Shown piece by piece: positions 1 through 56,059 of a stretch of DNA of 56,059 nt. The stretch comes from a virus. The notes beneath the pieces were generated by a model, which saw only the letters and a list, made by a program, of their open reading frames with translations, did not search any database and was not told the DNA's origin. Position 1 is the first letter of the stretch. Every line of letters starts with the position of its first letter. Made by a program: the position numbers and the translations under genes. The stretch is taken from positions 1-56,059 of the IMG/VR virus record IMGVR_UViG_3300033004_000002; one strand, given 5' to 3'.

Positions 1-127
1 GACCTCATCCGACGAAAGCCGCGCCAGAAACCCTATCGCGTTCGTTGACCCGTCCCGCCGCAATCCAGGCGTCAACGGTTCATCGAATGGCCGCCGGGTG
101 AACCCGAGCTTCCGCTCGCCGTCGCGC
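1..127. repeat. Terminal direct repeat, left copy
   Basis: The first 127 bases are identical to the last 127 (55933-56059). A perfect overlap of exactly this length is typical of a de Bruijn assembler closing a circle with k=127, so I read it as an assembly overlap and not as a biological terminal repeat. The unique circular length is then 55,932 bp. A gene reads through the junction, which supports circularity. Confidence 0.93.
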
Positions 128-168
128 CGAACGGGGCGCTCGCTTGGATGACGTTCCTTGCGGTCCAT
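1..168 (-). CDS. 58-aa basic protein cut by the contig ends (5' part)
   Basis: An ATG at 168-166 opens a frame that runs off position 1 and continues on the circle from 55932 to a TGA at 55926-55924, giving 58 aa. That TGA shares one base with the ATG of the SpeD-like gene, so the genes are translationally coupled. The product begins MDRKERHPSERPVRRDGERK, is rich in Arg and Asp/Glu, and has no recognised domain. The sequence ctgtagg lies just before the ATG as a weak ribosome site. The other end of the gene is at 55924-56059. It can only be seen once the contig is circularised. Confidence 0.7.
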   Translation of the reverse strand, partial: MDRKERHPSERPVRRDGERKLGFTRRPFDEPLTPGLRRDGSTNAIGFLARLSSDEV

Positions 169-244
169 CCTACAGCCGCCTTTCCAGCGTTCCCGGAACA
201 ATCCAGATGCAATCGCTCAAACCAATGTGCGAACGGAAGTGAAA

Positions 245-412
245 TCACTCCGGAGAGACGTAGAACGGCTTCGTCCCGTAGTAGTGCACATAGTGGGGGT
301 ACGGCTCAGACATCAGATCGAAGAGAGCGGTATGGAAAGCTCTCGGAGGAGGCGTGTCGATAGCCCGCTTCAGATCCTTGAATCCGAGGGCGTTCAATGT
401 GCTCAGCGCCAT
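245..412 (-). CDS. 55-aa hypothetical protein
   Basis: The start ATG at 412 overlaps the TGA of the upstream gene (ATGA), a coupling seen all along this operon. The product (MALSTLNALGFKDLK..., ending YGTKPFYVSPE) is rich in aromatic residues in its second half, with a Tyr/His-rich stretch around residues 38-46. I do not recognise a family. It belongs to a run of tiny genes between the TerL cluster and the portal, next to the SpeD-like and ATP-grasp genes. Confidence 0.6.
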   Translation of the reverse strand: MALSTLNALGFKDLKRAIDTPPPRAFHTALFDLMSEPYPHYVHYYGTKPFYVSPE

Positions 413-717
413 CAGTAGCCGCCCCCGAGATGCTTCGCTGCCGCCTTCGCCGAGATCGCCCCGCGCTTGATCGCGCGCTTGGCGCGGTCGCCGTCGACAT
501 GCTGTGGCAGCTTCTTCAGCTTCTTGCCCTTCGCGCCCTTGGCGAATTCTTTCCCGACCTTCTTCGGAATCCCAATGGTCGACTTGCCGGCAGCGGCTGC
601 ATGCATCGCCGCGTTTTGCGCCTTCGAGACCGGTTTCGGATAGGGAGGCATTTCGTTCTCCACGCGACCGCGGAAGGTGACGGATTTGTTGTTGGCGGCG
701 GGCGCGGTCAGAGCCAT
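412..717 (-). CDS. 101-aa Lys/Ala-rich protein with SHOCT-like tail
   Basis: I start it at the ATG at 717, which shares one base with the TGA of the upstream 64-aa gene; a GTG at 741 is an alternative. The protein is strongly basic, with a central Lys/Gly-rich patch (residues 45-75) of the kind that binds nucleic acid. Its C-terminus has the short motif KRGAISAKAAAK, which resembles the GxIS/T signature of SHOCT domains and recurs in three other proteins of this phage (ATP-grasp ligase, the 95-aa protein at 53915, the Acb2-like protein). Function unknown; a DNA-binding or internal virion role is a guess. Confidence 0.6.
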   Translation of the reverse strand: MALTAPAANNKSVTFRGRVENEMPPYPKPVSKAQNAAMHAAAAGKSTIGIPKKVGKEFAKGAKGKKLKKLPQHVDGDRAKRAIKRGAISAKAAAKHLGGGY

Positions 718-911
718 CAGAACCCGCGCGCGACATGCCACGCCGCCTTGAATGAGGCCATCCGGCCAAATCCAAGTTGGCGGTAGTTCACATAACTATT
801 CCGAAACCGCTCACAGAACGGGCGAAGCCTCACGCGGATCATGCCGTCGGGGCGGCTCATCTCCCGTTCCACTGTCTCGCAATCATCGAGCAACTCGAAG
901 CGAAAGAACAT
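717..911 (-). CDS. 64-aa hypothetical protein
   Basis: An ATG at 911 opens a 64-aa frame (MFFRFELLDDCETVEREMSR...). Its second half is basic and aromatic (FRNSYVNYRQLGFGRMASFK), typical of a short helix-rich phage protein. It is the first gene of a coupled run (911 down to the portal) and follows a 160-base gap (912-1072). In that gap TCACACCC near 990 and GGGTGTGA near 1055 form a widely spaced inverted repeat. No domain recognised. Confidence 0.55.
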   Translation of the reverse strand: MFFRFELLDDCETVEREMSRPDGMIRVRLRPFCERFRNSYVNYRQLGFGRMASFKAAWHVARGF

Positions 912-1072
912 GATGACGCCCTCAAATAGGTGGCCGGCTTCTTCCGATTAGACGCGTTCTCTATGTCCGGAACGTTGCCGCTCCCCCTTCACACCCGCGT
1001 CCAAACATCGGAAGCGTGATCAGCTGCCCGCCGGCCTCGGGGCGCAGCCCAGGATGGGTGTGACGGGTTAGT

Positions 1073-1309
1073 TCAGGTCTTCGGAGCCTTCGGAAACTCC
1101 ACGGGGCAGAACACGATGGCCATGTTTTGCGGTCTCACCCACCAAGAGTTGCCATCGAGATCGACCAGCAATGCTGGCTCCGTGATGATGGTCCCTGGAG
1201 GTAGCCTAGGCCTCGGAGCAGGCAGCGCCGTTGAACGCGCCGCCGCATCGTTCGCGCTTTGGCCGTGCTGGCGAAGGGAATTCATGTTTAGATCTTGACA
1301 GTATGCCAT
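1073..1309 (-). CDS. 78-aa hypothetical protein
   Basis: Possible starts are a TTG at 1315 that overlaps the end of the upstream gene, an ATG at 1309 and an ATG at 1285. I choose 1309. The N-terminal half is Pro/Arg/Ala-rich and probably disordered. The C-terminal half (GTIITEPALLVDLDGNSWWV) looks like a small folded beta domain. It follows the small anchored protein and the polymerase-like gene in the same direction. Function not recognised. Confidence 0.5.
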   Translation of the reverse strand: MAYCQDLNMNSLRQHGQSANDAAARSTALPAPRPRLPPGTIITEPALLVDLDGNSWWVRPQNMAIVFCPVEFPKAPKT

Positions 1310-1311
1310 TC

Positions 1312-1530
1312 TCAAATCCCCCGCTTGGCGTAGATCTCCAGCCGCCGCCCCATCGCCTCACGAAACCGCGGCAGGAACGGCCAGGCCTTCCGCGCGATCG
1401 CCATGTGCTGCATGCCCTGCTCGATCGAGGTCGGCGGGAAGCCCTGCGCGTAGTGCCATTCGGCGAGCGACAGCTGCGTCGTGCATCCGAGCACTGCAAC
1501 CAGCACAATGGCCCGCAAACAGCGCGCCAA
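1312..1530 (-). CDS. 72-aa signal-anchored protein overlapping the polymerase-like gene
   Basis: This reading frame has clear protein character: a hydrophobic N-terminus (AIVLVAVLGCTTQLSLA) followed by a polar domain ending LEIYAKRGI. The best start is a TTG at 1530, with GTG 1506 as an alternative. It overlaps the last 173 bases of the O-antigen-polymerase-like frame, whose own C-terminus there is Arg/Ala-rich and unlike a membrane protein. Either a second gene starts inside the first, or a shift joins the two frames. Short anchored proteins following a Wzy-type gene fit a partner role, but this is inference. Confidence 0.5.
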   Translation of the reverse strand: MARCLRAIVLVAVLGCTTQLSLAEWHYAQGFPPTSIEQGMQHMAIARKAWPFLPRFREAMGRRLEIYAKRGI

Positions 1531-2545
1531 GAACGACGGTGCCCGGGTCGTGGAAGGGCATGGCGAACAGCGAGAGGACGAAGAGAGCGGCGAAGACGCT
1601 GCGCTCGGGCCGTTCGTCAGCGGCAAACCAGAGCCCCAGCGAAAACAGCATGCCGAGGCCAAGGGCTGGAACGCCGCCTTCGAAGACGAGCCAGAGCCAT
1701 TCATTGTGGGGGTGCTCCGGTCGGCTTTGCCAGTGGTTGAAATCGAAGGTCTGCGCCAATGCAAGGAACACCTCGCGGAATGAGCCGAGGCCATGGCCGA
1801 AGACGGTGAGGCCCGAAATGGTGTCGCGCCAGATAGCGAGGCGTTCGCCATCGGAAGGCGCCAAACCGTGCAAAATGAGGTACGTCGGAATCGCCATCAC
1901 AAGGGACAGCCCTGCGTAAATCCGAAACGGCCGATAGAGACTCTCCGTTACGACCACTCCCGCACAGATCCCAAGCCATGCCGCCTTCGACGGCGCGAGC
2001 ACCAGGGACGGCAGCAGCAGCGGCAGCAATAGCCATACGCGAGGGAGGGCAACCAACCCCACGGCGACCACGGCCGCCGCTGCTGCCAGCCGATCGCGGT
2101 TGACGAACAGTCCGGGATAGCCGCCGTTGACGATCTCGACGCCCTGCCAGCCGAACCATTGCGCCACAGCGACCGCGCTGTTGATGCCGATGCCGAGTGC
2201 CGCCCCGATGATGAGACCGCTGAGGTCGGTCAACGTCGAGCCGACGGCGAAGGCGCACAGCACGACCAGCAGTTCAAAGCTCGCCTCGCCGCCGTCGAGC
2301 CTGCCGTCGGTGCCGCCATCGTTCCAGAGAATCGACAGAACCAGCCAGCCGATCAGCAAGAGGCCGACCCAGTGCGTCATGGTCATGCGCACGCGCGGGG
2401 CCATGAACAGCGCGAGGGCAAGCGAGGCGGCGACGATCCAGCGCGGCGTGGTAGCCGCGCCGGCGATGCCGGGCCAGTAGGCCGTCATTAGCGCGAAACC
2501 GAACAGACCAGCGAACAGATCAGAACGGCGGAAACCCTTCGGCAT
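1358..2545 (-). CDS. O-antigen polymerase/ligase-like membrane protein (Wzy_C-like)
   Basis: The 395-aa product has about ten hydrophobic segments between residues 10 and 345. It carries the hallmark of Wzy/WaaL proteins: an R-x-x-IW-x-x-x-ISG region (239-245), GHGLGSF (250-256) and HPHNEWLWLVFEGG (278-291). Enzymes of this family join lipid-carried O-antigen units in the inner membrane. A phage copy could alter the host surface polysaccharide (seroconversion, superinfection exclusion). It sits unusually among terminase-adjacent late genes. The last ~45 residues are Arg/Ala-rich and lie over another plausible frame (1312-1530), so the true C-terminus may have been changed by a frameshift. The start ATG overlaps the preceding gene by 26 bases. 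Confidence 0.75.
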   Translation of the reverse strand: MPKGFRRSDLFAGLFGFALMTAYWPGIAGAATTPRWIVAASLALALFMAPRVRMTMTHWVGLLLIGWLVLSILWNDGGTDGRLDGGEASFELLVVLCAFAVGSTLTDLSGLIIGAALGIGINSAVAVAQWFGWQGVEIVNGGYPGLFVNRDRLAAAAAVVAVGLVALPRVWLLLPLLLPSLVLAPSKAAWLGICAGVVVTESLYRPFRIYAGLSLVMAIPTYLILHGLAPSDGERLAIWRDTISGLTVFGHGLGSFREVFLALAQTFDFNHWQSRPEHPHNEWLWLVFEGGVPALGLGMLFSLGLWFAADERPERSVFAALFVLSLFAMPFHDPGTVVLGALFAGHCAGCSARMHDAAVARRMALRAGLPADLDRAGHAAHGDRAEGLAVPAAVS

Positions 2546-2765
2546 CGAGCCTCTCGTTCAGCGTGTCGTCGGGATATTCGGAGTGGTCGCGCCATTCGTC
2601 GGGCTGGTCGGGATCGTCTTCGATCTCATCGTCTTCGTCTTCCGGATCGAGCGACTGCACCATCCTGACGACGCATCCACGATAGATCACGTCACCCTTT
2701 TGGTATGGTCCCCAGTTCTCGGTCACCAGCAGCGCATGCTCGCCGCCGAAGTCGATCGTGCGCAT
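2520..2765 (-). CDS. 81-aa acidic hypothetical protein
   Basis: The start is ATG 2765 or GTG 2768; both overlap the TGA of the upstream gene. The N-terminal ~45 residues look like a small beta-barrel fold (GDVIYRGCVVRMVQSLD). A long acidic tail follows (residues ~40-60, runs of Asp/Glu). It lies between the 87-aa coiled-coil-like protein and the polymerase-like gene. No family recognised. Confidence 0.6.
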   Translation of the reverse strand: MRTIDFGGEHALLVTENWGPYQKGDVIYRGCVVRMVQSLDPEDEDDEIEDDPDQPDEWRDHSEYPDDTLNERLDAEGFPPF

Positions 2766-3028
2766 CACTGCGCGCCATGAACCGTTGCAATCAACTCGTT
2801 GGCGTCCGCCTGCATGTCCCTGGCGATCTTGCCGGCCTTCTGCTCTGCGGCGAGCAGCTGACCCGACAGCACCTCGCGGTCTTCGTGCGCTCCGATGCCG
2901 GCATCGAGCAGGGCCTTGAGGTCGGACATCATCACCGAGGTGACGGGCGCGTTGCTGTCCATCGCGTGCTGGAAGTCGGCCAGCAGTTCCTTGGCGCGGT
3001 CAGCGAAGGACGGGAGGGTATCTGCCAT
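2765..3028 (-). CDS. 87-aa helical protein
   Basis: The product (MADTLPSFADRAKELLADF...) is almost entirely predicted helix, with heptad-like spacing of Leu/Ala, and ends ELIATVHGAQ. It sits three bases below the stop of the 128-aa coiled-coil protein and is followed by an overlapping gene. Its position directly after TerL suggests a packaging or head accessory role, but nothing in the sequence shows this. Confidence 0.6.
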   Translation of the reverse strand: MADTLPSFADRAKELLADFQHAMDSNAPVTSVMMSDLKALLDAGIGAHEDREVLSGQLLAAEQKAGKIARDMQADANELIATVHGAQ

Positions 3029-3031
3029 CGT

Positions 3032-3418
3032 TCAACCCTCGCCATCTTCCCCCAAAGGGACATTCGACAGCCGCTCGATCACCGCCACGGACTCGTCAAC
3101 ACCCTTGATGATGGCATCGTAATAGCTGTGATGCTTTTCGGCTGCGGCATCACGTTTTCGCTCGGCGACACCGATCTTCGCCGCGATGCCGTCGAGCACG
3201 GTTTCGGTCTTCTTGTGGAAGTCCTGTGCGCGCTCGGTCAATGCCGCCATCTTGCCGGTCAGGCTCATTCGTCGATCCCGTGCGATGGTGGTCAAAACGC
3301 GCGCCGCGACAAGACGGTCTGCGGCGCCATCGATGGCCTCCGCGCTGACGATCGCCACGTCCGCGCTGACAACCTCCTGTGCGATGCCGGTGTGATCGGT
3401 GGCGGGATCAGGCATCAC
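3032..3418 (-). CDS. 128-aa coiled-coil protein after TerL
   Basis: ATG 3418 overlaps the TerL stop (ATGA). The central and C-terminal parts are long amphipathic helices (residues ~45-110) rich in Lys, Glu and Ala, with an acidic C-terminus (PLGEDGEG). It is coupled to TerL and to the next helical protein. I see no enzymatic motif. Coiled-coil packaging or head accessory proteins often follow TerL, but this is only positional evidence. Confidence 0.6.
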   Translation of the reverse strand: MMPDPATDHTGIAQEVVSADVAIVSAEAIDGAADRLVAARVLTTIARDRRMSLTGKMAALTERAQDFHKKTETVLDGIAAKIGVAERKRDAAAEKHHSYYDAIIKGVDESVAVIERLSNVPLGEDGEG

Positions 3419-5037
3419 ATCGTCACCGTCGAATACATCTCGCCGCCCCGTTCGTCCCGCGCCTCGCGGTAGCCGTCGCGGCGGACCGGTTCGTCCTTCG
3501 CCAGCGACTTGATCCAGGGCCGCGACAGGCAGGCGTAGCGCCAGTCGTCCGCCGCATGATCTTCCGCATCGGTGTCGAGATCCTCGGCGCGGCTCTGGTC
3601 GTGCTGCAGCACCGGGATGGTGCGGATCGAGTCGGTACAGGTCGAAAAGCAGTAGATCATCGGCCGTCCCGTCGACCAGTTGATCGAACCGTCGGTTTCG
3701 TTGCGCTGCGCCGATCCGATCAGCCGCGCCCGGAACATGTCCCAGCCGCCCATGGGCCCGGCCTTCTCGCGGTCGCCGGTCTGCCGCGTCACGCGCTTGT
3801 TGTCGGCGGCGATGAACGCGGCGAGCTTGGCCTTGAACAGTTCCTCGTTGATGCGCTCGGCGTTGGAGGGGCCGCCATCCTCGGTGAAAGCGGAAGGGTC
3901 CAGCACGCCGTAGGTCAGCTTGGCGAGGTCATCGCGCTCGCGCGACGCGATGCCCTTGCCGACTTCGTTCGCCGTCAGCTTTCCGCCGACGGCGCCGTAC
4001 CATTCGCGGTATCGGACCAAGGCGCCTCGGGGAAGCGTTTGCGTGCTTCTTCCCGCGTCATTGGACGAAACTGGAAGTGAAAGTCCGTCGGACTGTTGAA
4101 GAACTCCTCCTGCGGACCCGGGAAAGGCCTCCAACCTGAACTCGTCTCCGACGACCGCCCACCATCCGACACTGAACGGGCTGTAAGAACCCCAGTCACC
4201 GCTGCGAAAGCGCAGCCAATGCTCCGGAATAGCGAACGGCGTGACAACATGTTGCTCATTGCTCCATTCCGAGAAGAAGGCGCCTTCGATCGCGGTCCAG
4301 TCGCCTTCGAGCCAGGCCTTGACCAGCTGCGCGGTGCCGACCAGGTAGAGCCGCGAGCGGTAGCCCGGATCGCTCTGCAGCAGGATCTTGTTGTTTTCCA
4401 GCCGCGAGGGGATCACCGCCATCTTGTGCAGCGAACCGTCGGGCAGCTTGCGCGTCAGCACCTTCGGCCGGCGCGGGAACGGATGCAGATGGTAACGGTT
4501 GCGAAGCCAGTGCTGGCCGGCGCCGCCGGGGTTGGCGGTGAGGATCAACTGGACCGGCACGCCGTGGCTGGAGCGCAGCACGCCGAACAGCCGGTCGATC
4601 GGCGCCGAACTCGGATATTGCCCGGCTTCTTCCACCCATGCATCGGTGACGTTGCGACCCTGGTACTCGTTGGCGTCCTGCACGCTCTCCAGATACTTGA
4701 ACCGGACTTTGCCGCCGTTCGGCATGATCCAGCCCTTGTTCTCGATGTAGCGCCCACCTAGCGGGCCGTAGATTTCCTTCGACCGGTCGATCGCATCTTC
4801 CGCCGAGGTCGTGGTGCGGCGGAACATGATCGCGTTGAAGGCCGTGCCGTATCGCTTTTCCTTCAGCGCCCACTTGCCGAGCACGCCATCGGTCTTGCCG
4901 CCGCCGCGGGCGCCGCCGAAGAACACTTCCGGAAACGGACAGCAGCAGAGATCGTCCTGCGGGCCTTCCTGCGGCGACCAGGAGCGGTCCTGGTCATGGG
5001 CGACATGCGCGCTGGTCCGCGGCGCGACGACATTCAT
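3415..5037 (-). CDS. terL: Terminase large subunit
   Basis: The 540-aa product is the ATPase-nuclease that pumps DNA into the prohead. Walker A is GGARGGGKT (residues 41-49), the Walker B/acidic segment is TDAWVEEAG (131-139), and a TANPGG coupling motif follows near 165. The nuclease half begins near GDWGSYSPFSVGWW (~280). Length is normal for the family. A short Ser/Gly/Gln-rich insertion around residues 305-335 inside the nuclease half may be a surface loop. The TerS gene lies just upstream on the same strand with an 87-aa protein between, and the portal lies further along the same operon on the circle. Confidence 0.95.
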   Translation of the reverse strand: MNVVAPRTSAHVAHDQDRSWSPQEGPQDDLCCCPFPEVFFGGARGGGKTDGVLGKWALKEKRYGTAFNAIMFRRTTTSAEDAIDRSKEIYGPLGGRYIENKGWIMPNGGKVRFKYLESVQDANEYQGRNVTDAWVEEAGQYPSSAPIDRLFGVLRSSHGVPVQLILTANPGGAGQHWLRNRYHLHPFPRRPKVLTRKLPDGSLHKMAVIPSRLENNKILLQSDPGYRSRLYLVGTAQLVKAWLEGDWTAIEGAFFSEWSNEQHVVTPFAIPEHWLRFRSGDWGSYSPFSVGWWAVVGDEFRLEAFPGSAGGVLQQSDGLSLPVSSNDAGRSTQTLPRGALVRYREWYGAVGGKLTANEVGKGIASRERDDLAKLTYGVLDPSAFTEDGGPSNAERINEELFKAKLAAFIAADNKRVTRQTGDREKAGPMGGWDMFRARLIGSAQRNETDGSINWSTGRPMIYCFSTCTDSIRTIPVLQHDQSRAEDLDTDAEDHAADDWRYACLSRPWIKSLAKDEPVRRDGYREARDERGGEMYSTVTM

Positions 5038-5046
5038 GCGAATCCG

Positions 5047-5310
5047 CTAATGCCGGCCGTGAAGACCATATCCCATCTGCACAGAGAAGCGCGGCACACC
5101 ATCGATGCAAAGATGCGTGATGCCGTTCTCCAGATCGATCAGCGAAAACCGCTCGATCTCAACACCGCACTCTCGGAACCGATGAATAGCGGCTTCGATC
5201 GCTTGGATTCGCGCCTCTCGCGCCTGGCGCACAAGGTCGACCGTCAGGCTATGAAAGACCTTTGAGTCAATGACCCCAGGCTCTTCATAAAATCTAGTCG
5301 GCACCTGCAC
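5047..5310 (-). CDS. 87-aa protein between TerS and TerL
   Basis: The frame starts at ATG 5310, inside the last codons of TerS (overlap of 17 bases), and ends 9 bases before TerL. The N-terminal half is helical (residues ~18-48, REARIQAIEAAIHRF) and the C-terminal half looks like a small beta sheet (SLIDLENGITHLCIDGVPRF). No family recognised. Its place inside the terminase pair suggests a packaging accessory. Confidence 0.6.
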   Translation of the reverse strand: MQVPTRFYEEPGVIDSKVFHSLTVDLVRQAREARIQAIEAAIHRFRECGVEIERFSLIDLENGITHLCIDGVPRFSVQMGYGLHGRH

Positions 5311-5743
5311 GCTGCGCCTCCCATTCGGATTCCGACATCGGCTTTTCCGAGATCAGGTAGACCGAGGCCGGGTTGTTGCCGGTGGGATCTGTCAGCGCGG
5401 TCTTGGTCACCGCCTTGAAGCCGTGCATGTCGCGGAGCTGGGCGAGCGCGCCAAGCCGATGCGGCCAATCCAGCACGACGCGGCGGCCGGGAAACTCCGA
5501 ACCATCGCCATAAGCGATTGCCGAAAGCGCCGTCTCGATCTGATCGCGCTTTTCACGAACCACGTCTTCGCTGGTCGCGACCAGTTCGGCGATGCGCGCC
5601 TGCACGGCTTTGTTGCGCTCAAGCTTGGTAGCAACGCCAGACGTCGGCTTAAGCCCGATCGCCTTCGCTGCCGCGCGCGGCGGAATCAAGATCGCGCGAA
5701 GACGCGAATACCGTTCGTGGTTCTCGTTGGTCAGGACTGGCAC
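5294..5743 (-). CDS. terS: Terminase small subunit (probable)
   Basis: I start it at GTG 5743, giving MPVLTNENHERYSRL, the usual opening of small terminases, and 149 aa. An N-terminal helix-turn-helix-like region (residues ~19-50, PRAAAKAIGLKPTSGVATKL) is followed by a long helix (oligomerisation) and a C-terminal tail that would contact TerL. The frame stays open upstream, but that part has no TerS character. It would recognise the packaging start site. It is the first gene of the late block, downstream of element R1 and terminator T1. Confidence 0.75.
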   Translation of the reverse strand: MPVLTNENHERYSRLRAILIPPRAAAKAIGLKPTSGVATKLERNKAVQARIAELVATSEDVVREKRDQIETALSAIAYGDGSEFPGRRVVLDWPHRLGALAQLRDMHGFKAVTKTALTDPTGNNPASVYLISEKPMSESEWEAQRAGAD

Positions 5744-5912
5744 AAGGTGATTCCAAAAGATTCCAACTTGTTCATGTTCCAAAAGATCGCCGCTCGCGCC
5801 GGGGAATGCCGGGATGGATGGACCGACACGAGCGGCAGTCAAAGGGAGGAAACGCCCTGAGAGGGCAGCGATAGCCGCAAGGTGACTACCGCATACCCTA
5901 TGCAAACGAAAA

Positions 5913-5934
5913 AGCCCGGCACTGAGGCCGGGCT
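5913..5934 (-). terminator. Intrinsic terminator T1
   Basis: An 8-bp stem AGCCCGGC/GCCGGGCT with a 6-base loop. Read on the minus strand it is followed by a run of T (TTTTTC). It lies between element R1 and the first late gene, so late transcripts started at or above R1 would have to read through it. T2 (6029-6050) has the same stem. Confidence 0.8.
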
Positions 5935-5945
5935 CTTGAAGATAT

Positions 5946-5992
5946 GGGGACAATGACCAGCGGAATTACATGGGACACCTGTCAGGTTATTG
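5946..5992 (-). repeat. Intergenic element R1 (before the late operon)
   Basis: A 47-nt element read on the minus strand: CAATAACCTGACAGG..., a 24-base centre, ...CATTGTCCCC. It contains the palindrome ACCTGACAGGT. It sits between terminators T2 and T1, directly after the NusG-paralogue gene and ahead of TerS. Five other copies (R2-R6) share the ends and the spacing. Its centre folds less well than those of R2-R4. Confidence 0.85.
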
Positions 5993-6028
5993 AGCGGTCT
6001 TTGCTCGGCTCTCTCCTTAAAAGAGAAA

Positions 6029-6050
6029 AGCCCGGCGCGAAGGCCGGGCT
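6029..6050. terminator. Intrinsic terminator T2 (bidirectional)
   Basis: An 8-bp stem AGCCCGGC/GCCGGGCT around GCGAAG, with T-rich sequence on the minus strand (TTTTCTCTTTT) and TTTATGC on the plus strand. It ends the early-left transcript after the NusG paralogue. It is nearly identical to T1. The remaining bases of the 5744-6211 gap show no gene to me. Confidence 0.8.
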
Positions 6051-6211
6051 TTATGCTTTGGAAGGCCGCCTATCCGCTGCAGCCGCTCCTCATTGCCGCG
6101 CCTGTCGGATAGCGCGCTCTGGGTATCTCAGGAATCGTTCTAATGGGCCAATCTCTTGGCCCTTCCGCCGGGCGCTTCGGCCCGTCTCCGCGTTGTCACG
6201 GGTGTAACCCG

Positions 6212-6790
6212 CTATACCGCTTCGATCTGGTCCTCATTCAAGTGCAGCAGGACCTGACGCGTCAATATCTCGATTAGAATGGTGATTCGGTAGCGCGGGT
6301 CAAGCCGCTCAATGCGACCTTCCCACATGTCGAACGGGCCGCCGATCAAGCGCACCTTCTGGTCGACCCTGAATTTGCGCTCCTCGGGCAGTCCGTTGCG
6401 CCTGGCTTCGAACCTGCGAACGTCTGCCATGACGCTGAGCGAGATTTTCAGTGCTTCCGGGCCTTGCTTGCCGCAGTATTTAACGAAGCCTCCGATGCCA
6501 TCCGCCGCATCCTTGAGCCTAGCGATATCGGCGTCGAAGTCCGGAATAAACATCGCGCCGGGAAAGATCGGGACCGTCCTCGACAAGCGACGGTTCCATG
6601 CACCCTTGATCGTCCGTTTTTCCTTCGGCACATAGGCCGAGATGCCGTGCTGATGCAGCTGCCGCTCGGCCTTCAGGTCATAGTTCGGATGCAGCCGCAG
6701 CAGGTACCACAGTTTCGGCAGCGGTGTTGCGATAACAGGCCCTTGGACGCACGCGACAAAATCCCTGGTTTCGTAAAGCGCTGCTGTCAT
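6212..6790 (-). CDS. NusG/RfaH-family transcription antitermination protein
   Basis: The 192-aa product has the NusG plan: an N-terminal NGN domain from WYLLRLHPNYD (28-38) to ~130, including FPGAMFIPD (76-84), and a C-terminal KOW domain (about 142-190, RVDQKVRLIGGPFDMWEGRI). NusG-type proteins bind RNA polymerase over the clamp and either couple it to the ribosome/Rho or, like RfaH, load at a specific DNA hairpin and suppress termination. It is the last gene of the early-left block, just before T2, R1, T1 and the late genes. That is the position of late antiterminators such as lambda Q, so I infer a late-gene regulator. The N-terminal ~25 residues precede the domain and may include an alternative start. 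Confidence 0.85.
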   Translation of the reverse strand: MTAALYETRDFVACVQGPVIATPLPKLWYLLRLHPNYDLKAERQLHQHGISAYVPKEKRTIKGAWNRRLSRTVPIFPGAMFIPDFDADIARLKDAADGIGGFVKYCGKQGPEALKISLSVMADVRRFEARRNGLPEERKFRVDQKVRLIGGPFDMWEGRIERLDPRYRITILIEILTRQVLLHLNEDQIEAV

Positions 6791-6811
6791 CTGTGGTGCT
6801 CCCTGATTGGT

Positions 6812-7972
6812 TCATTTGAAATCCGCCAGATCATCATCGGTTGCCAGCGCTTGCGGCGGGCCGGTGGTCGACAGTGTTCCATCCTTCCGGGGTGGCCATG
6901 GCCACGGCGCGCGCGAGCCTTCGCGCAGGCGTTGGCGGACCTGCAGGGTCAGATGCTCGCTGAGGAAGCTTTCCCAGGCCGCGGCCTGGTTGCGAGCCAG
7001 CGTCGCCCACTCCGCAACAGCCGGTGCCTGTGCGAGCGCCGCGAGCCGCGGCGTCATGGGAAGTTGATAGTAGACCCGGTCGCCCTTGCGGACGACACTG
7101 CGGAAGAAATCGCCCGCGCCAACGATGTCGTACAGCACAGAGACCGCGCGACCTTCGGGGCTGGCGGTCGGATAGCCGGACATTTTGGCCTCAACGGAGA
7201 CCTGCTCCAGCAGCGTCCAGCGCTTTTCCTTGAGATATTTCCATCCGGCAGGAACCGTGGTGCGCTTGTCGCGTTTCAGCTTTCCAAGAAATGCCGGGAT
7301 GCCGCCCAGCGCTGCCTCGCCCTCGTCGAATTCGAGCACGTACCACGCATCGTCGATCTTGGTTTGATCGTCGCTTGCCGCCGTCGGCCAGCGCCGCTTG
7401 AACTCGGCCAGATTGAGGGCGTGCTTTTCTCGCGCTCGCGCAAGTTCTCTCTCAGAATTTTGGTAAGATTCGTCCCTTGGTTCTTCCGTATTTGGTCCTT
7501 CTATATAGGCCACCCCTGCCTCACCACCCCTCTGGTCAACCACTACTGGCTGGGAGGGGGGTGGATCGTCTGGAATGGAGGGTGGTTCATCCGCCTCATC
7601 ATAGCCGCGCACAATGCCGTCGGGATCGACCTCGCTGGACACCAGCGACAAAGCCATCCTGATCTCGTCATCGCTCAGCTCTTTGCCGGGCAGATCGGAA
7701 ATATCGTAGAGAATGCAGAACGTTCCGTTGGGAAGGCGGATCTTGGTCGCCTGACACCAGCCGGCCGCCATCCACTTGTTCATGATGCGCTTCATGGTTC
7801 CGGGGCCGATGCTCCAGCGGCGCATCAGCGCGGAGCGGCGGATTTCCCAGTCGTGGGGACGTGACAACAGATAGGCCAGGATACCGACCTCGTCGGCGGC
7901 AAGGCGCATGTCATCGAACAGCGTGTTGCTGATCGTCGTAAAATTCTTGGTATGTCGACGGCGGATGATCAT
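6812..7972 (-). CDS. Winged-helix replication-initiator-like protein
   Basis: The 386-aa product begins with a helix-turn-helix/winged-helix region (residues ~10-75, ADEVGILAYLLSRPHDWEI...) of the type found in phage O-like replication proteins and DUF-type initiators. An acidic, Pro-rich linker (~115-170) and a C-terminal helical domain follow (PTAASDDQTKIDDAWYVLEF, later Trp-rich). Such proteins bind the origin and recruit the host helicase. No helicase or primase is encoded nearby, which fits recruitment of host machinery. It overlaps the next upstream gene by 4 bases. Function inferred from domain layout. Confidence 0.65.
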   Translation of the reverse strand: MIIRRRHTKNFTTISNTLFDDMRLAADEVGILAYLLSRPHDWEIRRSALMRRWSIGPGTMKRIMNKWMAAGWCQATKIRLPNGTFCILYDISDLPGKELSDDEIRMALSLVSSEVDPDGIVRGYDEADEPPSIPDDPPPSQPVVVDQRGGEAGVAYIEGPNTEEPRDESYQNSERELARAREKHALNLAEFKRRWPTAASDDQTKIDDAWYVLEFDEGEAALGGIPAFLGKLKRDKRTTVPAGWKYLKEKRWTLLEQVSVEAKMSGYPTASPEGRAVSVLYDIVGAGDFFRSVVRKGDRVYYQLPMTPRLAALAQAPAVAEWATLARNQAAAWESFLSEHLTLQVRQRLREGSRAPWPWPPRKDGTLSTTGPPQALATDDDLADFK

Positions 7973-8184
7973 CTATTTTCTGGTTTCTTCTTGTTCGCAG
8001 GCCATAGCCCAAACCTGCATCTGTAGGCCTGCTGGCACGACCGTGCCGCGCAGATGATGGTGTCCGGGTTGAAGCACGGCTTCTCGAAATGCGGGCCGAA
8101 GCGGCGCCGGTCGAAGGGGACGAGGTGTTGGTCTTCCTCGGTCCATTCGAGGGGTGGTGTGGTGGGCGGCGGATGGGTGGTCAC
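7969..8184 (-). CDS. 71-aa Cys-containing hypothetical protein
   Basis: Coupled by 4-base overlaps to both neighbours. It starts MTTHPPPTTPPLEWTEED and has three Cys (residues ~37-57: KPCFNPD, CAARSCQQAYRC), a possible small metal or disulphide site, then a Lys-rich tail. No family recognised. Confidence 0.6.
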   Translation of the reverse strand: MTTHPPPTTPPLEWTEEDQHLVPFDRRRFGPHFEKPCFNPDTIICAARSCQQAYRCRFGLWPANKKKPENR

Positions 8185-8315
8185 TCCTCGGTCTCCCGGA
8201 TCGCGTCAGCGAGCGCTTCAAGCCCGCCCTTGAGGTCGTTACCGAGGCCCTCGATTCCGTAGGCAATGAACCAGCCAGCGACAGCCATCCCGATGCCGAT
8301 AAACAGCCCGTTCAT
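8181..8315 (-). CDS. 44-aa single-span membrane protein
   Basis: The start ATG 8315 overlaps the stop of the upstream gene and the stop overlaps the next start. Residues ~2-22 (GLFIGIGMAVAGWFIAYGI) form one transmembrane helix; the remainder is an acidic amphipathic tail (LEALADAIRETEE). It is a membrane microprotein inside the early operon. Role unknown. Confidence 0.6.
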   Translation of the reverse strand: MNGLFIGIGMAVAGWFIAYGIEGLGNDLKGGLEALADAIRETEE

Positions 8316-8614
8316 GCCACCGCTCCCGCCGCCACGCCCGTGCACCTGATCGGCCAGCGCGACTGCGTCACAGCCCCCTTCTCGCGCCACTCGCGCCAGG
8401 CGTCGCCCTTCGGCGGGATCACGGTCACACGGGTGGCGCCGCAGGTGAGGCAGGTCTTTTCGTGCTGCTCGCAGCCGGTGACGGAGGCCTCCGGCTTGAC
8501 GATTTGTTCCTCGCCGAACAGGTGCTCCGGCGCGCGTGGCTGCGGCAGGTGCACGACGTAGCCCTCGGGCAGCGGCGTGCTCAAGTCAGACCACCTTGCG
8601 GCTCGCCAGTGCAT
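8312..8614 (-). CDS. 100-aa protein with Cys pairs
   Basis: I start it at ATG 8614 (MHWRAARWSDLSTPLPEGY), overlapping the end of the Myb-like gene by 34 bases. The middle has CEQHEKTCLTCGATRV (a CxxC with nearby Cys/His), and a further Cys lies near the end, consistent with a zinc ribbon. The rest is polar. No function recognised. Confidence 0.6.
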   Translation of the reverse strand: MHWRAARWSDLSTPLPEGYVVHLPQPRAPEHLFGEEQIVKPEASVTGCEQHEKTCLTCGATRVTVIPPKGDAWREWREKGAVTQSRWPIRCTGVAAGAVA

Positions 8615-9345
8615 GTCTGTCTCCGTTGATCTAGGGCGGAATAGCCGGGCGCGGGGTCGCCGAAAAAACAGGCCGTGAGAGACCGTTGAGCCCACGCATA
8701 GCTGCGCGCCTCGGCGTCACGCATGGCCTGCGAGATCTCGACCGGCTGCGGCAGCGGCTTGCTCGCTGCATGCAGGCCAAACGAGGCCCCGTGCGTCCGC
8801 AGCCGGCTCGCGACGGCGGTCGGCGTGCGGTCGAGTTCGGTGCCGATGACCTCGCAGACACGGCGGCGATCGGCGTGCGTGCCGCCGCCATTCTCGGTAA
8901 ACAGCTCGCGCCAGCGGGCCTGGGCCAGCGTCATGTCGGCCTCGGACCATGGCGGATTCTGCCGTTCGGCAGGAGGTGCGGTCTCGCCGGACTCGCCGTT
9001 GCCGGCGTTCGGCCTGAGCCGGTTGTACTTGTGCGAGCAGGTGCCGTGCATGCGGCCGAAATGGCTGTCGATGTCGAGCCAGCACAGCTTTTCGACCTCG
9101 CGCAGCCGGATCAGTTCGGCCTCGGTCTCGGGCGTCCAGCGCGGCCTATTGACCTGGCGCAACTTGATGGCGGTAGCGATCTCCGCTGACGGTCGTTTGC
9201 AACGCGAGGGGTGCGTTACCTTGTTCTTGCAGGACGCGACCGTGCGCCCCACGGCGTCCGCGATCTCGTTCCATGTCGCATTGCGCGCCAGCATGCGAAA
9301 CAGCGTCGCTGTCTGTTCCTCGGTCCAGACGGGGCCCCGTGCCAT
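8581..9345 (-). CDS. Triple Myb/SANT-like DNA-binding protein
   Basis: The 254-aa product has three Trp-anchored helical units: WTEEQTATLFRMLARNATW (residues ~7-25, with helix 3 to ~42), RWTPETEAELIRLREVEKLCW (~70-90), and PWSEADMTLAQARWRELF (~131-148, with helix 3 to ~185). The tryptophan spacing and the helix-turn-helix ending (RTPTAVASRLRTHG) match Myb/SANT-type folds used in phage and GcrA-like regulators. It is the first gene after element R2. A role as a transcription regulator is likely; its targets are unknown. Confidence 0.65.
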   Translation of the reverse strand: MARGPVWTEEQTATLFRMLARNATWNEIADAVGRTVASCKNKVTHPSRCKRPSAEIATAIKLRQVNRPRWTPETEAELIRLREVEKLCWLDIDSHFGRMHGTCSHKYNRLRPNAGNGESGETAPPAERQNPPWSEADMTLAQARWRELFTENGGGTHADRRRVCEVIGTELDRTPTAVASRLRTHGASFGLHAASKPLPQPVEISQAMRDAEARSYAWAQRSLTACFFGDPAPGYSALDQRRQTCTGEPQGGLT

Positions 9346-9383
9346 GGTTCAGTTGCTCCTGTTGATCGTGATGCATTCCAGAT

Positions 9384-9430
9384 GGGGACAATGACCGGGG
9401 TCGCCTGTGGCGGCCCCTGTCAGGTTATTA
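9384..9430 (-). repeat. Intergenic element R2 (before the Myb-like gene)
   Basis: Read on the minus strand: AATAACCTGACAGG, centre, CATTGTCCCC. The centre folds as a 9-bp stem with one G-T pair (GGGGCCGCC/GGCGACCCC around ACA). It lies 39 bases above the start of the Myb-like gene and follows the DUF2303 stop. Confidence 0.85.
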
Positions 9431-9448
9431 TCGACCGGTTGTGCGGCG

Positions 9449-10252
9449 TTAGATCTTGCCGAACACCGCCATGACGCTGGTGCGCTCGACCACCCCCGTC
9501 ACGATCAGCTTGAACGCGGCCTGCCGGATCAATTCCGAGCGGTGCAGCTTGATGCCGAGCGTCAGCTTGGCATCGTCCAGTTTCCAGCGCAGGAAGGCGT
9601 AGACCTCGGTCGGCGGATCGCCGAAGTATACCGGGATGTTGAGCAGGAACCTGGTCGGCAATTCGAGATCGCCTTTGGTGCGCGCCTCGGTGTTGTCGTT
9701 GAACTCGAAGCTCTCGTTGTCGGTCTCGGTCCGTATCGCCTTGATGAAGCTGACGTTGCGGCGGGCCTGCAGGTCGCGGCATGCCTCCAGCAGCGAGCCG
9801 GCATCGGGTGCCTTGATGTCGGGCGCGTTCTCCTCGATGAAGCGGGCAAACTCGAGCTGCTCGCTCATCTTGCCGTTGATGCCGCTCCAGATCTTCCATT
9901 CCTCTGAGAACGGCAGATCGAGCGTGGCGCGATGCTCGACCAGCGCCGGGGATTGGGCACCGTGATAGTCGACGGCGGCCAGGATGCGGCTCGCGGCGAC
10001 GTCGGCGAGCAGCAGCGACTCTGCGGTCTTGAAGCGGTTGAGGTAGTCGGCCATCGCGTCCGCGTTCTGCAGGGTCACGCCCTGCTTGATGCTTTTCGGC
10101 TTCAGCACCTCCGTCTTGTGCGGTGGCGTCACCTCGATTGAGCCGTGATCGTTGGGGACGATCAGGTATTCGCGGCCGCTCGGCGTCGAAATGACGTGCG
10201 GCGCGGCTGCGGCTTTCTGGGCCAGTTTGGCAATCGAATCGGTTTCGGTCAT
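9449..10252 (-). CDS. DUF2303 family protein
   Basis: The 267-aa product matches the DUF2303 pattern: an N-terminal helix, EYLIVPNDHGS (28-38), a middle helical part with FKTAESLLLADV, WKIWSGINGKMSEQLEFARF (~125-144), and a beta-rich C-terminus with LPTRFLLNIPVYFG (~203-216). DUF2303 proteins are common in phages of Proteobacteria, usually beside replication or recombination genes. Their function is not established. The next gene (106 aa) is its usual small neighbour. Confidence 0.85.
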   Translation of the reverse strand: MTETDSIAKLAQKAAAAPHVISTPSGREYLIVPNDHGSIEVTPPHKTEVLKPKSIKQGVTLQNADAMADYLNRFKTAESLLLADVAASRILAAVDYHGAQSPALVEHRATLDLPFSEEWKIWSGINGKMSEQLEFARFIEENAPDIKAPDAGSLLEACRDLQARRNVSFIKAIRTETDNESFEFNDNTEARTKGDLELPTRFLLNIPVYFGDPPTEVYAFLRWKLDDAKLTLGIKLHRSELIRQAAFKLIVTGVVERTSVMAVFGKI

Positions 10253-10303
10253 GGTCTCTCCGGGTTGGATATCGTCGGTTAATCGTGCAGTGCGGTTGAA
10301 CGA

Positions 10304-10624
10304 TCAGTCGCGCGCGGCCGATCGGCCGCCCGCCTCGGTGAACATCTCACGCTGTTGCGGGTCGGAGCGGTGCAGGCTGCCTTCCTCGTCCGAGAAGAAC
10401 ACCGCTTCCGGAATGTCGCCTTCCGGCATCTTGGCCTTGACGTCGCAGCCGATGGTCTTCTGCGAGCCGCCACCTTTTTCGGGCTTGACCTTGAAGGTGA
10501 TCGTCAAGGTGCCGGCCTTGCCGGTTTCGTCGACCGCCTGGACCAGTTCAGCCATCTTGCGGCTCGCCACATCAGCGGCGCGGCCGTTGCGGTATTCGCG
10601 GAGAATGTCGGTGATCAATCGCAT
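10304..10624 (-). CDS. 106-aa conserved phage protein upstream of DUF2303
   Basis: The product (MRLITDILREYRNGRAADVASR...) has an N-terminal helix (residues 1-30), a beta-rich centre (GTLTITFKVKPEKG) and an acidic segment with GDIPEAVFFSDEEGSLHR. Proteins with this layout accompany DUF2303 in phages, sometimes near single-strand-annealing systems. It is the first gene after R3, with CAGGAGG as ribosome site 5 bases before the ATG. Confidence 0.7.
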   Translation of the reverse strand: MRLITDILREYRNGRAADVASRKMAELVQAVDETGKAGTLTITFKVKPEKGGGSQKTIGCDVKAKMPEGDIPEAVFFSDEEGSLHRSDPQQREMFTEAGGRSAARD

Positions 10625-10651
10625 GCGCTATTTCCTCCTGTTGGATTCGAT

Positions 10652-10698
10652 GGGGACAATGTCCAGCGCCGTGCGCTGGGACACCTGTCAGGTTATTG
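10652..10698 (-). repeat. Intergenic element R3
   Basis: Minus-strand reading CAATAACCTGACAGGTGTCC, then CAGCGC-ACGG-CGCTG as a central hairpin, then CATTGTCCCC. It shares ends and spacing with R1 but has an unrelated, self-complementary centre. It lies 27 bases above the ATG at 10624. Confidence 0.85.
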
Positions 10699-11241
10699 TT
10701 GACCGACCTCGCGGCTTCCGCGCAGTTCGGCGCGAATTTCCATCCAGAGCTTGCCGAGCATATTCTGGCCGTCGCGGTTCGGACCCCATCCCCAGAAGTC
10801 ATCCCGCCAACTGTCCTCAATGAGTTCGCGATCGTCGGTCGCGAGGAGCTTGCGGCGCACGTATTCATGCTGGTTCGCTTTCTCGCGCAGTATTTCGCGC
10901 ATGAAGGCAATCTTTTGAAAGTCCCAATCACCAACCTGAAAACGCTGCTCCTGCTGCGCCAACTTGAAGGCATCATGAGCAGATCGTGCATTCTTGACCT
11001 TGCCAGCGATAAGCTGGGCACCGGGCAAATCCGACAACGTAAACCGCAACCAGTGATAAAGATGCTCGCTGGTCTTGAAGGTGAATCCGGACCATTCGAC
11101 CTCGAACGACGAGAAGTTCGAAAGGACATAGAAGTCCTGTTCGTAAAAGAAAACCTGCCGCTCGTTGTCGAGCTTGTGAAACTCCGGAACTGCGGGGTAA
11201 CCGATGACTGCCGACGCGGGCTCAGTGGCGCGGTGATCCAT
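10693..11241 (-). CDS. NADAR-family protein (YbiA-like), candidate ADP-ribose remover
   Basis: The 182-aa product contains the NADAR signature: FYVLSNFSSFEVEWSGFTF (residues ~37-55), SEHLYHWLRFT (58-68) and WDDFWGWG-like DDFWGWGPNRDGQNMLGKLW (146-165). NADAR enzymes are N-glycosidases acting on riboflavin intermediates or on ADP-ribosylated guanine. Some phage members counter DarT-type defence, so an anti-defence role is plausible here. The N-terminal MDHRATEPASAVIGYPAV is nearly identical to the start of the zinc-ribbon gene at 17283-17555, at both protein and DNA level, and is not part of the NADAR fold. The stop lies inside R3. Confidence 0.8.
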   Translation of the reverse strand: MDHRATEPASAVIGYPAVPEFHKLDNERQVFFYEQDFYVLSNFSSFEVEWSGFTFKTSEHLYHWLRFTLSDLPGAQLIAGKVKNARSAHDAFKLAQQEQRFQVGDWDFQKIAFMREILREKANQHEYVRRKLLATDDRELIEDSWRDDFWGWGPNRDGQNMLGKLWMEIRAELRGSREVGQQ

Positions 11242-11255
11242 ATCCTTCTCTCCGT

Positions 11256-11498
11256 TTACTTCTTGTTTTCCTTCGTCGCCGGCACGATCACATACCCCGC
11301 CTGCCGCAACAGCCGCAGCGTCTGAAAGATCACCTGGTCCCCGTCCTCAACGGGACGCCCCGGCACCCACTGCGTCCCGTTGAGCGCGAGCGCGATCACC
11401 TCGCCGGGCGTGAGCACGGGCGCGGCCGTGGGCTTGCGCAGGACGGCCGCGAGGTCGTCGATGATGAGGCGGCGGGTGGCCGAGGTACGGGGGGTCAT
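11256..11498 (-). CDS. 80-aa hypothetical protein
   Basis: Starts at ATG 11498, overlapping the ASCH stop. N-terminal Arg/Thr-rich segment, then TPGEVIALALNGTQWVPGRP and a helical C-terminus (QTLRLLRQAGYVIVPATKENKK). It looks like a small alpha/beta protein; no family recognised. The NADAR gene follows 14 bases downstream. Confidence 0.6.
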   Translation of the reverse strand: MTPRTSATRRLIIDDLAAVLRKPTAAPVLTPGEVIALALNGTQWVPGRPVEDGDQVIFQTLRLLRQAGYVIVPATKENKK

Positions 11499-11959
11499 GG
11501 GTGATGTCCCAGCGAGCGGGCGTCACTGACCTGACTCGGCAGAATCATTCGGGTGACCTCGTCCGGCAGCGTGAACATGCTCTGTCGCCCGCGATATGGG
11601 ATCGGTTGGTTCAGTTTGACGATCGCCGCGCGGCGCCACGCGAAGCGCCCGGCTTCCCAGTTACCGCACTGGAAATCATCGGCATGCGCCGGCTTCGCCG
11701 CAGGCATCTGCTCGCAGGCGATCAGATCGACCGCGCCGATGATTGCGCTCGTCGGCAGGTCCATGGCCCAATGGCCGCCGAACTCATCGTCGAGGATGTC
11801 CTGCATCGCAGCCCACGTGCTGAAATCCTTTTCGAAGTGCTTCGTCGCGTGCACGGCGAGCCAGCCGCGGTGCGGCGTCGACCAGTGCCGGGTTTCGTGG
11901 ACCTTGCGGTCGGTCAGCCACAGCGAGGCCCAGGGTTGCCACAGGGAGATTGCTTTCAT
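11495..11959 (-). CDS. ASCH-domain protein
   Basis: The 154-aa product opens with MKAISLWQPWASLWLTDRK, the canonical start of ASCH-domain proteins (a PUA-like RNA/nucleotide-binding beta-barrel). It continues with WLAVHATK (33-40), SAIIGAVDLIAC (71-82) and a terminal strand at RGRQSMFTLPDE. ASCH domains are proposed RNA-binding regulators, and some members are amidohydrolases acting on modified nucleosides. No catalytic assignment is possible here. Coupled by 4-base overlaps to both neighbours. Confidence 0.8.
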   Translation of the reverse strand: MKAISLWQPWASLWLTDRKVHETRHWSTPHRGWLAVHATKHFEKDFSTWAAMQDILDDEFGGHWAMDLPTSAIIGAVDLIACEQMPAAKPAHADDFQCGNWEAGRFAWRRAAIVKLNQPIPYRGRQSMFTLPDEVTRMILPSQVSDARSLGHHP

Positions 11960-12159
11960 GCTGTCACCCCATCCGGTTCACACACAGGCGTCCCCTTCCC
12001 CTCGCCCCTCTCCCCGTCCCGCCAGAACTCCACCCCATGCACGCGGCCCTCGCGTCCAAACGGATGCAGCGTGACCTTGATGGTGCGGCAGCCGCGCAGG
12101 CATTCGCGCTCGGTCTTGTGCACCATGCGATTGCCGAGCTTGGGCCAACGATGGTTCAT
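11956..12159 (-). CDS. 67-aa basic hypothetical protein
   Basis: Coupled by ATGA overlaps to the DUF5131 gene and the ASCH gene. It has MVHKTERECLRGCRTIKVTL near the N-terminus (two Cys) and a Gly/Arg/Glu-rich second half. No family recognised. Confidence 0.55.
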   Translation of the reverse strand: MNHRWPKLGNRMVHKTERECLRGCRTIKVTLHPFGREGRVHGVEFWRDGERGEGKGTPVCEPDGVTA

Positions 12160-13292
12160 GGGCGGCGCTCCGGCATCGCGTTGTGTTCGACGTCGTCGAG
12201 CAGGCGGCCGGCGCGGGCCTTGCCGACGCGCTCGACGAACGCCGCACCGGCCTCCGGGTAAAGCTCATCGGCCCGCGCGACATGCGGATAAGCCTTGATC
12301 GCCTGCCACCCAGAACGCGGATTTCCCTTGGCCTGCTCCGGCGTCGACGGCGCCCATTCGCCCCATTGCTTGAAGAAGAAGGGCACGCCGGCAGCCTGGC
12401 ACTGGTCGCGCAGCGATCGGTCCCAATCGACATGCATCGGCCGCGCCCTCGGGCCGCTCTCGCCGCCGACGATCACCCAGTCGAGGCGCGGGCCGCAGTT
12501 CGTGGACCAAACGGAATGACTCCCGGTGCCGTCTGCCCGGCGATGTGACCAAGTCCCATCCTCATGAAGATGTTCACGCCGATCACTCCCAGTGAGAACG
12601 TTATATCTCTCCCGAACTGTTTTCCGGTCTGGTACGAAGCCTCGCATTGCCCAGGGAATCGCCGTCAAGTCGATCGGCCCCAGCAGCGGCTCGCCGCTGA
12701 TGAACCGCACCGCTGCTGGCGTCTGCAGCAGCAGCGGAATCCGTTCGTCGGCCTCCTGCTGCCGCTCGGCAGATACACCGAGCCAGACGTTCGGCAGCGG
12801 CCAATTCACTTGCCAGTCGCCGCCATGGTTGATCTTGCTGCCTTCGGGCGTGCCCAGCATTGACCAGATATGGCCGTTGATCGTGTGACGGCTCGTCCTG
12901 ACGCAATAATCCCGCATCCTTCGCGCCCGCTTCGTCAGCACCTGAAACGTATGCTGCGGGCACAACGCCATCACCGCGAAGACGCGATCGATCCATGCAT
13001 CGGGACAATCCTCGTGGAACAGGTCGCTCATCGAGTTGACAAAATACGTGGTCGGTTTCTTCCGCTTCAGCGGCTGCAGCAGCGTTGCTTCCGGTGCCTG
13101 CACCAGCTTTCCGGTCCACAACGCGTTGCCGTTGACGACGCGAGTGGTGCCGTCATAGCGGGAGATGCCCATGGCCTCGTTGCGGGCTGCAGTCTTCATG
13201 GCATAGCAGTTGGTGCAGCCGGGGGGGACGATGGAGCAGCCGACGATGGGATTCCAGACGTGTGACGTCCATTCGATCGAGGTTTTGCTCAT
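12156..13292 (-). CDS. DUF5131 (phage Gp37/Gp68) family protein
   Basis: The 378-aa product begins MSKTSIEWTSHVWNPIVGCS, the family opening, with a conserved Cys triplet C19, C26 and C29 (C-x6-C-xx-C). Those Cys suggest a bound metal or Fe-S cluster, as in radical-SAM-like proteins. Later family motifs are NSMSDLFHE (~86-94), VLTKRARRM, LPNVWLGVS (~163-171), VIVGGESGPRARPM (~274-287) and PFFFKQWGEW (~305-314). The family is widespread in phages and plasmids; its reaction is not established. It is coupled to both neighbours. I start at ATG 13292, overlapping the upstream stop. Confidence 0.85.
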   Translation of the reverse strand: MSKTSIEWTSHVWNPIVGCSIVPPGCTNCYAMKTAARNEAMGISRYDGTTRVVNGNALWTGKLVQAPEATLLQPLKRKKPTTYFVNSMSDLFHEDCPDAWIDRVFAVMALCPQHTFQVLTKRARRMRDYCVRTSRHTINGHIWSMLGTPEGSKINHGGDWQVNWPLPNVWLGVSAERQQEADERIPLLLQTPAAVRFISGEPLLGPIDLTAIPWAMRGFVPDRKTVRERYNVLTGSDRREHLHEDGTWSHRRADGTGSHSVWSTNCGPRLDWVIVGGESGPRARPMHVDWDRSLRDQCQAAGVPFFFKQWGEWAPSTPEQAKGNPRSGWQAIKAYPHVARADELYPEAGAAFVERVGKARAGRLLDDVEHNAMPERRP

Positions 13293-13471
13293 GTCGGCAC
13301 CCCGCAATCCGGACACCCATGCAGCCACACCTCGGCAATCTTGCGGACGTGCCAGCCCTCGCGCTTCATCATCGCGCGGGCCTCGTCGAAATCCCTGGTC
13401 CTGGTGTCAAGGACTTCATCGCAGCTGTCGCATTCGATGTGGATGATGCCGCCTTGCTGTCGATCGATCAT
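13289..13471 (-). CDS. 60-aa zinc-ribbon-like protein
   Basis: Starts at ATG 13471, overlapping the stop of the membrane protein gene. IECDSCDEVL near the N-terminus and HGCPDCGVPT at the C-terminus give two CxxC knuckles separated by a helix, a classic small zinc ribbon. Likely protein or nucleic-acid binding; no specific role visible. Confidence 0.65.
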   Translation of the reverse strand: MIDRQQGGIIHIECDSCDEVLDTRTRDFDEARAMMKREGWHVRKIAEVWLHGCPDCGVPT

Positions 13472-13755
13472 CAGATGTACCCCTTGACGATCCATCCGAT
13501 TGCAACGGCTATAAGAGGAACAAGCAGCGGATAGGTGATCGCGTCCCATGTCTCATCATCCTTCTGTGGAATCTGCTGATGGCAGAGCAGAGAGACAACG
13601 AGCGAAACCGCAGTCGCCTGCGCGATCGATAGCGGCGGCGCATGGAAAATCGGCACCATGAACCATGACCAGAGCACGCTCAGAGCCCAGCCACGCAAGA
13701 GCGTCAAACCACCGATGACGGCGCCAACTATAACGGCTGATATGATGACGATCAT
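13471..13755 (-). CDS. 94-aa membrane protein
   Basis: Three hydrophobic stretches: residues 2-20 (IVIISAVIVGAVIGGLTLL), ~26-55 and ~74-92 (PLLVPLIAVAIGWIVKGYI), with a polar loop around 60-70 (QIPQKDDETWD). A small inner-membrane protein in the early operon; function unknown. The ATG follows the TAG of the phosphatase gene directly. Confidence 0.6.
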   Translation of the reverse strand: MIVIISAVIVGAVIGGLTLLRGWALSVLWSWFMVPIFHAPPLSIAQATAVSLVVSLLCHQQIPQKDDETWDAITYPLLVPLIAVAIGWIVKGYI

Positions 13756-14205
13756 CTAGAAGTCACCTTCAGCAACTTGCGCACACGGCACCCCCGCCGC
13801 CCGCCAAGCCTTAACCACCCGCGATCGATCATCAAAAACAACCACCGGCTCAAAGCCGTCGGCGCGGACCTGTTCGAGCAGAACGATCTTCAGCACGTCG
13901 TCGTCGCGATGATCGCCGTCCGGGCGCATGTAGAGCCGCAGCGGATAGCGACCGGTATAGGCGCCGTGATCGGACAGCCATTGCGCGGTCTTCTCCCTGC
14001 AGCGCTCCGCGCGGCCCGATACGAAGACGGTCACCAGCTCGCGATCGAGGGCGCGCAGCACGCGGATCATGTGCGGGATCGGCTTGTCGTCGTGACAGAG
14101 ATCGAAATAGGCATCCCATTGCTTGGGTGTCTGTTGAATCAGGTGCAGGCGGTGATCGCCGTTGGCGAGGGTACCGTCGATGTCGAAGATCACGCAGGGT
14201 TTCAT
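13756..14205 (-). CDS. HAD-family phosphatase, polynucleotide 3'-phosphatase-like
   Basis: The 149-aa product starts MKPCVIFDIDGTLANGDHR: D8 and D10 are the DxD nucleophile/acid of HAD enzymes. VTVFVSGRAERCREKTAQWL (~59-78) matches motif II and the following helix of the T4 Pnkp-type phosphatase domain, and VVVFDDRSRVVKAWR supplies the distal Asp pair. Length equals one isolated phosphatase domain. Probable substrates are DNA/RNA 3'-phosphates or nucleotides; the family resemblance favours end repair. No kinase domain is attached. Confidence 0.75.
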   Translation of the reverse strand: MKPCVIFDIDGTLANGDHRLHLIQQTPKQWDAYFDLCHDDKPIPHMIRVLRALDRELVTVFVSGRAERCREKTAQWLSDHGAYTGRYPLRLYMRPDGDHRDDDVLKIVLLEQVRADGFEPVVVFDDRSRVVKAWRAAGVPCAQVAEGDF

Positions 14206-14207
14206 GA

Positions 14208-14483
14208 TTAGATATTCCGATCCGATCCGCAAAGCATCCGCGCGCGGCGCCAGAATTCATCAGCGCTGACGCGAAAGTTCAGATTGATGTCGTTGTTGTC
14301 GATGGTCACGGTGCCGTCGTCATTGCAGATGATGGCGCCGCGATGGGCGCGCGACGCGTTATCTGCTGCGGCCCACAGAGCTATGAGCGCCGACCCGACA
14401 ATAACGACGATCGCAGCCTGTCTCACAGTCCGTTTGGTGCGGATGATTTCCCATTTCAGCCGGTCCTGCTCGAGCCAGGTCAT
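14208..14483 (-). CDS. 91-aa membrane-anchored protein
   Basis: N-terminal charged helix, one transmembrane segment (residues ~22-40, QAAIVVIVGSALIALWAAA), then an outside/periplasmic-type domain with two Cys (IICNDDG, MLCGSDRNI) and a beta-like DGTVTIDNNDINLNF. ATG 14483 overlaps the upstream stop. Function unknown. Confidence 0.6.
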   Translation of the reverse strand: MTWLEQDRLKWEIIRTKRTVRQAAIVVIVGSALIALWAAADNASRAHRGAIICNDDGTVTIDNNDINLNFRVSADEFWRRARMLCGSDRNI

Positions 14484-14716
14484 CGCACCGGCTCCGATGA
14501 TGGCGAAATCTCCCGCGCATAAGCGTAGGTCTTCGCGCGCGGCCAGCGATCCGAACGGTTGAGCGTGATCGGTCCCCGGAAGCTCCGATCCTTGACGATG
14601 TCGGGCGCGGCACGCCAGCGGCCGTGCGGCGCGATGCTGCGCGCGCCGTTCTGGCGATAGGTGTTCGCGGGTCGTGGCGTCTTGCGGCGCTTGGCCGGCT
14701 TGGATGGTTCGGTCAC
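14480..14716 (-). CDS. 78-aa basic protein
   Basis: I start it at GTG 14716 with GGAGG 7 bases upstream. The product (MTEPSKPAKRRKTPRPANTY...) is Lys/Arg/Pro-rich in its first 40 residues, then has DRSFRGPITLNRSDRWPRAK. It is probably a small nucleic-acid-binding protein, with no family assigned. Confidence 0.55.
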   Translation of the reverse strand: MTEPSKPAKRRKTPRPANTYRQNGARSIAPHGRWRAAPDIVKDRSFRGPITLNRSDRWPRAKTYAYAREISPSSEPVR

Positions 14717-14717
14717 G

Positions 14718-14906
14718 TCATATCCTCCGTTCAGGAGCGCACGCGACGATGAAACCGCGCCCGTGCAAGCCATCGAGCGCGATCAGCATCCTGATGTTGC
14801 GTTCGCACGCATCAGCGTTTTCGGCATCGAAGTGTGCGAGCGAATGGCCCTGCGGAATCGGGCATAGGGCGAGATGGATGCAGGCGATGAAGACGCTGAA
14901 GGTCAT
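14718..14906 (-). CDS. 62-aa hypothetical protein
   Basis: ATG 14906 overlaps the stop of the upstream gene. Hydrophobic N-terminus (MTFSVFIACIHLALCPIPQG) followed by a Cys/His-containing part (HFDAENADACERNIRML). Four Cys in total, so a disulphide or metal site is possible. Nothing recognised. Confidence 0.5.
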   Translation of the reverse strand: MTFSVFIACIHLALCPIPQGHSLAHFDAENADACERNIRMLIALDGLHGRGFIVACAPERRI

Positions 14907-15298
14907 GCCGCTTCGCCCTCCTGCTCATCCTCTTCAAAAGGGAAGTCGTCATCATCCCCATCGCCCGAGACCATATCGTCAGGTGTACCCGGCTTCGGTA
15001 GCGTCAGCCGTGACGGCGGCTCCCACGGTTTGTTGCGCGCGAGCACGGTTTCCTCATCGGTCAGGGCGTAGGAGAAGATCGCGGCACCAGAATAGTAGTG
15101 CGTCGTCCAGCCGTGCGCGGCCGGGTCGCCCTTGATCGGCACATCGATGCGCAGCATCTTGGCGCCGAAGCGTTCCTCTTCGCGGGCGCGGCCCCAATGG
15201 CTGCGATGGCCCATGATCTCGACCAGCATCCATTCCCAGCCGGGTTCGGTTGCCGTGGGTTGTGGTTGGGTGATCTGCTCTTGTGCTTCGTTCGTCAT
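14903..15298 (-). CDS. 131-aa protein with acidic tail
   Basis: Coupled to the MT-A70 gene by ATGA overlap. The N-terminal ~95 residues form a probable beta domain (WEWMLVEIMGHRSHWGRARE, KMLRIDVPIKG, THYYSGAAIFSYAL). The last ~25 are Asp/Glu-rich. I recognise the shape as a recurrent phage protein of unknown function near DNA-modification genes. Confidence 0.6.
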   Translation of the reverse strand: MTNEAQEQITQPQPTATEPGWEWMLVEIMGHRSHWGRAREEERFGAKMLRIDVPIKGDPAAHGWTTHYYSGAAIFSYALTDEETVLARNKPWEPPSRLTLPKPGTPDDMVSGDGDDDDFPFEEDEQEGEAA

Positions 15299-16878
15299 GC
15301 CGCCTCATCCTCGTTTGAAACGTGCGGAGGCGCGGACTGTGTCCCTACGTCTGAGCCGGCTGCCCCAACCAAGGGCTCCCCCGTCTCGCGTTCGCATAGC
15401 GTGCTGGGGGCCTCGCGAGCCGTACCAGACGCCTCCTCTCTGGGTAATTCTGAACCAGGTGCTTCATTCCCCCACGCATCCCAGCCCGGCCGCGCGCGAC
15501 GCGCGTTCAATTCGATCTTGGGAAGGTTCGGGAAGTGAAATTCCGCATGCTCATATTGCTGGTCCGGCTTCTCGCTATGCTCGCCGACAGGCGCTTCGAA
15601 CAGGCTGCGGAAATGCGCGGTTGCCGGCGGCACGACGTTGCCGCGCACGCAGATCAGGAGAATCTCGTGCTCGCCGGTCACCCAGTAACCGGGGCCACGG
15701 CCGGCGCCGTTGCGCAGCTTGGCCCAGACACGTTGGGTTACATATTTGAAGCCGCGCAGCTCGATGACCCGATGGGCGATGGCCTCGTGGGGGATCGTGG
15801 TCCACATGTAGAGCACACAGTCGTCAGCCAGGCATTTGAAGCGCTCGGCGGTCCGAGCGACGATTTCTTCCGGCGTGTGGGCATCGGCCGCCGTCGGGTA
15901 ATGATTGGAGGGATGCCGGTCCATTCCGGACTCGCGAGACCAGGGTTGATGGTCCCATTCGAAATCCTCGATGGCGACGCCGTAGGTCTTCTCGGACATG
16001 CTCTGCAGCTTGCGGCCGAGATCGGCCTCGCGATCATTGCGGCGCTCTTTCTTCGCGGCCTGTTTTTCGGCGCGGATTTCCTTGATGACGGGGGCCAGCG
16101 CTTTCTTGGCCTCCGGCGTCAGCTTTCCGGTCTCGTCGCGCGGAAGCGCCGCGAGAATGGCTTCCTGTTCTTCAGCTGGCCGGCGGGCGATCTCCTCCGC
16201 GGCCGACGCCACGATCTGACCATCGCGGACCGCTTCGTTCAGTTGCTCGGTACCATGATCGCGGACCACGGCAGCGCTCGCGATCAGGCGCGCGGACACA
16301 TGCCCGCGTTCCGCGAGATCGGCGCGCGTCGACGGGGTTGGTGTTTCGGCTGGAATATCAAGATGCAAATTTGCATCTTGCTGCTGTGGTTGCCGCGGTC
16401 CGCCCCAGCGATATTGCTCATAGGAGGCCATCGCATGCGCCCGCTGCGAGGCCTCGAGGTGCCGCCGGAAGATGTTCTTGCTGATGACGTAGTCGAGCGC
16501 CTCGTCATTGGTGCCGGTGAACTGCTCGCACAGAACCGCCAGATTTCTCTTCCTGCAGGCGCGGTAGCGGTTGCGGCCGTCGAGGATCATGTCCTTATGG
16601 ATGATGACCGGATCGCGTTGGCCGTTGGCCGCAATGTCAGCGGCGAGTTCATTCAGCTCGGTTTCGGACAGCAGCGGGAACAGGCCCGCGAAAGGATGGT
16701 CCTTCAGGCGTTCGTGGCCCGCTTCGAGCGAATAGACCTGATTCACCATCTCCCCCACCCTCGGCACCGCCACGCAGGCCTTGCAGGCCGACGCCTTGCC
16801 GTCCGGCTTGCGCTGGTCGGTCTTGAAATCGTCGAGCGGCTTGGCCTGGTGGCAGCGGCTGCAGGTTTTGGTGGTCAC
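15295..16878 (-). CDS. Zinc-ribbon + ParB-like + MT-A70 methyltransferase-like fusion
   Basis: The 527-aa product starts at GTG 16878, overlapping the upstream stop. Residues 6-36 have CSRC...CKAC (zinc ribbon). About 65-145 is a ParB/sulfiredoxin-type domain (DGRNRYRACRKRNL near 100-113). A helix-turn-helix region follows (~183-210) and an MT-A70-like domain covers ~298-480 (YPTAADAHTPEEIV, LYMWTTIPHEA, GYWVTGEHEILLICVRGN). MT-A70 proteins methylate adenine N6 in DNA or RNA. The catalytic DPPW motif appears here as DFEW (305-308): Asp and Trp stay, both Pro are lost, so activity is uncertain. The tail is disordered. It probably modifies or binds phage DNA. Confidence 0.85.
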   Translation of the reverse strand: MTTKTCSRCHQAKPLDDFKTDQRKPDGKASACKACVAVPRVGEMVNQVYSLEAGHERLKDHPFAGLFPLLSETELNELAADIAANGQRDPVIIHKDMILDGRNRYRACRKRNLAVLCEQFTGTNDEALDYVISKNIFRRHLEASQRAHAMASYEQYRWGGPRQPQQQDANLHLDIPAETPTPSTRADLAERGHVSARLIASAAVVRDHGTEQLNEAVRDGQIVASAAEEIARRPAEEQEAILAALPRDETGKLTPEAKKALAPVIKEIRAEKQAAKKERRNDREADLGRKLQSMSEKTYGVAIEDFEWDHQPWSRESGMDRHPSNHYPTAADAHTPEEIVARTAERFKCLADDCVLYMWTTIPHEAIAHRVIELRGFKYVTQRVWAKLRNGAGRGPGYWVTGEHEILLICVRGNVVPPATAHFRSLFEAPVGEHSEKPDQQYEHAEFHFPNLPKIELNARRARPGWDAWGNEAPGSELPREEASGTAREAPSTLCERETGEPLVGAAGSDVGTQSAPPHVSNEDEAA

Positions 16879-17102
16879 ACCCGCCCCCGCATCTGCTTGA
16901 TCTTCGCCCTCACCACCTTCGGCCACAGCACGATCATCACCGCGATGGCGAGCGCGACGAAGCCGCCCGGCGGCAGCCGGCCGAAGCGGGCGCAGTAGCG
17001 CGACAGCGCGAAATCGATGTAGGCGGATGGTTCGCACAGCATCCAGACCAGCGCCCCGATCAGGAGATAGACGAGCAGCCATGCAACGGGATCGAGCAAC
17101 AT
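16875..17102 (-). CDS. 75-aa two-span membrane protein
   Basis: ATG 17102 has GGGAG eight bases upstream; an in-frame ATG at 17129 is less likely. Hydrophobic helices at residues ~4-24 (PVAWLLVYLLIGALVWMLC) and ~46-62 (GFVALAIAVMIVLW), ending with a basic tail (KIKQMRGRV). It is the first gene after R4 and is coupled to the MT-A70 fusion. Function unknown. Confidence 0.6.
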   Translation of the reverse strand: MLLDPVAWLLVYLLIGALVWMLCEPSAYIDFALSRYCARFGRLPPGGFVALAIAVMIVLWPKVVRAKIKQMRGRV

Positions 17103-17235
17103 GCGAAACACTCCCGGAAATCGAGACAAAGAGGCTCACGCGTTGCGATGATGCGACGCGCGGGCAGGCGTTGGGACTTTGGGTTGACGCAAACGGAACG
17201 CGGGTGATGCTTTACGCGTAGGAAAACGAAGGTTT

Positions 17236-17281
17236 GGGACAACTGCCGGGGTCGCGCGGGGCGGCCCCTGTCAGGTTATTG
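17236..17281 (-). repeat. Intergenic element R4
   Basis: Minus-strand reading CAATAACCTGACAGG, centre, CAGTTGTCCC. The centre folds (GGGGCCGC/GCGACCCC). The end is the CAGTTGTCC variant also seen in R6. It lies about 135 bases above the membrane-protein gene at 17102. Confidence 0.82.
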
Positions 17282-17282
17282 G

Positions 17283-17555
17283 TCAGTCTTTGCGCGGCTC
17301 GGGATACTTGACCCCGCAGAACGGACAGAAGCTCGCGAATATCTTGGTCGGCTTGCCGCGCTTCCTCCCGTCCAGCTTCATCGATTCAATGAACGGACGC
17401 TGCAGTCCGATCCAGGGCAACATAATCTGGGTGTTGCTCTCGGCGAGCTTGGCGTTGATGCGATCGATACAATCACAGTCCGCTGCTGGTGCGTCGTAGT
17501 CGACTGCGGGGTGACCGATGACTGCCGACGCGGGTTCGGTGGCGCGGTGATCCAT
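17283..17555 (-). CDS. 90-aa zinc-ribbon protein with the same N-terminal leader as NADAR
   Basis: I start it at ATG 17555 because AAGGAT precedes it by 6 bases and because this is where its match to the NADAR gene begins; ATG 17561 is in frame. MDHRATEPASAVIGHPAV is shared with the NADAR protein, almost base for base. The rest has DCDCIDRINAKL, a central helix and a C-terminal knuckle FCPFCGVKYP. It is the first protein gene after tRNA-Asn on this strand. Probable zinc-binding protein; role unknown. Confidence 0.65.
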   Translation of the reverse strand: MDHRATEPASAVIGHPAVDYDAPAADCDCIDRINAKLAESNTQIMLPWIGLQRPFIESMKLDGRKRGKPTKIFASFCPFCGVKYPEPRKD

Positions 17556-17571
17556 ATTCAAATCCTTTTGG

Positions 17572-17643
17572 CTGGGAAGGCAGGATTCGAACCTGCGACA
17601 AGGCGGTTAACAGCCACCCGCTCTACCTCTGAGCTACATCCCA
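17572..17643 (-). tRNA. tRNA-Asn (GTT anticodon)
   Basis: Minus strand, 72 nt. Acceptor TGGGATG/CTTCCCA (one mismatch), D arm GCTC-AGAGGTA-GAGC, anticodon arm GGTGG-CTGTTAA-CCGCC with anticodon GTT, T arm GCAGG-TTCGAAT-CCTGC. CCA is not encoded. It is the only tRNA I find. It heads the early-left transcript and would read AAC codons. Confidence 0.88.
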
Positions 17644-17951
17644 TCGTCGATGATCGGGCGACGGCGGGGCATATAGCGCGATCACGCGCCCTTCCCGATG
17701 GAGCTGGCATCGCCAGACGATCGCCCCATGTCATTGACCCGGGCTGTTGGATGCCAAGGCCGTCGCCCGAACTGAATTTGTGGGGGACGCATTTGCGCGT
17801 CCCCCTGCTGAATGGGGCCGGCGGTTGGTGCGGAGTTTCTTCCCGTTGGCCATATAGTCCGGCCGCCTTGTGTGCCAGGGAGCACCAACGCTCTGATCCC
17901 AGCACCCTCATGCCCTCGCCACCTTGCGGCAAAGGCCCCTCTTGGATTCGA
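17644..17951. other. Gap of 308 bases with one strong hairpin
   Basis: No convincing gene. At 17782-17805 a 9-bp perfect stem (GGGGGACGC/GCGTCCCCC) with a 6-base loop lies between the HTH gene and tRNA-Asn. There is no T run, so it may be a processing or pausing structure and not a terminator. The remainder shows nothing I can name. Confidence 0.5.
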
Positions 17952-18221
17952 TTAAACGCGCTTGCGTGGCCGCAGCTCGTCAAGCACGGCCATGAGCGCT
18001 TCGTAGGACGGAGGCGTCTTGCCGGTGATGTAGAGGTTCGCGACGCGCTCGGTCTTGCCGATGATCTGTGCGAGCGCAACGCCGGGCTTGTCGATGCCCC
18101 ACAGCGCGATGCATACCCGGCCGAAGGGAGGAAGATTTTCCCGGCCAAAGTTTCGCGGAAATAAATTTCCCGGCGTTCTCCTTGAGAACCCCGCAGTACC
18201 GGCGCTTGATTCGCTTCGCAT
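17952..18221 (-). CDS. Small HTH-like protein (start uncertain)
   Basis: The last ~55 residues (CIALWGIDKPGVALAQIIGK, then TERVANLYITGKTPPSYEAL) look like a compact helix-turn-helix domain of the type seen in small alphaproteobacterial regulators. The ATG at 18221 gives 89 aa, but its first 35 residues are Arg/Pro/Gly-rich and lie over two dyads (GGAA-gatt-TTCC at 18130-18141 and GGAAAT-aa-ATTTCC at 18157-18170) that look like operator DNA. A shorter protein with a non-standard start is therefore possible. It lies next to the lysogeny switch. Confidence 0.5.
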   Translation of the reverse strand: MRSESSAGTAGFSRRTPGNLFPRNFGRENLPPFGRVCIALWGIDKPGVALAQIIGKTERVANLYITGKTPPSYEALMAVLDELRPRKRV

Positions 18222-18465
18222 GACGCACCCACTCCACCACGCACACCACCCATCATCCGAACGCCCCGGCCTCCCCCATCAAGGCGAAATGATGGCAGGG
18301 AAACTGGAAGAACGTCCGTCACAAAAAAATAACATTTATGTTTGTCACCCGCCGAAATTGTGTTTTCATGGCGTACACCATTACCAAAATGGCGAGACAA
18401 CTCGGCTGGCGGCGGCGGGGTGCGACCATGGGCGCAGTGATTCTGAAGTTTCGGCGACGTCGTCG

Positions 18466-18687
18466 TCATGTGCGGGCCTCTTCGGTGGTCTCGAAACCGA
18501 AGACCGAAGGGCAGACGTCATCCAGATGCCTCGCCGCGAGCGCTTCCTTGATCAGGATAAACTTCTGCTGCGAGATTTTCCCTCGCGCGCGCCAGTTGCT
18601 GACGGCCGACACGCCGACGCCCGCGACCTCGGCCGTTCCGGCCGGTCCTCCGAGCGCGTCGATGACGTCGTCGACTGAATTGAGCAT
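18466..18687 (-). CDS. Cro/YdaS-like HTH regulator
   Basis: The 73-aa product has a helix-turn-helix at residues ~4-40 (VDDVIDALGGPAGTAEVAGV, then SAVSNWRARGKIS), the YdaS/Cro arrangement, with a tail FETTEEART. It is transcribed away from the XRE repressor gene, with operator O1 between them. In phages such a pair usually forms the lysis-lysogeny switch, with Cro-like proteins favouring lytic growth and regulating the left operon. The role is inferred from fold and divergent layout. Confidence 0.8.
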   Translation of the reverse strand: MLNSVDDVIDALGGPAGTAEVAGVGVSAVSNWRARGKISQQKFILIKEALAARHLDDVCPSVFGFETTEEART

Positions 18688-18699
18688 GCCACCAAATTG

Positions 18700-18714
18700 T
18701 TCACGATATGTGAA
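18700..18714. promoter_or_regulatory. Operator O1 between divergent regulators
   Basis: TTCAC-GATAT-GTGAA, a perfect 5+5 dyad, 13 bases upstream of the Cro-like ATG and upstream of the repressor gene. It has the same half-sites as O2-O4. It is a probable binding site for the XRE repressor and/or the Cro-like protein, controlling both divergent promoters. Confidence 0.75.
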
Positions 18715-18775
18715 GATGTCAACCCTTCACGGAAAGGCAATAGAAATTCCTGCGCCGGTGAGGTCTCATTTGACC

Positions 18776-19036
18776 ATGCCGGAACAACTCAAAGCATTGG
18801 CGAAGCGACTGGAATTGACGCGGGAGGCGTTGGACCTCAACGCGTCGCAGCTGTGCAAAAGGATCGGCATCAAGGAGAACCGTTGGTCTCAATATGAGAG
18901 CGGAGAGCGGCGAATCACCCTGGAAGTCGCCAACGCGCTGTGTGACGAATTCGGCCTGACCTTGGACTGGATTTACCGGGGGAACCCGGCCCAACTGCCG
19001 CATGTGCTCCGGCTGAAAATCCGTCAGGCCGCCTAA
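18776..19036 (+). CDS. XRE-family (CI-like) repressor
   Basis: The 86-aa product is a single HTH domain. LELTREALDLNASQLCKRIG (residues ~12-31), NRWSQYESGERRITLEVANA (36-55) and LTLDWIYRGNPAQLP (61-75) are the classic XRE helices and the DWIYRG tail. An in-frame ATG at 18716, right after O1, would add 20 residues; the frame is open even further upstream, antisense to the Cro-like gene. There is no C-terminal peptidase domain, so induction cannot be LexA-type self-cleavage. It probably binds O1-O4. Confidence 0.85.
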   Translation: MPEQLKALAKRLELTREALDLNASQLCKRIGIKENRWSQYESGERRITLEVANALCDEFGLTLDWIYRGNPAQLPHVLRLKIRQAA

Positions 19037-19043
19037 CCTACTG

Positions 19044-19112
19044 TTCACATTACGTGATCTCGAAAATCACAAAATGTGATATTTTGTGCTTGACCACTTC
19101 ACAGATTGTGAA
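19044..19112. promoter_or_regulatory. Operator cluster O2-O4 and early-right promoter
   Basis: Three dyads follow the repressor gene: TTCAC-ATTAC-GTGAT (19044-19058), ATCAC-AAAAT-GTGAT (19066-19080) and TTCAC-AGATT-GTGAA (19098-19112). A -35-like TTGACC at 19090-19095 and a -10-like TAGGGT near 19114 bracket O4, so bound repressor would block rightward transcription of the early-right operon. Confidence 0.75.
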
Positions 19113-19182
19113 GTAGGGTAATCCCATCAGAGCAGAGATGGGAATGCCCAAGGCCCGGGTGAGACACGACCGGGGAGTGGCA

Positions 19183-19327
19183 CAGAAAGGACCCTTCGAA
19201 GGGTTCGGTGAAGGGGAACGGCACAACGCTAACCGACAGGTTGAAAGTCCTGTCTCAACCGGCCAAATCAAGCTGGCGCCAAGCGGAAACAGCCCCCCTT
19301 CTCCGAACCCTTCCGAAAGCCTTTCTG
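19183..19327 (+). ncRNA. Structured 5' leader of the early-right operon (candidate)
   Basis: Arms 19183-19216 and 19295-19327 are complementary over 25 positions: CAGAAAGG, AAGGGTTCGG and GAAGGGG each pair, with one internal loop and one mismatch. Inside the loop GACAGG/CCTGTC makes a second hairpin and GGTTGA can alternatively pair with TCAACC. A 14-base palindrome ACCCTTCGAAGGGT sits in the left arm. This lies between the promoter and the first gene. It may be an untranslated regulatory RNA; a 72-aa frame (19138-19356) crosses it but looks non-coding. Confidence 0.55.
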
Positions 19328-19370
19328 CAAGATCCCGTCTCCGTTCATTCACATGATGGAGCCGCCGCTC

Positions 19371-19742
19371 ATGTCCACCGCCCGCCAAACCATCAACATC
19401 TCAATTTTCCGGAACGACGACGAAGAAATCTTCACCGTTCCCGCCGTCTGGATCATCTGCCCGCATTGCGAAGGCTGCGCTACCGATCGCGGCGCTTCCG
19501 TTGAATGCGATGGGGGCGGGTTCACCTCTTCCGAATGGGCCGAACAAGACGACGATTTCAAGCAAGACTATCTTGCGGGTCGTTACGACCGTCCCTGTTC
19601 ATACTGCGATGGTCTCGGCCGTATTCAGACGCCGGACCTTGACGCGCTCGATTCCGATGATCGTGAAGCTTACGAACAAAGCCTGCAGGACGATGCCGAC
19701 TATCGTGCGATGTGCGCCGCCGAGCGGAGGATGGGCGCATGA
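19371..19742 (+). CDS. 123-aa protein with DnaJ-like zinc knuckles
   Basis: Starts at ATG 19371 (ATG 19353/19356 are in-frame alternatives). Two CxxC knuckles: CPHCEGCA (~30-37) and CSYCDGLGRI (~76-85), the latter like DnaJ CxxCxGxG repeats. The rest is strongly acidic (WAEQDDDFKQDY, LDALDSDDREAYEQ). It is the first gene of the early-right operon, so among the earliest expressed proteins. Function unknown; a zinc-mediated interaction with host protein is a guess. Confidence 0.7.
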   Translation: MSTARQTINISIFRNDDEEIFTVPAVWIICPHCEGCATDRGASVECDGGGFTSSEWAEQDDDFKQDYLAGRYDRPCSYCDGLGRIQTPDLDALDSDDREAYEQSLQDDADYRAMCAAERRMGA

Positions 19743-20059
19743 CCAACACCCGCCCCAGTCCCTTCGAAACCGCCCGCCTCGCGCTGATCGCCCGCCTCTC
19801 CGCGATGACCGCCCCGCGCGGCTTCGTTTCTTTCCCGCATCCCACAGACTTCGAGGTGGTCGCTGACCACATCCGCGAGGCCGCCGCGATCTTCGATGAA
19901 TGGCTGGCCGCGATCGGCGCCGAGGTCCGCGACAACAGCAACTGCCACGTCTCGACCGATCTGTTCGCGGGATCGTTCACCGCAGCGGTCGATGGCAACG
20001 AGACCTGGGCCTGCGAAGAGGCCGGCTGCAGCCTGCGCGACAATCGGAGGGTTGCGTGA
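19739..20059 (+). CDS. 106-aa hypothetical protein
   Basis: ATG 19739 overlaps the preceding TGA. The product is mostly helical with FEVVADHIREAAAIFDEWLA (~36-55) and ends with two Cys (ETWACEEAGCSLRDN). No family recognised. It is part of a chain of genes linked by 1-4 base overlaps. Confidence 0.6.
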   Translation: MTNTRPSPFETARLALIARLSAMTAPRGFVSFPHPTDFEVVADHIREAAAIFDEWLAAIGAEVRDNSNCHVSTDLFAGSFTAAVDGNETWACEEAGCSLRDNRRVA

Positions 20060-20394
20060 TGGCCCTGCGTCTTCCAGATCGAGGCCAGATCTTTTACGTC
20101 GCCATCGCCGCTTGGTTGGTTGAAGAGCGCGCGGTCCGAGAGTGTGACCTCGATCCCGATACTTACCTGATCGACGATCTCGACTTCGATGGGATCGATC
20201 TCGCCGAATTCATGCTCCATTTCGACGATCGATTCGGGTTCGAACGCAAGTCACCGGAAGCCGAGGCCCTTGCGCCCGTCCGCATCATGGACCTCGTCGA
20301 GTACTGCATCATCAACAATACCTTCAACAAATGCGTCCCCGATCCGGCACGTGGCGTCGGCTATCGCAAAGCGACAGCATGGGAGGTTGCGTGA
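20059..20394 (+). CDS. Acyl-carrier-protein-like (DUF1493-like) protein without the Ser
   Basis: The 111-aa product has the ACP layout: helix 1 (residues ~8-24), a loop with LDPDTYLIDDLDFDG (31-45), helix 2 starting GIDLAEFMLHFDDRFGFE (45-62), then helix 3 (PVRIMDLVEYC). In true ACPs the helix-2 start is DSL with a phosphopantetheinyl Ser. Here it is D44-G45-I46, so no prosthetic group can attach. DUF1493 proteins show the same G-D/I pattern. It probably acts as a binding module and not as a carrier. Coupled to both neighbours. Confidence 0.65.
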   Translation: MALRLPDRGQIFYVAIAAWLVEERAVRECDLDPDTYLIDDLDFDGIDLAEFMLHFDDRFGFERKSPEAEALAPVRIMDLVEYCIINNTFNKCVPDPARGVGYRKATAWEVA

Positions 20395-20639
20395 TGGCCA
20401 TCGGCAACTGCGACTGCTGCGACCGCACCAACGTCCCCGGTTCTGTCGTCAACTGCCCGGGTGAACCCTTCGCCTGCTTCATCTGCCAGGGCGACGACGA
20501 CGCTGACCCCTACGGCGAGCGGGAAATCGATTGCACGGACTGTGACGGCGAAGGCTGCGACGCCTGCAGCGGCTGCGGCACGGTCTGGATTGAGACCGCG
20601 CCGGTCACCCTGGCCGACTTAGAGGAGATGCCCGCGTGA
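20394..20639 (+). CDS. 81-aa Cys-rich zinc protein
   Basis: ATG 20394 overlaps the preceding TGA. Twelve Cys in 81 residues, arranged as NCDCCDRT, CFICQGDD, CTDCDGEGCDACSGCG. The last block resembles DnaJ/thioredoxin-like CxxCxGxGC knuckles. It would bind two zinc ions or more. Acidic overall. Function unknown, but several early-right products share this zinc style. Confidence 0.65.
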   Translation: MAIGNCDCCDRTNVPGSVVNCPGEPFACFICQGDDDADPYGEREIDCTDCDGEGCDACSGCGTVWIETAPVTLADLEEMPA

Positions 20640-20728
20640 TCCGCCCGTTCGCCATCGACCGCATCGAGGCGGTCTTCCTCGCCATCAGCTTCGTCGCGAT
20701 CGGTTTCATGATCGCGGTTGCCTTGTAG
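20636..20728 (+). CDS. 30-aa membrane microprotein
   Basis: GTG 20636 overlaps the preceding TGA (GTGA). The product MIRPFAIDRIEAVFLAISF, then VAIGFMIAVAL, is a short basic N-terminus and a single transmembrane helix ending at the stop. Coupling and hydrophobic composition argue for translation. The RecA-fold gene starts 12 bases later. Confidence 0.5.
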   Translation: MIRPFAIDRIEAVFLAISFVAIGFMIAVAL

Positions 20729-20739
20729 GAACAACGCCC

Positions 20740-22134
20740 ATGCATGACCGTACCGACCACAACCGCCTCGCCGCACAGTTCGCCGAGCGTCTGCGCTCCG
20801 ATTCCGCCTTCGTCGAGCAGCGCGTTGCCGAGATCAACGCCTTCGAGGCCCGCGCCCGCGGGCAGGCCCCGCGCAAGCCGAAGCGTACCCGCGTCACGCC
20901 CGTTTCCCCTCCCGTTTCCCCGGCCACGACCGCCGCACCGGTCGCAACACAAGGAGCTACCCCGACCATGTCCAGCATGTCCCTCTTCCAGCCTGCTGTC
21001 GTCACCGCCGCCTATCTCAAGATGGGCGTCATGGGCAAAGCCGGCGGCGGCAAGACCAAGACCGCCTCCAAGATAACGATCGGTCTCGTCAAGCACCTGA
21101 AGAAGCTTGGTGTCGACTATGCCGACCGGCCCGTCGCGTTCTTCGATACGGAGTCCGGGTCCGACTTCGTCATTCCGGACTTCAAGGAAGCCGGCATCCC
21201 GCTGGTGGTCGCCAAGAGCCGGACGCTCGCCGACCTGGTGCAGGCGATCGACTGGGCGGAAGCGCACGCCTCCGCGCTGATCATCGACAGCATCACCCAT
21301 CCCTACCGCGAGATGATCGCGGCGTTCCTGAAGAAGAAGCAGCGCACCTTCCTGCAGATCGATGACTGGCAGTATCTCAAGGGTGACCACGGCTGGCAGA
21401 TGTTCTCCAACCGCTACCTCAATTCCAACCTGCACATCGTCATGTGCGGCCGGGCCGGCGACGACCTCGACCAGTACACCGACGAAAACGGCAAGCGCCA
21501 GCTGGAGAAGGTCGGTGTCAAGATGAAGACCGAGAGCGAAACCGGTTTCGAACCGTCGCTGCTGGTCGAGATGAAGCTGATCGAGCAGAACTCGATGGAA
21601 AAGGCGGCCCGCAAGCGCACCTTCGTCAACCGCGCCATCGTGGTGAAGGACCGCTGGGACGTCATCAACGGCGACGAGATCGACAACCCGGACTTTGCCG
21701 ACTTCCTGCCCCACATCGAAAAGCTCGCGCTCGGCGGCCGGCACGTCGGCTTCCAGGACACCGGCGATTCCACCACCATCCTCAAGACCGAGAAGCGTGA
21801 CCATACTCCCGTGCAGCGCGAAATCTGCATCGACGAAATCCAGACCCTGTTGCAGCTGCATTTCCCCTCGCAACAGGCCGAGGACAAGAAGAACAAGCTG
21901 AAGGCGATCCTCAAGCACTTCGACGCCACCTGGACCGAAATCGAGAAGGTGATGCCGCTGCCCGACCTCCGCGCCGGCTATGACAGCCTGCACCAGGAGC
22001 TGGAGGGTCGGCCCTCCAAGTACGGCACCGCGATCGCGAAGGATGCAGCTCCTGCCGAGATCAACGACAGCCTGCCGACCTTTGCCGACATGGTTGACGA
22101 ATCCTTGCCCGAGCCGACTGCGGCGGCGGCTTAG
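20740..22134 (+). CDS. RecA-fold ATPase (Sak4/AAA_24-like)
   Basis: Residues 1-75 form a helix plus Pro/Thr-rich linker. From MSSMSLFQ (77) a RecA-like domain follows with Walker A GKAGGGKT (99-106), FFDTESGSD (134-142) and Walker B ALIIDSIT (179-186). IHIVMCGRAG-like NLHIVMCGRAG marks the sensor strand. Such phage ATPases (Sak4 type) act with single-strand annealing or recombination; others assist replication. The C-terminal ~100 residues are helical and acidic. ATG 20968 with AGGAG upstream is an alternative start giving the core only. It is the largest early-right gene apart from the integrase. Confidence 0.8.
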   Translation: MHDRTDHNRLAAQFAERLRSDSAFVEQRVAEINAFEARARGQAPRKPKRTRVTPVSPPVSPATTAAPVATQGATPTMSSMSLFQPAVVTAAYLKMGVMGKAGGGKTKTASKITIGLVKHLKKLGVDYADRPVAFFDTESGSDFVIPDFKEAGIPLVVAKSRTLADLVQAIDWAEAHASALIIDSITHPYREMIAAFLKKKQRTFLQIDDWQYLKGDHGWQMFSNRYLNSNLHIVMCGRAGDDLDQYTDENGKRQLEKVGVKMKTESETGFEPSLLVEMKLIEQNSMEKAARKRTFVNRAIVVKDRWDVINGDEIDNPDFADFLPHIEKLALGGRHVGFQDTGDSTTILKTEKRDHTPVQREICIDEIQTLLQLHFPSQQAEDKKNKLKAILKHFDATWTEIEKVMPLPDLRAGYDSLHQELEGRPSKYGTAIAKDAAPAEINDSLPTFADMVDESLPEPTAAAA

Positions 22135-22144
22135 CGCGCGAGGC

Positions 22145-22183
22145 CCGGCAGGTCGCGAGCGTAGCGACCTTGCGACCTGCCGG
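22145..22183 (+). terminator. Strong hairpin with alternative pairing after the ATPase gene
   Basis: A 12-bp perfect stem CCGGCAGGTCGC/GCGACCTGCCGG closes 22145-22183 and is followed by GGGATCTTT. The left arm can instead pair locally: AGGTCGC (22150-22156) with GCGACCT (22164-22170). That gives two mutually exclusive hairpins. It may act as a partial terminator or mRNA-stability element between the ATPase and the downstream genes. Confidence 0.55.
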
Positions 22184-22218
22184 GGATCTTTCCATCACGA
22201 CAATCAGGACCGACACCC

Positions 22219-22434
22219 ATGGGTTTCCACCGCAAAGGCCAGCCGCAAGCGCTCGACCGCGCCGCCATCCGCGCGCAAGTGATCCCGCTGTTGGCCGACG
22301 AACTCGCCTTCCTCGATCGTGCCGCCGATCCGTTTGGGATCGAACACGACTGCCTCAACCCGGCCGGGCACGAAGCCATGGCGTCCTGCGGCGCGATCGT
22401 GTGCGCGCATTGCGCGAAGGTGTTCTGGCAATGA
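22219..22434 (+). CDS. 71-aa small zinc-knuckle protein
   Basis: ATG 22219 follows the 22145-22183 hairpin. N-terminal helices (ALDRAAIRAQVIPLLADELA) lead to HDCLNPAGHEAMASCGAIVC and CAHCAKVFWQ, giving four Cys/His ligands. The stop overlaps the next ATG. No specific family recognised. Confidence 0.6.
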   Translation: MGFHRKGQPQALDRAAIRAQVIPLLADELAFLDRAADPFGIEHDCLNPAGHEAMASCGAIVCAHCAKVFWQ

Positions 22435-22634
22435 CCCGACGAGAGCGACATCAGCACATCATCGAGAGCTTCGGCCGCGACCGCGAGCGCTATCACCTCG
22501 CCGAGGTTCTCGCCCGCCACGGGCTTTCGGTCCTGACCGACGAGGGGATCGAACTTCTTACCCGGTCCATCGTCACCAGCCATAGGCGCCAGCAGCGCTA
22601 CAACCGCGAAGCCCGCGCGAGGAGGTCGTCATGA
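22431..22634 (+). CDS. 67-aa basic helical protein
   Basis: ATGA-coupled on both sides. MTRRERHQHIIESFGRDRER, then LAEVLARHGLSVLTDEGIEL: helical, with HTH-like spacing, and an Arg-rich tail (RRQQRYNREARARRSS). Possible DNA- or RNA-binding protein; no family assigned. Confidence 0.55.
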   Translation: MTRRERHQHIIESFGRDRERYHLAEVLARHGLSVLTDEGIELLTRSIVTSHRRQQRYNREARARRSS

Positions 22635-23035
22635 CCGCGATCGACCTTTCGGCGTGCACGATGCGCGAAGAGGCGCATTACAACGGCGGCAAGGAATGGT
22701 TCGGATATCGTCACCGCTGCATCCAACATCCCCGGCTGACGCGGTTCGATAAGTACATCCGCAAAACGCGCAGCGTAGAGAGCACCTTCAGCGTTGACGG
22801 CAAGCTGGTCGCCAATCTTGAAGCAGCGGCTCAACTCCTCGCAATTCCGTATCAGCCGACGCCGGAAGACCTCGAATTGCTGAGGTTAGTTCCGGACGAA
22901 TGGACCCGCATGGAGGACCGCGTACGCTTCGTGCACCTCCAAGACTTCGGACTGATCGAATTCAAGACTGGAGATTGCCGGCGCACCGACGCCGGCCGCG
23001 CAGCGCTGCAATCGCAACCGGAGTCAGGATCATGA
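22631..23035 (+). CDS. 134-aa hypothetical protein
   Basis: The N-terminal part has EEAHYNGGKEWFGYRHRCIQ (aromatic/basic). The C-terminal half resembles a winged-helix-like fold (TPEDLELLRLVPDEWTRMED, later LIEFKTGDCRRTDAGRAAL, typical of a wing followed by a terminal helix). ATGA-coupled to its neighbours. Role unknown; a DNA-binding regulator is possible. Confidence 0.55.
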   Translation: MTAIDLSACTMREEAHYNGGKEWFGYRHRCIQHPRLTRFDKYIRKTRSVESTFSVDGKLVANLEAAAQLLAIPYQPTPEDLELLRLVPDEWTRMEDRVRFVHLQDFGLIEFKTGDCRRTDAGRAALQSQPESGS

Positions 23036-23271
23036 CCGCAACCCCCTTCCTGCTCAACGGCCCCCTGATGACCGCGATCGAGCGCCGTCGCGCCGTCACC
23101 GAGCGCATGGCGAAAGACCTCACCGAGGCCGGGGCGCTGGCCTCCGACCAGGACGCCATCCGGCTGCTGCACGCCAAGGGCTATCCCATGCTCGACGTCG
23201 CGCTGCTCGCGGAAGAAGCGCGGATGCTGGCCTATCAGGAGATCGTGGCGCGGGAGATGAGTGCGCCATGA
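23032..23271 (+). CDS. 79-aa helical protein
   Basis: Starts at ATG 23032 inside the previous stop. All-helical: TAIERRRAVTERMAKDLTEA, then a second helix pair ending AYQEIVAREMSAP. Compact three-helix shape suggestive of a small adaptor or inhibitor. No family recognised. Confidence 0.55.
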   Translation: MTATPFLLNGPLMTAIERRRAVTERMAKDLTEAGALASDQDAIRLLHAKGYPMLDVALLAEEARMLAYQEIVAREMSAP

Positions 23272-23543
23272 GCCCGCGAGGACACGACAGGCCATACAGA
23301 GGCCCGCTGATCCCGGTCGGCACAAAGGTCGCTGTCTATTGCCGCTCAAGTTCATGGTTTGGTTCTTCGAGCCGAAATCTGGGTGTGGTGGTCACGGCAG
23401 CGACAGTGCCAGGCACGAGCCGCCGCGCGCGCCGCTTCGACATGCAGCTCCCAATCTACAGTGTTCGCTTGGATGACGGCCGAACGATCAGCATCGAAGG
23501 CAATGCCGATATTTCGATCGCTGAAGAGAGTGGTGCGTCATGA
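23268..23543 (+). CDS. 91-aa beta-rich hypothetical protein
   Basis: ATGA-coupled. PVGTKVAVYCRSSSWFG and LPIYSVRLDDGRTISIEGNA suggest a small beta barrel, like SH3/KOW-type modules. Arg-rich loop in the middle (TSRRARRFD). No family recognised. Confidence 0.55.
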   Translation: MSPRGHDRPYRGPLIPVGTKVAVYCRSSSWFGSSSRNLGVVVTAATVPGTSRRARRFDMQLPIYSVRLDDGRTISIEGNADISIAEESGAS

Positions 23544-23908
23544 TCAAGGTCTGGGTGATGCTGGTTTGCATATCGGATGCGCAGGGCCCTTGCCATGACG
23601 CCGCACTGGCGGACGACATTACGTTCCCGACCAAGCATCAGTGCGAACAAAAAATCCACACCCGCGATCCGTTGCATCGTTTCGTGGTGCATTGCGAGGA
23701 GATCACTGTGACGGTTTCACCGAAGTATCCTCCCGCCGGAACGCCATGCGTGATTCTCGGCTCGCCCGATGCTGCCGGCGTCTATGACGAGGAGGGCAAC
23801 TGCGTTGTGCCGTTCAAGTTCACGAGGCCAGACGGCATCGCGCGGCAACCTGAGCAACCTGCGCCGGACCCCCTGATGCACGATTTCCACCCGGACGAGC
23901 GACGGTGA
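23540..23908 (+). CDS. 122-aa Cys-containing protein, possibly exported
   Basis: The N-terminus MIKVWVMLVCISDAQGPCHD is mildly hydrophobic but short for a signal peptide. Six Cys follow (CHD, CEQ, HCEE, PCVI, NCVV). Pro-rich C-terminus (ARQPEQPAPDPLMHDFHPDE). Function unknown; the Cys pattern would allow disulphides if exported. Confidence 0.5.
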   Translation: MIKVWVMLVCISDAQGPCHDAALADDITFPTKHQCEQKIHTRDPLHRFVVHCEEITVTVSPKYPPAGTPCVILGSPDAAGVYDEEGNCVVPFKFTRPDGIARQPEQPAPDPLMHDFHPDERR

Positions 23909-23912
23909 GATC

Positions 23913-24170
23913 ATGAGCGACGAAGCCCGCCAGGCCGCCCGCGCCAAGATCAGAAAAGCCCAAGCCGCTACCGCCGGCATTGACCTCGGCCTGTGGGCCG
24001 CGATCGAACGGCTGCAGCGCGCCGGCAGCCAGGGCAACGGTGCCGGCATCTACGCCGACGTGCCGCAGTTCCGCGCCGCGCTGGCGGACGCCGCATCTGC
24101 CATTTCGCGCGCACAGGAGATCGTGCGCGCGACCGATTGGCCCACGAACGAGGACTATGACGTCGCATGA
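23913..24170 (+). CDS. 85-aa helical protein
   Basis: Starts four bases after the previous stop. Ala/Arg-rich helices (SDEARQAARAKIRKAQAATA; QFRAALADAASAISRAQEIV) with a Gly-rich turn. The stop overlaps the next ATG. No family recognised. Confidence 0.55.
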   Translation: MSDEARQAARAKIRKAQAATAGIDLGLWAAIERLQRAGSQGNGAGIYADVPQFRAALADAASAISRAQEIVRATDWPTNEDYDVA

Positions 24171-24322
24171 CCCTCACCCGATGGCTGCACAGCTACCTCC
24201 GCGCATGTCTGATCACCGGCTCGCCTGCGCAGGCCTGGCGCAGCGGGCGGCCTTATCTGCTGGGGGCTGCGCCGTGGTTGAGGGCGGTGTGGATGATGGC
24301 GAAGCAGAGGGGGAAAGCATGA
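24167..24322 (+). CDS. 51-aa hypothetical protein
   Basis: ATG 24167 overlaps the preceding TGA, and its own TGA overlaps the ATG of the next gene. MTLTRWLHSYLRACLITGSP, then a Trp/Leu-rich amphipathic second half (LLGAAPWLRAVWMMAKQRGK). Basic, probably membrane-associating. Coupling on both sides is the main evidence for translation. Confidence 0.5.
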   Translation: MTLTRWLHSYLRACLITGSPAQAWRSGRPYLLGAAPWLRAVWMMAKQRGKA

Positions 24323-24888
24323 GCATCGAAATTCCAGATGTCGTTGTCTCCACTATTCGCACGGCTGCGAAGATGGGATTTTCGGACGGCTATGCCAGCG
24401 CGGCAACGGCCGCCTATATCCGCCTCTGTTCGCACTTCCATGGCCATACGGGCTCGCTGATCCTGTTCAGTCGCGATCAATATCATCACTCCAGTGGCTG
24501 GATGAAAAACCCGGATTTTGAACGCTGCTGGCATCTGAGCCTGTCGTTCCGCGAACCATTTCCGACATGGCCAGTCGACCGGCTTTCGAGCCCACAGACA
24601 CTGGCGCAACTCGGTGCAGTTATTCCGCTTGTTTCTTTCGATTGGAAGCTGGCGCGAAAGTGGGTCGATCTGATTCTCGGCGATGACGCCAAGCTGTCCT
24701 GGGTTGAGACTGCGAAAAGCCCGCAAGGCAAGGAGCTGAGTGTCATGCACTGGCGCGTGTTCACCGATCCAGGATGGTCGGCGATCAAGCCTCGCGGCGA
24801 AGTCTACAGTAAGGAACTCACCAATGCGGGTTGGCGATCTTGGTCGGACCTCAACATTGAACGACCGAGCAACGTCGATGCCGATTAA
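24319..24888 (+). CDS. 189-aa hypothetical protein
   Basis: I start it at ATG 24319 with GGGG(A)AAG upstream. The product is well balanced: MSIEIPDVVVSTIRTAAKMG, an aromatic/His region (CSHFHGHTG, QYHHSSGW), ERCWHLSLSF, and a Trp-rich C-terminus (WRVFTDPGWSAIKPRGEVY). I do not recognise it. Size and composition suggest a globular enzyme-like protein. Confidence 0.6.
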   Translation: MSIEIPDVVVSTIRTAAKMGFSDGYASAATAAYIRLCSHFHGHTGSLILFSRDQYHHSSGWMKNPDFERCWHLSLSFREPFPTWPVDRLSSPQTLAQLGAVIPLVSFDWKLARKWVDLILGDDAKLSWVETAKSPQGKELSVMHWRVFTDPGWSAIKPRGEVYSKELTNAGWRSWSDLNIERPSNVDAD

Positions 24889-25312
24889 CCGCCCGCAACG
24901 CCTCACCCCGCCGTCACCGCTCGGCAGCCTGCTTAAACGCGCCGGGGTACCGACCCGGTCGCGCATCTCGCCTGAAGAGAGGAATCCCGACTATCTCGCC
25001 CTGGTCAGGCAGTGTCCCTGCCTGCGCTGCGGCATGGAGCCCTCGGAAGCGGCGCATGTTCGTTACGCGTCGGCCGCTTTCGGGAAGGCCTCCGGGATGC
25101 AGAAGAAGCCGGAGGACCGATTCGCGGTGCCGTTGTGCGCGGACTGTCACCGGCTTGATCGCGACGCACAACACAAGCAGAACGAACGTGGGTTCTGGGA
25201 ACAGATCGATATCAACCCGCTGCTGGTCGCAGCACACCTCTATGCGCAGCGGGGCGACCTGGTGGCGATGCGGGCGGTTTGTTTCGTGGCGATTGCGGAA
25301 CGGGGGAAGTGA
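24878..25312 (+). CDS. HNH-like (DUF968/Ref-type) putative nuclease
   Basis: The 144-aa product starts at ATG 24878, overlapping the previous gene by 11 bases. CPCLRCGMEPSEAAHVRYA (~45-63), then KPEDRFAVPLCADCHRLDRD (~77-96), gives the two CxxC pairs and the AHV/CH residues of zinc-HNH folds as in DUF968 and phage Ref-like proteins. Those are linked to recombination or DNA cleavage. A C-terminal helix pair follows (INPLLVAAHLYAQRG). Activity is not proven. Confidence 0.7.
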   Translation: MPINRPQRLTPPSPLGSLLKRAGVPTRSRISPEERNPDYLALVRQCPCLRCGMEPSEAAHVRYASAAFGKASGMQKKPEDRFAVPLCADCHRLDRDAQHKQNERGFWEQIDINPLLVAAHLYAQRGDLVAMRAVCFVAIAERGK

Positions 25313-25488
25313 TGGGCCCTGCTATTGCTCGCTGGACTGGAAAGTGCCCGACCTGCAAATGGCGGTTTGAGGCAGTCTCCGAATCTGAGCCAGAACGCAA
25401 TCCATATCCGAGCGGACTTCGCTGCCCGCACTGTCAAAAAGATGTTTTCTTTTTAACACGCGACACTAAGCCAACAGAGGAAGTTTGA
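25312..25488 (+). CDS. 58-aa zinc-ribbon protein
   Basis: ATG 25312 shares a base with the previous TGA. GKCPTCKWRF (~10-19) and LRCPHCQKDVFF (~36-47) form a two-knuckle zinc ribbon. Small, basic and Glu-tailed (TKPTEEV). Probable nucleic-acid or protein-binding module. Confidence 0.65.
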   Translation: MGPAIARWTGKCPTCKWRFEAVSESEPERNPYPSGLRCPHCQKDVFFLTRDTKPTEEV

Positions 25489-25553
25489 ATCACCGGACCG
25501 CCGCCGTCTCGTCGAGAGCGGAGCGGTCATCAGAGAGCGAAGGGATTTGCGAC

Positions 25554-26204
25554 ATGCGTGAAAAGCCAATTTTATGTGTCGATTTCGACGGCGTTATTCA
25601 TTCCTACACAAGCGGATGGAAAGGCGCGACCGTCATCCCCGATCCTCCGGTCAAGGGCGCGCTGCGCTGGCTGTGGAAAGCGACCGAATGGTTCGATGTG
25701 CAAGTCTATTCCTCGCGGTCGAAGGAGTCGGCGGAGCGAGAGGCGATGCTGCAATGGATGATGCGTGAGAGCCGCAAGGAGTTCGACGCGGATCATCCGA
25801 TGTGCAATCCGGAGGAGACGGAGGATCTGATCGACCTCACGACTTTCGACAAATATCCGATCACGTTCGCGCACGAAAAGCCGGCCGCGTTCTTGACGAT
25901 CGATGACCGCGCGATCTGCTTCGAGGGCGATTGGAGCGAGATCGACCCGGCCGACCTGCTCAACTTCAAGCCGTGGAACAAGCGAGACCTCGGCGCGACT
26001 GGAACCTTCCCGCAAGGCGTTCTCAACGATGACGACCAGGGCGCACTCAAGATCGGGATCGCCTACGATAAGCGGGATGGGCTCGTACATCTGAATTTCG
26101 GCAAGCCTGTCGCGTGGACTGCCTTCCCTCCGGAAATGGCCGCCAATCTCGCGCGCACGCTGTTGAAGCATGCTGGCGCGAAGAAGATCGAAATTTCCTT
26201 TTAG
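25554..26204 (+). CDS. HAD-fold protein with C-terminal extension
   Basis: The 216-aa product starts at ATG 25554 (MREKPILCVDFDGVIHSYTS): D10 and D12 are the HAD catalytic Asp pair. VQVYSSRSKES (~56-66) is motif II and AFLTIDDRAI (~117-126) motif III/IV, so the phosphatase fold is complete by ~150. Residues ~165-216 form an extra domain (GIAYDKRDGLVHLNFGKPVA...) similar to a small stand-alone phage domain. Substrate unknown. It is the last gene before R5. A longer frame with a start at 25485 is open but lacks character. Confidence 0.75.
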   Translation: MREKPILCVDFDGVIHSYTSGWKGATVIPDPPVKGALRWLWKATEWFDVQVYSSRSKESAEREAMLQWMMRESRKEFDADHPMCNPEETEDLIDLTTFDKYPITFAHEKPAAFLTIDDRAICFEGDWSEIDPADLLNFKPWNKRDLGATGTFPQGVLNDDDQGALKIGIAYDKRDGLVHLNFGKPVAWTAFPPEMAANLARTLLKHAGAKKIEISF

Positions 26205-26222
26205 CCCCGCGAGCGCGACCGC

Positions 26223-26270
26223 CAGATAACCGAACAGGTCTCACCTCGCACACAGCAGGTCATTGTCCCC
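26223..26270 (+). repeat. Intergenic element R5 (plus-strand copy)
   Basis: Plus-strand reading AGATAACCGAACAGGTCTCA, centre, CATTGTCCCC, with the same 24-base spacing between the conserved blocks as in the other copies. It precedes the gene at 26293. The orientation flips with the gene strand, so the element is directional relative to transcription. Its CGAACAGGTCTCAC block is shared with R6. Confidence 0.82.
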
Positions 26271-26292
26271 AAATCCTTAAGGAATCCCTCCC

Positions 26293-26586
26293 ATGAGCGA
26301 ACGCCTAGGCCGTCTCGAATCCACCAACTACGACGTCTACCTCAGCCTGTCGGAGCAGGCCGCGATCGAAGCCAACCAGCGCGCCAGCGAGGCCTTCGCC
26401 GCAGCGCTGAACCGCCAGATCAAGCGGGGCCGCGAGAGCGTCGCCCGCGGTACCTTCGTCGACCGCTCGCCCGCGATCGGCGCGCGGCGGCTCTATGGCA
26501 GCACGCCTGCGTCCGCCTACGGCTCGCCGGCTCAAATGTGTGCCGAGCGGGGCAGCATCAGCGTGGTTGCGGCGGCGTTGAAGTAG
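26293..26586 (+). CDS. 97-aa hypothetical protein
   Basis: First gene after R5, with AAGGA upstream. MSERLGRLESTNYDVYLSLS, a helix of Ala/Gln (AIEANQRASEAFAAALNRQ), then basic RGRESVARGTF and a Gly/Ser/Tyr-rich end. Probably helical with a disordered tail. No family recognised. Confidence 0.55.
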   Translation: MSERLGRLESTNYDVYLSLSEQAAIEANQRASEAFAAALNRQIKRGRESVARGTFVDRSPAIGARRLYGSTPASAYGSPAQMCAERGSISVVAAALK

Positions 26587-26599
26587 AGGGCTGCGCGCA

Positions 26600-26974
26600 A
26601 TGTACTACCGTCAATGCGGCGACTTGCCCATCCATCCATTCCGACCGAACGAGAACATGGCGCCGCTCGGTCGCAGGCGCCCTGATGGCAGCCGCGAATC
26701 TGCCGGACCCTGGATGTCCATGCTCATGCTTACCGAGGGCGACGCCAAGTACGCCGCGGCGCATCTCAACATGCAAGACGACGGGTTTATCTACGTCGCT
26801 CATCCCAATTTCATGGGCTATGAGGGGCCCGACTACGGCGTGAGCCAGCATCTGAAAACCCCTTGGGGCGCGGGCCCATACTACGATTCCGTCTATCGCG
26901 ATCACCTTGCCCACATCTGCTGGGATCGCCCGATTGTGCCGCAGGCTGACGCCTACAACCATCGAGAAATATAA
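26600..26974 (+). CDS. 124-aa hypothetical protein
   Basis: Rich in aromatic and Pro residues: MYYRQCGDLPIHPFRPNENM, GFIYVAHPNFMGYEGPDYG, TPWGAGPYYDSVYRDHLAHI. Looks like a compact globular protein of unknown family. Separated from its neighbours by ~13 bases on each side, with AAGGAGG before the next gene. Confidence 0.55.
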   Translation: MYYRQCGDLPIHPFRPNENMAPLGRRRPDGSRESAGPWMSMLMLTEGDAKYAAAHLNMQDDGFIYVAHPNFMGYEGPDYGVSQHLKTPWGAGPYYDSVYRDHLAHICWDRPIVPQADAYNHREI

Positions 26975-26987
26975 GGAGGAAAACGAT

Positions 26988-27392
26988 ATGACGGAATTAG
27001 AAGAGCTAACAGAGCGATTACTGCAGCTCGCCAATGACGAGGGAACCGCGCAAATTCACGATGTCGCTGTGCAGATCGCGAGCCTGGCACCTCGACTCGG
27101 ATCGGCTCCTAAGCGCACGGATACAAAGACGTTGGAGCGGCTTGCCGACCAAATAAAAATAGATGCCTCCTCTGGAAGGGGGCTGAACCCATCGGCGCTT
27201 TTCTCAATCGTTGACATAATTCAGCGCGCGATCGGTGCACCGCTTATGTGGCCGAGCCGATCAGCGGGCGCAGACGCGGCAGATGCCTACTATCGGGGAG
27301 ATCCAGATCTTCGGCACGCTTTCAATGCAGGCGTGAAGTGGGCTGTTGAACAATACCATGACTTGAACCTGGACCAAGTCAGGCCGCGTTGA
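26988..27392 (+). CDS. 134-aa hypothetical protein
   Basis: AAGGAGG lies 9 bases before ATG 26988. The product starts MTELEELTERLLQLANDEGT (helical). The C-terminal part has AADAYYRGDPDLRHAFNAGV and KWAVEQYHDLNLDQ, a pattern seen in small phage proteins of unknown function. Slightly less GC-rich than its neighbours. Confidence 0.6.
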   Translation: MTELEELTERLLQLANDEGTAQIHDVAVQIASLAPRLGSAPKRTDTKTLERLADQIKIDASSGRGLNPSALFSIVDIIQRAIGAPLMWPSRSAGADAADAYYRGDPDLRHAFNAGVKWAVEQYHDLNLDQVRPR

Positions 27393-27413
27393 CCTCGCAT
27401 CACCGGAGTCACC

Positions 27414-27668
27414 ATGTCCGCACTCACCCTGATGGCCGCAGCCCTCAACAAAGAACTACAGCACCGAGGCGTTTGCGACTTCACGCAGGACGCGTGCGCC
27501 GAGATCCTGCGCACCGTGATCGACCAGGTCCGCGACATCGAGGCAACCTACAACACCTCCCATCCCGGCCCCATGCCCCCCTCGACAGGCCGGGTCACTG
27601 ACGGCGGATGCATCATCGCAAGCGATGCATCCGCCGTCGATTTTGAAAATCAGGAAGAGCAGCCGTGA
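27414..27668 (+). CDS. 84-aa hypothetical protein with hairpin in its 3' end
   Basis: MSALTLMAAALNKELQHRGV, then helical DACAEILRTVIDQVRDIEAT. The last 25 codons run through a 15-bp perfect inverted repeat (27600-27638). The stop overlaps the next GTG. No family recognised. Confidence 0.55.
   Translation: MSALTLMAAALNKELQHRGVCDFTQDACAEILRTVIDQVRDIEATYNTSHPGPMPPSTGRVTDGGCIIASDASAVDFENQEEQP
27600..27638 (+). terminator. 15-bp perfect inverted repeat inside a coding 3' end
   Basis: GACGGCGGATGCATC (27600-27614) pairs with GATGCATCCGCCGTC (27624-27638) around a 9-base loop, followed by GATTTTG. The inner ATGCAT is itself palindromic. It could be an attenuating terminator, an mRNA end-stabiliser or a protein site. 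It lies within the 84-aa gene, so a codon-only explanation is unlikely. Confidence 0.5.
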
Positions 27669-27904
27669 CCATAAGCAGAGACGTTCACATCCTCACCAGC
27701 CGCGATCTCGACACCATGGTCAGCGAGGCTTTTCAGCGTGGCGTAAAGCGAGGTCGTTTCGAGCAGCGAATGGATGACGGCAAAGAGCCGGTCGCCAGGA
27801 ACTGCCGGAACTGGCGCGACGGAATCTGCGATCATTGCGGAGCGCAGCACCAGGGCTGCGAAGTCGCTGCAGATTTTAAATGTCCGCATTTCGTTCGTAG
27901 ATAG
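27665..27904 (+). CDS. 79-aa Cys/His protein
   Basis: GTG 27665 overlaps the previous TGA. MTISRDVHILTSRDLDTMVS and a basic helix lead to NCRNWRDGICDHCGAQHQGC and FKCPHFVRR, six Cys with His, a likely zinc site. The SEAFQRGVKRGRFE segment recalls the DSFEQGRRSALAEM end of the next gene. Role unknown. Confidence 0.55.
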   Translation: MTISRDVHILTSRDLDTMVSEAFQRGVKRGRFEQRMDDGKEPVARNCRNWRDGICDHCGAQHQGCEVAADFKCPHFVRR

Positions 27905-27917
27905 CGGCCGGCAGCCG

Positions 27918-28367
27918 ATGACCACCACAAGCACAGAAAACTTCATTATCGTGGAGCGCGACCTCGATCTGCGGGACTCCGGCGTGTTCACCGGCCAGAT
28001 CCAGATCGTCGAAACTCGCCTGATGCTGTTCGAAGACGGCCGTCCAATCCAGAGCATCGACGGCATCGCCTCGCCGCATATCGAGCACGCCTTTGTGTTT
28101 CATTCGGCGTGGACGGCCTGGCGCTTCGCAATGCAGTTCGAGCCACACTGGGACGCCGGGCGCCGCCGCTATTGGGGCTTCCGACGCTGGGTCGCGCGCA
28201 GGGATGGTGACTTCTTTCCGGGCGAATGCCGGCACGGCATCAACGCGCCGAATCCCTGCATTCACGGCAAGACCTGGATTCCGCACGAGGCCATCATGGC
28301 AGCGGCGGCGGACAGTTTCGAACAAGGCCGACGTTCGGCGCTGGCCGAGATGGGGCAGCCGCAATGA
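27918..28367 (+). CDS. 149-aa hypothetical protein
   Basis: Starts at ATG 27918 (MTTTSTENFIIVERDLDLRD). A beta-rich N-terminal half (GQIQIVETRLMLFEDGRPIQ), an aromatic segment (AFVFHSAWTAWRFAMQF) and a Cys/His part (ECRHGINAPNPCIHGKTWIP). The last 20 residues (ADSFEQGRRSALAEMGQPQ) form a helix. Stop overlaps the next ATG. No family recognised. Confidence 0.6.
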   Translation: MTTTSTENFIIVERDLDLRDSGVFTGQIQIVETRLMLFEDGRPIQSIDGIASPHIEHAFVFHSAWTAWRFAMQFEPHWDAGRRRYWGFRRWVARRDGDFFPGECRHGINAPNPCIHGKTWIPHEAIMAAAADSFEQGRRSALAEMGQPQ

Positions 28368-28543
28368 AACACGCCCAGCGCCAGAGCGAGGACTCGCTAC
28401 CCCCCGACATCCTGCGGATCGTCGAAGGCATAGCTTTGGCGCTGGCGCAAGAGCATCATGAGATGGAAAACGCGGAAAAAACAGTTTTCAGGGCGGGACG
28501 GCCGGGATTTGATCGGCGCAGCCTTGGCCAACAGGAGCGATGA
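28364..28543 (+). CDS. 59-aa helical protein upstream of the integrase
   Basis: ATG 28364 overlaps the preceding stop. PDILRIVEGIALALAQEHHE is a strong helix, followed by a basic tail (RAGRPGFDRRSLGQQER). TGA is followed at once by the ATG of the next gene. Small proteins beside large serine integrases are sometimes recombination directionality factors; there is only positional evidence here. Confidence 0.5.
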   Translation: MKHAQRQSEDSLPPDILRIVEGIALALAQEHHEMENAEKTVFRAGRPGFDRRSLGQQER

Positions 28544-28720
28544 ATGACTCTCGAAATCCACTGGGGAAAGGTTGCTCGTCATCTCAAGGATGACGCCGAG
28601 CAAATCAGAGAACGCGCGATAACCGCGTTTCACGGGGACATCGCTACGCAGAAGGAAATGCAGACCCGCGCCGCGATCCTGGAATCGTTGGCGAACGCAC
28701 TTTGGTACGGCCTAGAGTGA
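28544..28720 (+). CDS. 58-aa protein coupled to the integrase
   Basis: ATG 28544 follows the previous TGA directly, and its TGA overlaps the integrase GTG. MTLEIHWGKVARHLKDDAEQ, then helical IATQKEMQTRAAILESLANA. It is the gene translationally closest to the integrase and so a second candidate directionality factor. No family evidence. Confidence 0.5.
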   Translation: MTLEIHWGKVARHLKDDAEQIRERAITAFHGDIATQKEMQTRAAILESLANALWYGLE

Positions 28721-30399
28721 AACGCGCCGCGATCTACGCCCGCTTCTCAAGCGACCTACAGTCCGACCGCTCGATCGAGGACCAGGTCACGCTCTGTCAG
28801 GCGAAGGCCGCCCGCGACGGCTTCAAGATCGTGGCGACCTTCTCCGACCGCGCCCGCTCCGGCGCCTCGATCCACGGCCGCGCCGGCATTGCCGAGCTGC
28901 TCGCCGCCGCCAAGGCCGGCCAATTCGACGTCCTGATCGTCGAGGAGCTCGACCGCCTGTCGCGCTCGCAGGCCGACCTTGCCTCGATCTATGACCGGCT
29001 GACTTTCGTCGGCATCGACATCCTGACCGTGCATGGAGGGGCGGGCCGCACCGACCAGATCCAGGTCGGCATCCGCGGCATCGTCGGCGCCCTGTTCCTG
29101 ACCGACCTGGCGCACAAGGTCCGCCGCGGCGCCGCCGGCAATATCCGGCTGGGCAAGCACGCCGGAGGTCTCGCCTATGGCTACGACACCACGCCGGGCC
29201 AGCCAGGCGCGTGGACCATCAACGAGGAACAGGCGGCCATCGTGCGGCGAATCTTCACAGCCTATCTCGCCGGCGAGCGGACGCCGGCAATCGCGCGATC
29301 GCTCAATGCCGATGGCATCAAGCCGCCGCGCGGCAGCTATTGGCAGCCGGGCGCTTTGACCGGATCAAACAACCGCCACAACGGCATCATGGGCAACGAA
29401 ATCTATTGCGGCCGTCTGGTTTGGAATCGCGTGCGCATGATCAAGGATCCGGAGACCGGAAAGCGCGTGTCGCGGCCGAACCCGGAAACCGAGTGGCAGC
29501 GGGCTGAGGTGCCGCATCTGATGATCGTGCCGCCGGAAGTCTTCGACCAGGCCGCGGCGCTGAAGGCCTCCCGCGGCAATCTGGCGCCGACGCACCGCCG
29601 CGCGCCGAAGGCGCTGCTCTCCGGCCTGCTCAAATGCGGCAGCTGCGGCGGCGGCATGTCGATCAAGGGCCGCGACCGCGGCGGCGTGCGCATCGTCTGC
29701 ACCACGTTCCACAATGCCAAGCTTTGCGCCAACAACCGGACCTATTACCTGCATCACGTCGAGGAGACCGTGCTGTCGGGCCTGCGGCGCCACCTGGTCG
29801 ATCCGCGCGCGATCAAGCACTTCCTCAAATGCTACCACGACGAGCGCAAACGGCTGGTAGTCGAGGCGTCCAGGGAGCGGCCGGATCTGGAGCGGCGGCT
29901 TGGCGAGGCCACCCGCAAGCTCGCCAGGCTCACCGAGGCCATGCTTGACAGCGATGCGCCCGTGGCTTCATTCACCACGAGGATCGCCGAGCTCGAGCGG
30001 GAGAAAGCCGAGATCGAGGCCAGGCTCGCGCAAATGTCGGAACCGGTCCGGGTGATCGCCCTTCATCCGGCAGCCCAAGAGCACTATCTCAAGGTCGTGA
30101 ATGATCTCGCCGCGGCGGTTCGGGACCGCGCCGACCGCAGCGCGATGGCAGCGCCGGTCCGGGACCTGGTCGACAGCGTGATCGTGCATCGGACCTTGCC
30201 GGGCGAGCCGATCCGGCTCACGGTCAACGGGCGCCTGGCGGCGCTGATCGGGCAGCCGGTGTTTCCGCAAGGTTCTCTGTCGGGGGTCAAGTTGGTAGCG
30301 GGAGCCCGCTACGGGATAGAACCCCGTGTGGATGTACCTGTTTTTGCTATGGAGTTTTTTGGCGCGCGAAAAATGGGTCGTACGGCCCCGCACCCATAG
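28717..30399 (+). CDS. int: Large serine recombinase (phage integrase)
   Basis: I start it at GTG 28717 (MKRAAIYARFSSDLQ), 560 aa; TTG 28702 would add 5 residues. The catalytic Ser is S11 in YARFSS. The resolvase core spans ~1-150 (VEELDRLSRSQADL, DIQVGIRGIVGA-type helix E region), the recombinase domain ~160-280 (GKHAGGLAYGYDT; NEIYCGRLVWNR), the zinc-ribbon domain ~305-345 (KCGSCGGGMS ... CANN), and a coiled coil ~380-440. Such enzymes integrate phage DNA at a short attB without host factors. It lies at the end of the early-right operon; the 108-base gap after it may hold attP. The C-terminal ~50 residues are unusual in ending antisense to another small frame. Confidence 0.95.
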   Translation: MKRAAIYARFSSDLQSDRSIEDQVTLCQAKAARDGFKIVATFSDRARSGASIHGRAGIAELLAAAKAGQFDVLIVEELDRLSRSQADLASIYDRLTFVGIDILTVHGGAGRTDQIQVGIRGIVGALFLTDLAHKVRRGAAGNIRLGKHAGGLAYGYDTTPGQPGAWTINEEQAAIVRRIFTAYLAGERTPAIARSLNADGIKPPRGSYWQPGALTGSNNRHNGIMGNEIYCGRLVWNRVRMIKDPETGKRVSRPNPETEWQRAEVPHLMIVPPEVFDQAAALKASRGNLAPTHRRAPKALLSGLLKCGSCGGGMSIKGRDRGGVRIVCTTFHNAKLCANNRTYYLHHVEETVLSGLRRHLVDPRAIKHFLKCYHDERKRLVVEASRERPDLERRLGEATRKLARLTEAMLDSDAPVASFTTRIAELEREKAEIEARLAQMSEPVRVIALHPAAQEHYLKVVNDLAAAVRDRADRSAMAAPVRDLVDSVIVHRTLPGEPIRLTVNGRLAALIGQPVFPQGSLSGVKLVAGARYGIEPRVDVPVFAMEFFGARKMGRTAPHP

Positions 30400-30500
30400 A
30401 GCCAATGTGGACTCGCCACATGCCAGCTCGCGCAAAAGCCCGCCAGATGGGTTCCGGCGGGCGTGGTGGCGAGGAGGACAATCACGGCGAGCAGGGGCAT
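30309..30500 (-). CDS. 63-aa possible exported peptide (doubtful)
   Basis: ATG 30500 is just below the Acb2-like stop and begins MPLLAVIVLLATTPAGTHLA, a signal-peptide-like start. It then continues antisense to the last 91 bases of the integrase gene. The terminator stem at 30438-30462 lies inside it, which argues against translation. Included as a low-confidence call. Confidence 0.2.
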   Translation of the reverse strand: MPLLAVIVLLATTPAGTHLAGFCASWHVASPHWLYGCGAVRPIFRAPKNSIAKTGTSTRGSIP

Positions 30501-30507
30501 GGGCCGC
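30400..30507. other. Gap after the integrase, possible attP region
   Basis: The 108 bases between the integrase stop and the Acb2-like stop (convergent genes) hold a terminator stem and little else. Large serine integrases use attP sites close to their own gene. The region upstream of int is fully coding, so this is the best place for attP. I cannot identify the crossover dinucleotide. Confidence 0.3.
30438..30462 (-). terminator. Intrinsic terminator after the Acb2-like gene
   Basis: GCCCGCC/GGCGGGC, a 7-bp stem. On the minus strand it is followed by TTTTGCGC, so it would end leftward late transcripts. On the plus strand it would also slow read-through from the integrase gene. Confidence 0.7.
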
Positions 30508-30807
30508 TCACGTCGCGATCTCGAACATTTCCTCGACCGCCTGGTCGGCGGTGATCTCGCCCCGCTTGTGGGCCTCCAGGATCGGCTTGACGTCCTTGAA
30601 GGACACGGTTTTGATTTCCGTCTTGAACAGGACCGCGCGGACCGCGCAATCCTTGGCTTCGAGCAGCTTGCGCAGGGCCACCGTGCTTTCCGGATTTTTC
30701 GGTAGCTCCGCTGCCAGTTTTCGGGCGAGATCGCCGAACGGTGCGCTGACAGCCTGCAGGTGCGGCGGCAGGTGCTCATAGGCGAAGAACTGCAACAGAT
30801 TATCCAT
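30508..30807 (-). CDS. Acb2/Tad1-hairpin-like protein, candidate anti-CBASS
   Basis: The 99-aa product has FAYEHLPPHLQAVSAPFGDL (residues 8-27), then ELPKNPESTVALRKLLEAKD (34-53) and CAVRAVL. This pattern (HLP..LQ..S.P...LA ... P...E...ALRKLLEAKD) is a common phage family that I relate to the Acb2 cyclic-nucleotide sponge fold (two-helix hairpin, S/T-rich entrance). Acb2 binds CBASS signals and blocks that defence. A C-terminal extension (60-99) carries an SHOCT-like HKRGEITADQA tail. It follows R6. The family link is from pattern memory and needs a profile search. Confidence 0.55.
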   Translation of the reverse strand: MDNLLQFFAYEHLPPHLQAVSAPFGDLARKLAAELPKNPESTVALRKLLEAKDCAVRAVLFKTEIKTVSFKDVKPILEAHKRGEITADQAVEEMFEIAT

Positions 30808-30861
30808 CGGTCATTCCTTTGATCAACCGGGCATCCGGCCCGGCGCGGAGTTTTCAAGATT

Positions 30862-30907
30862 GCGGACAACTGTCAGCGGTGAGGGGGTGAGACCGGTTCG
30901 GTTATCT
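30862..30907 (-). repeat. Intergenic element R6 (before the Acb2-like gene)
   Basis: Minus-strand reading AGATAACCGAACCGGTCTCA, centre, CAGTTGTCCGC. It shares the CGAAC(A/C)GGTCTCACC block with R5 and the CAGTTGTCC end with R4. It overlaps the stop codon of the 109-aa gene and lies about 55 bases above the Acb2-like ATG. Confidence 0.75.
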
Positions 30908-31231
30908 GGCAGCGCATGATGCGGCCAAAAGCTTGGCGACTCGCTTCGCTGCGGCAATTTCACTTGCGCAATATTCTTCTTGCTGACGCGGCAGGATGAA
31001 AACGCGACCATCCCAACGTCTATCGAGAAGCACCAATTCAATCTCTGACCACGACAGACCTCCGCGTTGCGCTAGACGACTAAGTGTCTGATCGTGATTC
31101 TGTAGTGCTTGTTTTTCGTGTGGTCCGATTATGGACCATGGAATTCCTTGAGGGAAATCAGCGCCAACCATTTTTCGAGCGCTGCCTAAGACCGGAAACA
31201 AGGCATCCTCCGCTCTCTGATCACCAGTCAT
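30902..31231 (-). CDS. 109-aa conserved-type phage protein
   Basis: Starts at ATG 31231. IPWSIIGPHEKQALQNHDQT (~29-48) followed by LSRLAQRGGLSWSEIELVLL (~49-68) is a recognisable phage motif (GPHEKQA.NH.QTL.RLA.RGGLS..E) found near lysis or tail genes, function unknown. The second half is basic and Ala-rich. Upstream (31250-31265) CAGTTGTCC occurs on the plus strand, a half-match to the R elements in the opposite sense. Confidence 0.6.
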   Translation of the reverse strand: MTGDQRAEDALFPVLGSARKMVGADFPQGIPWSIIGPHEKQALQNHDQTLSRLAQRGGLSWSEIELVLLDRRWDGRVFILPRQQEEYCASEIAAAKRVAKLLAASCAAR

Positions 31232-31269
31232 GACGACTCCTCCGCTACGCTGGCAGTTGTCCAAAACTT

Positions 31270-31665
31270 TCAAGTCATGCTTCCCGGCATGAAGCAGCGA
31301 ATCTCGATGCGGACCGGCTCGTTTATTCCGCGCCGATAGATTGGCCACACCATGGTGCGCCCGACCCTGTTCGGCTCGGTGATCACCGCTTCGTCGGGCA
31401 CGTCCCACCACTGGTCTTCGATGCGCACGCGATAGTGACCGTCCTTGGTCTCCCAATCGATATCGCTCAAGGCGGTGCCGTCAGCGTCCGAGCAGCACGG
31501 GCCCTTGCCCGACTTCAGATTATCGAACCATGATTTGAGTGGAGACTGGGCATATTTGCCATCGAGATCACGCGCAGGCGCATGCCGAACCGAACAGCCG
31601 ACGGCGAGCAGGGCGAGCGCAATCACGGCCCACAGCCCGTACCAGCGGTTTTCCCTGGTCCTCAT
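31270..31665 (-). CDS. 131-aa predicted lipoprotein
   Basis: ATG 31665 overlaps the preceding stop. Signal region LWAVIALALLAVGC (residues ~11-24) has a lipobox-like AVGC, so acylation of the Cys is likely, or at least export. The exported part starts with SWFDNLKSGKGPCCSDADG and has WETKDGHYRVRIEDQWWDVP and VGRTMVWPIYRRG, a family I know as recurrent secreted proteins in bradyrhizobial phages. It ends IRCFMPGSM. Possibly an outer-membrane lysis or exclusion factor. Confidence 0.65.
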   Translation of the reverse strand: MRTRENRWYGLWAVIALALLAVGCSVRHAPARDLDGKYAQSPLKSWFDNLKSGKGPCCSDADGTALSDIDWETKDGHYRVRIEDQWWDVPDEAVITEPNRVGRTMVWPIYRRGINEPVRIEIRCFMPGSMT

Positions 31666-32072
31666 GGCTGCCTCACAAGGATCTGGTCGATCTTGCGCTC
31701 GAGACGATCGAACGCCTCCCGGTTTTCCTTGCGTCTCTCCTCGGCCGCCTCGCGGTCCTCGCTTCTCATCCGGTTGAAGTCGTCGCGGCGGACGAAATCC
31801 TTCTCGACCTCTAGGCGAAGGTCGTCGTACTGCCGGCGAATCCCCTCGAAATATTCCTGGTAATGGCCGCCCATGCCATCGATCCTCGCTTCGACCCGGC
31901 GCTCCGCCTCGCCCAGATCGTGCTGAAAATCGGCGCGGATCGTCGGCTCGATGCGCGCGACCCGCCAGAACCATGCGGCCAGGCTCGAGATCGCCCCGAA
32001 GATGGCCCCGCCCAGCGCGGAGACGGCGTGCGGCCAGTCAAACCCGGACCCGCCCGTATCCTGTGGTTGCAT
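31662..32072 (-). CDS. Membrane-anchored coiled-coil protein (holin/spanin-like region)
   Basis: I use ATG 32072 (GAGGTG 5 bases upstream); GTG 32078 is also in frame. One transmembrane segment at ~16-36 (HAVSALGGAIFGAISSLAAW), then a long charged coiled coil (~48-134: RIDGMGGHYQEYFEGIRRQY...). This matches phage lysis-cassette proteins with one span and a periplasmic or cytoplasmic coil. Coupled to the lipoprotein gene, as spanin pairs are, but the order and topology are unproven. Confidence 0.55.
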   Translation of the reverse strand: MQPQDTGGSGFDWPHAVSALGGAIFGAISSLAAWFWRVARIEPTIRADFQHDLGEAERRVEARIDGMGGHYQEYFEGIRRQYDDLRLEVEKDFVRRDDFNRMRSEDREAAEERRKENREAFDRLERKIDQILVRQP

Positions 32073-32231
32073 TGTCACACCTCAACAATGTTTGGTGAGA
32101 TGTGGGATTTCGGACAAATCACGCCTCAGTTCGGTAGTTGGATAAGTCTCAGCCATTGTCAGCCCCGCCCGGGTTGATGGTGGTCAGGGTCATCACGCCG
32201 TTGCTGCGACGTGATGGCCCGCTTGATCTTG

Positions 32232-33026
32232 CTACAGCGCGAGCGCAGGCAACGTGAATGGTGCCGCCGCCGGGAATAGTCCCGTCAAGGCTCCGGCGCC
32301 GACACCGACGCCAATCATGGCGAGCGTCTGCAGAAAGATCGCCTTCTCGTCTCCGATCAGCGCGCTGCAACCGAGCTTGAGATAGACGGGCAACCCGGCC
32401 TTGATCTGGGCAACCAGGTCCCGCTTGCGCTGGAACAGCACGATCATGTTGTAAGGCGCCTTGGCATTGATCACCTGCACCTGAGGCAATGACTGCAGGA
32501 ACTTGATCTGCGCCGGATAGCAGGCGTGGCTGATCGGGTCGCGGAAGCTGGTCGGATCGTTCGGATTGAGCAACGTGCCTGCGTCATCGTCGGCCTCCTG
32601 TATCGCCGCCACGACGTTGGCAACGAACTCGGCCTTCTTCGCGCTGATGTCCTCGATCAAACGCTGCAGCGGATCGATCGGCTTCAACGATCTCGGTTGC
32701 TGCTGCCCCTGCGCCATCGCCGGCGGCGCGAACAGGAACGCCGACAGCAACACGGCTGCGATCAGCACCTTGACGATCGCAGGCGGGATGACCGGAGCTT
32801 CAGCCGGCGCCGACACGAACACGCCGGTCTTGTTCGATGACAGCGCCGCCATTGCGGTCAGGATCACGCCGTTGATCTTGTAGGAGACACCGCAGAACCA
32901 CTGCACGGCGGGCGCATATTGCGCGACGATCGCGGGAGCGTGGTCGACGCTATAGCCTGCGATCAGCATCAACACGTTGGTCCAGACGCCGAACCAGAAC
33001 ATGAATTTCGGATCGATCTGTGGCAT
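32232..33026 (-). CDS. 264-aa membrane protein (holin-like N-terminus)
   Basis: Residues 8-30 (FMFWFGVWTNVLMLIAGYSV) and ~50-65 form a two-span N-terminal part. A third hydrophobic segment (~85-103, VKVLIAAVLLSAFLFAPPAM) ends in AQG, exactly like a signal peptide cleavage site, followed by a soluble Gln-rich domain with DPLQRLIEDISAKKAEFVAN. The C-terminus (GVGVGAGALTGLFPAAAPF) is hydrophobic. It may be a holin fused to an exported domain, or two ancestral genes joined. The region 32085-32231 upstream of the next gene holds a degenerate R-like stretch. Confidence 0.6.
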   Translation of the reverse strand: MPQIDPKFMFWFGVWTNVLMLIAGYSVDHAPAIVAQYAPAVQWFCGVSYKINGVILTAMAALSSNKTGVFVSAPAEAPVIPPAIVKVLIAAVLLSAFLFAPPAMAQGQQQPRSLKPIDPLQRLIEDISAKKAEFVANVVAAIQEADDDAGTLLNPNDPTSFRDPISHACYPAQIKFLQSLPQVQVINAKAPYNMIVLFQRKRDLVAQIKAGLPVYLKLGCSALIGDEKAIFLQTLAMIGVGVGAGALTGLFPAAAPFTLPALAL

Positions 33027-33044
33027 TGTCGTCCTTCTCCTTTT

Positions 33045-33209
33045 TCAGTTTCGGCAAGGCGGCGGCGATCCTAAGCCGTCGCACGGGTTCAGCAGGGTCT
33101 GCAGCTCGAGGAAGGTCTTGAAACTGTCGATGCCGCTTGCGATCAGCGGCCGGGCGAGGATCAGGATCGCAAGGCACAGGGCTGCGATCACCAGGATTCG
33201 GGGGGACAT
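33045..33209 (-). CDS. 54-aa single-span membrane protein
   Basis: I start it at ATG 33209 (MSPRILVIAALCLAILILAR), a transmembrane helix at residues 5-24. A tail follows with FKTFLELQTLLNPCDGLGSP and a second Cys at the end. A frame beginning at 33314 is longer but unlike protein. Adjacent to the holin-like gene; probably part of lysis or exclusion functions. Confidence 0.55.
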   Translation of the reverse strand: MSPRILVIAALCLAILILARPLIASGIDSFKTFLELQTLLNPCDGLGSPPPCRN

Positions 33210-33335
33210 GGGGGGGTCCTTTAGGGGGGGGGCGTGGTTGATCACGCGGCATACAGTGCTACCGCGGGGACTTGTCCGGGCGTCCCAGCAGGTGTAAGTT
33301 TCCTGCGATATCAACCGTTACGGGCAGGACTCTTC

Positions 33336-33506
33336 ATGGGAAAATGGCTGTTCTACGCGAAGGAGATCGCGCTCACCTTGGTGCTGCTGCTGGCTATCGT
33401 CGCGCTTTCGATCGAGATGATCTTGCTCTGCGCAATCGTGACCGTGTTCTTTCCGGTCACGGCGTTTCGGAAGGTATCCAGCGTCCTTGCTGACGGACTG
33501 AGCTAG
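33336..33506 (+). CDS. 56-aa membrane protein on the plus strand
   Basis: Opposite in strand to its neighbours. MGKWLFYAKEIALTLVLLLA, then IVALSIEMILLCAIVTVFF: two closely packed hydrophobic helices and a short polar tail (RKVSSVLADGLS). The codon pattern looks real. It lies in the 33210-33603 gap between divergent genes. Possible holin, antiholin or exclusion peptide. Confidence 0.5.
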   Translation: MGKWLFYAKEIALTLVLLLAIVALSIEMILLCAIVTVFFPVTAFRKVSSVLADGLS

Positions 33507-33603
33507 ATTGTGGGCTGTCGCTGATCACCAGCCGTGAGCAGCCTGCTTCGCCTCCAGCGCAGCAATCTTCGCCATCACGTCGACGCCGTTGATGTTGATG
33601 ATG

Positions 33604-35619
33604 CTACCTGACTCGTCTTGCGCGGATGTAGCCATAAGCCCCGTTGGTGCTCACCGCAAACGTACTAGTGGCGACCAGGTAAACCGTCGTAGTCCCGGAC
33701 AGTGAATAGCGCGTCGGAGGAATGACGGCATCGATCCCGGGCTGGCTGGCCGAGGTCGCGACGCTGGTTTGATAGGAGTCGACTCGAACGTCCCCGGTGC
33801 CGGTGCCGGCCCGCGCTCCGGGGAAGGTCGCCGAGGTCGTCGTGATCGCTCCGCCGATGAACGTCTGTGTGGTCGACGCGGCCGGCGCCATTGCCACCAT
33901 GCCGGACACGTCCCAATCCCCGGCCGTCAGCGAGATGCTCGTGACGTTGGCCGCGACGCCGGAGGTCAGCGCCACGGCGGACCCGAGAACCACCGAGGCG
34001 GACACGAGCTCGCCGACGCTTCCCGCGGCCGCGTTGTTGTTGGTGTTCGTTCCGACGATGTTGGCAGTGTTCAGCGTCGGGCCGTTTATCGTCGGACTGG
34101 TCAGCGTCGCGCCGGTGGCGCGCACGTAACCGGTGCCCGCGGTGCCCGTCGGCGCGCCGCCGTTGTCGTAGACGGCGCCCTGCACGTTCAGGGTACCGGC
34201 GCCCTCGTTCGCGCCGGTCGGTGCACCGAGCGTCGTGCTACCGTCGGGATAGACGTTGATCCAGTTCGCAAGCGAACTGGTGCCTGTGAAGACGTGCCAG
34301 ACACCGCTCGCATCAGAGGTCGTGCCGGCCGCATTGGTTGCCGACGAGAAATAGACATAGACCTTACGGCCCGTCGCGCCGTCGCCGAGATAGGTGTCCC
34401 GATTGCTGTCGTTGCGGAATGCGACATTGCCCGCGCCGTCGCAGAGCTGGACCATGCTGGTCAGCGAGGACGACAGCCCGCTGCAGCTGCCGAGGATCAT
34501 GTCGTTCGAGCCGGTGATGACGCCCGAGCCAGCCTGGCCAGCGGCGGCAAAGAAGTTTCCGAGCCCCGTCGTCAGAGTCGGCGCTGCATTTTCGCCCAGA
34601 AACAGCCCGCTGCCCGATGTCAGAACCCCGGCGGAATTATAACCAACCGCCGTCGATCCATTGCTGGATAGCGTCGCCGCCGACAGGGCAAACGCGCCGT
34701 AACCCGTGTTTCTGGACGTGGGCGCCGATTGACCGCTGTTCGAGCATGTAAAGTAGCCATGGCAGGTATTGTAATCGCCGAGACCGATGCTGAGCGTGCC
34801 GAGAAGTGCTTTCCAGCCGCTCGAATCGTTGCCGGCGCCATCGATGTTGTAGATCTGGTTGGCCTCGCCCCAGCCTGCGTTGCCAAAGCACGTCGTGCAA
34901 AATTCCCCGGTTTCGAAACCGCCAAACGTATCATAGCTGGCGGTCGTCATGTTGAGGCAGGTCGTGAGACCGATGCAGGCGATGTACCGGCCCTGCAGCG
35001 AGACCGCCGTCATCGCCGTGGGAGATGCGACGGTCTGCGACGGCGAAACCGTATAATGCCCGATGCCGCCGGGCGTTCCGGAGACTTGCGCCCTGATCTG
35101 GGTGCCGACCGTGACGCCTGATCCAGAGAGCGTTGCCGTGCTAATACGCTCGACAGGTACCGTCCCCGTCGTGATCGCGGTCACGTTCATATCCGTGCCG
35201 GTAATCGTCGCCGTGAACGTGCCGGCGTTGTGCACCAGGCTCGTGCCGCCGTTGCCGACCATGAGCGTGGAGTTCGCCAGACCGTTGTCCAGCATCCCGG
35301 TCGAGGGCACGTTCCACAGGACCGTGGTTGCCCCTGTCCCGGAGTCCATCTGCACGGCGCCGAGCGAATTGATCGAAATCGTGGGATTGTTGCGCAGCGT
35401 GAGCCCGCTCGTCCCGTTCCACGTCGGGATGCCGCGATCGGTCGATGATCCGGGGCCGCCGATGGCGCCGAGGCTGGTGCGCGCAGCAGCAGCGGTCGCC
35501 CCGCCCGTCCCGCCCTTCGGGATCGACAGCGGCGAGGTGCCCTGATTGACCTGGGCCAGCGCCGGCTCAGAAATGAGCACGAACGCAAGCGCCAGCGCGA
35601 TGAGGCCGCGGAGCTTCAT
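33604..35619 (-). CDS. Tail fibre/spike-like protein with a signal peptide
   Basis: The 671-aa product starts with a clear Sec signal ([20 protein letters not shown], cleavage after ALAQ). [20 protein letters not shown] (24-43) is the linker motif that opens many phage fibre domains. The middle is Gly/Ser/Thr-rich beta repeat ([40 protein letters not shown]). The end is a beta domain ([10 protein letters not shown]). An export signal on a fibre is unexpected because virion parts assemble in the cytoplasm. After the stop, another frame reads INGVDVMAKIAALEAKQAAH to a stop at 33538, which may be a separate tiny gene or the product of a -1 shift. Confidence 0.75.
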
Positions 35620-35666
35620 GATGTCAGTCCGATGATGGGATGATGGGAGTTAGGAGTCGCGCGGAA

Positions 35667-36038
35667 TCACTCCGGCGCGACAGGCTCGGGTTTGTCGACA
35701 GGCCCGGCGGGGGTAGCCTGCTTGGTCTTGGCCGCATCGTCGGCGGTTTTCTTCGCGTCAGCCGCTGACTTTGGGGCAGCATCGTCGGCGGCCTTCTTTG
35801 CCGCAGCGGCCTGCGCCCTTTTCACCTCATTCTGCAGTGCCACCACCCACATCGAGATGGAGCGGCACACCGCGGCATCGTTGCGCAGCATCAGCGATGC
35901 CACGCAGCTATCGACCATCGAGGGCAACTGCGCCGCTGCGGTCTGCGCGCCATCATCGAAGTCGATCACAATGGGGGTCGCCGAGGCCGGCGCAGCAATG
36001 AGTGAGGCGGCAAATGCCGCAACATAGATCAGTCTCAT
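35667..36038 (-). CDS. 123-aa exported protein with Lys/Ala tail
   Basis: Signal peptide MRLIYVAAFAASLIAAPASA (cleavage ASA-TP). Mature N-terminal part has two Cys (SCVAS, VCRSIS), then a long Ala/Lys/Asp-rich helix (ALQNEVKRAQAAAAKKAADD...) and Pro/Glu end. A periplasmic protein with an extended helix; it could reach through the periplasm. Unknown function. Confidence 0.6.
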   Translation of the reverse strand: MRLIYVAAFAASLIAAPASATPIVIDFDDGAQTAAAQLPSMVDSCVASLMLRNDAAVCRSISMWVVALQNEVKRAQAAAAKKAADDAAPKSAADAKKTADDAAKTKQATPAGPVDKPEPVAPE

Positions 36039-36089
36039 GGATGGTTTCCCTTATATAGCCGCCGCTTTGAAATGGAGATCAGTGAGCAT

Positions 36090-36494
36090 TCAGTTCGCCG
36101 GCACACAAAAATCCTTGGCGAAGTAGGCATTGATCGACGTCGGATCGAGCGCGATTCCGATATCGATAGCCAGTTCGGCCGCCCGGCGCATGGCGAGCGA
36201 CTGAAACTCAGGATCCCATCGCGCGCTGTTGGGATAGACCTTTCCGTCGATGTTCAGATAGTAGCTCGTGCCCGGTGTCGGCACGTCGGCATGGCCGATG
36301 ATGATGTCGCAGCTTCCGTCTCTCAGGCTCCGCGCGGCGCCCGCACCGACGACCAGATTATTGAAGCCGATGATCTGAGTATGTGCCATTGGTGCGCCAG
36401 GCGGCGAGGTCAGATCGACAGAGGCAACGTCCGCCAGAGCAGGCATGGTAGCTAAGGCCATGGTGACGGACGCAGCGATGATGATGCATCTCAC
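36090..36494 (-). CDS. 134-aa exported protein
   Basis: Signal peptide MRCIIIAASVTMALATMPAL (cleavage ALA-DV). Mature part has AHTQIIGFNNLVVGAGAARS, SCDIIIGHADVPTPG and YYLNIDGKVYPNSARWDPEF, ending with a Cys (DFCVPAN), so one disulphide is likely. No family recognised. One of three consecutive late-region genes with export signals. Confidence 0.6.
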   Translation of the reverse strand: MRCIIIAASVTMALATMPALADVASVDLTSPPGAPMAHTQIIGFNNLVVGAGAARSLRDGSCDIIIGHADVPTPGTSYYLNIDGKVYPNSARWDPEFQSLAMRRAAELAIDIGIALDPTSINAYFAKDFCVPAN

Positions 36495-36524
36495 GGGAAT
36501 CTCCTGAATGTTTGTTGGGAAAGA

Positions 36525-37058
36525 TCAGTACGCGCCCGTCCCATCAGGCAGCGGCGTCAGCGTGATCGAGCCGCCGGCGCCGTCGATGGTGTAGGAATAG
36601 TTCACCGTGGCCATCTGCGTCTGCCCCAGCGCAGGCGTGATGGTGATCGGGTTGGCGACGGTTGCCAGCGCCGACTGGTCGACGATGCGCAGCGGCTTCA
36701 CCCGCGCCGACCAGTCCACCGTCACCGTGAACGGCACCGCATAGACCAAAAGCACGTCATCGGTTGGCAGCGCCGCATAGGGCGAACCCGGCTGGCCAAC
36801 GCCGCCCAGTTTTGTGGTGACCTTGTTCGCCGAGACCGCGCCGATCTGCAGGAACACCGCGACGTTGGTGAGTGGATTCCAGGCCAGCACGTAGGTATTG
36901 GCGGGATCGGAAACCGTCTGGGTCTGCGCGATACCATTGAAGTTGATCGAGACGGTCCAGATGTTGCCCGCCTTGGTGATCGCGACCAGACCCGACCCCT
37001 TCACGGTCGCCGGGAACGGCGAGGAGGTGTTGACCCGCACATTCGCTGGCAATGTCAT
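36525..37058 (-). CDS. 177-aa structural-type beta protein
   Basis: MTLPANVRVNTSSPFPATVK starts an all-beta protein with repeated strands (GSGLVAITKAGNIWTVSINF; VLLVYAVPFTVTVDWSARVK). No signal peptide. ATG 37058 overlaps the stop of the upstream gene. Its position beside fibre and collar genes and its beta character suggest a tail or decoration protein. Confidence 0.6.
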   Translation of the reverse strand: MTLPANVRVNTSSPFPATVKGSGLVAITKAGNIWTVSINFNGIAQTQTVSDPANTYVLAWNPLTNVAVFLQIGAVSANKVTTKLGGVGQPGSPYAALPTDDVLLVYAVPFTVTVDWSARVKPLRIVDQSALATVANPITITPALGQTQMATVNYSYTIDGAGGSITLTPLPDGTGAY

Positions 37059-37768
37059 GGCAGACCGTAGGGGTTGGAGGTAGAGGAGACCGCGATCGGC
37101 ATGGTGGCGACGCCGCCGCCGACGATCGGCAGTTTGCCGACGAAGGCCTGTCGCGAGTCATAGCCATCGAACAGCGTCATCGCCGCGCCATAGGTGCGAT
37201 GCCGCAGCTTGGCCATGGTGGAGGCCGGAATCCGGATCTGCAGCTGGCCTAAGCCCACCACCGTGATGCCGTTGCCGAGTTGCGCTGTGATCACCGGCGA
37301 GACCGTGTCGATGCCGATGTCGGAGGAGGACTCCGAATAGCCCGAGCCGTCGGCATGGTAATGGTGGCTGCGGATTTCGAACTCGAAGGCGCAGCCGACC
37401 TGCATCACCAGCACGCCCGTCGACGGCGCGTAGCTCGTGACATAGCCGAACATGGTGTTGAGCCCGGTCGCGTCCGAGATGGTGGCGAAGGCCCCTGCCG
37501 TGATCGCAAGGCCAGCCCCCACCACCAGCGTGACCGCCTGCATCTCGTTGCCGAACGGATAATCCTTGATCGTCAGTGACGTCACCGAGGCCGTGATGAT
37601 GGTGCCGATGGTCACCGTCCATGCGTTGCCGGTGAAGTCCCCCGGCGCGGCCAGGGTCCGGCCCGACAGATCGATCGCAGCGCCGGTGTCGTCATCGAAG
37701 AACGACACCGTGCGAAGCAGGTCTTCGCGGTTGGTCTGGACGGGAAAAAGGACGGGCCATGCATACAT
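37055..37768 (-). CDS. 237-aa structural-type protein
   Basis: MYAWPVLFPVQTNREDLLRT opens a protein with beta segments (GTIITASVTSLTIKDYPFGN, LVVGAGLAITAGAFATISDA) and a middle FEFEIRSHHYHADGSGYSES. The C-terminus has LRHRTYGAAMTLFDGYDSRQ. It is coupled to the next gene by a 4-base overlap and starts three bases after the collar-type gene. Probable tail component. Confidence 0.6.
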   Translation of the reverse strand: MYAWPVLFPVQTNREDLLRTVSFFDDDTGAAIDLSGRTLAAPGDFTGNAWTVTIGTIITASVTSLTIKDYPFGNEMQAVTLVVGAGLAITAGAFATISDATGLNTMFGYVTSYAPSTGVLVMQVGCAFEFEIRSHHYHADGSGYSESSSDIGIDTVSPVITAQLGNGITVVGLGQLQIRIPASTMAKLRHRTYGAAMTLFDGYDSRQAFVGKLPIVGGGVATMPIAVSSTSNPYGLP

Positions 37769-37770
37769 GA

Positions 37771-38775
37771 TCAGAGCTTTATGTAGAAGGTCTTGAGCAT
37801 GGTGGGCTGGACGAGCGGAAACGCCGTGCTGGTGCCGCCTTGCGCGTTGCCGACGAAAGAGGCGGTAATGTTGACGATGGTATTGATGGCGGCAAAGGTT
37901 GCCCCGCCGGGCGTATTGGCCACGCCGTTGGTTTGCCCGATATTGGTTCCGCTGCTGATCGGGACACTGCCGGTCGGCGTGTACGGCGGCAGGTTCGCGG
38001 TCACGAGTGTGCGACTTTGCGATCCACCGCCCACGCCAAGCACGTTCGGCGCCGCGCCGAGATAGGTCGAGGTCAGCCGCCCGGCCAGGATATTGCCCAT
38101 GTCATCGAGGCCGCCCGGGACCCGCCCGCGCATGTCCGGGGTGGCGATGGTCTTGTTGGCGTTGTAATCGTTGAGCGCATTGCCGGTGCGCCCGCCACTG
38201 ACGACTAGGTTCGGATCGATGTTGTAGAGATAGACGAACAGCGCCTGCGTGTCGGCATTGGCCCGTTCGGTGGCGCCCGAGACCGCATTACCGATGGTCA
38301 GCCCGTTTTCCCGCACCCAGCCCGACAGCGGCCCGGTGCCGTACCTGATCTTTTCATCGCCGGTCGCCATGATCGTGGTGGGATCGACCGTGCCACCGCC
38401 GCCCCCGCCGCCTGACGACGGCCCCAGCACCTGCATGGTGGTGTCGACATAGACCAGGCCCTGGCTGTCCGTGAGCCGGATATGGGTCAGCCCGTCGGCG
38501 AGCCAGTGCTGCGGCACCCGTCCGGTGGAATCGCACTGCAGCGGGTTCGGCAGCGGCGCGGTCAGGCCGAAGTCGGAAAAGATGTTCTGCCGGGTTGCCA
38601 CCGTGCCGGCGACATAGAAGTTGAGCAGGCAGCCGATCAGGGGGGCCCCGGTCGAATCAAACTGCTGCACCAGCGACAGTGGCGTGGTACCGGCGCCATG
38701 GGCCGGCGCGAGGCCTATTCCTGCCGCCGTTCCGAGTAAAAGCACAAGTCGTTTCAAGGTCTTGGCTATGGACAT
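37771..38775 (-). CDS. Tail collar/fibre protein with a signal peptide
   Basis: I start it at ATG 38775 (MSIAKTLKRLVLLLGTAAGI, cleavage near AHGAG). 334 aa. N-terminal LVQQFDSTGAPLIGCLLNFY and LTAPLPNPLQCDSTGRVPQH are the head-binding repeats of phage spikes. A Gly-rich linker (~126-133) separates a collar-type C-terminal domain with ATPDMRGRVPGGLDDMGNI and FPLVQPTMLKTFYIKL (the PDLRGR and QPT-x-x-x-FYIK-type motifs). It is thus a short tail fibre, again with an export signal. Confidence 0.8.
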   Translation of the reverse strand: MSIAKTLKRLVLLLGTAAGIGLAPAHGAGTTPLSLVQQFDSTGAPLIGCLLNFYVAGTVATRQNIFSDFGLTAPLPNPLQCDSTGRVPQHWLADGLTHIRLTDSQGLVYVDTTMQVLGPSSGGGGGGGTVDPTTIMATGDEKIRYGTGPLSGWVRENGLTIGNAVSGATERANADTQALFVYLYNIDPNLVVSGGRTGNALNDYNANKTIATPDMRGRVPGGLDDMGNILAGRLTSTYLGAAPNVLGVGGGSQSRTLVTANLPPYTPTGSVPISSGTNIGQTNGVANTPGGATFAAINTIVNITASFVGNAQGGTSTAFPLVQPTMLKTFYIKL

Positions 38776-38835
38776 GGGGGCCTTTTCCACACGCGCATCG
38801 TTGCCGGGGGTCAGGAACGGGCGTAAGCTTTGCGG

Positions 38836-39183
38836 ATGTCGATTTTTCAGAAGCAACTGAAGCGCGAGGCCGGATGGGATGTCCGGGTCGCTGTCGTGCT
38901 CGGTGTGATCTTTGCCCTGTGCGGCCTGCTGTTGCCGCGCTGGACCTTCTGGTACTGGTTCACGCCGCTGGCGTTGTTCTGGTTTCGCTATCTCTTGGTG
39001 CGTTGCCGGCGCGACGAGGAGCTATTGCAGGCCGATCTCGCGGCTTCCGGTGGGACTTGCGCCCCGGGCTGCTATCGCAGCGAGGCCGGCATCTGCATTA
39101 CGGATGGCACCCAGCATGTTCTTGTTTTTCGAAATAAGCCGGATGCCCTTCTGCAGCTGCCGCACATCGTCGGAGACGAGTAG
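38836..39183 (+). CDS. 115-aa plus-strand membrane protein (antisense overlap)
   Basis: ATG 38836 gives MSIFQKQLKREAGWDVRVAV with two hydrophobic helices (residues ~17-33 and ~38-56, VLGVIFALCGLLLPRW; FWYWFTPLALFWFRYLLV). The last 160 bases lie antisense to the 3' end of the 669-aa gene. It starts close to the divergent collar gene. Hydrophobicity looks designed and not random, but the antisense half may not be real. Confidence 0.4.
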   Translation: MSIFQKQLKREAGWDVRVAVVLGVIFALCGLLLPRWTFWYWFTPLALFWFRYLLVRCRRDEELLQADLAASGGTCAPGCYRSEAGICITDGTQHVLVFRNKPDALLQLPHIVGDE

Positions 39184-41031
39184 CTTCGCGACCTGCTGCG
39201 CCACCCGTTCGTCGATCACCCGATGCCCGCGCGCCGCGCCATAGACCAGCGCCGCATGCATCAGGGCCTGCGGGTCTCCCGTGTAGCTCTCATAGCCACC
39301 GACACCACCGGCCAAGCCCAGCTCGACCAGTTGCCGCGCCGTGGTCGAATTGCCCTGCACCGCAGGCCGCGCCAGATCCATGATATTCTCGACATGCATA
39401 TGGCCCATCACTTCGTTGGCACGGTCGCGGCCGAGCGCGATTTCCAGTTCTTCCTTCGCCGGCCCTGACTTCGCAATGCGGTTGACGATGGTGCGGCGGT
39501 CCGGGTTCTTCTCGATGGTCTGAATCAGGCGGTCGGCATAGCCATCGGCGAACAACTGCTTTTCCTCCGGCGACATTTTCGCAAGCTGCTTGCGCGCCTC
39601 GCGCAGGCCGAACTTCTCGCTTGCGCCGACGAAGTTCTGTCCGGCCTCCAGCGCATCGCCCGCGCCGAAGAACCGCGCAGCACCTGCCCGCGCAGTCGCA
39701 TAGGACGGCACCAGGCTGTCGACATGCTCGCGCAGGATCCGCGCCCAGTCCCGCGCCTCCGGCGTTCCAGTCTTGTCGAGGTTGCGCTTGACGATGTCCC
39801 AGAACTGCAGGTTCGGCTCCATCCTGGAGCCATCCGGGTTGGTCTTTAACTTCAGCCGCCCGGTTTCATCGAACTGGAACGGGTTCTTCGGCGGGGTGAA
39901 GCCGAGCTTGGCCGCATCATTCTTGGCCGACACCATCGCCTTGCGGATGGCATCCTGCACCACAGGAGCCTGGCTGATCTGCTCGAGCGACTCGTCGAAT
40001 TTCAGGTTGGCACCTTCCGAATAGGCCTTGGCGTAGGCCGGGCGGTTCACCGTGCGCGCGACCTTGTCCAAGGCTTCCTGCTGCGCATCCGCGTTCGGAT
40101 AGTGAAAGACGCCCTTCATGCGGTCGGCGAAGCGCGAGGACTGGCTTTCGAAGCGGTCGTTAATTTCCCGGTTGAGCAAAGCGCGGGCTTCTGCCGAGGT
40201 ATTCGCCGCACTCCGCGCCCCGGCACGCGTCGCTTCGCCCCCGATGTCCATCATGTTGACGGGCTGGCCCGCCTGTTTCGCGGCGGCAAATTCCTCAGCC
40301 GTCAACCCTCCAGAGCCCGATCTGATATCTCGGTCCATCCAGCCCGCGACCCGCCGTTCGGCTTCGCCGGCCGGATCACGAATGCCGCGGAGCGTGTTGG
40401 CGATTGGCTGACCCACCACCGCGTTGACGGCGCGTCCAATTGCAGGAGATGCCCCGCCGACGACGGCCCCTACTCCACCCGCTGCAAGCGGATTCTCGCC
40501 TCGCACGGCCGCGTCTGCCGCATCGATGACACCGCCTGACAATGCACCGCGCCCGATCATCTGCGGCAGTGTCTTGCCCGTCAGTCCCAGCGCCTGTGCG
40601 CCCAATTCGGTCGTCGCCGCGCCTCCCGTCGCCCCGATGCCGCCAGCGATTTCCGCCGCGGTATCGACGACCGGATGTTCTTCGTGAAAGGCCTTGTCCT
40701 TCCCCTCCTGGATGTCGAGGGCCTGTTGATAGCGCTCGCCGAAGGTCTGTCCGGGCAGCTTCTGGAAGGACTCTGGCAACAGCGGATCGACAACGGGGGC
40801 GAGGACCGCGTTCGTCGCCGCGTTCGCCTTGTTCAACAGCCCGCCGACGATCGGCACCCCACGCGCCAGCGCACGGCCGACGCCCTCCACCAAGCCCGGC
40901 GCCTGCCCCGACGGCGAAAGCTTCAGCTTCTTCGCAATCATGTCGACCTTGGCATGCTGCTCGTCCTCCGACAGATCAAGAAAACTGTCGTCGACGCGCA
41001 CCTTGCGGCCTTCGATGTTGAGGAGGGGCAT
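39022..41031 (-). CDS. Internal virion/ejection protein (probable)
   Basis: 669 aa. N-terminal MPLLNIEGRKVRVDDSFLDL, then DEQHAKVDMIAKKL, is a short module seen at the start of large phage internal proteins. Ala/Gly-rich helices follow (GALSGGVIDAADAAVRGENP; GGVGAVVGGASPAIGRAVNA), then a long helical body (~260-640). Ejection proteins of short-tailed phages form a conduit through the envelope after leaving the head, and amphipathic helices of this type fit. Its ATG shares one base with the stop of the 605-aa gene. Confidence 0.65.
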   Translation of the reverse strand: MPLLNIEGRKVRVDDSFLDLSEDEQHAKVDMIAKKLKLSPSGQAPGLVEGVGRALARGVPIVGGLLNKANAATNAVLAPVVDPLLPESFQKLPGQTFGERYQQALDIQEGKDKAFHEEHPVVDTAAEIAGGIGATGGAATTELGAQALGLTGKTLPQMIGRGALSGGVIDAADAAVRGENPLAAGGVGAVVGGASPAIGRAVNAVVGQPIANTLRGIRDPAGEAERRVAGWMDRDIRSGSGGLTAEEFAAAKQAGQPVNMMDIGGEATRAGARSAANTSAEARALLNREINDRFESQSSRFADRMKGVFHYPNADAQQEALDKVARTVNRPAYAKAYSEGANLKFDESLEQISQAPVVQDAIRKAMVSAKNDAAKLGFTPPKNPFQFDETGRLKLKTNPDGSRMEPNLQFWDIVKRNLDKTGTPEARDWARILREHVDSLVPSYATARAGAARFFGAGDALEAGQNFVGASEKFGLREARKQLAKMSPEEKQLFADGYADRLIQTIEKNPDRRTIVNRIAKSGPAKEELEIALGRDRANEVMGHMHVENIMDLARPAVQGNSTTARQLVELGLAGGVGGYESYTGDPQALMHAALVYGAARGHRVIDERVAQQVAKLLVSDDVRQLQKGIRLISKNKNMLGAIRNADAGLAAIAARGASPTGSREIGLQ

Positions 41032-42848
41032 TACTTCTCGATGCTCCAGCCGAAACCGTCAGGCGTGGTGTTCTGGAAGGTGGTGGATTTTGACGACGAC
41101 GCGCCGCCCTTGGCGGTCGCGCCGGCTTCCTCGCCGGCCTTCTTCTTCGCGCCGCTGCCGTATTCTTCCTGCGTCTTCTTCAGCGCAGTCTTGGCGGAAT
41201 CGAGCTCCAGTTCCATCTGGTCGAGCGCGGCGTTGATCTGTCCGTTGCTCCACGCCTTGTCGAGAATATCGTGCGCGCGCTCCATGTCGGCCGCACCGAC
41301 GGTCCCCACGGGTTTGAGGATCTTCGCATAGACCGGGATCAGCGATTCCACGGCGACGCCGAGCCGGATCACGTTCGGGTCGCCGGTGCCCTTCTTCGCC
41401 GCCTGGATCAATTTGTTGATGCTGGGATACTCGGTGCGCGGCACCTGCGCGGAGATATCCCGCACCCGCGGAATCAGGCTCTTGGCCTCGTTCTCCGCGA
41501 GCGTCAGGCCGGCTGCGCGGTTCTCCAGGGTGCGCAGGCCTGCGGCTTGCGTTGCGAACTTCTGCCACCGCGTCGACCATTCGCTGGGGTCGCCGCCTTC
41601 GGCGATTTCCTTTTCGGCCGCGGCCGTGCGGATCGCGGTCGCCTGCTGCTGGCCCTGGATGCCGCGGCCCATGTTGGGCGGCAGTTTTCCCGTTTGCCGA
41701 TAGGTCTCCGCGTCCGCATCGAGGGTCGCGCCTGCCTCGCCGCCGGCATTGCCATAGGCCGCCGCAGCCGGGCCCTGATACAAGACCTTCCCAGAGCGCG
41801 GCTCAATCAGCGTCGTGGAGGCGCCGACCGACAGTGGCTTCAGCGAGGCCTCGATGCGATCGGCCCAGCCGTTCAAGGCCTGCGCCTGCTGCTGCCCGTT
41901 CGGCACCTGGCCGACGCGCACCGCTTCCGTGCGCAGCGCCTGAATCGCCTGCTCGGGATCGTTGAAGCCCTTCGGCAACGGCACCTGTGGCGTGATCGGG
42001 CCCTGCGGCTGTTGCGGTGCGTTCGCCGACACAGGTGCGCCAGTTCCCCCGCCGGGCGAGCCCGGCGCACCCGTGCGGCCCGCGGCCGCGCCTGCCGTCG
42101 CTCCCAGCGTCGGCGCAGGCGTGCCCGCGTTCGCAGACGGCGGCAGGTTGCCCCCCGCATCGCCGCCGAACCGATCGTTGAACGACGGCGAGGAATCGGC
42201 CGCCCGTGCGGCGCCGCCCTTCACCGGAGTGCCCGCAATCTCCGGGGCGTACTTGCGCAGGAGCCCTTTAGCCCGCGTCTGCTGGCCCGGCGTCAGGTCG
42301 GCATTGGGATCGACCCCCATCACCTGGGCGATCTTCATGATGGTCTCGCCCGTCGTCTGGTTCTGCGCCGGCAGGCGATCGGTCACCAGCGACGTCACCG
42401 TGCCGGTCCCCGCATCGCCCTGCGGACCGCGTCCGGGAGGCGGCAGCGGCCGGGCCTGCACAGATGCCGGTTGACCTTGCGGGGCAGCCTGCGGCGCCGG
42501 CTGGCCCTGCGGCTGGCCACCTGGCTGCCCCCCGCCGAACATCGGCGACAGCGGCGGCGGCTGCTGCTGCAACAGCCCGATCGCGCCTCCGATATCGCCC
42601 TTGGCCGCGAGGATGCCCGCCGCCTTGCGATAGTCGACCTGCCCGGTCTGCGGATCGGTCGGCAGTCCTCCCGCGAACGCCTTCGACAGTTCGATCTGCT
42701 GCTGGATCTGATCGAGCCGCGCCTTTTCGGTCGCGAGCTTGTACGGATCGTCCGCCGACCAGTTTGCAAAATTGGCAAAGTTCATCAGCGGCGCGGCATA
42801 GCTCGCGCCGCCCGGAGGTGAGACCGCGGTCGGAAACGACGTTGCCAT
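41031..42848 (-). CDS. Pro/Gln/Ala-rich ejection-type protein
   Basis: 605 aa. N-terminal ~80 residues are helical (DPYKLATEKARLDQIQQQIE; KAFAGGLPTDPQTGQVDYRK). Residues ~95-290 are low-complexity Pro/Gln/Gly/Ala. From ~295 a helical domain follows (DPEQAIQALRTEAVRVGQVP) with ESLIPVYAKILKPVGTVGAA near 520, the pattern of P22 gp16/gp20-like injected proteins. The acidic/Lys end contains SSKSTTFQNTTPDGFGWSIE. Probably delivered with DNA. Confidence 0.6.
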   Translation of the reverse strand: MATSFPTAVSPPGGASYAAPLMNFANFANWSADDPYKLATEKARLDQIQQQIELSKAFAGGLPTDPQTGQVDYRKAAGILAAKGDIGGAIGLLQQQPPPLSPMFGGGQPGGQPQGQPAPQAAPQGQPASVQARPLPPPGRGPQGDAGTGTVTSLVTDRLPAQNQTTGETIMKIAQVMGVDPNADLTPGQQTRAKGLLRKYAPEIAGTPVKGGAARAADSSPSFNDRFGGDAGGNLPPSANAGTPAPTLGATAGAAAGRTGAPGSPGGGTGAPVSANAPQQPQGPITPQVPLPKGFNDPEQAIQALRTEAVRVGQVPNGQQQAQALNGWADRIEASLKPLSVGASTTLIEPRSGKVLYQGPAAAAYGNAGGEAGATLDADAETYRQTGKLPPNMGRGIQGQQQATAIRTAAAEKEIAEGGDPSEWSTRWQKFATQAAGLRTLENRAAGLTLAENEAKSLIPRVRDISAQVPRTEYPSINKLIQAAKKGTGDPNVIRLGVAVESLIPVYAKILKPVGTVGAADMERAHDILDKAWSNGQINAALDQMELELDSAKTALKKTQEEYGSGAKKKAGEEAGATAKGGASSSKSTTFQNTTPDGFGWSIEK

Positions 42849-43795
42849 CAGGCCGCCTCGAGGAAACGCGCCAGCTCGGACGCATACTGCGTGGCGAGGT
42901 CGTAGCGCACCGCCTTCCAGCCGCCGATGTCGACCACGGCCGCGGGATTGTGCTGCTCGACCTCCTGCGCCATCAGGCCGATATGCGGCGTCGCATCGCC
43001 CTTGTAGCGATAGGAATAGACGTTCTGGCCGTCGTAAAGCTCGCCGACCTTGGCGATGTCTTCCTTGAGCCGTTCGTCCGACAGCATCGGCAGCAGCGAC
43101 GTGATCCCCGATGTGATTCCCGAGATGGCATTGCCGCCGACCGTGCCGCCGCCCTTGGTGCCCATACCGCCGATGCCGCCCAGCAAATTCCAGAAGTTGC
43201 CGGACGCGTTGTAGGCCGCGAGGTCAGCGTTGGCGTTGGCGTTGCCGATACCGGTCTGGGTCTGGTAGCCGAGATTGGCCAGCGTGTCGTATTGGCCCGC
43301 GGTGGCGCTGCCAAGGCCGGTATTGACGCCGGCAATGCCGCTCGCCGCATTGCCGGCTGCGCCGAGAAACGGCAGCAGGTTCTGAATATAATTTTGATAC
43401 GTGGTGCCGGCGAGACCCTGGTTGTAGTTTGCAAGCGCAATCTTTTCATTGCCGGACGACGTCTTGCCGCTCGCGGCATCTGCCGCGGTGATCGCAGCAT
43501 TGCCCTGCTGCAATGCGAACTGATAGCCCGGCGTATTTTCGAGCGTGGCCAGCGCGGAACTGGTGCCGGACGGTCCACCAAACCCAAGCGCGTTTTTGAG
43601 TTGATCGACCCCGGCCGACGCCGTTCCGTAGTTCTGCATGAACGGCTGCAGCGCGGCCGTATAGTTGGTCTTGAGCGCGTCGATGCCCTGGTTGATGTTG
43701 CCCGAGGCAAGACCATAGGCGCTGTTGAGCCCCGCGATCTGCGCGTTGGCCGCATCCTTTGCCGGCTGGTCGGAAAATATGTCAAAAATACCGAT
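42848..43795 (-). CDS. Virion protein with C-terminal S74-type chaperone, apparent ATC start
   Basis: Continuous coding character begins at 43795 with ATC-GGT-ATT-TTT (aligned to a typical MGIFDIF start), 5 bases after AGGAGG. The first ATG is 52 codons later, at 43639. Translated from the ATC it is 315 aa. N-terminal ~180 residues are Ala/Gly/Asn-rich helices (AGLNSAYGLASGNINQGIDA). Residues ~245-300 match the intramolecular chaperone/peptidase S74 family: LSDERLKEDIAKVGELYDGQ, YSYRYKGDATPHIGLMAQEV, with Ser and Lys of the dyad kept. Such domains trimerise a preceding fibre and then cleave themselves off. Confidence 0.75.
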   Translation of the reverse strand: MGIFDIFSDQPAKDAANAQIAGLNSAYGLASGNINQGIDALKTNYTAALQPFMQNYGTASAGVDQLKNALGFGGPSGTSSALATLENTPGYQFALQQGNAAITAADAASGKTSSGNEKIALANYNQGLAGTTYQNYIQNLLPFLGAAGNAASGIAGVNTGLGSATAGQYDTLANLGYQTQTGIGNANANADLAAYNASGNFWNLLGGIGGMGTKGGGTVGGNAISGITSGITSLLPMLSDERLKEDIAKVGELYDGQNVYSYRYKGDATPHIGLMAQEVEQHNPAAVVDIGGWKAVRYDLATQYASELARFLEAA

Positions 43796-43824
43796 TGTCG
43801 CCTCCTGTCAGGTTAGGTGCGATG

Positions 43825-44088
43825 TCACGCGGTTCGCATGTGCACGACGCCAACTGAGTCACGGTAAAGCCCGCCGACTGCCACGCCGCCCGCGGCGGCA
43901 GCCGCATCGTTGGCCGCCAGCGCTCCGCTGGCGCCGATGTTGAAGAGCGGAGGCGTATTGCCTGCCGCGATCGCCGTCACCAGCGCATCCAGCTTGACCA
44001 TGTAATCGCGAAACAGCTGCGTTGGCCGTCCGGTGGAATCGACCAGCGCAAACTGTGGATCGAACTTGGCTTTGACCGGAAGCGTCAC
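43825..44088 (-). CDS. 87-aa structural-region protein
   Basis: Coupled to the gp10-like gene (ATGA). Starts MTLPVKAKFDPQFALVDSTG, then a helix (LFRDYMVKLDALVTAIAAG), an Ala/Gly-rich stretch and GLYRDSVGVVHMRTA. Such short proteins with a Gly-rich middle often act as tail or head-tail cofactors. No family recognised. Confidence 0.6.
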   Translation of the reverse strand: MTLPVKAKFDPQFALVDSTGRPTQLFRDYMVKLDALVTAIAAGNTPPLFNIGASGALAANDAAAAAGGVAVGGLYRDSVGVVHMRTA

Positions 44089-45794
44089 GGCAGCACCTCA
44101 CGCGGATTGTCCGACATCGTACCCCCGAGAAACGACCGATAGACCGGATCGGTGATATCGATGCGCCAGCGGGTGCCCATCGCCGTCGATTGCCCGCGGT
44201 TCTTCACCGTCGCCCGCGCCCGCTTGTTCTTGCGCTGCGGCTGCAAGGGACGGATGGCCGGGTTGTCATAGCTCCAGCCGCCATCCTTGGAACAGGAGAT
44301 CGCGACCTGCGGTTCGGCGGCGTTCGCGGTCACCGAGATATCGGTCGCGGTCCCGCCCGAGATGTAGGCGTTGACGAACACCGTGCCCTGCAGCTCGATA
44401 TGGGTGCCGTCCACCACCGTGATCGGGAAGGTGCCGTTGGCCTCCGTGGTGCCGGTCACATCAGCGACTTGAACTTCATCGCCGGTCGTCGCCAGCACCG
44501 TCTGGTTGACCGTGAGCCGGACCACGCCGCCGGTGCCGGCCGCCGCACCGGTCACGGTCATCACGTAGTTGCCCTCGACCAGGCCCGTGCCGAACACGAA
44601 ATCGAAATCGGCGCGCGCGATGCGGTGCGCTTCCGGGAAATCCCGCACCGGGCCTGACTCCATCCGGAACAGCATCGGCGAGCCGTTCTCGGTATTCGTG
44701 TCGTCATCGGGATAGAGGACGTTGCCCGACTGCGTGTCGCCCATCAGCCAGCGGCTGAAGGCCGGATGGCCGCCGACCGCGCGCCAGCGCACGTACTGCC
44801 CGGCGCTGTAGGACTGCCGCTCGTGCCATTTGCGGGTCGACAGGTTGAATTCCCAGCTCCAGTCCGGCGAGGAGATATGCCAGAACTTCTTGCCGCCGGC
44901 GATGTAGACCCCGGCATCCAACAGCTTGCCGGCCTGAATGGCGTCCTCGATCAGCTTGTCGAGATCGGGCGGCGAGACCTTGACCGGCGACAGTGAGCCC
45001 GGGTTCAGCCAGTAGACGCCATGATCCTGCGCCACCCACAACAGTTCGGAAAACCCGGTCTCGTTGCCGGCGATCGCGCCCGACTGGACGAGGCCATATT
45101 CGATCACGGTCGATCGGCTGTAGGGAAAGGCCGGTGCCGGGATCGCGGCATCCTGCCAGATCTCGCAGCCGCCGGTGGTGAACAGCAAGAGCGCCGAGGA
45201 GAACGGAATCCCGCGCAGCAAGGTCACGTCGGCCTTGGCCTGGCAGGTGATGAAGGTCAGCGCGTTCTGCGTCAGTGCGTTCAGGCCGGAGGCAAAGCAG
45301 CGGCCGTCGGCGACGGTGAAGAAGAAATAGCCGTCCTGGTTACACACCGAGTTCGGCTGCGGCAGGTTGCCGGCCCCGTTGTAAGCTGCGGGCGCACCGC
45401 CGGTCGACAATTGATAGGCGCCGTTGTCGACGTCGACCGCGACGACGTCGGGCGTGGCCGCCTGGTTGCGCGCGATCGACACCAGCTTGGTGCCGAGCAT
45501 GGTGCCGAGCACATTGACCGTGCCATTGACGTCGACCGTGGTCGCGGTGTCCTTGAACAGTTCATAGGACAGATTCTTGACCAGCAGCCCGCCGCGGTAG
45601 CCGGTCTGCCCCGTGACCGCATGCTGCAACAGGCCCGGCGAGCCCATCCATTTCTGCCGGGCCGGTCCGGTGGGCCGGCCCTGCTCCTCGAGCGGCTGCG
45701 CGTAGCAGTTGATCAGCCGCCCGCCGCCCTCCTGCGGGTTGGCGCCCGGGAACGACGACAGCGGAAACGGGATCGGGACCGGCTTCTGCAGCAT
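44085..45794 (-). CDS. Packaged-DNA stabilisation protein (P22 gp10-like)
   Basis: The 569-aa product starts FPLSSFPGANPQEGGGRLIN, then CYAQPLEEQGRP: the opening of P22 gp10-type proteins, which plug the head-tail channel. All-beta body with TGQTGYRGGLLVKNLSYELF, LWVAQDHGVYWLNPGSL, WSWEFNLSTRKWHERQSYSA and RWRAVGGHPAFSRWLMGDTQ (propeller-like repeats). An extra beta insertion (~400-490) carries GNYVMTVTGAAAGTGGVVRL. ATG 45794 is just below the gp4-like gene. Function by family resemblance. Confidence 0.8.
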   Translation of the reverse strand: MLQKPVPIPFPLSSFPGANPQEGGGRLINCYAQPLEEQGRPTGPARQKWMGSPGLLQHAVTGQTGYRGGLLVKNLSYELFKDTATTVDVNGTVNVLGTMLGTKLVSIARNQAATPDVVAVDVDNGAYQLSTGGAPAAYNGAGNLPQPNSVCNQDGYFFFTVADGRCFASGLNALTQNALTFITCQAKADVTLLRGIPFSSALLLFTTGGCEIWQDAAIPAPAFPYSRSTVIEYGLVQSGAIAGNETGFSELLWVAQDHGVYWLNPGSLSPVKVSPPDLDKLIEDAIQAGKLLDAGVYIAGGKKFWHISSPDWSWEFNLSTRKWHERQSYSAGQYVRWRAVGGHPAFSRWLMGDTQSGNVLYPDDDTNTENGSPMLFRMESGPVRDFPEAHRIARADFDFVFGTGLVEGNYVMTVTGAAAGTGGVVRLTVNQTVLATTGDEVQVADVTGTTEANGTFPITVVDGTHIELQGTVFVNAYISGGTATDISVTANAAEPQVAISCSKDGGWSYDNPAIRPLQPQRKNKRARATVKNRGQSTAMGTRWRIDITDPVYRSFLGGTMSDNPREVLP

Positions 45795-45795
45795 C

Positions 45796-46191
45796 TCAGA
45801 AACACTGCATCCGCTGCACTTCGTAGGTCGGCTTGCCGCGCGTGATGATCTTCAGCGACTTCGCCGCCGTGCCCGCGCCGATCTCGACCGCGCCCGCCCC
45901 GCCCAGCCCCTTGTTGACCAGCGTCATCAACTCCTCGCCGACGATCCCAAGCGAGGATCCGCATTCGCCGGCAACGATGTCGGCAAGATCGGAGAACCAG
46001 TCGCCCGGGATGTTGTCCGGATCGGCGACGTAGGCGATCTCCAAACCTGCGATCTTGCGCAGGATCGAATCCAGCTGCGTGCTGACGTTGGCGACATCCT
46101 CGACATCGGGCGGGTTGCCGATCGAAAGCACGCCGGCGCGCTGCAGCACCAGCGTGATCAGGTCGGAGGAGGTGCGGAAGGGGCCGGCCAT
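45796..46191 (-). CDS. Head-tail connector (P22 gp4-like)
   Basis: The 131-aa product is helical: SDLITLVLQRAGVLSIGNPP, STQLDSILRKIAGLEIAYVA, DWFSDLADIVAGECGSSLGI. P22 gp4-type adaptors have this short helical plan and sit between portal and gp10. A C-terminal strand (LKIITRGKPTYEVQRMQC) would be the extended arm. The direct gp4-gp10 gene order supports the call. Confidence 0.7.
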   Translation of the reverse strand: MAGPFRTSSDLITLVLQRAGVLSIGNPPDVEDVANVSTQLDSILRKIAGLEIAYVADPDNIPGDWFSDLADIVAGECGSSLGIVGEELMTLVNKGLGGAGAVEIGAGTAAKSLKIITRGKPTYEVQRMQCF

Positions 46192-46194
46192 GAC

Positions 46195-46722
46195 CTACCA
46201 GGGCAGCTGCGTGAAGCCGTGGCGTAGCCACACTTGCGCCAGCTGCGCCTCGGTGAGTTCGTCGCGCTTGGCGAGGTCGTGCAGCCTGGGCATGAACAGG
46301 TTGCCGATGAAGTCGTAATCGTCGGTGCCGACGCCGCAGACCTGGCGCATCTCGCGTTCCTTGGAGAACCGCGCGATCAGGTCTTCGGCATGCTCGAAGC
46401 TCGGCAGCTTCAGCCATTCCACGATGTACTGGCGATACTCTTCGGCCGTCGTCGGATCCTTGGCGGGGTCGCGTTTCGGCTTGGCGTTGCCGACCCGGAA
46501 ATGCCGGTTGTCGCGCGCCCGTTCGATCAGGCTCGCGTTCAGCTTCTCGCGCTCGGTGCCGCCGGCATGGCCCTTGATTTCCTTCGGAATGTTGGCCTCG
46601 AAGGTGTGGCCGCACCAGGTGGTGCGGACCGGGTCCATCGGACCGGGCACATAGGTCACGGTCTCCACCACCGGCTCATGGACCGGTTCGGACTCTTCGA
46701 CGGTACGCGGAGCTTTGGCCAT
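46195..46722 (-). CDS. 175-aa head-region protein
   Basis: The N-terminus is Glu/Val/Pro-rich (MAKAPRTVEESEPVHEPVVE). TWCGHTFEANIPKEIKG gives a short beta motif, then Arg/Lys-rich NRHFRVGNAKPKRDPAKDPT and a helical C-terminal domain (YRQYIVEWLKLPSFEHAEDL, ISRF-type end). It lies between capsid and connector genes; a head completion factor is likely by position. Confidence 0.6.
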   Translation of the reverse strand: MAKAPRTVEESEPVHEPVVETVTYVPGPMDPVRTTWCGHTFEANIPKEIKGHAGGTEREKLNASLIERARDNRHFRVGNAKPKRDPAKDPTTAEEYRQYIVEWLKLPSFEHAEDLIARFSKEREMRQVCGVGTDDYDFIGNLFMPRLHDLAKRDELTEAQLAQVWLRHGFTQLPW

Positions 46723-46867
46723 TCATGATATCCTTTCTTGATTGAAGTGGACGTCTTTCCGCCCTGCCATCGGTTTGATCGGCTTTCGACGACCGACCCT
46801 CACGCATCCAGCGCACAGCATGTCTTTCAATGCCTATGGGGCGCTTCACCGAAACCCACGGCTCGGA

Positions 46868-46893
46868 AGTCCGGACGACGTATCGTCCGGACT
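46868..46893 (-). terminator. Hairpin after the exported capsid-region gene
   Basis: AGTCCGGACGA/TCGTCCGGACT, an 11-bp perfect stem with a 4-base loop, just past the stop at 46901. No T run, so it may trim or protect the abundant capsid mRNA and not terminate fully. Confidence 0.55.
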
Positions 46894-46900
46894 AATCGCG

Positions 46901-47413
46901 TTACATGTCGTTGTTCGGCGCGTAGGCCAGCACGCAGGTCACCGATCCTGCGGTCGCCGCGGTGCCGGTCTGGGCGTACTTGGCCCACAGCGTCACGTCG
47001 GCGGCCGAGGTGGCGTTGAGCCCAAGGCCGAGCGCGGAGGTCAGATGCTGCACCGTGGCCGAGGCCTCGTTCAGGTCGCCGGTGCCGAACACCTCGTTGG
47101 CGCTGGTCTTGGTGGTGCCCAGCGTCACCACGTTGGTGGTCGAGGCGTTGAACGCGGTGGTCACATGGCAATCGATCGAGTGGATGTACCAGTTCTGCCC
47201 CAGCGCTCCGAACGCAGCGCCGGAGGCGATGCCCGGATCGTTGAAGTTGATCGTCAGCCGATAGTAGTGCAGCTCCTGCCGCGAGGCGTCCCGCTTGCTC
47301 ATGATGCGGGTCTGGTCGACGTTGAGCGCGAACGCGGCGGTGACCGCAAACGCAGTCAGGATGAGCGCGGCAATCGCCTTGCCCCATCCCTTGAGGAGAG
47401 TGTTCAGTTTCAT
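46901..47413 (-). CDS. 170-aa structural protein with signal anchor
   Basis: N-terminus MKLNTLLKGWGKAIAALILT, then AFAVTAAFALNVD, is a signal peptide or anchor. The body is beta (LHYYRLTINFNDPGIASGAA; FNASTTNVVTLGTTKTSANE; HLTSALGLGLNATSAADVTL). Directly downstream of the capsid gene, where decoration proteins usually lie. The export signal is unexpected for a virion part. Confidence 0.6.
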   Translation of the reverse strand: MKLNTLLKGWGKAIAALILTAFAVTAAFALNVDQTRIMSKRDASRQELHYYRLTINFNDPGIASGAAFGALGQNWYIHSIDCHVTTAFNASTTNVVTLGTTKTSANEVFGTGDLNEASATVQHLTSALGLGLNATSAADVTLWAKYAQTGTAATAGSVTCVLAYAPNNDM

Positions 47414-47455
47414 GGCTTGGCCTCCAATGGCCGGATGATTTGTCAGGTGAGAGGA

Positions 47456-47482
47456 GGCAGCGCGGAGTGATGCCGCGCTGCC
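47456..47482 (-). terminator. Hairpin after the major capsid gene
   Basis: GGCAGCGCGG/CCGCGCTGCC, a 10-bp perfect stem with a 7-base loop, 22 bases past the capsid stop. No strong T run on the minus strand. Likely attenuates transcription or protects the capsid mRNA 3' end. Confidence 0.55.
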
Positions 47483-47504
47483 GGTTGCATCACGCCATCA
47501 GGCC

Positions 47505-48668
47505 TTAGTTGTCGGCGACCGCCGCGAAGAAGCCGGTGAACGTACCCCAGTCCTTGAAGTTGCCGGCGGCGTTAAGCTTGGCGATCTTGCCAACTCCGTA
47601 AGCCATCTTGATGCCAACACCACGGATGAACTGATAGTCGTCCTCTTTCCGGAAGGTATTGGTCGGCATCTGACCCCAGCACCAGGCGACCGCCTGCTGA
47701 CCGCAGAGAAATGCAGGTGCAACCTGCCCCGCGCCGGAGCCGGCGTTGGTGTAGAACACCGGCAGCCGCAGCGAGAGTTCGGGAATCTCCCGGATGATCA
47801 CGCCGTTGTACAAAAGATCGCCGTCGACGAAGATCGGGTTCTTCAGGTAGCCCTGCTGTTCCCTTGCGCGCGAGTTCTGGTTCGCGGTCTTGATGTCGGT
47901 GTCTTGCTGCGCGTCGCGGAACTGCTCCTGACCGACGAACAGCACGAACCACTCGGTGCCGTTCTCCTTCAGCTTGAACGGACGGATGCGCGGGTTGGCC
48001 TTCTTCGCGCTCCGCTTCATCCGGTTGACCAGCGCGCCCGACAGCGTCATGGCGGCGGTGATGTTGGCCATCGAGGCCGCGAAGTTGCCCGCGACGAGGT
48101 TCGCCGTATTGCCCGAACCGATCAGGATGCGGTCGGCGTTATCGGTGATCCAGGTGTTGCGCTGGGCTGCGGTGGCCGCATCGAACAGGATCCCGTTGAC
48201 GCGCTGGCCGAGCGCGGAGCCGAGACCGGCAGGTGCAGCCTGCGAGGGAATCGCATAGAAACCGTCGCAGATTTCGTCGCGCTGCTTTTCCTGGCCCCAG
48301 TCGACCAGTTTCGGCTTGAACTCGCCGAACAGGTCGATCGAGGATTTGTTTTCATCGGCATTATTGACCGCGACCGCGTGCCGCGCCCAGTCGATCCAGA
48401 AGCGCGTGCCCTGGTTGTCAACCTGTTCTTCGTTGCCGACCAGCGGGCCGACGCCGACGCCTTGCGCATTGAGACGGGCAGACAACGGAATGTTGATCTG
48501 CTCGCCGCCCATCTTGCCGCCCTTGTCGAGGTCGGTGATCACGCGAATGATCGCGTTCTCGGACGGGCCCATGTAGGGCGAAAAGAGATTCTCGCGGACG
48601 TATTCCCGGAAGATCTGCTTGCGGAATACGACAAGCTTGTTGTTGCCAGAGGTGGTCGTGAGCGCCAT
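47505..48668 (-). CDS. Major capsid protein (N4-gp56 family)
   Basis: The 387-aa product matches the N4-gp56/DUF4043 capsid family: FRKQIFREYVRENLFSPYMG (15-34), DLDKGGKMGGEQINIPLSAR (46-65), FWIDWARHAVAVNNADENKS, and a late NGTEWFVLFVGQEQFRDAQQ with FRKEDDYQFIRGVGIKMAYG. These are HK97-fold segments. It follows the scaffold gene by 117 bases, with a GCGACCGA/TCGGTCGC hairpin at 48733-48752 in the gap. Confidence 0.9.
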   Translation of the reverse strand: MALTTTSGNNKLVVFRKQIFREYVRENLFSPYMGPSENAIIRVITDLDKGGKMGGEQINIPLSARLNAQGVGVGPLVGNEEQVDNQGTRFWIDWARHAVAVNNADENKSSIDLFGEFKPKLVDWGQEKQRDEICDGFYAIPSQAAPAGLGSALGQRVNGILFDAATAAQRNTWITDNADRILIGSGNTANLVAGNFAASMANITAAMTLSGALVNRMKRSAKKANPRIRPFKLKENGTEWFVLFVGQEQFRDAQQDTDIKTANQNSRAREQQGYLKNPIFVDGDLLYNGVIIREIPELSLRLPVFYTNAGSGAGQVAPAFLCGQQAVAWCWGQMPTNTFRKEDDYQFIRGVGIKMAYGVGKIAKLNAAGNFKDWGTFTGFFAAVADN

Positions 48669-48784
48669 TGGGGCGGCCCTTTCAAAAAAAGGCCTCGCGC
48701 CAAGACGGCGGCAGTCAAACCGGCACTTACTCGCGACCGATCACTCGGTCGCGGCAGGCTTCGTCATTTTGGAAAGGCGCAGTC

Positions 48785-49837
48785 CTAACGCCAGGCGGCG
48801 TCTGCGATGGCTTGCGGCGAATCGTCGTACTGGTCCGGATCGACCCTTGAGGTTCCGACGTTGGAGCCCTGGGCGCCATTCAGCGACTTCGGCAAGCGTG
48901 TGGTGGTACGCGGTCGACCATCTTCCCCAACGCTCGCTTCCTGTCGCATGGAGGCGACGATCTGCTTGACGAACTCGGGGTCTTTCATGAGGGCTTCGCG
49001 GGTTTCCTTGGCGACACGCTCGCGATACGCAACGAAATCGTCGCCAACTTCAGCGCGGGTCTGCTCGCGCTTGTGCCACTTGATCATTGCCTCACCGGGG
49101 TTCGGTGCGGCAAGGATACGCTGAACAGTGGCGCGCGCCTCGGGGTCCTGATGGTTGAGCGATGTCATCGCTCCATAGGCTTGTTCGAACGTCTCCTTGT
49201 GGAGCGCGTGCGCAATCGCCATGGAGTTTTCGACACGCAGGTTCCTGATCTCGTTGACCAGAGGCGCGACCTGCGCCTTGATCCCATCGTCGAGATAGGT
49301 AAACACCCCGTCCGGATTTTCGAAGATGTCGGGCCTGGTGGCGGCCTTCGGCGGTTCGGCAGCCTTGGCAGGCTCCCGAGGCGCGGTCTTGAGTGCCGCG
49401 ATCTCCCGCATGACCAGATCGAGCTGCGCCTTGCTTTCGGCCTTGTCTCGCTCGATCGCCGCCTTGAGCGCATCACGCTCGGCTTCCGCTGCACGCGCCC
49501 GCTCGTTGGCCTCCCGTAACTTTCCCGGAGGAATGCGCCCTTCGGACTCGGTACGCACGGGCTGGGTCTCGCCGGGCTTGGCGGCCGTGGGTTCAACCAC
49601 CGGCTCGGCTTCGCCCTCGCCTTCGGCGTCTTCACCTTCGGCTTCTTCGCCTTCGGTTTCGTCCTCGCCTTCTTCGGCTTCGTGCTGACCCTCCAGACCG
49701 TCGCCCAGATCCTCCAGCGAACGATCGCCGGATGCATCCAAGGCTTCCGTCTCTTCGTTGTCCCACGCAAATCCCGCGATCTCTTTCTCGGTCTCGATCA
49801 TTGCGGCTTCGATCGGATCGCTACTCGCTGTTGCCAT
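48785..49837 (-). CDS. Scaffolding protein
   Basis: 350 aa: an N-terminal extremely acidic part (~25-80, runs of Glu/Asp/Gly), then a long coiled coil (~95-150: LREANERARAAEAERDALKA), a helical mid-domain (IFENPDGVFTYLDDGIKAQV) and a short positive C-terminus (~300-345). Acidic, coiled-coil, basic-tailed proteins located directly before the capsid gene are typical scaffolds that shape the prohead. No protease is evident. Confidence 0.8.
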   Translation of the reverse strand: MATASSDPIEAAMIETEKEIAGFAWDNEETEALDASGDRSLEDLGDGLEGQHEAEEGEDETEGEEAEGEDAEGEGEAEPVVEPTAAKPGETQPVRTESEGRIPPGKLREANERARAAEAERDALKAAIERDKAESKAQLDLVMREIAALKTAPREPAKAAEPPKAATRPDIFENPDGVFTYLDDGIKAQVAPLVNEIRNLRVENSMAIAHALHKETFEQAYGAMTSLNHQDPEARATVQRILAAPNPGEAMIKWHKREQTRAEVGDDFVAYRERVAKETREALMKDPEFVKQIVASMRQEASVGEDGRPRTTTRLPKSLNGAQGSNVGTSRVDPDQYDDSPQAIADAAWR

Positions 49838-50008
49838 GATGGTCGACTCTCATTCTCTCTTAATCGCGTTTCGTGCGATGACGGCGGCCCACTTTGTCTT
49901 GCGCTGGGGCCGGGTTAAGCGCCGTGCCGTCTGGTGGACACCTCCCGCAGGGTTCATAGCCGGCAACCCGTGACTGCCGTGCGCCGTTTCGTGGCGCGGA
50001 CGAAGGGG

Positions 50009-50317
50009 TCAGTTGGCGATCACTGTTTCGCCAGCCAGGATTTCCTGCTGCTGCCGGTTGATCTCGATCGCGGTCTGCAGCGACTCGATCAGGATGGCGG
50101 CGGACTGCGGCGTGCAGCGCAGATGCGCCACGCAGACCATCTCGCCGCTCACACTGCCGTCGGGCTTGGGCTGCAGATAGCGCGCGGTCAGCTCGACCTC
50201 GACATTGCCGTTGAACGAGCCGCGCACCGGCGCGCTGTCGAAATAGATCAAGGGCGCGGTCGCGGCGTTCTTCATCATCGGAATGGACGCGGCCGGCGGC
50301 GTTGATCGGAGGGACAT
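50009..50317 (-). CDS. 102-aa hypothetical protein
   Basis: N-terminal Ser/Pro/Ala part, then FDSAPVRGSFNGNVEVELTA and MVCVAHLRCTPQSAAILIES with a C-terminal helix (LQTAIEINRQQQEILAGE). A small beta/alpha protein. Lies between an exported protein gene and the scaffold gene, after a 170-base gap (49838-50008) in which I see no gene. Confidence 0.55.
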   Translation of the reverse strand: MSLRSTPPAASIPMMKNAATAPLIYFDSAPVRGSFNGNVEVELTARYLQPKPDGSVSGEMVCVAHLRCTPQSAAILIESLQTAIEINRQQQEILAGETVIAN

Positions 50318-50332
50318 GAGGGGCTATTCCTG

Positions 50333-50776
50333 TTACTGCGCGAGGTAGCCGACGTTCAGCGTGATCCCGGTCGCGGCGTTGGTGTTGTCGTTGTCGGCTT
50401 GGCCGGCGACGATGCAGAAGCCGATGCCGGCCGTGAAGCGTGTGTCATCGAAGCCGATGGAAATGACGCCAGTCGAGGTCGTGGTCGGCGGCAAGGGAAT
50501 GGTGACCTGCGGCGTATCGGTGCCGCAGGTCGGCGCAGTCGCCTTGTTGTAGAACTTCAGGTAATAGATCGTCGCCGTGTTGTTGTAGACGATGATCCAT
50601 TTCAGGATGTTCTGGCCAGCGCCCGAGACCAGCGTCGAATTGTTGGACGCCTGCGACAGGTAATGAAACGGGATCGCCTGCAGCGACTGCGCCCGCGCGT
50701 CGGCCGACGCAAACGCGACAACTGCCGCAAGAAGCGCAGCGGCGACTCGCATCAGCTTTCCATTGATTGACATCAT
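50333..50776 (-). CDS. 147-aa exported protein
   Basis: ATG 50776 overlaps the preceding stop. Signal MRVAAALLAAVVAFASADARAQS (residues ~9-31, written here in part as VAAALLAAVVAFASADARA). The mature part is beta (FHYLSQASNNSTLVSGAGQN, IYYLKFYNKATAPTCGTDTP) with two Cys. A related, longer exported protein precedes it. Probably surface-located; role unknown. Confidence 0.6.
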   Translation of the reverse strand: MMSINGKLMRVAAALLAAVVAFASADARAQSLQAIPFHYLSQASNNSTLVSGAGQNILKWIIVYNNTATIYYLKFYNKATAPTCGTDTPQVTIPLPPTTTSTGVISIGFDDTRFTAGIGFCIVAGQADNDNTNAATGITLNVGYLAQ

Positions 50777-51663
50777 TGCCGATACCCCCATGCCGAGACG
50801 GACACCACACCGCCGGAGCCTGGAGCTGCCGAAATCACTGCAATAGCCTGATTGGCACCAGAGGCAGGAATGCAGGCCCTGCCGAACGGTGGTTCAGTGA
50901 TTCCGATGCCACTCGCGAGAGGTGCGGTCCATTGCGTGAAATTCATCGTTCCGGTTATTGTGCCCGTGACCGTCGCATTGCCCGTTGCAGCCGCGGTCGC
51001 ATTCGCACGGATCGAAAATCCGCAAATATATGTCGTGGTGGTCGAACTCGCCGCCAGCGTTGCAGTGGTCGCGCCCGTCGTTCCCGTAGCCGATGCGGTA
51101 ATCGGAATGGCACCCAGCGGATATAACGACGTCAGCGTGACCGGAAAGTTGTTGTCGGCCATTACGGAGGAGATCGCTGTCGATCCCAGCATGGCAACGT
51201 TGACGCTGCCGCTCGCAATGTTGGTTCCGACGATCCGGATCGCCGACATGCCGGCGGCATTGATTTGGAAGATACCATTGGCTGTGATGGCCGTAACGGA
51301 GGCGCCGCTCGTCAAGGAGACGGCCGTCGTTACACCCCACGTCGCGCTGGCTGCGCCGACCTGGCCATAATCGACCGATGCCTGCACCTGCAACGCGCCG
51401 GTCCACGTCCCCGTGACGGAAAGACCAACCGTCGATTGTCCGTCGACGGGAATGACGACAGAATCGTTGGTCGACGCGATCGACCGGGACGTCGCAGCCC
51501 CACTGCATGGCACAGCCTGGGACTGACTGTTCAGGCACATGACGACTTTGCCGTCGACCTGAGAACCGCCCGGTGTCGTAAACGAGCTTTGGGCCCGCGC
51601 GGAAAATGCTGCGAGCGAGAACAGCAGCGAGAGTGTGACAGCGCGGATGATACCCAAGATCAT
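50773..51663 (-). CDS. 296-aa exported beta-rich protein
   Basis: Signal peptide LSLLFSLAAFSARAQS (residues ~10-26). Low-complexity Ser/Thr/Ala/Gly beta repeats follow (LSVTGTWTGALQVQASVDYG; MSAIRIVGTNIASGSVNVAM), with Cys pairs at both ends. It resembles phage decoration or tail beta proteins but is exported, directly downstream of the portal gene. ATG 51663 overlaps the portal stop. No family recognised. Confidence 0.6.
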   Translation of the reverse strand: MILGIIRAVTLSLLFSLAAFSARAQSSFTTPGGSQVDGKVVMCLNSQSQAVPCSGAATSRSIASTNDSVVIPVDGQSTVGLSVTGTWTGALQVQASVDYGQVGAASATWGVTTAVSLTSGASVTAITANGIFQINAAGMSAIRIVGTNIASGSVNVAMLGSTAISSVMADNNFPVTLTSLYPLGAIPITASATGTTGATTATLAASSTTTTYICGFSIRANATAAATGNATVTGTITGTMNFTQWTAPLASGIGITEPPFGRACIPASGANQAIAVISAAPGSGGVVSVSAWGYRQ

Positions 51664-53660
51664 GGCATTGCCTGCGGCTGTGGTTGCGGCAACGGTTGCG
51701 GACCGCCCGCCCTGCCAGCTTGCGGCGGCTGCTGCCCGGCCTGCGCAATGCGATGCGCATCGAACAGCGTGTCACGGACATATTCGGCTGCGGCCAGATG
51801 CAGGTTGGTCTGGGCGTGCCCGACGCCGGCCCGTTTCTCTTCCGCCGTGGCCGCGGCCTGGTCGGCGTTGGCTAGCAGCTTCTGGGTTTCGGCCGCGGTC
51901 TTGGCATTGCGGCCCGCGACGCCTTCGAGCTGCAGCCGCTTGACCAACTCGGCCATCGGATCGGGCGGTTGCGGCTTCGGCGCGAGCAGCTGCAGCGCGC
52001 GATCCTTTTCCGAGCGCGGCATGCTCGGGTCCATCTCGATCAGCACCTGCGGTGGGATCGAGCCCGGCGGCAGCTGCCACAACTTGTTGGAGAGTTCCTC
52101 CATCATCGAGATCAGGTCCGGGCCCTGGTCGAGCACGATATCGACGTCGAGTGCGCCCACCGCGTTGACGATGACGGGGCGGCCCATTTCGTCGACATCG
52201 ACGCCGTTCAACTGGATGAACTGCGCCAGCTTGTCGTTGGAGTTGACCCGGATCCAGCGCTCCGCGGTCCAGTGCCGCTGAATCGCGTTCCAGATCGAGC
52301 GATAGATATCGAGCTTCCAGGAGCGATGCGCCAGCACGAACGGCCCCAGTTCGGCCATGCCTGGCTGCCGCAACAGTTCGATCGCCTTGCCGGAAATGTT
52401 GGTGATGCCGCCCGGCCCGCCCATCGCCGCAAGATCGGCATTGGCGAAGCCGTCGAGCTCTTTCTTCGCGTCGTCCGTGAAGGTCGAGAACACGGCGATT
52501 TCCGGCTTGGAATCGTTGATCTCAAATTTCTTTTGCGGATTGACCTCGATCACGCCGTCATGCCGCGCCGCTTCCCGCCGCGCGGTTTCGACGTCGTCGA
52601 CGGCGCCCTTCTCCAGGATCAGCCGGCGCGAGTTGGCCAGCGCCAACATCTTGGACTTGCCCTGGTTGAGCGCATCCTGCGGCCCCTTGAAGTTGCGAAC
52701 GAAGGAATAGCGGTCGCCGTCATGATCGACCATCGGGCCGAACATCTTGAACGAGGACTCGCTGTTGCCGCGGTCATCGGCGAATGGCGAGAGGCCCTGA
52801 TCCAGAAGCACGTTGGCGCAGTAGAACGCCCAGCACCATTTGCCCCGATGCTTGTACCAGTGTTCGATCATGCGCACGCGGCGTTGTGCGAGGATCATCC
52901 ACTTGATCTCGCGATCGGGATTGGTGGTCAGATCGCTGTCGCCCTGGAACAGGCCTTCGAGGTCGTCGCGGCGCTCGGGAAACATTTCCGCCGCGGCCTC
53001 GACGTCCATCCACTTCATGATGCCTTCGTAGCGGACATCCTTGAAGTTGAAGGCGTAGGAGCGCGGGTCATAGAAATACTCGTCGCCGATGACCGGGTGC
53101 AGCCCGATATCAGGGTCGCCCTTGTCGCCCTGGCGCAGGATCAGTTGTACGCCGCCGATCGCCTCGATGCCCACTTGCAGAAGGCAGGACGGCTCAATCG
53201 TGGTCTTGAACTGGTTGGCGTCGCAGACGTAGCGGATCGACTGCGTGGCGATCTCGGCTCCGGCTTCGCTCTTCGGGTTGCGCCCCATCGCCTTGGGGTC
53301 GCAGCGCATGCGCTCGACCTGGCCGACGATGCCATTGATCTTCCGTCCGACGCGGTTCCATATCTGTTCTGGCTGATGCCGCAGCCGCAACACCTTGCGC
53401 TGCTCGGCGGTCAGCTGCGCGCCGTGGTAGTAGCGGCGGGAGTCCTTCTGTTCCTCGATCTCCTCGACCTTGCCGCCGAGATAGTCCTGCAGCTGGCGAT
53501 GCAGCGTGATGACAGGAAGGAACTGCCCGCTGTCGTCCTCGCCGACCGTGTTGTCGCGCTTGTCCTCGTCCGGATTGTTGTCGCCGCGCACAAGCGGCGC
53601 CATCCGCGCGCGATCGGCGCGCGCCATGGTGGCGGACAAGGCTGCGTCAGACAGGGGCAT
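51660..53660 (-). CDS. Portal protein (P22 gp1-like)
   Basis: The 666-aa product has the P22-type portal plan: N-terminal wing (LHRQLQDYLGGKVEEIEEQK; RYYHGAQLTAEQRKVLRLRH), WNRVGRKINGIVGQVERMRC (~101-120), IRYVCDANQFKTTIEPSC, EYFYDPRSYAFNFKD and WMDVEAAAEMFPERRDDLEG, later ERWIRVNSNDKLAQFIQLNG. The C-terminal ~150 residues are helical and Gln/Ala/Pro-rich, like the P22 barrel. It forms the ring through which DNA passes. Downstream of small genes coupled to TerL on the circle. Confidence 0.9.
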   Translation of the reverse strand: MPLSDAALSATMARADRARMAPLVRGDNNPDEDKRDNTVGEDDSGQFLPVITLHRQLQDYLGGKVEEIEEQKDSRRYYHGAQLTAEQRKVLRLRHQPEQIWNRVGRKINGIVGQVERMRCDPKAMGRNPKSEAGAEIATQSIRYVCDANQFKTTIEPSCLLQVGIEAIGGVQLILRQGDKGDPDIGLHPVIGDEYFYDPRSYAFNFKDVRYEGIMKWMDVEAAAEMFPERRDDLEGLFQGDSDLTTNPDREIKWMILAQRRVRMIEHWYKHRGKWCWAFYCANVLLDQGLSPFADDRGNSESSFKMFGPMVDHDGDRYSFVRNFKGPQDALNQGKSKMLALANSRRLILEKGAVDDVETARREAARHDGVIEVNPQKKFEINDSKPEIAVFSTFTDDAKKELDGFANADLAAMGGPGGITNISGKAIELLRQPGMAELGPFVLAHRSWKLDIYRSIWNAIQRHWTAERWIRVNSNDKLAQFIQLNGVDVDEMGRPVIVNAVGALDVDIVLDQGPDLISMMEELSNKLWQLPPGSIPPQVLIEMDPSMPRSEKDRALQLLAPKPQPPDPMAELVKRLQLEGVAGRNAKTAAETQKLLANADQAAATAEEKRAGVGHAQTNLHLAAAEYVRDTLFDAHRIAQAGQQPPQAGRAGGPQPLPQPQPQAMP

Positions 53661-53663
53661 GGA

Positions 53664-53918
53664 TCAGAAAATACCTGGGAGAGGTTGATCAGGCGCAGGG
53701 CCGTCAACGTCGGCATCGCACCACATCGACGGATAGACGTGGCGGGTTGAACCGCGCATCTTCCACACCGACTCGGTCGCACTCCACTGCGCGACGACGC
53801 ATTCATGCGCCACGTCGAAGGGCCGGCCGCGCTCGTCGGTCTTGTAGGACGACGACGGCAGGAACACCCAGAGCGGGCGGTCGCGGGGTGCGTCGTGCGA
53901 GGGTGCCCAGACAGTCAT
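53664..53918 (-). CDS. 84-aa hypothetical protein (DUF551-like layout)
   Basis: ATG 53918 overlaps the TGA of the 95-aa gene; its stop is three bases above the portal ATG. APSHDAPRDRPLWVFLPSSS, then VVAQWSATESVWKMRGSTRH and PSMWCDADVDGPAP have the layout of DUF551-type phage proteins (P-x-D/R-x-P-L-W-V ... VAQW ... W). Small beta domain; no function known. Confidence 0.6.
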   Translation of the reverse strand: MTVWAPSHDAPRDRPLWVFLPSSSYKTDERGRPFDVAHECVVAQWSATESVWKMRGSTRHVYPSMWCDADVDGPAPDQPLPGIF

Positions 53919-54202
53919 GCGACCGGCGTCATCTTGTCGAGATCGGCGGTTTTCCCGCCGAGCTTCGCCATAGCCTTGTCGGAGATCATGCCTCGCTTGG
54001 CGAGATGCGCAGCGCGCTGCGCCTCGTCCTGCTTTTCCTTGGCCATGACGGCAGCATGCTTGCGCACGTGCTTCATCAGCTCCGGATTCTTGAGGTGCTC
54101 GCCGGCGCGCAGGATGGTGTGCGTGGCGTCGCGGACTTCCCATTCGTCGTACTTCTTCTGTTTCGCCGAGGTCGACTTTGCCATTCCGATGCCCTCTGCC
54201 AT
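53915..54202 (-). CDS. 95-aa basic helical protein with SHOCT-like tail
   Basis: Starts at ATG 54202 or 54184. Lys/Ala/Glu-rich helices: EWEVRDATHTILRAGEHLKN, PELMKHVRKHAAVMAKEKQD. The C-terminal AKRGMISDKAMAKLGG carries the GxIS motif also present at the end of the ATP-grasp protein just upstream and in the 101-aa protein at 412-717. Lies between the ligase and portal genes. Function unknown. Confidence 0.6.
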   Translation of the reverse strand: MAEGIGMAKSTSAKQKKYDEWEVRDATHTILRAGEHLKNPELMKHVRKHAAVMAKEKQDEAQRAAHLAKRGMISDKAMAKLGGKTADLDKMTPVA

Positions 54203-54206
54203 GGGA

Positions 54207-55544
54207 TCACCCCTTCGCCATCATCTTGTCGAACTGCCGGTCGGAGATCTTCCCCGCCTTGTGCAGCCGCTCGGCTTCCTTCTGCTCTTTGGAGAGCTTC
54301 TTTTCCGGACCGAGCACCTGCTCGAGCTGCTCGCGGGCGATGTCCAGCGCATCGACGGGCTTGTCCAAGAGATGCCCCTCGACCAGTTCGCAGATGCGCT
54401 TGCACTCCGCGATCGCTTCATCAGGCGTGCTGCCCAGCGCAACCACGGCGCCAATTTCGGCGCAGCCGGTCCATTGCGGGATGACATAGTACTCGCCCTC
54501 AATGATGCAGTAGTTGCGGAGCTTGACGTTGTCGCGGACCTCGTCCGGAAACGAGACGTGCATCCAGTTCTGGTCCGCCCAGTCCGAGATCAGGAGCACC
54601 TCGGCGCCCCACTTCGCCTGGAACTCCGGCTCGATCACGATGCCTTCGGAGCCGTACCAGATGGCTTCCGCCATGTTGGTCATCAGGAGCTGATAGAGCT
54701 CGTTCGGCGGCGAGCCGGCGCGGCAGCAGGGATCGATCAGGTAGGCCTTGCCGTCCTTGGTGCAGCGGACTTCGGTGGAGATGAAGCCGCGATAGCCATA
54801 CTTCTTCAGCGCGGGCGCGAGCTTTTCGTTGACACTGCGGACCTGCTCCGGAAGTTCGGACCAGCGCACCGTCTTCATCAGGTAGGCTTCGTCCTTGACC
54901 TCGACCCCGGTCATGGCCGCCTTGGGAAACTGGCCGTCGATGGTGTAGCCGTCGTAGCCGGTCTCGACCGCGTCCGGGATATCCTGCTCGACCGTGAACT
55001 CCATGATCTTGGTGTAGGCGCCGAGGTTGTGGTCGAGCTCGTCGAGCCGCACCTCGACCTTGGGATAATCCTTGGCGCCGAAGGTCTCCATGTCGCCGCG
55101 GGTGCCGGAGATCTTCACCCACTGGTTATCATTGGCCTTGAGGTACTTGCGCAGCGCATCAAGCCCGGTGACGACCTTGTAATGGCCGATGTCGATGCCG
55201 AGCTTTCTCGACACCTCCTTCGACGCCGGCCGGTCGATCTCCAACTCTGCGCCGGAGCGGCAGCCCCACACGCGCTTGCCTTGCGCGACCAGGAAGTCCT
55301 GCAGGTCGCCCTCATAGACGTCGGGGAAGATCCACACGTCTATGTCGTCATAGAACGACCACGGCGAATCGATCCGCTCGACGCCGTCGATACCACTGCC
55401 GATCAGGCGCGCATTCGACTTCGGCATGCCGCTCGTCCACGGCACGTAGTAGAGCACGCGACCGAAGTGCTTCGCCAGCGTTTCGGCCATGGCCGTGAAG
55501 ATGCCGTTGTCCCAGACGAGGCAGCACTTCGAGCGCAGGTTCAT
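54207..55544 (-). CDS. ATP-grasp amide ligase (PurD-like) with SHOCT-like tail
   Basis: ATG 55544 overlaps the SpeD-like stop (ATGA); 445 aa. Pre-ATP-grasp domain ~1-110, DRPASKEVSRKLGI (105-116, like the PurD entry helix), ATP-grasp core ~110-330 with VKISGTRGD (143-151), E258 in STEVR and D271 in LIDPCCRAGSPPNE (269-282) as likely Mg/ATP ligands, and a PurD-like rudiment domain (GAVVALGSTPDEAIAECKRI, 366-385). The end has ERLHKAGKISDRQFDKMMAK (425-444), an SHOCT-like unit. ATP-grasp ligases join a carboxylate to an amine. Coupling to the SpeD-like gene suggests amine production followed by ligation. Confidence 0.75.
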   Translation of the reverse strand: MNLRSKCCLVWDNGIFTAMAETLAKHFGRVLYYVPWTSGMPKSNARLIGSGIDGVERIDSPWSFYDDIDVWIFPDVYEGDLQDFLVAQGKRVWGCRSGAELEIDRPASKEVSRKLGIDIGHYKVVTGLDALRKYLKANDNQWVKISGTRGDMETFGAKDYPKVEVRLDELDHNLGAYTKIMEFTVEQDIPDAVETGYDGYTIDGQFPKAAMTGVEVKDEAYLMKTVRWSELPEQVRSVNEKLAPALKKYGYRGFISTEVRCTKDGKAYLIDPCCRAGSPPNELYQLLMTNMAEAIWYGSEGIVIEPEFQAKWGAEVLLISDWADQNWMHVSFPDEVRDNVKLRNYCIIEGEYYVIPQWTGCAEIGAVVALGSTPDEAIAECKRICELVEGHLLDKPVDALDIAREQLEQVLGPEKKLSKEQKEAERLHKAGKISDRQFDKMMAKG

Positions 55545-55924
55545 TTCAGATTCAACTCCGAGTAGAACTGCCGTCCCTCGCCGCGCTCCACCGCCATCTC
55601 GAACAGGCTCGCCGTGCGATCGACAATGAACTGATCGAACGGCCTGCACGAGCAGATGAACAGATACGCGCCGCGATGGTCTGGCCATGTGTCCAGCGCG
55701 AGAAAGGAATCCGTGATCGGCATCACGGCCGTGCGGCCGTTGCCGCCCTTGCCGTGCAGCGGATAGGTCCAGAGCGCGTGGTCGCCGACCGCTGTCATGC
55801 CGATCGCGTCCGTTAGGGCCTGCAGGAATTCCACGAGGCGCGGCGCGCCGATATCCTGCTCCATCCGCAGCGTGACGCCGAAGGCGTGCATGCGCTCGCC
55901 GAGGACGAGATCGGGGAAGCCCAT
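55541..55924 (-). CDS. SpeD-like (AdoMet decarboxylase fold) protein
   Basis: The 127-aa product has the bacterial SpeD plan: HAFGVTLRM first strand, LVEFLQALTDAIGMTAVGDH (30-49), and TDSFLALDTWPDHRGAYLFI (71-90) aligned with AESHLxIHTWPE. S73 aligns with the Ser that becomes the pyruvoyl cofactor, C93 with the catalytic Cys; D78 replaces the processing His. Family members decarboxylate AdoMet, or in some lineages Arg/Orn. Loss of the His makes self-processing uncertain. It sits between the origin-crossing 58-aa gene and the ATP-grasp ligase with overlapping codons. Confidence 0.7.
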   Translation of the reverse strand: MGFPDLVLGERMHAFGVTLRMEQDIGAPRLVEFLQALTDAIGMTAVGDHALWTYPLHGKGGNGRTAVMPITDSFLALDTWPDHRGAYLFICSCRPFDQFIVDRTASLFEMAVERGEGRQFYSELNLK

Positions 55925-56059
55925 CAGTCTTCGACCTCATCCGACGAAAGCCGCGCCAGAAACCCTATCGCGTTCGTTGACCCGTCCCGCCGCAATCCAG
56001 GCGTCAACGGTTCATCGAATGGCCGCCGGGTGAACCCGAGCTTCCGCTCGCCGTCGCGC
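55924..56059 (-). CDS. 58-aa basic protein cut by the contig ends (3' part)
   Basis: This holds the last 45 codons and TGA (55926-55924) of the gene whose ATG is at 168-166. The end sequence of the protein is NAIGFLARLSSDEVED. The start is missing here only because the contig stops at 56059, equal to position 127. See the 1-168 entry. Confidence 0.7.
   Translation of the reverse strand, partial: RDGERKLGFTRRPFDEPLTPGLRRDGSTNAIGFLARLSSDEVED
55933..56059. repeat. Terminal direct repeat, right copy
   Basis: Identical to 1-127. See the left copy. It should be trimmed once before counting genes or length. Confidence 0.93.

Follow-up and report, generated by a model that had tools for sequence, protein, structure and literature searches.

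The gene order of the lambda Q system is the nearest precedent for the locus described here. In that system (pR'-qut-tR'), the antiterminator gene comes last among the early genes, and a short leader containing a terminator separates it from the late genes. From phage HK022 comes the notion of a structured phage leader RNA that acts in cis; this RNA, put, is not known to need a phage protein. We know of no mechanism for the late-gene switching of most alphaproteobacterial phages, and the open-licence literature searched yielded no publication that connects NusG paralogues with alphaR8 RNA and phage late genes.

RfaH, which is associated with the ops element, is a specialised NusG-family paralogue with an alpha-helical autoinhibitory C-terminal domain. 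To read through the terminator before the first gene, the NusG paralogue LoaP requires a hairpin in the leader RNA (PMC12691694). In the LoaP/dfn system of Bacillus velezensis, the leader has a structured UNCG hairpin and, downstream of it, an intrinsic terminator that immediately precedes the first gene of a long operon; the operons are antibiotic clusters. The alphaR8 RNAs have been described as a weak hairpin, the 10-mer UUUCCUCCCU and a terminator, and those of Caulobacter (SisA) regulate in trans through the 10-mer (PMC12559287).

The present locus resembles the lambda arrangement in that the gene of a NusG paralogue lies directly upstream of a leader terminator and the late genes. It differs in that a NusG fold replaces Q, the leader is a known sRNA family, and no recognisable sigma70 promoter is found in the leader. 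As in LoaP/dfn, a NusG paralogue occurs together with a structured leader hairpin and an intrinsic terminator immediately ahead of the first gene of a long operon, but the genes are phage late genes, the UNCG hairpin is replaced by an alphaR8-family element with a hairpin P whose binding is putative, and the NusG gene is adjacent upstream with a second terminator in between. Unlike in HK022, a NusG paralogue is adjacent to the structured leader. LoaP is the nearest tested precedent for the switch proposed below, whose architecture would be like that of LoaP/dfn and whose logic would be like that of lambda Q.

Gene order and terminators

The window, that is, the whole stretch of DNA analysed, is the record of a temperate phage; it is 56,059 bases long and has a terminal repeat of 127 bp. 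Its features are listed in Table 1. An earlier annotation made from the letters alone (the sequence-only reading) had given the order NusG paralogue, T2, R1, T1 and TerS and had described T2 and T1 as twin terminators. The order was confirmed at the same positions, and the two stems are nearly identical and both terminator-like. The parts of the leader that were listed in that reading are all present; the alphaR8 RNA with T0 (5773-5901) and hairpin H (6132-6162) had been overlooked.

Table 1. Positions of the features in the 56,059-base window
Feature	Position	Strand	Basis or remark
NusG paralogue (NGN + KOW), last gene of the leftward early operon	6212-6790	-	Pfam, PHROG, AF2 model
Hairpin H, GGGCCAA-GAGA-TTGGCCC plus ATTAGAACGATTC, directly 3' of the NusG stop	6132-6162	-	
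Terminator T2	6027-6052	-	Terminator-like hairpin, not conserved
R1 element, contains ATG-TAA	5948-5990	-	Between T2 and T1, not conserved in the NusG-TerS leader
Terminator T1 with T-tract	about 5905-5936	-	Terminator-like hairpin
ATAGGGTATG motif, consensus ATAGGKTRTG	5892-5901	-	Predicted pairing: S 5' arm or alphaR8 seed end
Hairpin P (CGGTAG...CTATCG)	5869-5891	-	Compensatory changes in 24 leaders
alphaR8/suhB/mmgR-family RNA (Rfam RF00519)	5773-5873	-	S hairpin 5867-5853, 10-mer UUUCCUCCCU, terminator T0
Terminator T0, 3' end of the alphaR8 element	5781-5837	-	T-tract stops 37 nt ahead of the TerS start
TerS, first late gene, GTG start at 5743	5294-5743	-	phrog_11494 terminase small subunit, 1e-10
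TerL	3415-5037	-	Pfam Terminase_3, 3e-5
Serine-type integrase	28702-30399		
R element	9386-9428	-	
R element	10654-10696	-	
R element	17237-17279	-	
R element	26226-26268	+	
R element, degenerate copy	~30860-30905	-	

Among cultured phages, the closest match of the window TerL is that of Pseudanabaena phage Pam5 (57% identity). The early region contains two tRNA genes, at 13714-13807 (Phe, ARAGORN only) and 17569-17643 (Asn, ARAGORN and Rfam). Positions 12354-12804, within the gene at 12156-13328 (-), share ~80% DNA identity over ~135 bp with Gordonia/Mycobacterium phages, a cross-phylum match.

A T1-like hairpin is present in 41 of 41 distinct leaders, ending ~35-85 nt ahead of the alphaR8 core. 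T2 is absent from the NusG-TerS stretch of the relatives G005, L044 and L046; G001 and G002 have T2 and lack R1. T0 adjoins the first late gene, with a gap of 2-6 nt from T-tract to start in many phages, and its sequence is not conserved among the leaders. Because T0 lies directly ahead of the first late gene, any transcript that includes this gene must pass it, unless a promoter overlaps T0. The right arm and tail of hairpin H are kept in the six close relatives, and the left arm re-pairs. In L046, a tRNA gene (2931-3004) is inserted between hairpin H and T1.

The window (inside R1), G001 (L045), G002 (L047) and OP596613 (L049) have, between T2 and T1, a start codon with a stop codon immediately after it (ATG-TAA/TAG), possibly a minimal reading frame. 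It was rejected as a general feature of the leader, as only these among the 41 leaders have one.

The NusG paralogue

The paralogue has 192 aa and matches Pfam PF02357 (NGN; E = 7e-8) and phrog_6386, "transcription antiterminator" (E = 1e-16). Its NGN domain belongs to the NusG/RfaH family by PF02357 and by 33 PDB sequence matches, with NusG closest and RfaH next. The AlphaFold2 model (mean pLDDT 86, from an alignment of 16 sequences) resembles NusG and RfaH structures by foldseek. A KOW domain was recognised from predicted beta strands at residues 145-191 and a foldseek match to the NusG C-terminal domain 1nz9; PF00467 was found in the relative L065. Unlike RfaH with its alpha-helical C-terminal domain, the window paralogue has a NusG-like beta C-terminal domain in the model, a fold-switch being beyond the reach of prediction. 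Relatives were gathered by protein search from NusG, except G005, which was found by its R element first and whose NusG was recognised later. A search of the genome collection with the alignment of close NusG sequences gave no match.

The alphaR8 element

Between T1 and TerS, the window contains a hairpin, UUUCCUCCCU and a Rho-independent terminator at 5867-5781, which together define alphaR8. The element scored 34.1 bits against RF00519 (E = 6.7e-5), under the gathering score of 41. Relatives at the same position scored 41.4-72.7 bits, over the cut-off (42.5 for G001 (L045) and 41.4 for L046); L044 (35.1 bits) and G003 (36.9 bits) were below it, and the same core is visible in the sequences of G005 and G002. 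T1, the motif CATAGGGTATG (with variants), hairpin P and a suhB/mmgR-type RNA are present in six of six close relatives. The phage copies are like the rest of the suhB/mmgR family (RF00519; MmgR, SisA-D) in their S hairpin, 10-mer and Rho-independent terminator. They differ in having no sigma70-type promoter of their own, in their location between T1 and the terminase gene, and in an extra ATAGGKTRTG strand that is predicted to mask the seed.

In the genus of Bradyrhizobium viridifuturi, 119 of 120 genomes have at least one RF00519 match. The stand-alone chromosomal copies contain hairpin P and a promoter such as TTGCGT/TTGCAC-N17-CATATT. A sigma70-like promoter above the 95% shuffle level was detected in 29 of 31 chromosomal copies, and one of sigma70 type above that level in none of the NusG-linked copies (0/28 and 0/19). 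The sequence-only reading had held antitermination to be incompatible with a late promoter below T1. No sigma70-type promoter was found there in the 28 NusG-linked leaders; other kinds of promoter are possible.

One such kind would be a non-sigma70 late promoter between T1 and P, similar to lambda pR' and with TAGGKT as a -10-like element. The alphaR8 RNA, with its end at T0, would then correspond to lambda 6S RNA, the NusG paralogue would act at T0 only, and T1 would insulate. In most leaders, the key -10 positions of TAGGKT are occupied by T, A and T and the motif precedes P at a constant position, and a start at this site would account for a loading signal downstream of T1. However, no -35 element is seen, a transcript begun 6-7 nt past TAGGKT would lack part of the base of P, where the pairs are invariant, and the folding predictions include the ATAGG strand in the RNA structure. 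This variant, which is compatible with the antitermination switch proposed below, appears rather unlikely.

The element might also be a phage trans-acting sRNA that reaches host or phage mRNAs via its anti-Shine-Dalgarno 10-mer, located at the boundary for convenience and unrelated to the NusG paralogue. The trans activity of the Caulobacter SisA RNAs via the 10-mer (PMC12559287) agrees with this, as do similar elements that phages carry in the absence of NusG, some of them preceded by a promoter of TTGACA type or neighbouring an integrase. The 10-mer is moreover exact in most NusG-linked copies, although the core search itself favoured intact 10-mers. On the other hand, the NusG-linked copies have no promoter of the chromosomal kind and carry the strand predicted to mask the seed, and a free-standing sRNA gene would not be expected to keep a fixed place between T1 and the terminase gene when the packaging genes are unrelated. 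We give action in trans a minor chance and consider the phage leader copies likely to be cis-acting.

Some phage cores occur without NusG. Those in L066, L104, L113, L128, L158 and L159 have a TTGACA-type promoter directly upstream and are probably phage-borne sRNA genes; in L066 and L113, the core apparently follows a structural gene. In Microcystis phage Mwe-JY08 (L251), the late genes have the core at their end, close to an L-alanyl-D-glutamate peptidase gene, and in Microcystis phage vB_MweS-yong2 (L252) it lies beside an integrase.

Folding of the leader RNA

In 24 leaders, hairpin P showed 12 double-change cells versus 3.9-4.1 in shuffles (0/500), and slid controls were all far lower. 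A closing stem, UAGG/CCUA, that surrounds P and S was predicted by RNAalifold. This stem hardly varies, so covariation argues neither for nor against it. The prediction for the window instead has the ATAGG strand paired with the 5' arm of S. The predicted unpaired probability of the last four seed bases was 0.20 in NusG-linked leaders versus 0.61 in chromosomal copies; in the leaders it rose to 0.51 with the first ten bases shuffled and to 0.95 without the ATAGG strand. According to these predictions, the ATAGGKTRTG strand pairs either with the S 5' arm or with the last part of the sRNA seed and in this way probably keeps the RNA in a fold that acts in cis.

The compensatory changes in P also bear on the proposal that T1 and T0 leak enough for the late genes. 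The NusG paralogue would then be a host-takeover factor, e.g., in competition with host NusG/Rho, and the interval would be an att site or a recombination hot spot. The interval tolerates insertions (T2 and R1 in the window, a tRNA gene in L046), and alphaR8 genes elsewhere adjoin integrases. However, the integrase of the window is 23 kb distant, and the compensatory changes and the invariant order argue for an interval that functions as RNA. We consider leakage at a hot spot improbable.

In many leaders, P holds GCGGTAGCG, which matches nine bases of the Escherichia coli ops element GGCGGTAGCGTG. This recalls RfaH/ops, where the protein is likewise a specialised NusG-family paralogue. The likeness is weak, because the ops-like CGGTAG varies in several leaders while the pairing stays and ops-like bases are also present in chromosomal sRNA genes. 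P itself cannot be NusG-specific, since it is contained in chromosomal alphaR8 genes that have no adjacent NusG. Visual inspection of the P and S hairpins in alignment A2 showed no UNCG tetraloop.

Occurrence in other phages

The order NusG gene, T1, P/alphaR8 RNA, T0 and terminase was found in at least ~40 phage loci, with NusG identity down to ~20%. The association was recovered from both ends, i.e., from the RNA to NusG and from NusG to the RNA. In the RNA-first scan, viral contigs were chosen only by the 15-base alphaR8 core GGGCGTTTCCTCCCT, which gave at least 119 contigs; many are fragments, some are possibly near-duplicates, and the scan favours an intact 10-mer. Among the matches listed for 119 contigs, at least 20 had a same-strand NusG-family ORF ending 111-605 nt upstream, and Pfam NGN was confirmed in 8 of the 10 ORFs tested. 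The ATAGG motif accompanied the core at 21 places among the matches listed. NusG was present at 18 of these; at the remaining three, the upstream sequence is shorter than 460 nt.

In the NusG-first direction, the element was present in all six close relatives. For two other NusG groups, the core was found 139-620 nt downstream on the same strand at 20 of 37 loci (15 new contigs) and in none of the controls. No recognisable alphaR8 core was seen downstream in some NusG relatives (L236, L238, L240, L242 and weak matches).

Dozens of phages from Bradyrhizobium-type bacteria show the arrangement of NusG, leader and packaging gene. The same order is found in the Bradyrhizobium prophages OP596612 and OP596613, whose NusG paralogues show 25-31% identity and whose RNAs score 32.0 and 62.8 bits. 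In the genome collection, the pattern TAGGKTRTGCGGTAGCGCC gave three true loci (two in Bradyrhizobium and one in Tardiphaga, with NusG upstream in two) and three chance matches. The TerL families downstream comprise TerL_ATPase/nuclease, GpA and Terminase_6/3, at least three unrelated terminase types, indicating that the module travels independently of the packaging genes.

R elements

The R element is a 43-bp repeat, AATAACCTGACAGG followed by TTGTCC at fixed spacing, and sits in gaps upstream of genes. Five exact two-box copies were found in the window versus zero for the reversed-pattern control, so the repeat is not due to chance. R elements are also present in G001, G003, G004, G005 and G006; G004 and G006 are fragments, and no NusG was found in them. 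A sigma70, extended -10 or ECF promoter was ruled out by inspection, as there are no hexamers at fixed spacing. A short opposite-strand CDS (MGTM...CQVI) was also ruled out, as the variable bases are not third positions and the starts are not kept.

The sequence-only reading had proposed that R elements with foldable centres are loading sites and that the NusG paralogue thereby controls all R-preceded units, six in number. The presence of R1 in the leader of the window and G003 would fit this, as would the location of R copies directly upstream of start codons. However, within the close group these are the only two NusG-TerS leaders with R1; it is missing from those of G005, which has two R copies elsewhere, L044, L046, G001 and G002. 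The suggested check of whether phages with this NusG carry R elements gave 0 of 16 further phages with the NusG/alphaR8 module, in the sequence covered, and G002 has a NusG paralogue and no R. Loading at R1 is thus highly improbable, and the tie of one regulator to six units is not supported. Judged from these sequences, R elements are a separate feature of the window's own close group, unlinked to NusG, because R1 is missing from the leaders of close relatives and no R was found in the 16 further phages.

A candidate late switch

We propose a NusG-family late antitermination switch, formed by the paralogue and the structured leader at the early/late boundary, and consider it probable on balance. 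Leftward early transcription would stop at T1, directly after the NusG gene. A polymerase passing T1 would meet T0 directly ahead of TerS, with P and the alphaR8 RNA in between. As the product of the last early gene, the NusG paralogue is a natural candidate for read-through of T0. Once accumulated, it would bind RNA polymerase at a signal in the leader and render it resistant to T0 (and T1), and the resistant polymerase would transcribe TerS, TerL and the late operon. The loading signal would most likely be the P/S RNA or the ops-like GCGGTAG in P, with hairpin H as second choice. A loading site downstream of T1 leaves read-through of T1 unexplained unless transcription starts between T1 and P, where TAGGKT may serve as the -10 element. 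The earlier idea that a NusG paralogue replaces Q at this boundary is strongly supported by comparison, as the order of NusG gene, terminators and terminase is repeated in ~40 loci; the role given to the R elements is not supported. We infer that the paralogue acts as the antiterminator and would be necessary for late transcription.

A broader proposal, which we put forward tentatively as possible rather than probable, is that phage NusG paralogues load on alphaR8/suhB-family RNA and form a second RNA-recognising class of NusG proteins after LoaP. The alphaR8 sRNAs that are widespread in Alphaproteobacteria and the phage leaders would then share an origin, one having been domesticated from the other.

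The soybean strains Bradyrhizobium diazoefficiens USDA 122 and Bradyrhizobium elkanii USDA 76, lysogens of the phages OP596612 and OP596613, spontaneously produce such phages (PMC10127595). If the proposed switch is correct, it would provide a concrete and widespread candidate for late switching in alphaproteobacterial phages, made up of two terminators and of a protein and an RNA that can both be named. It would also place in a cis-acting context a bacterial sRNA family otherwise described only as trans-acting, and may represent a second case of an RNA-guided NusG paralogue.
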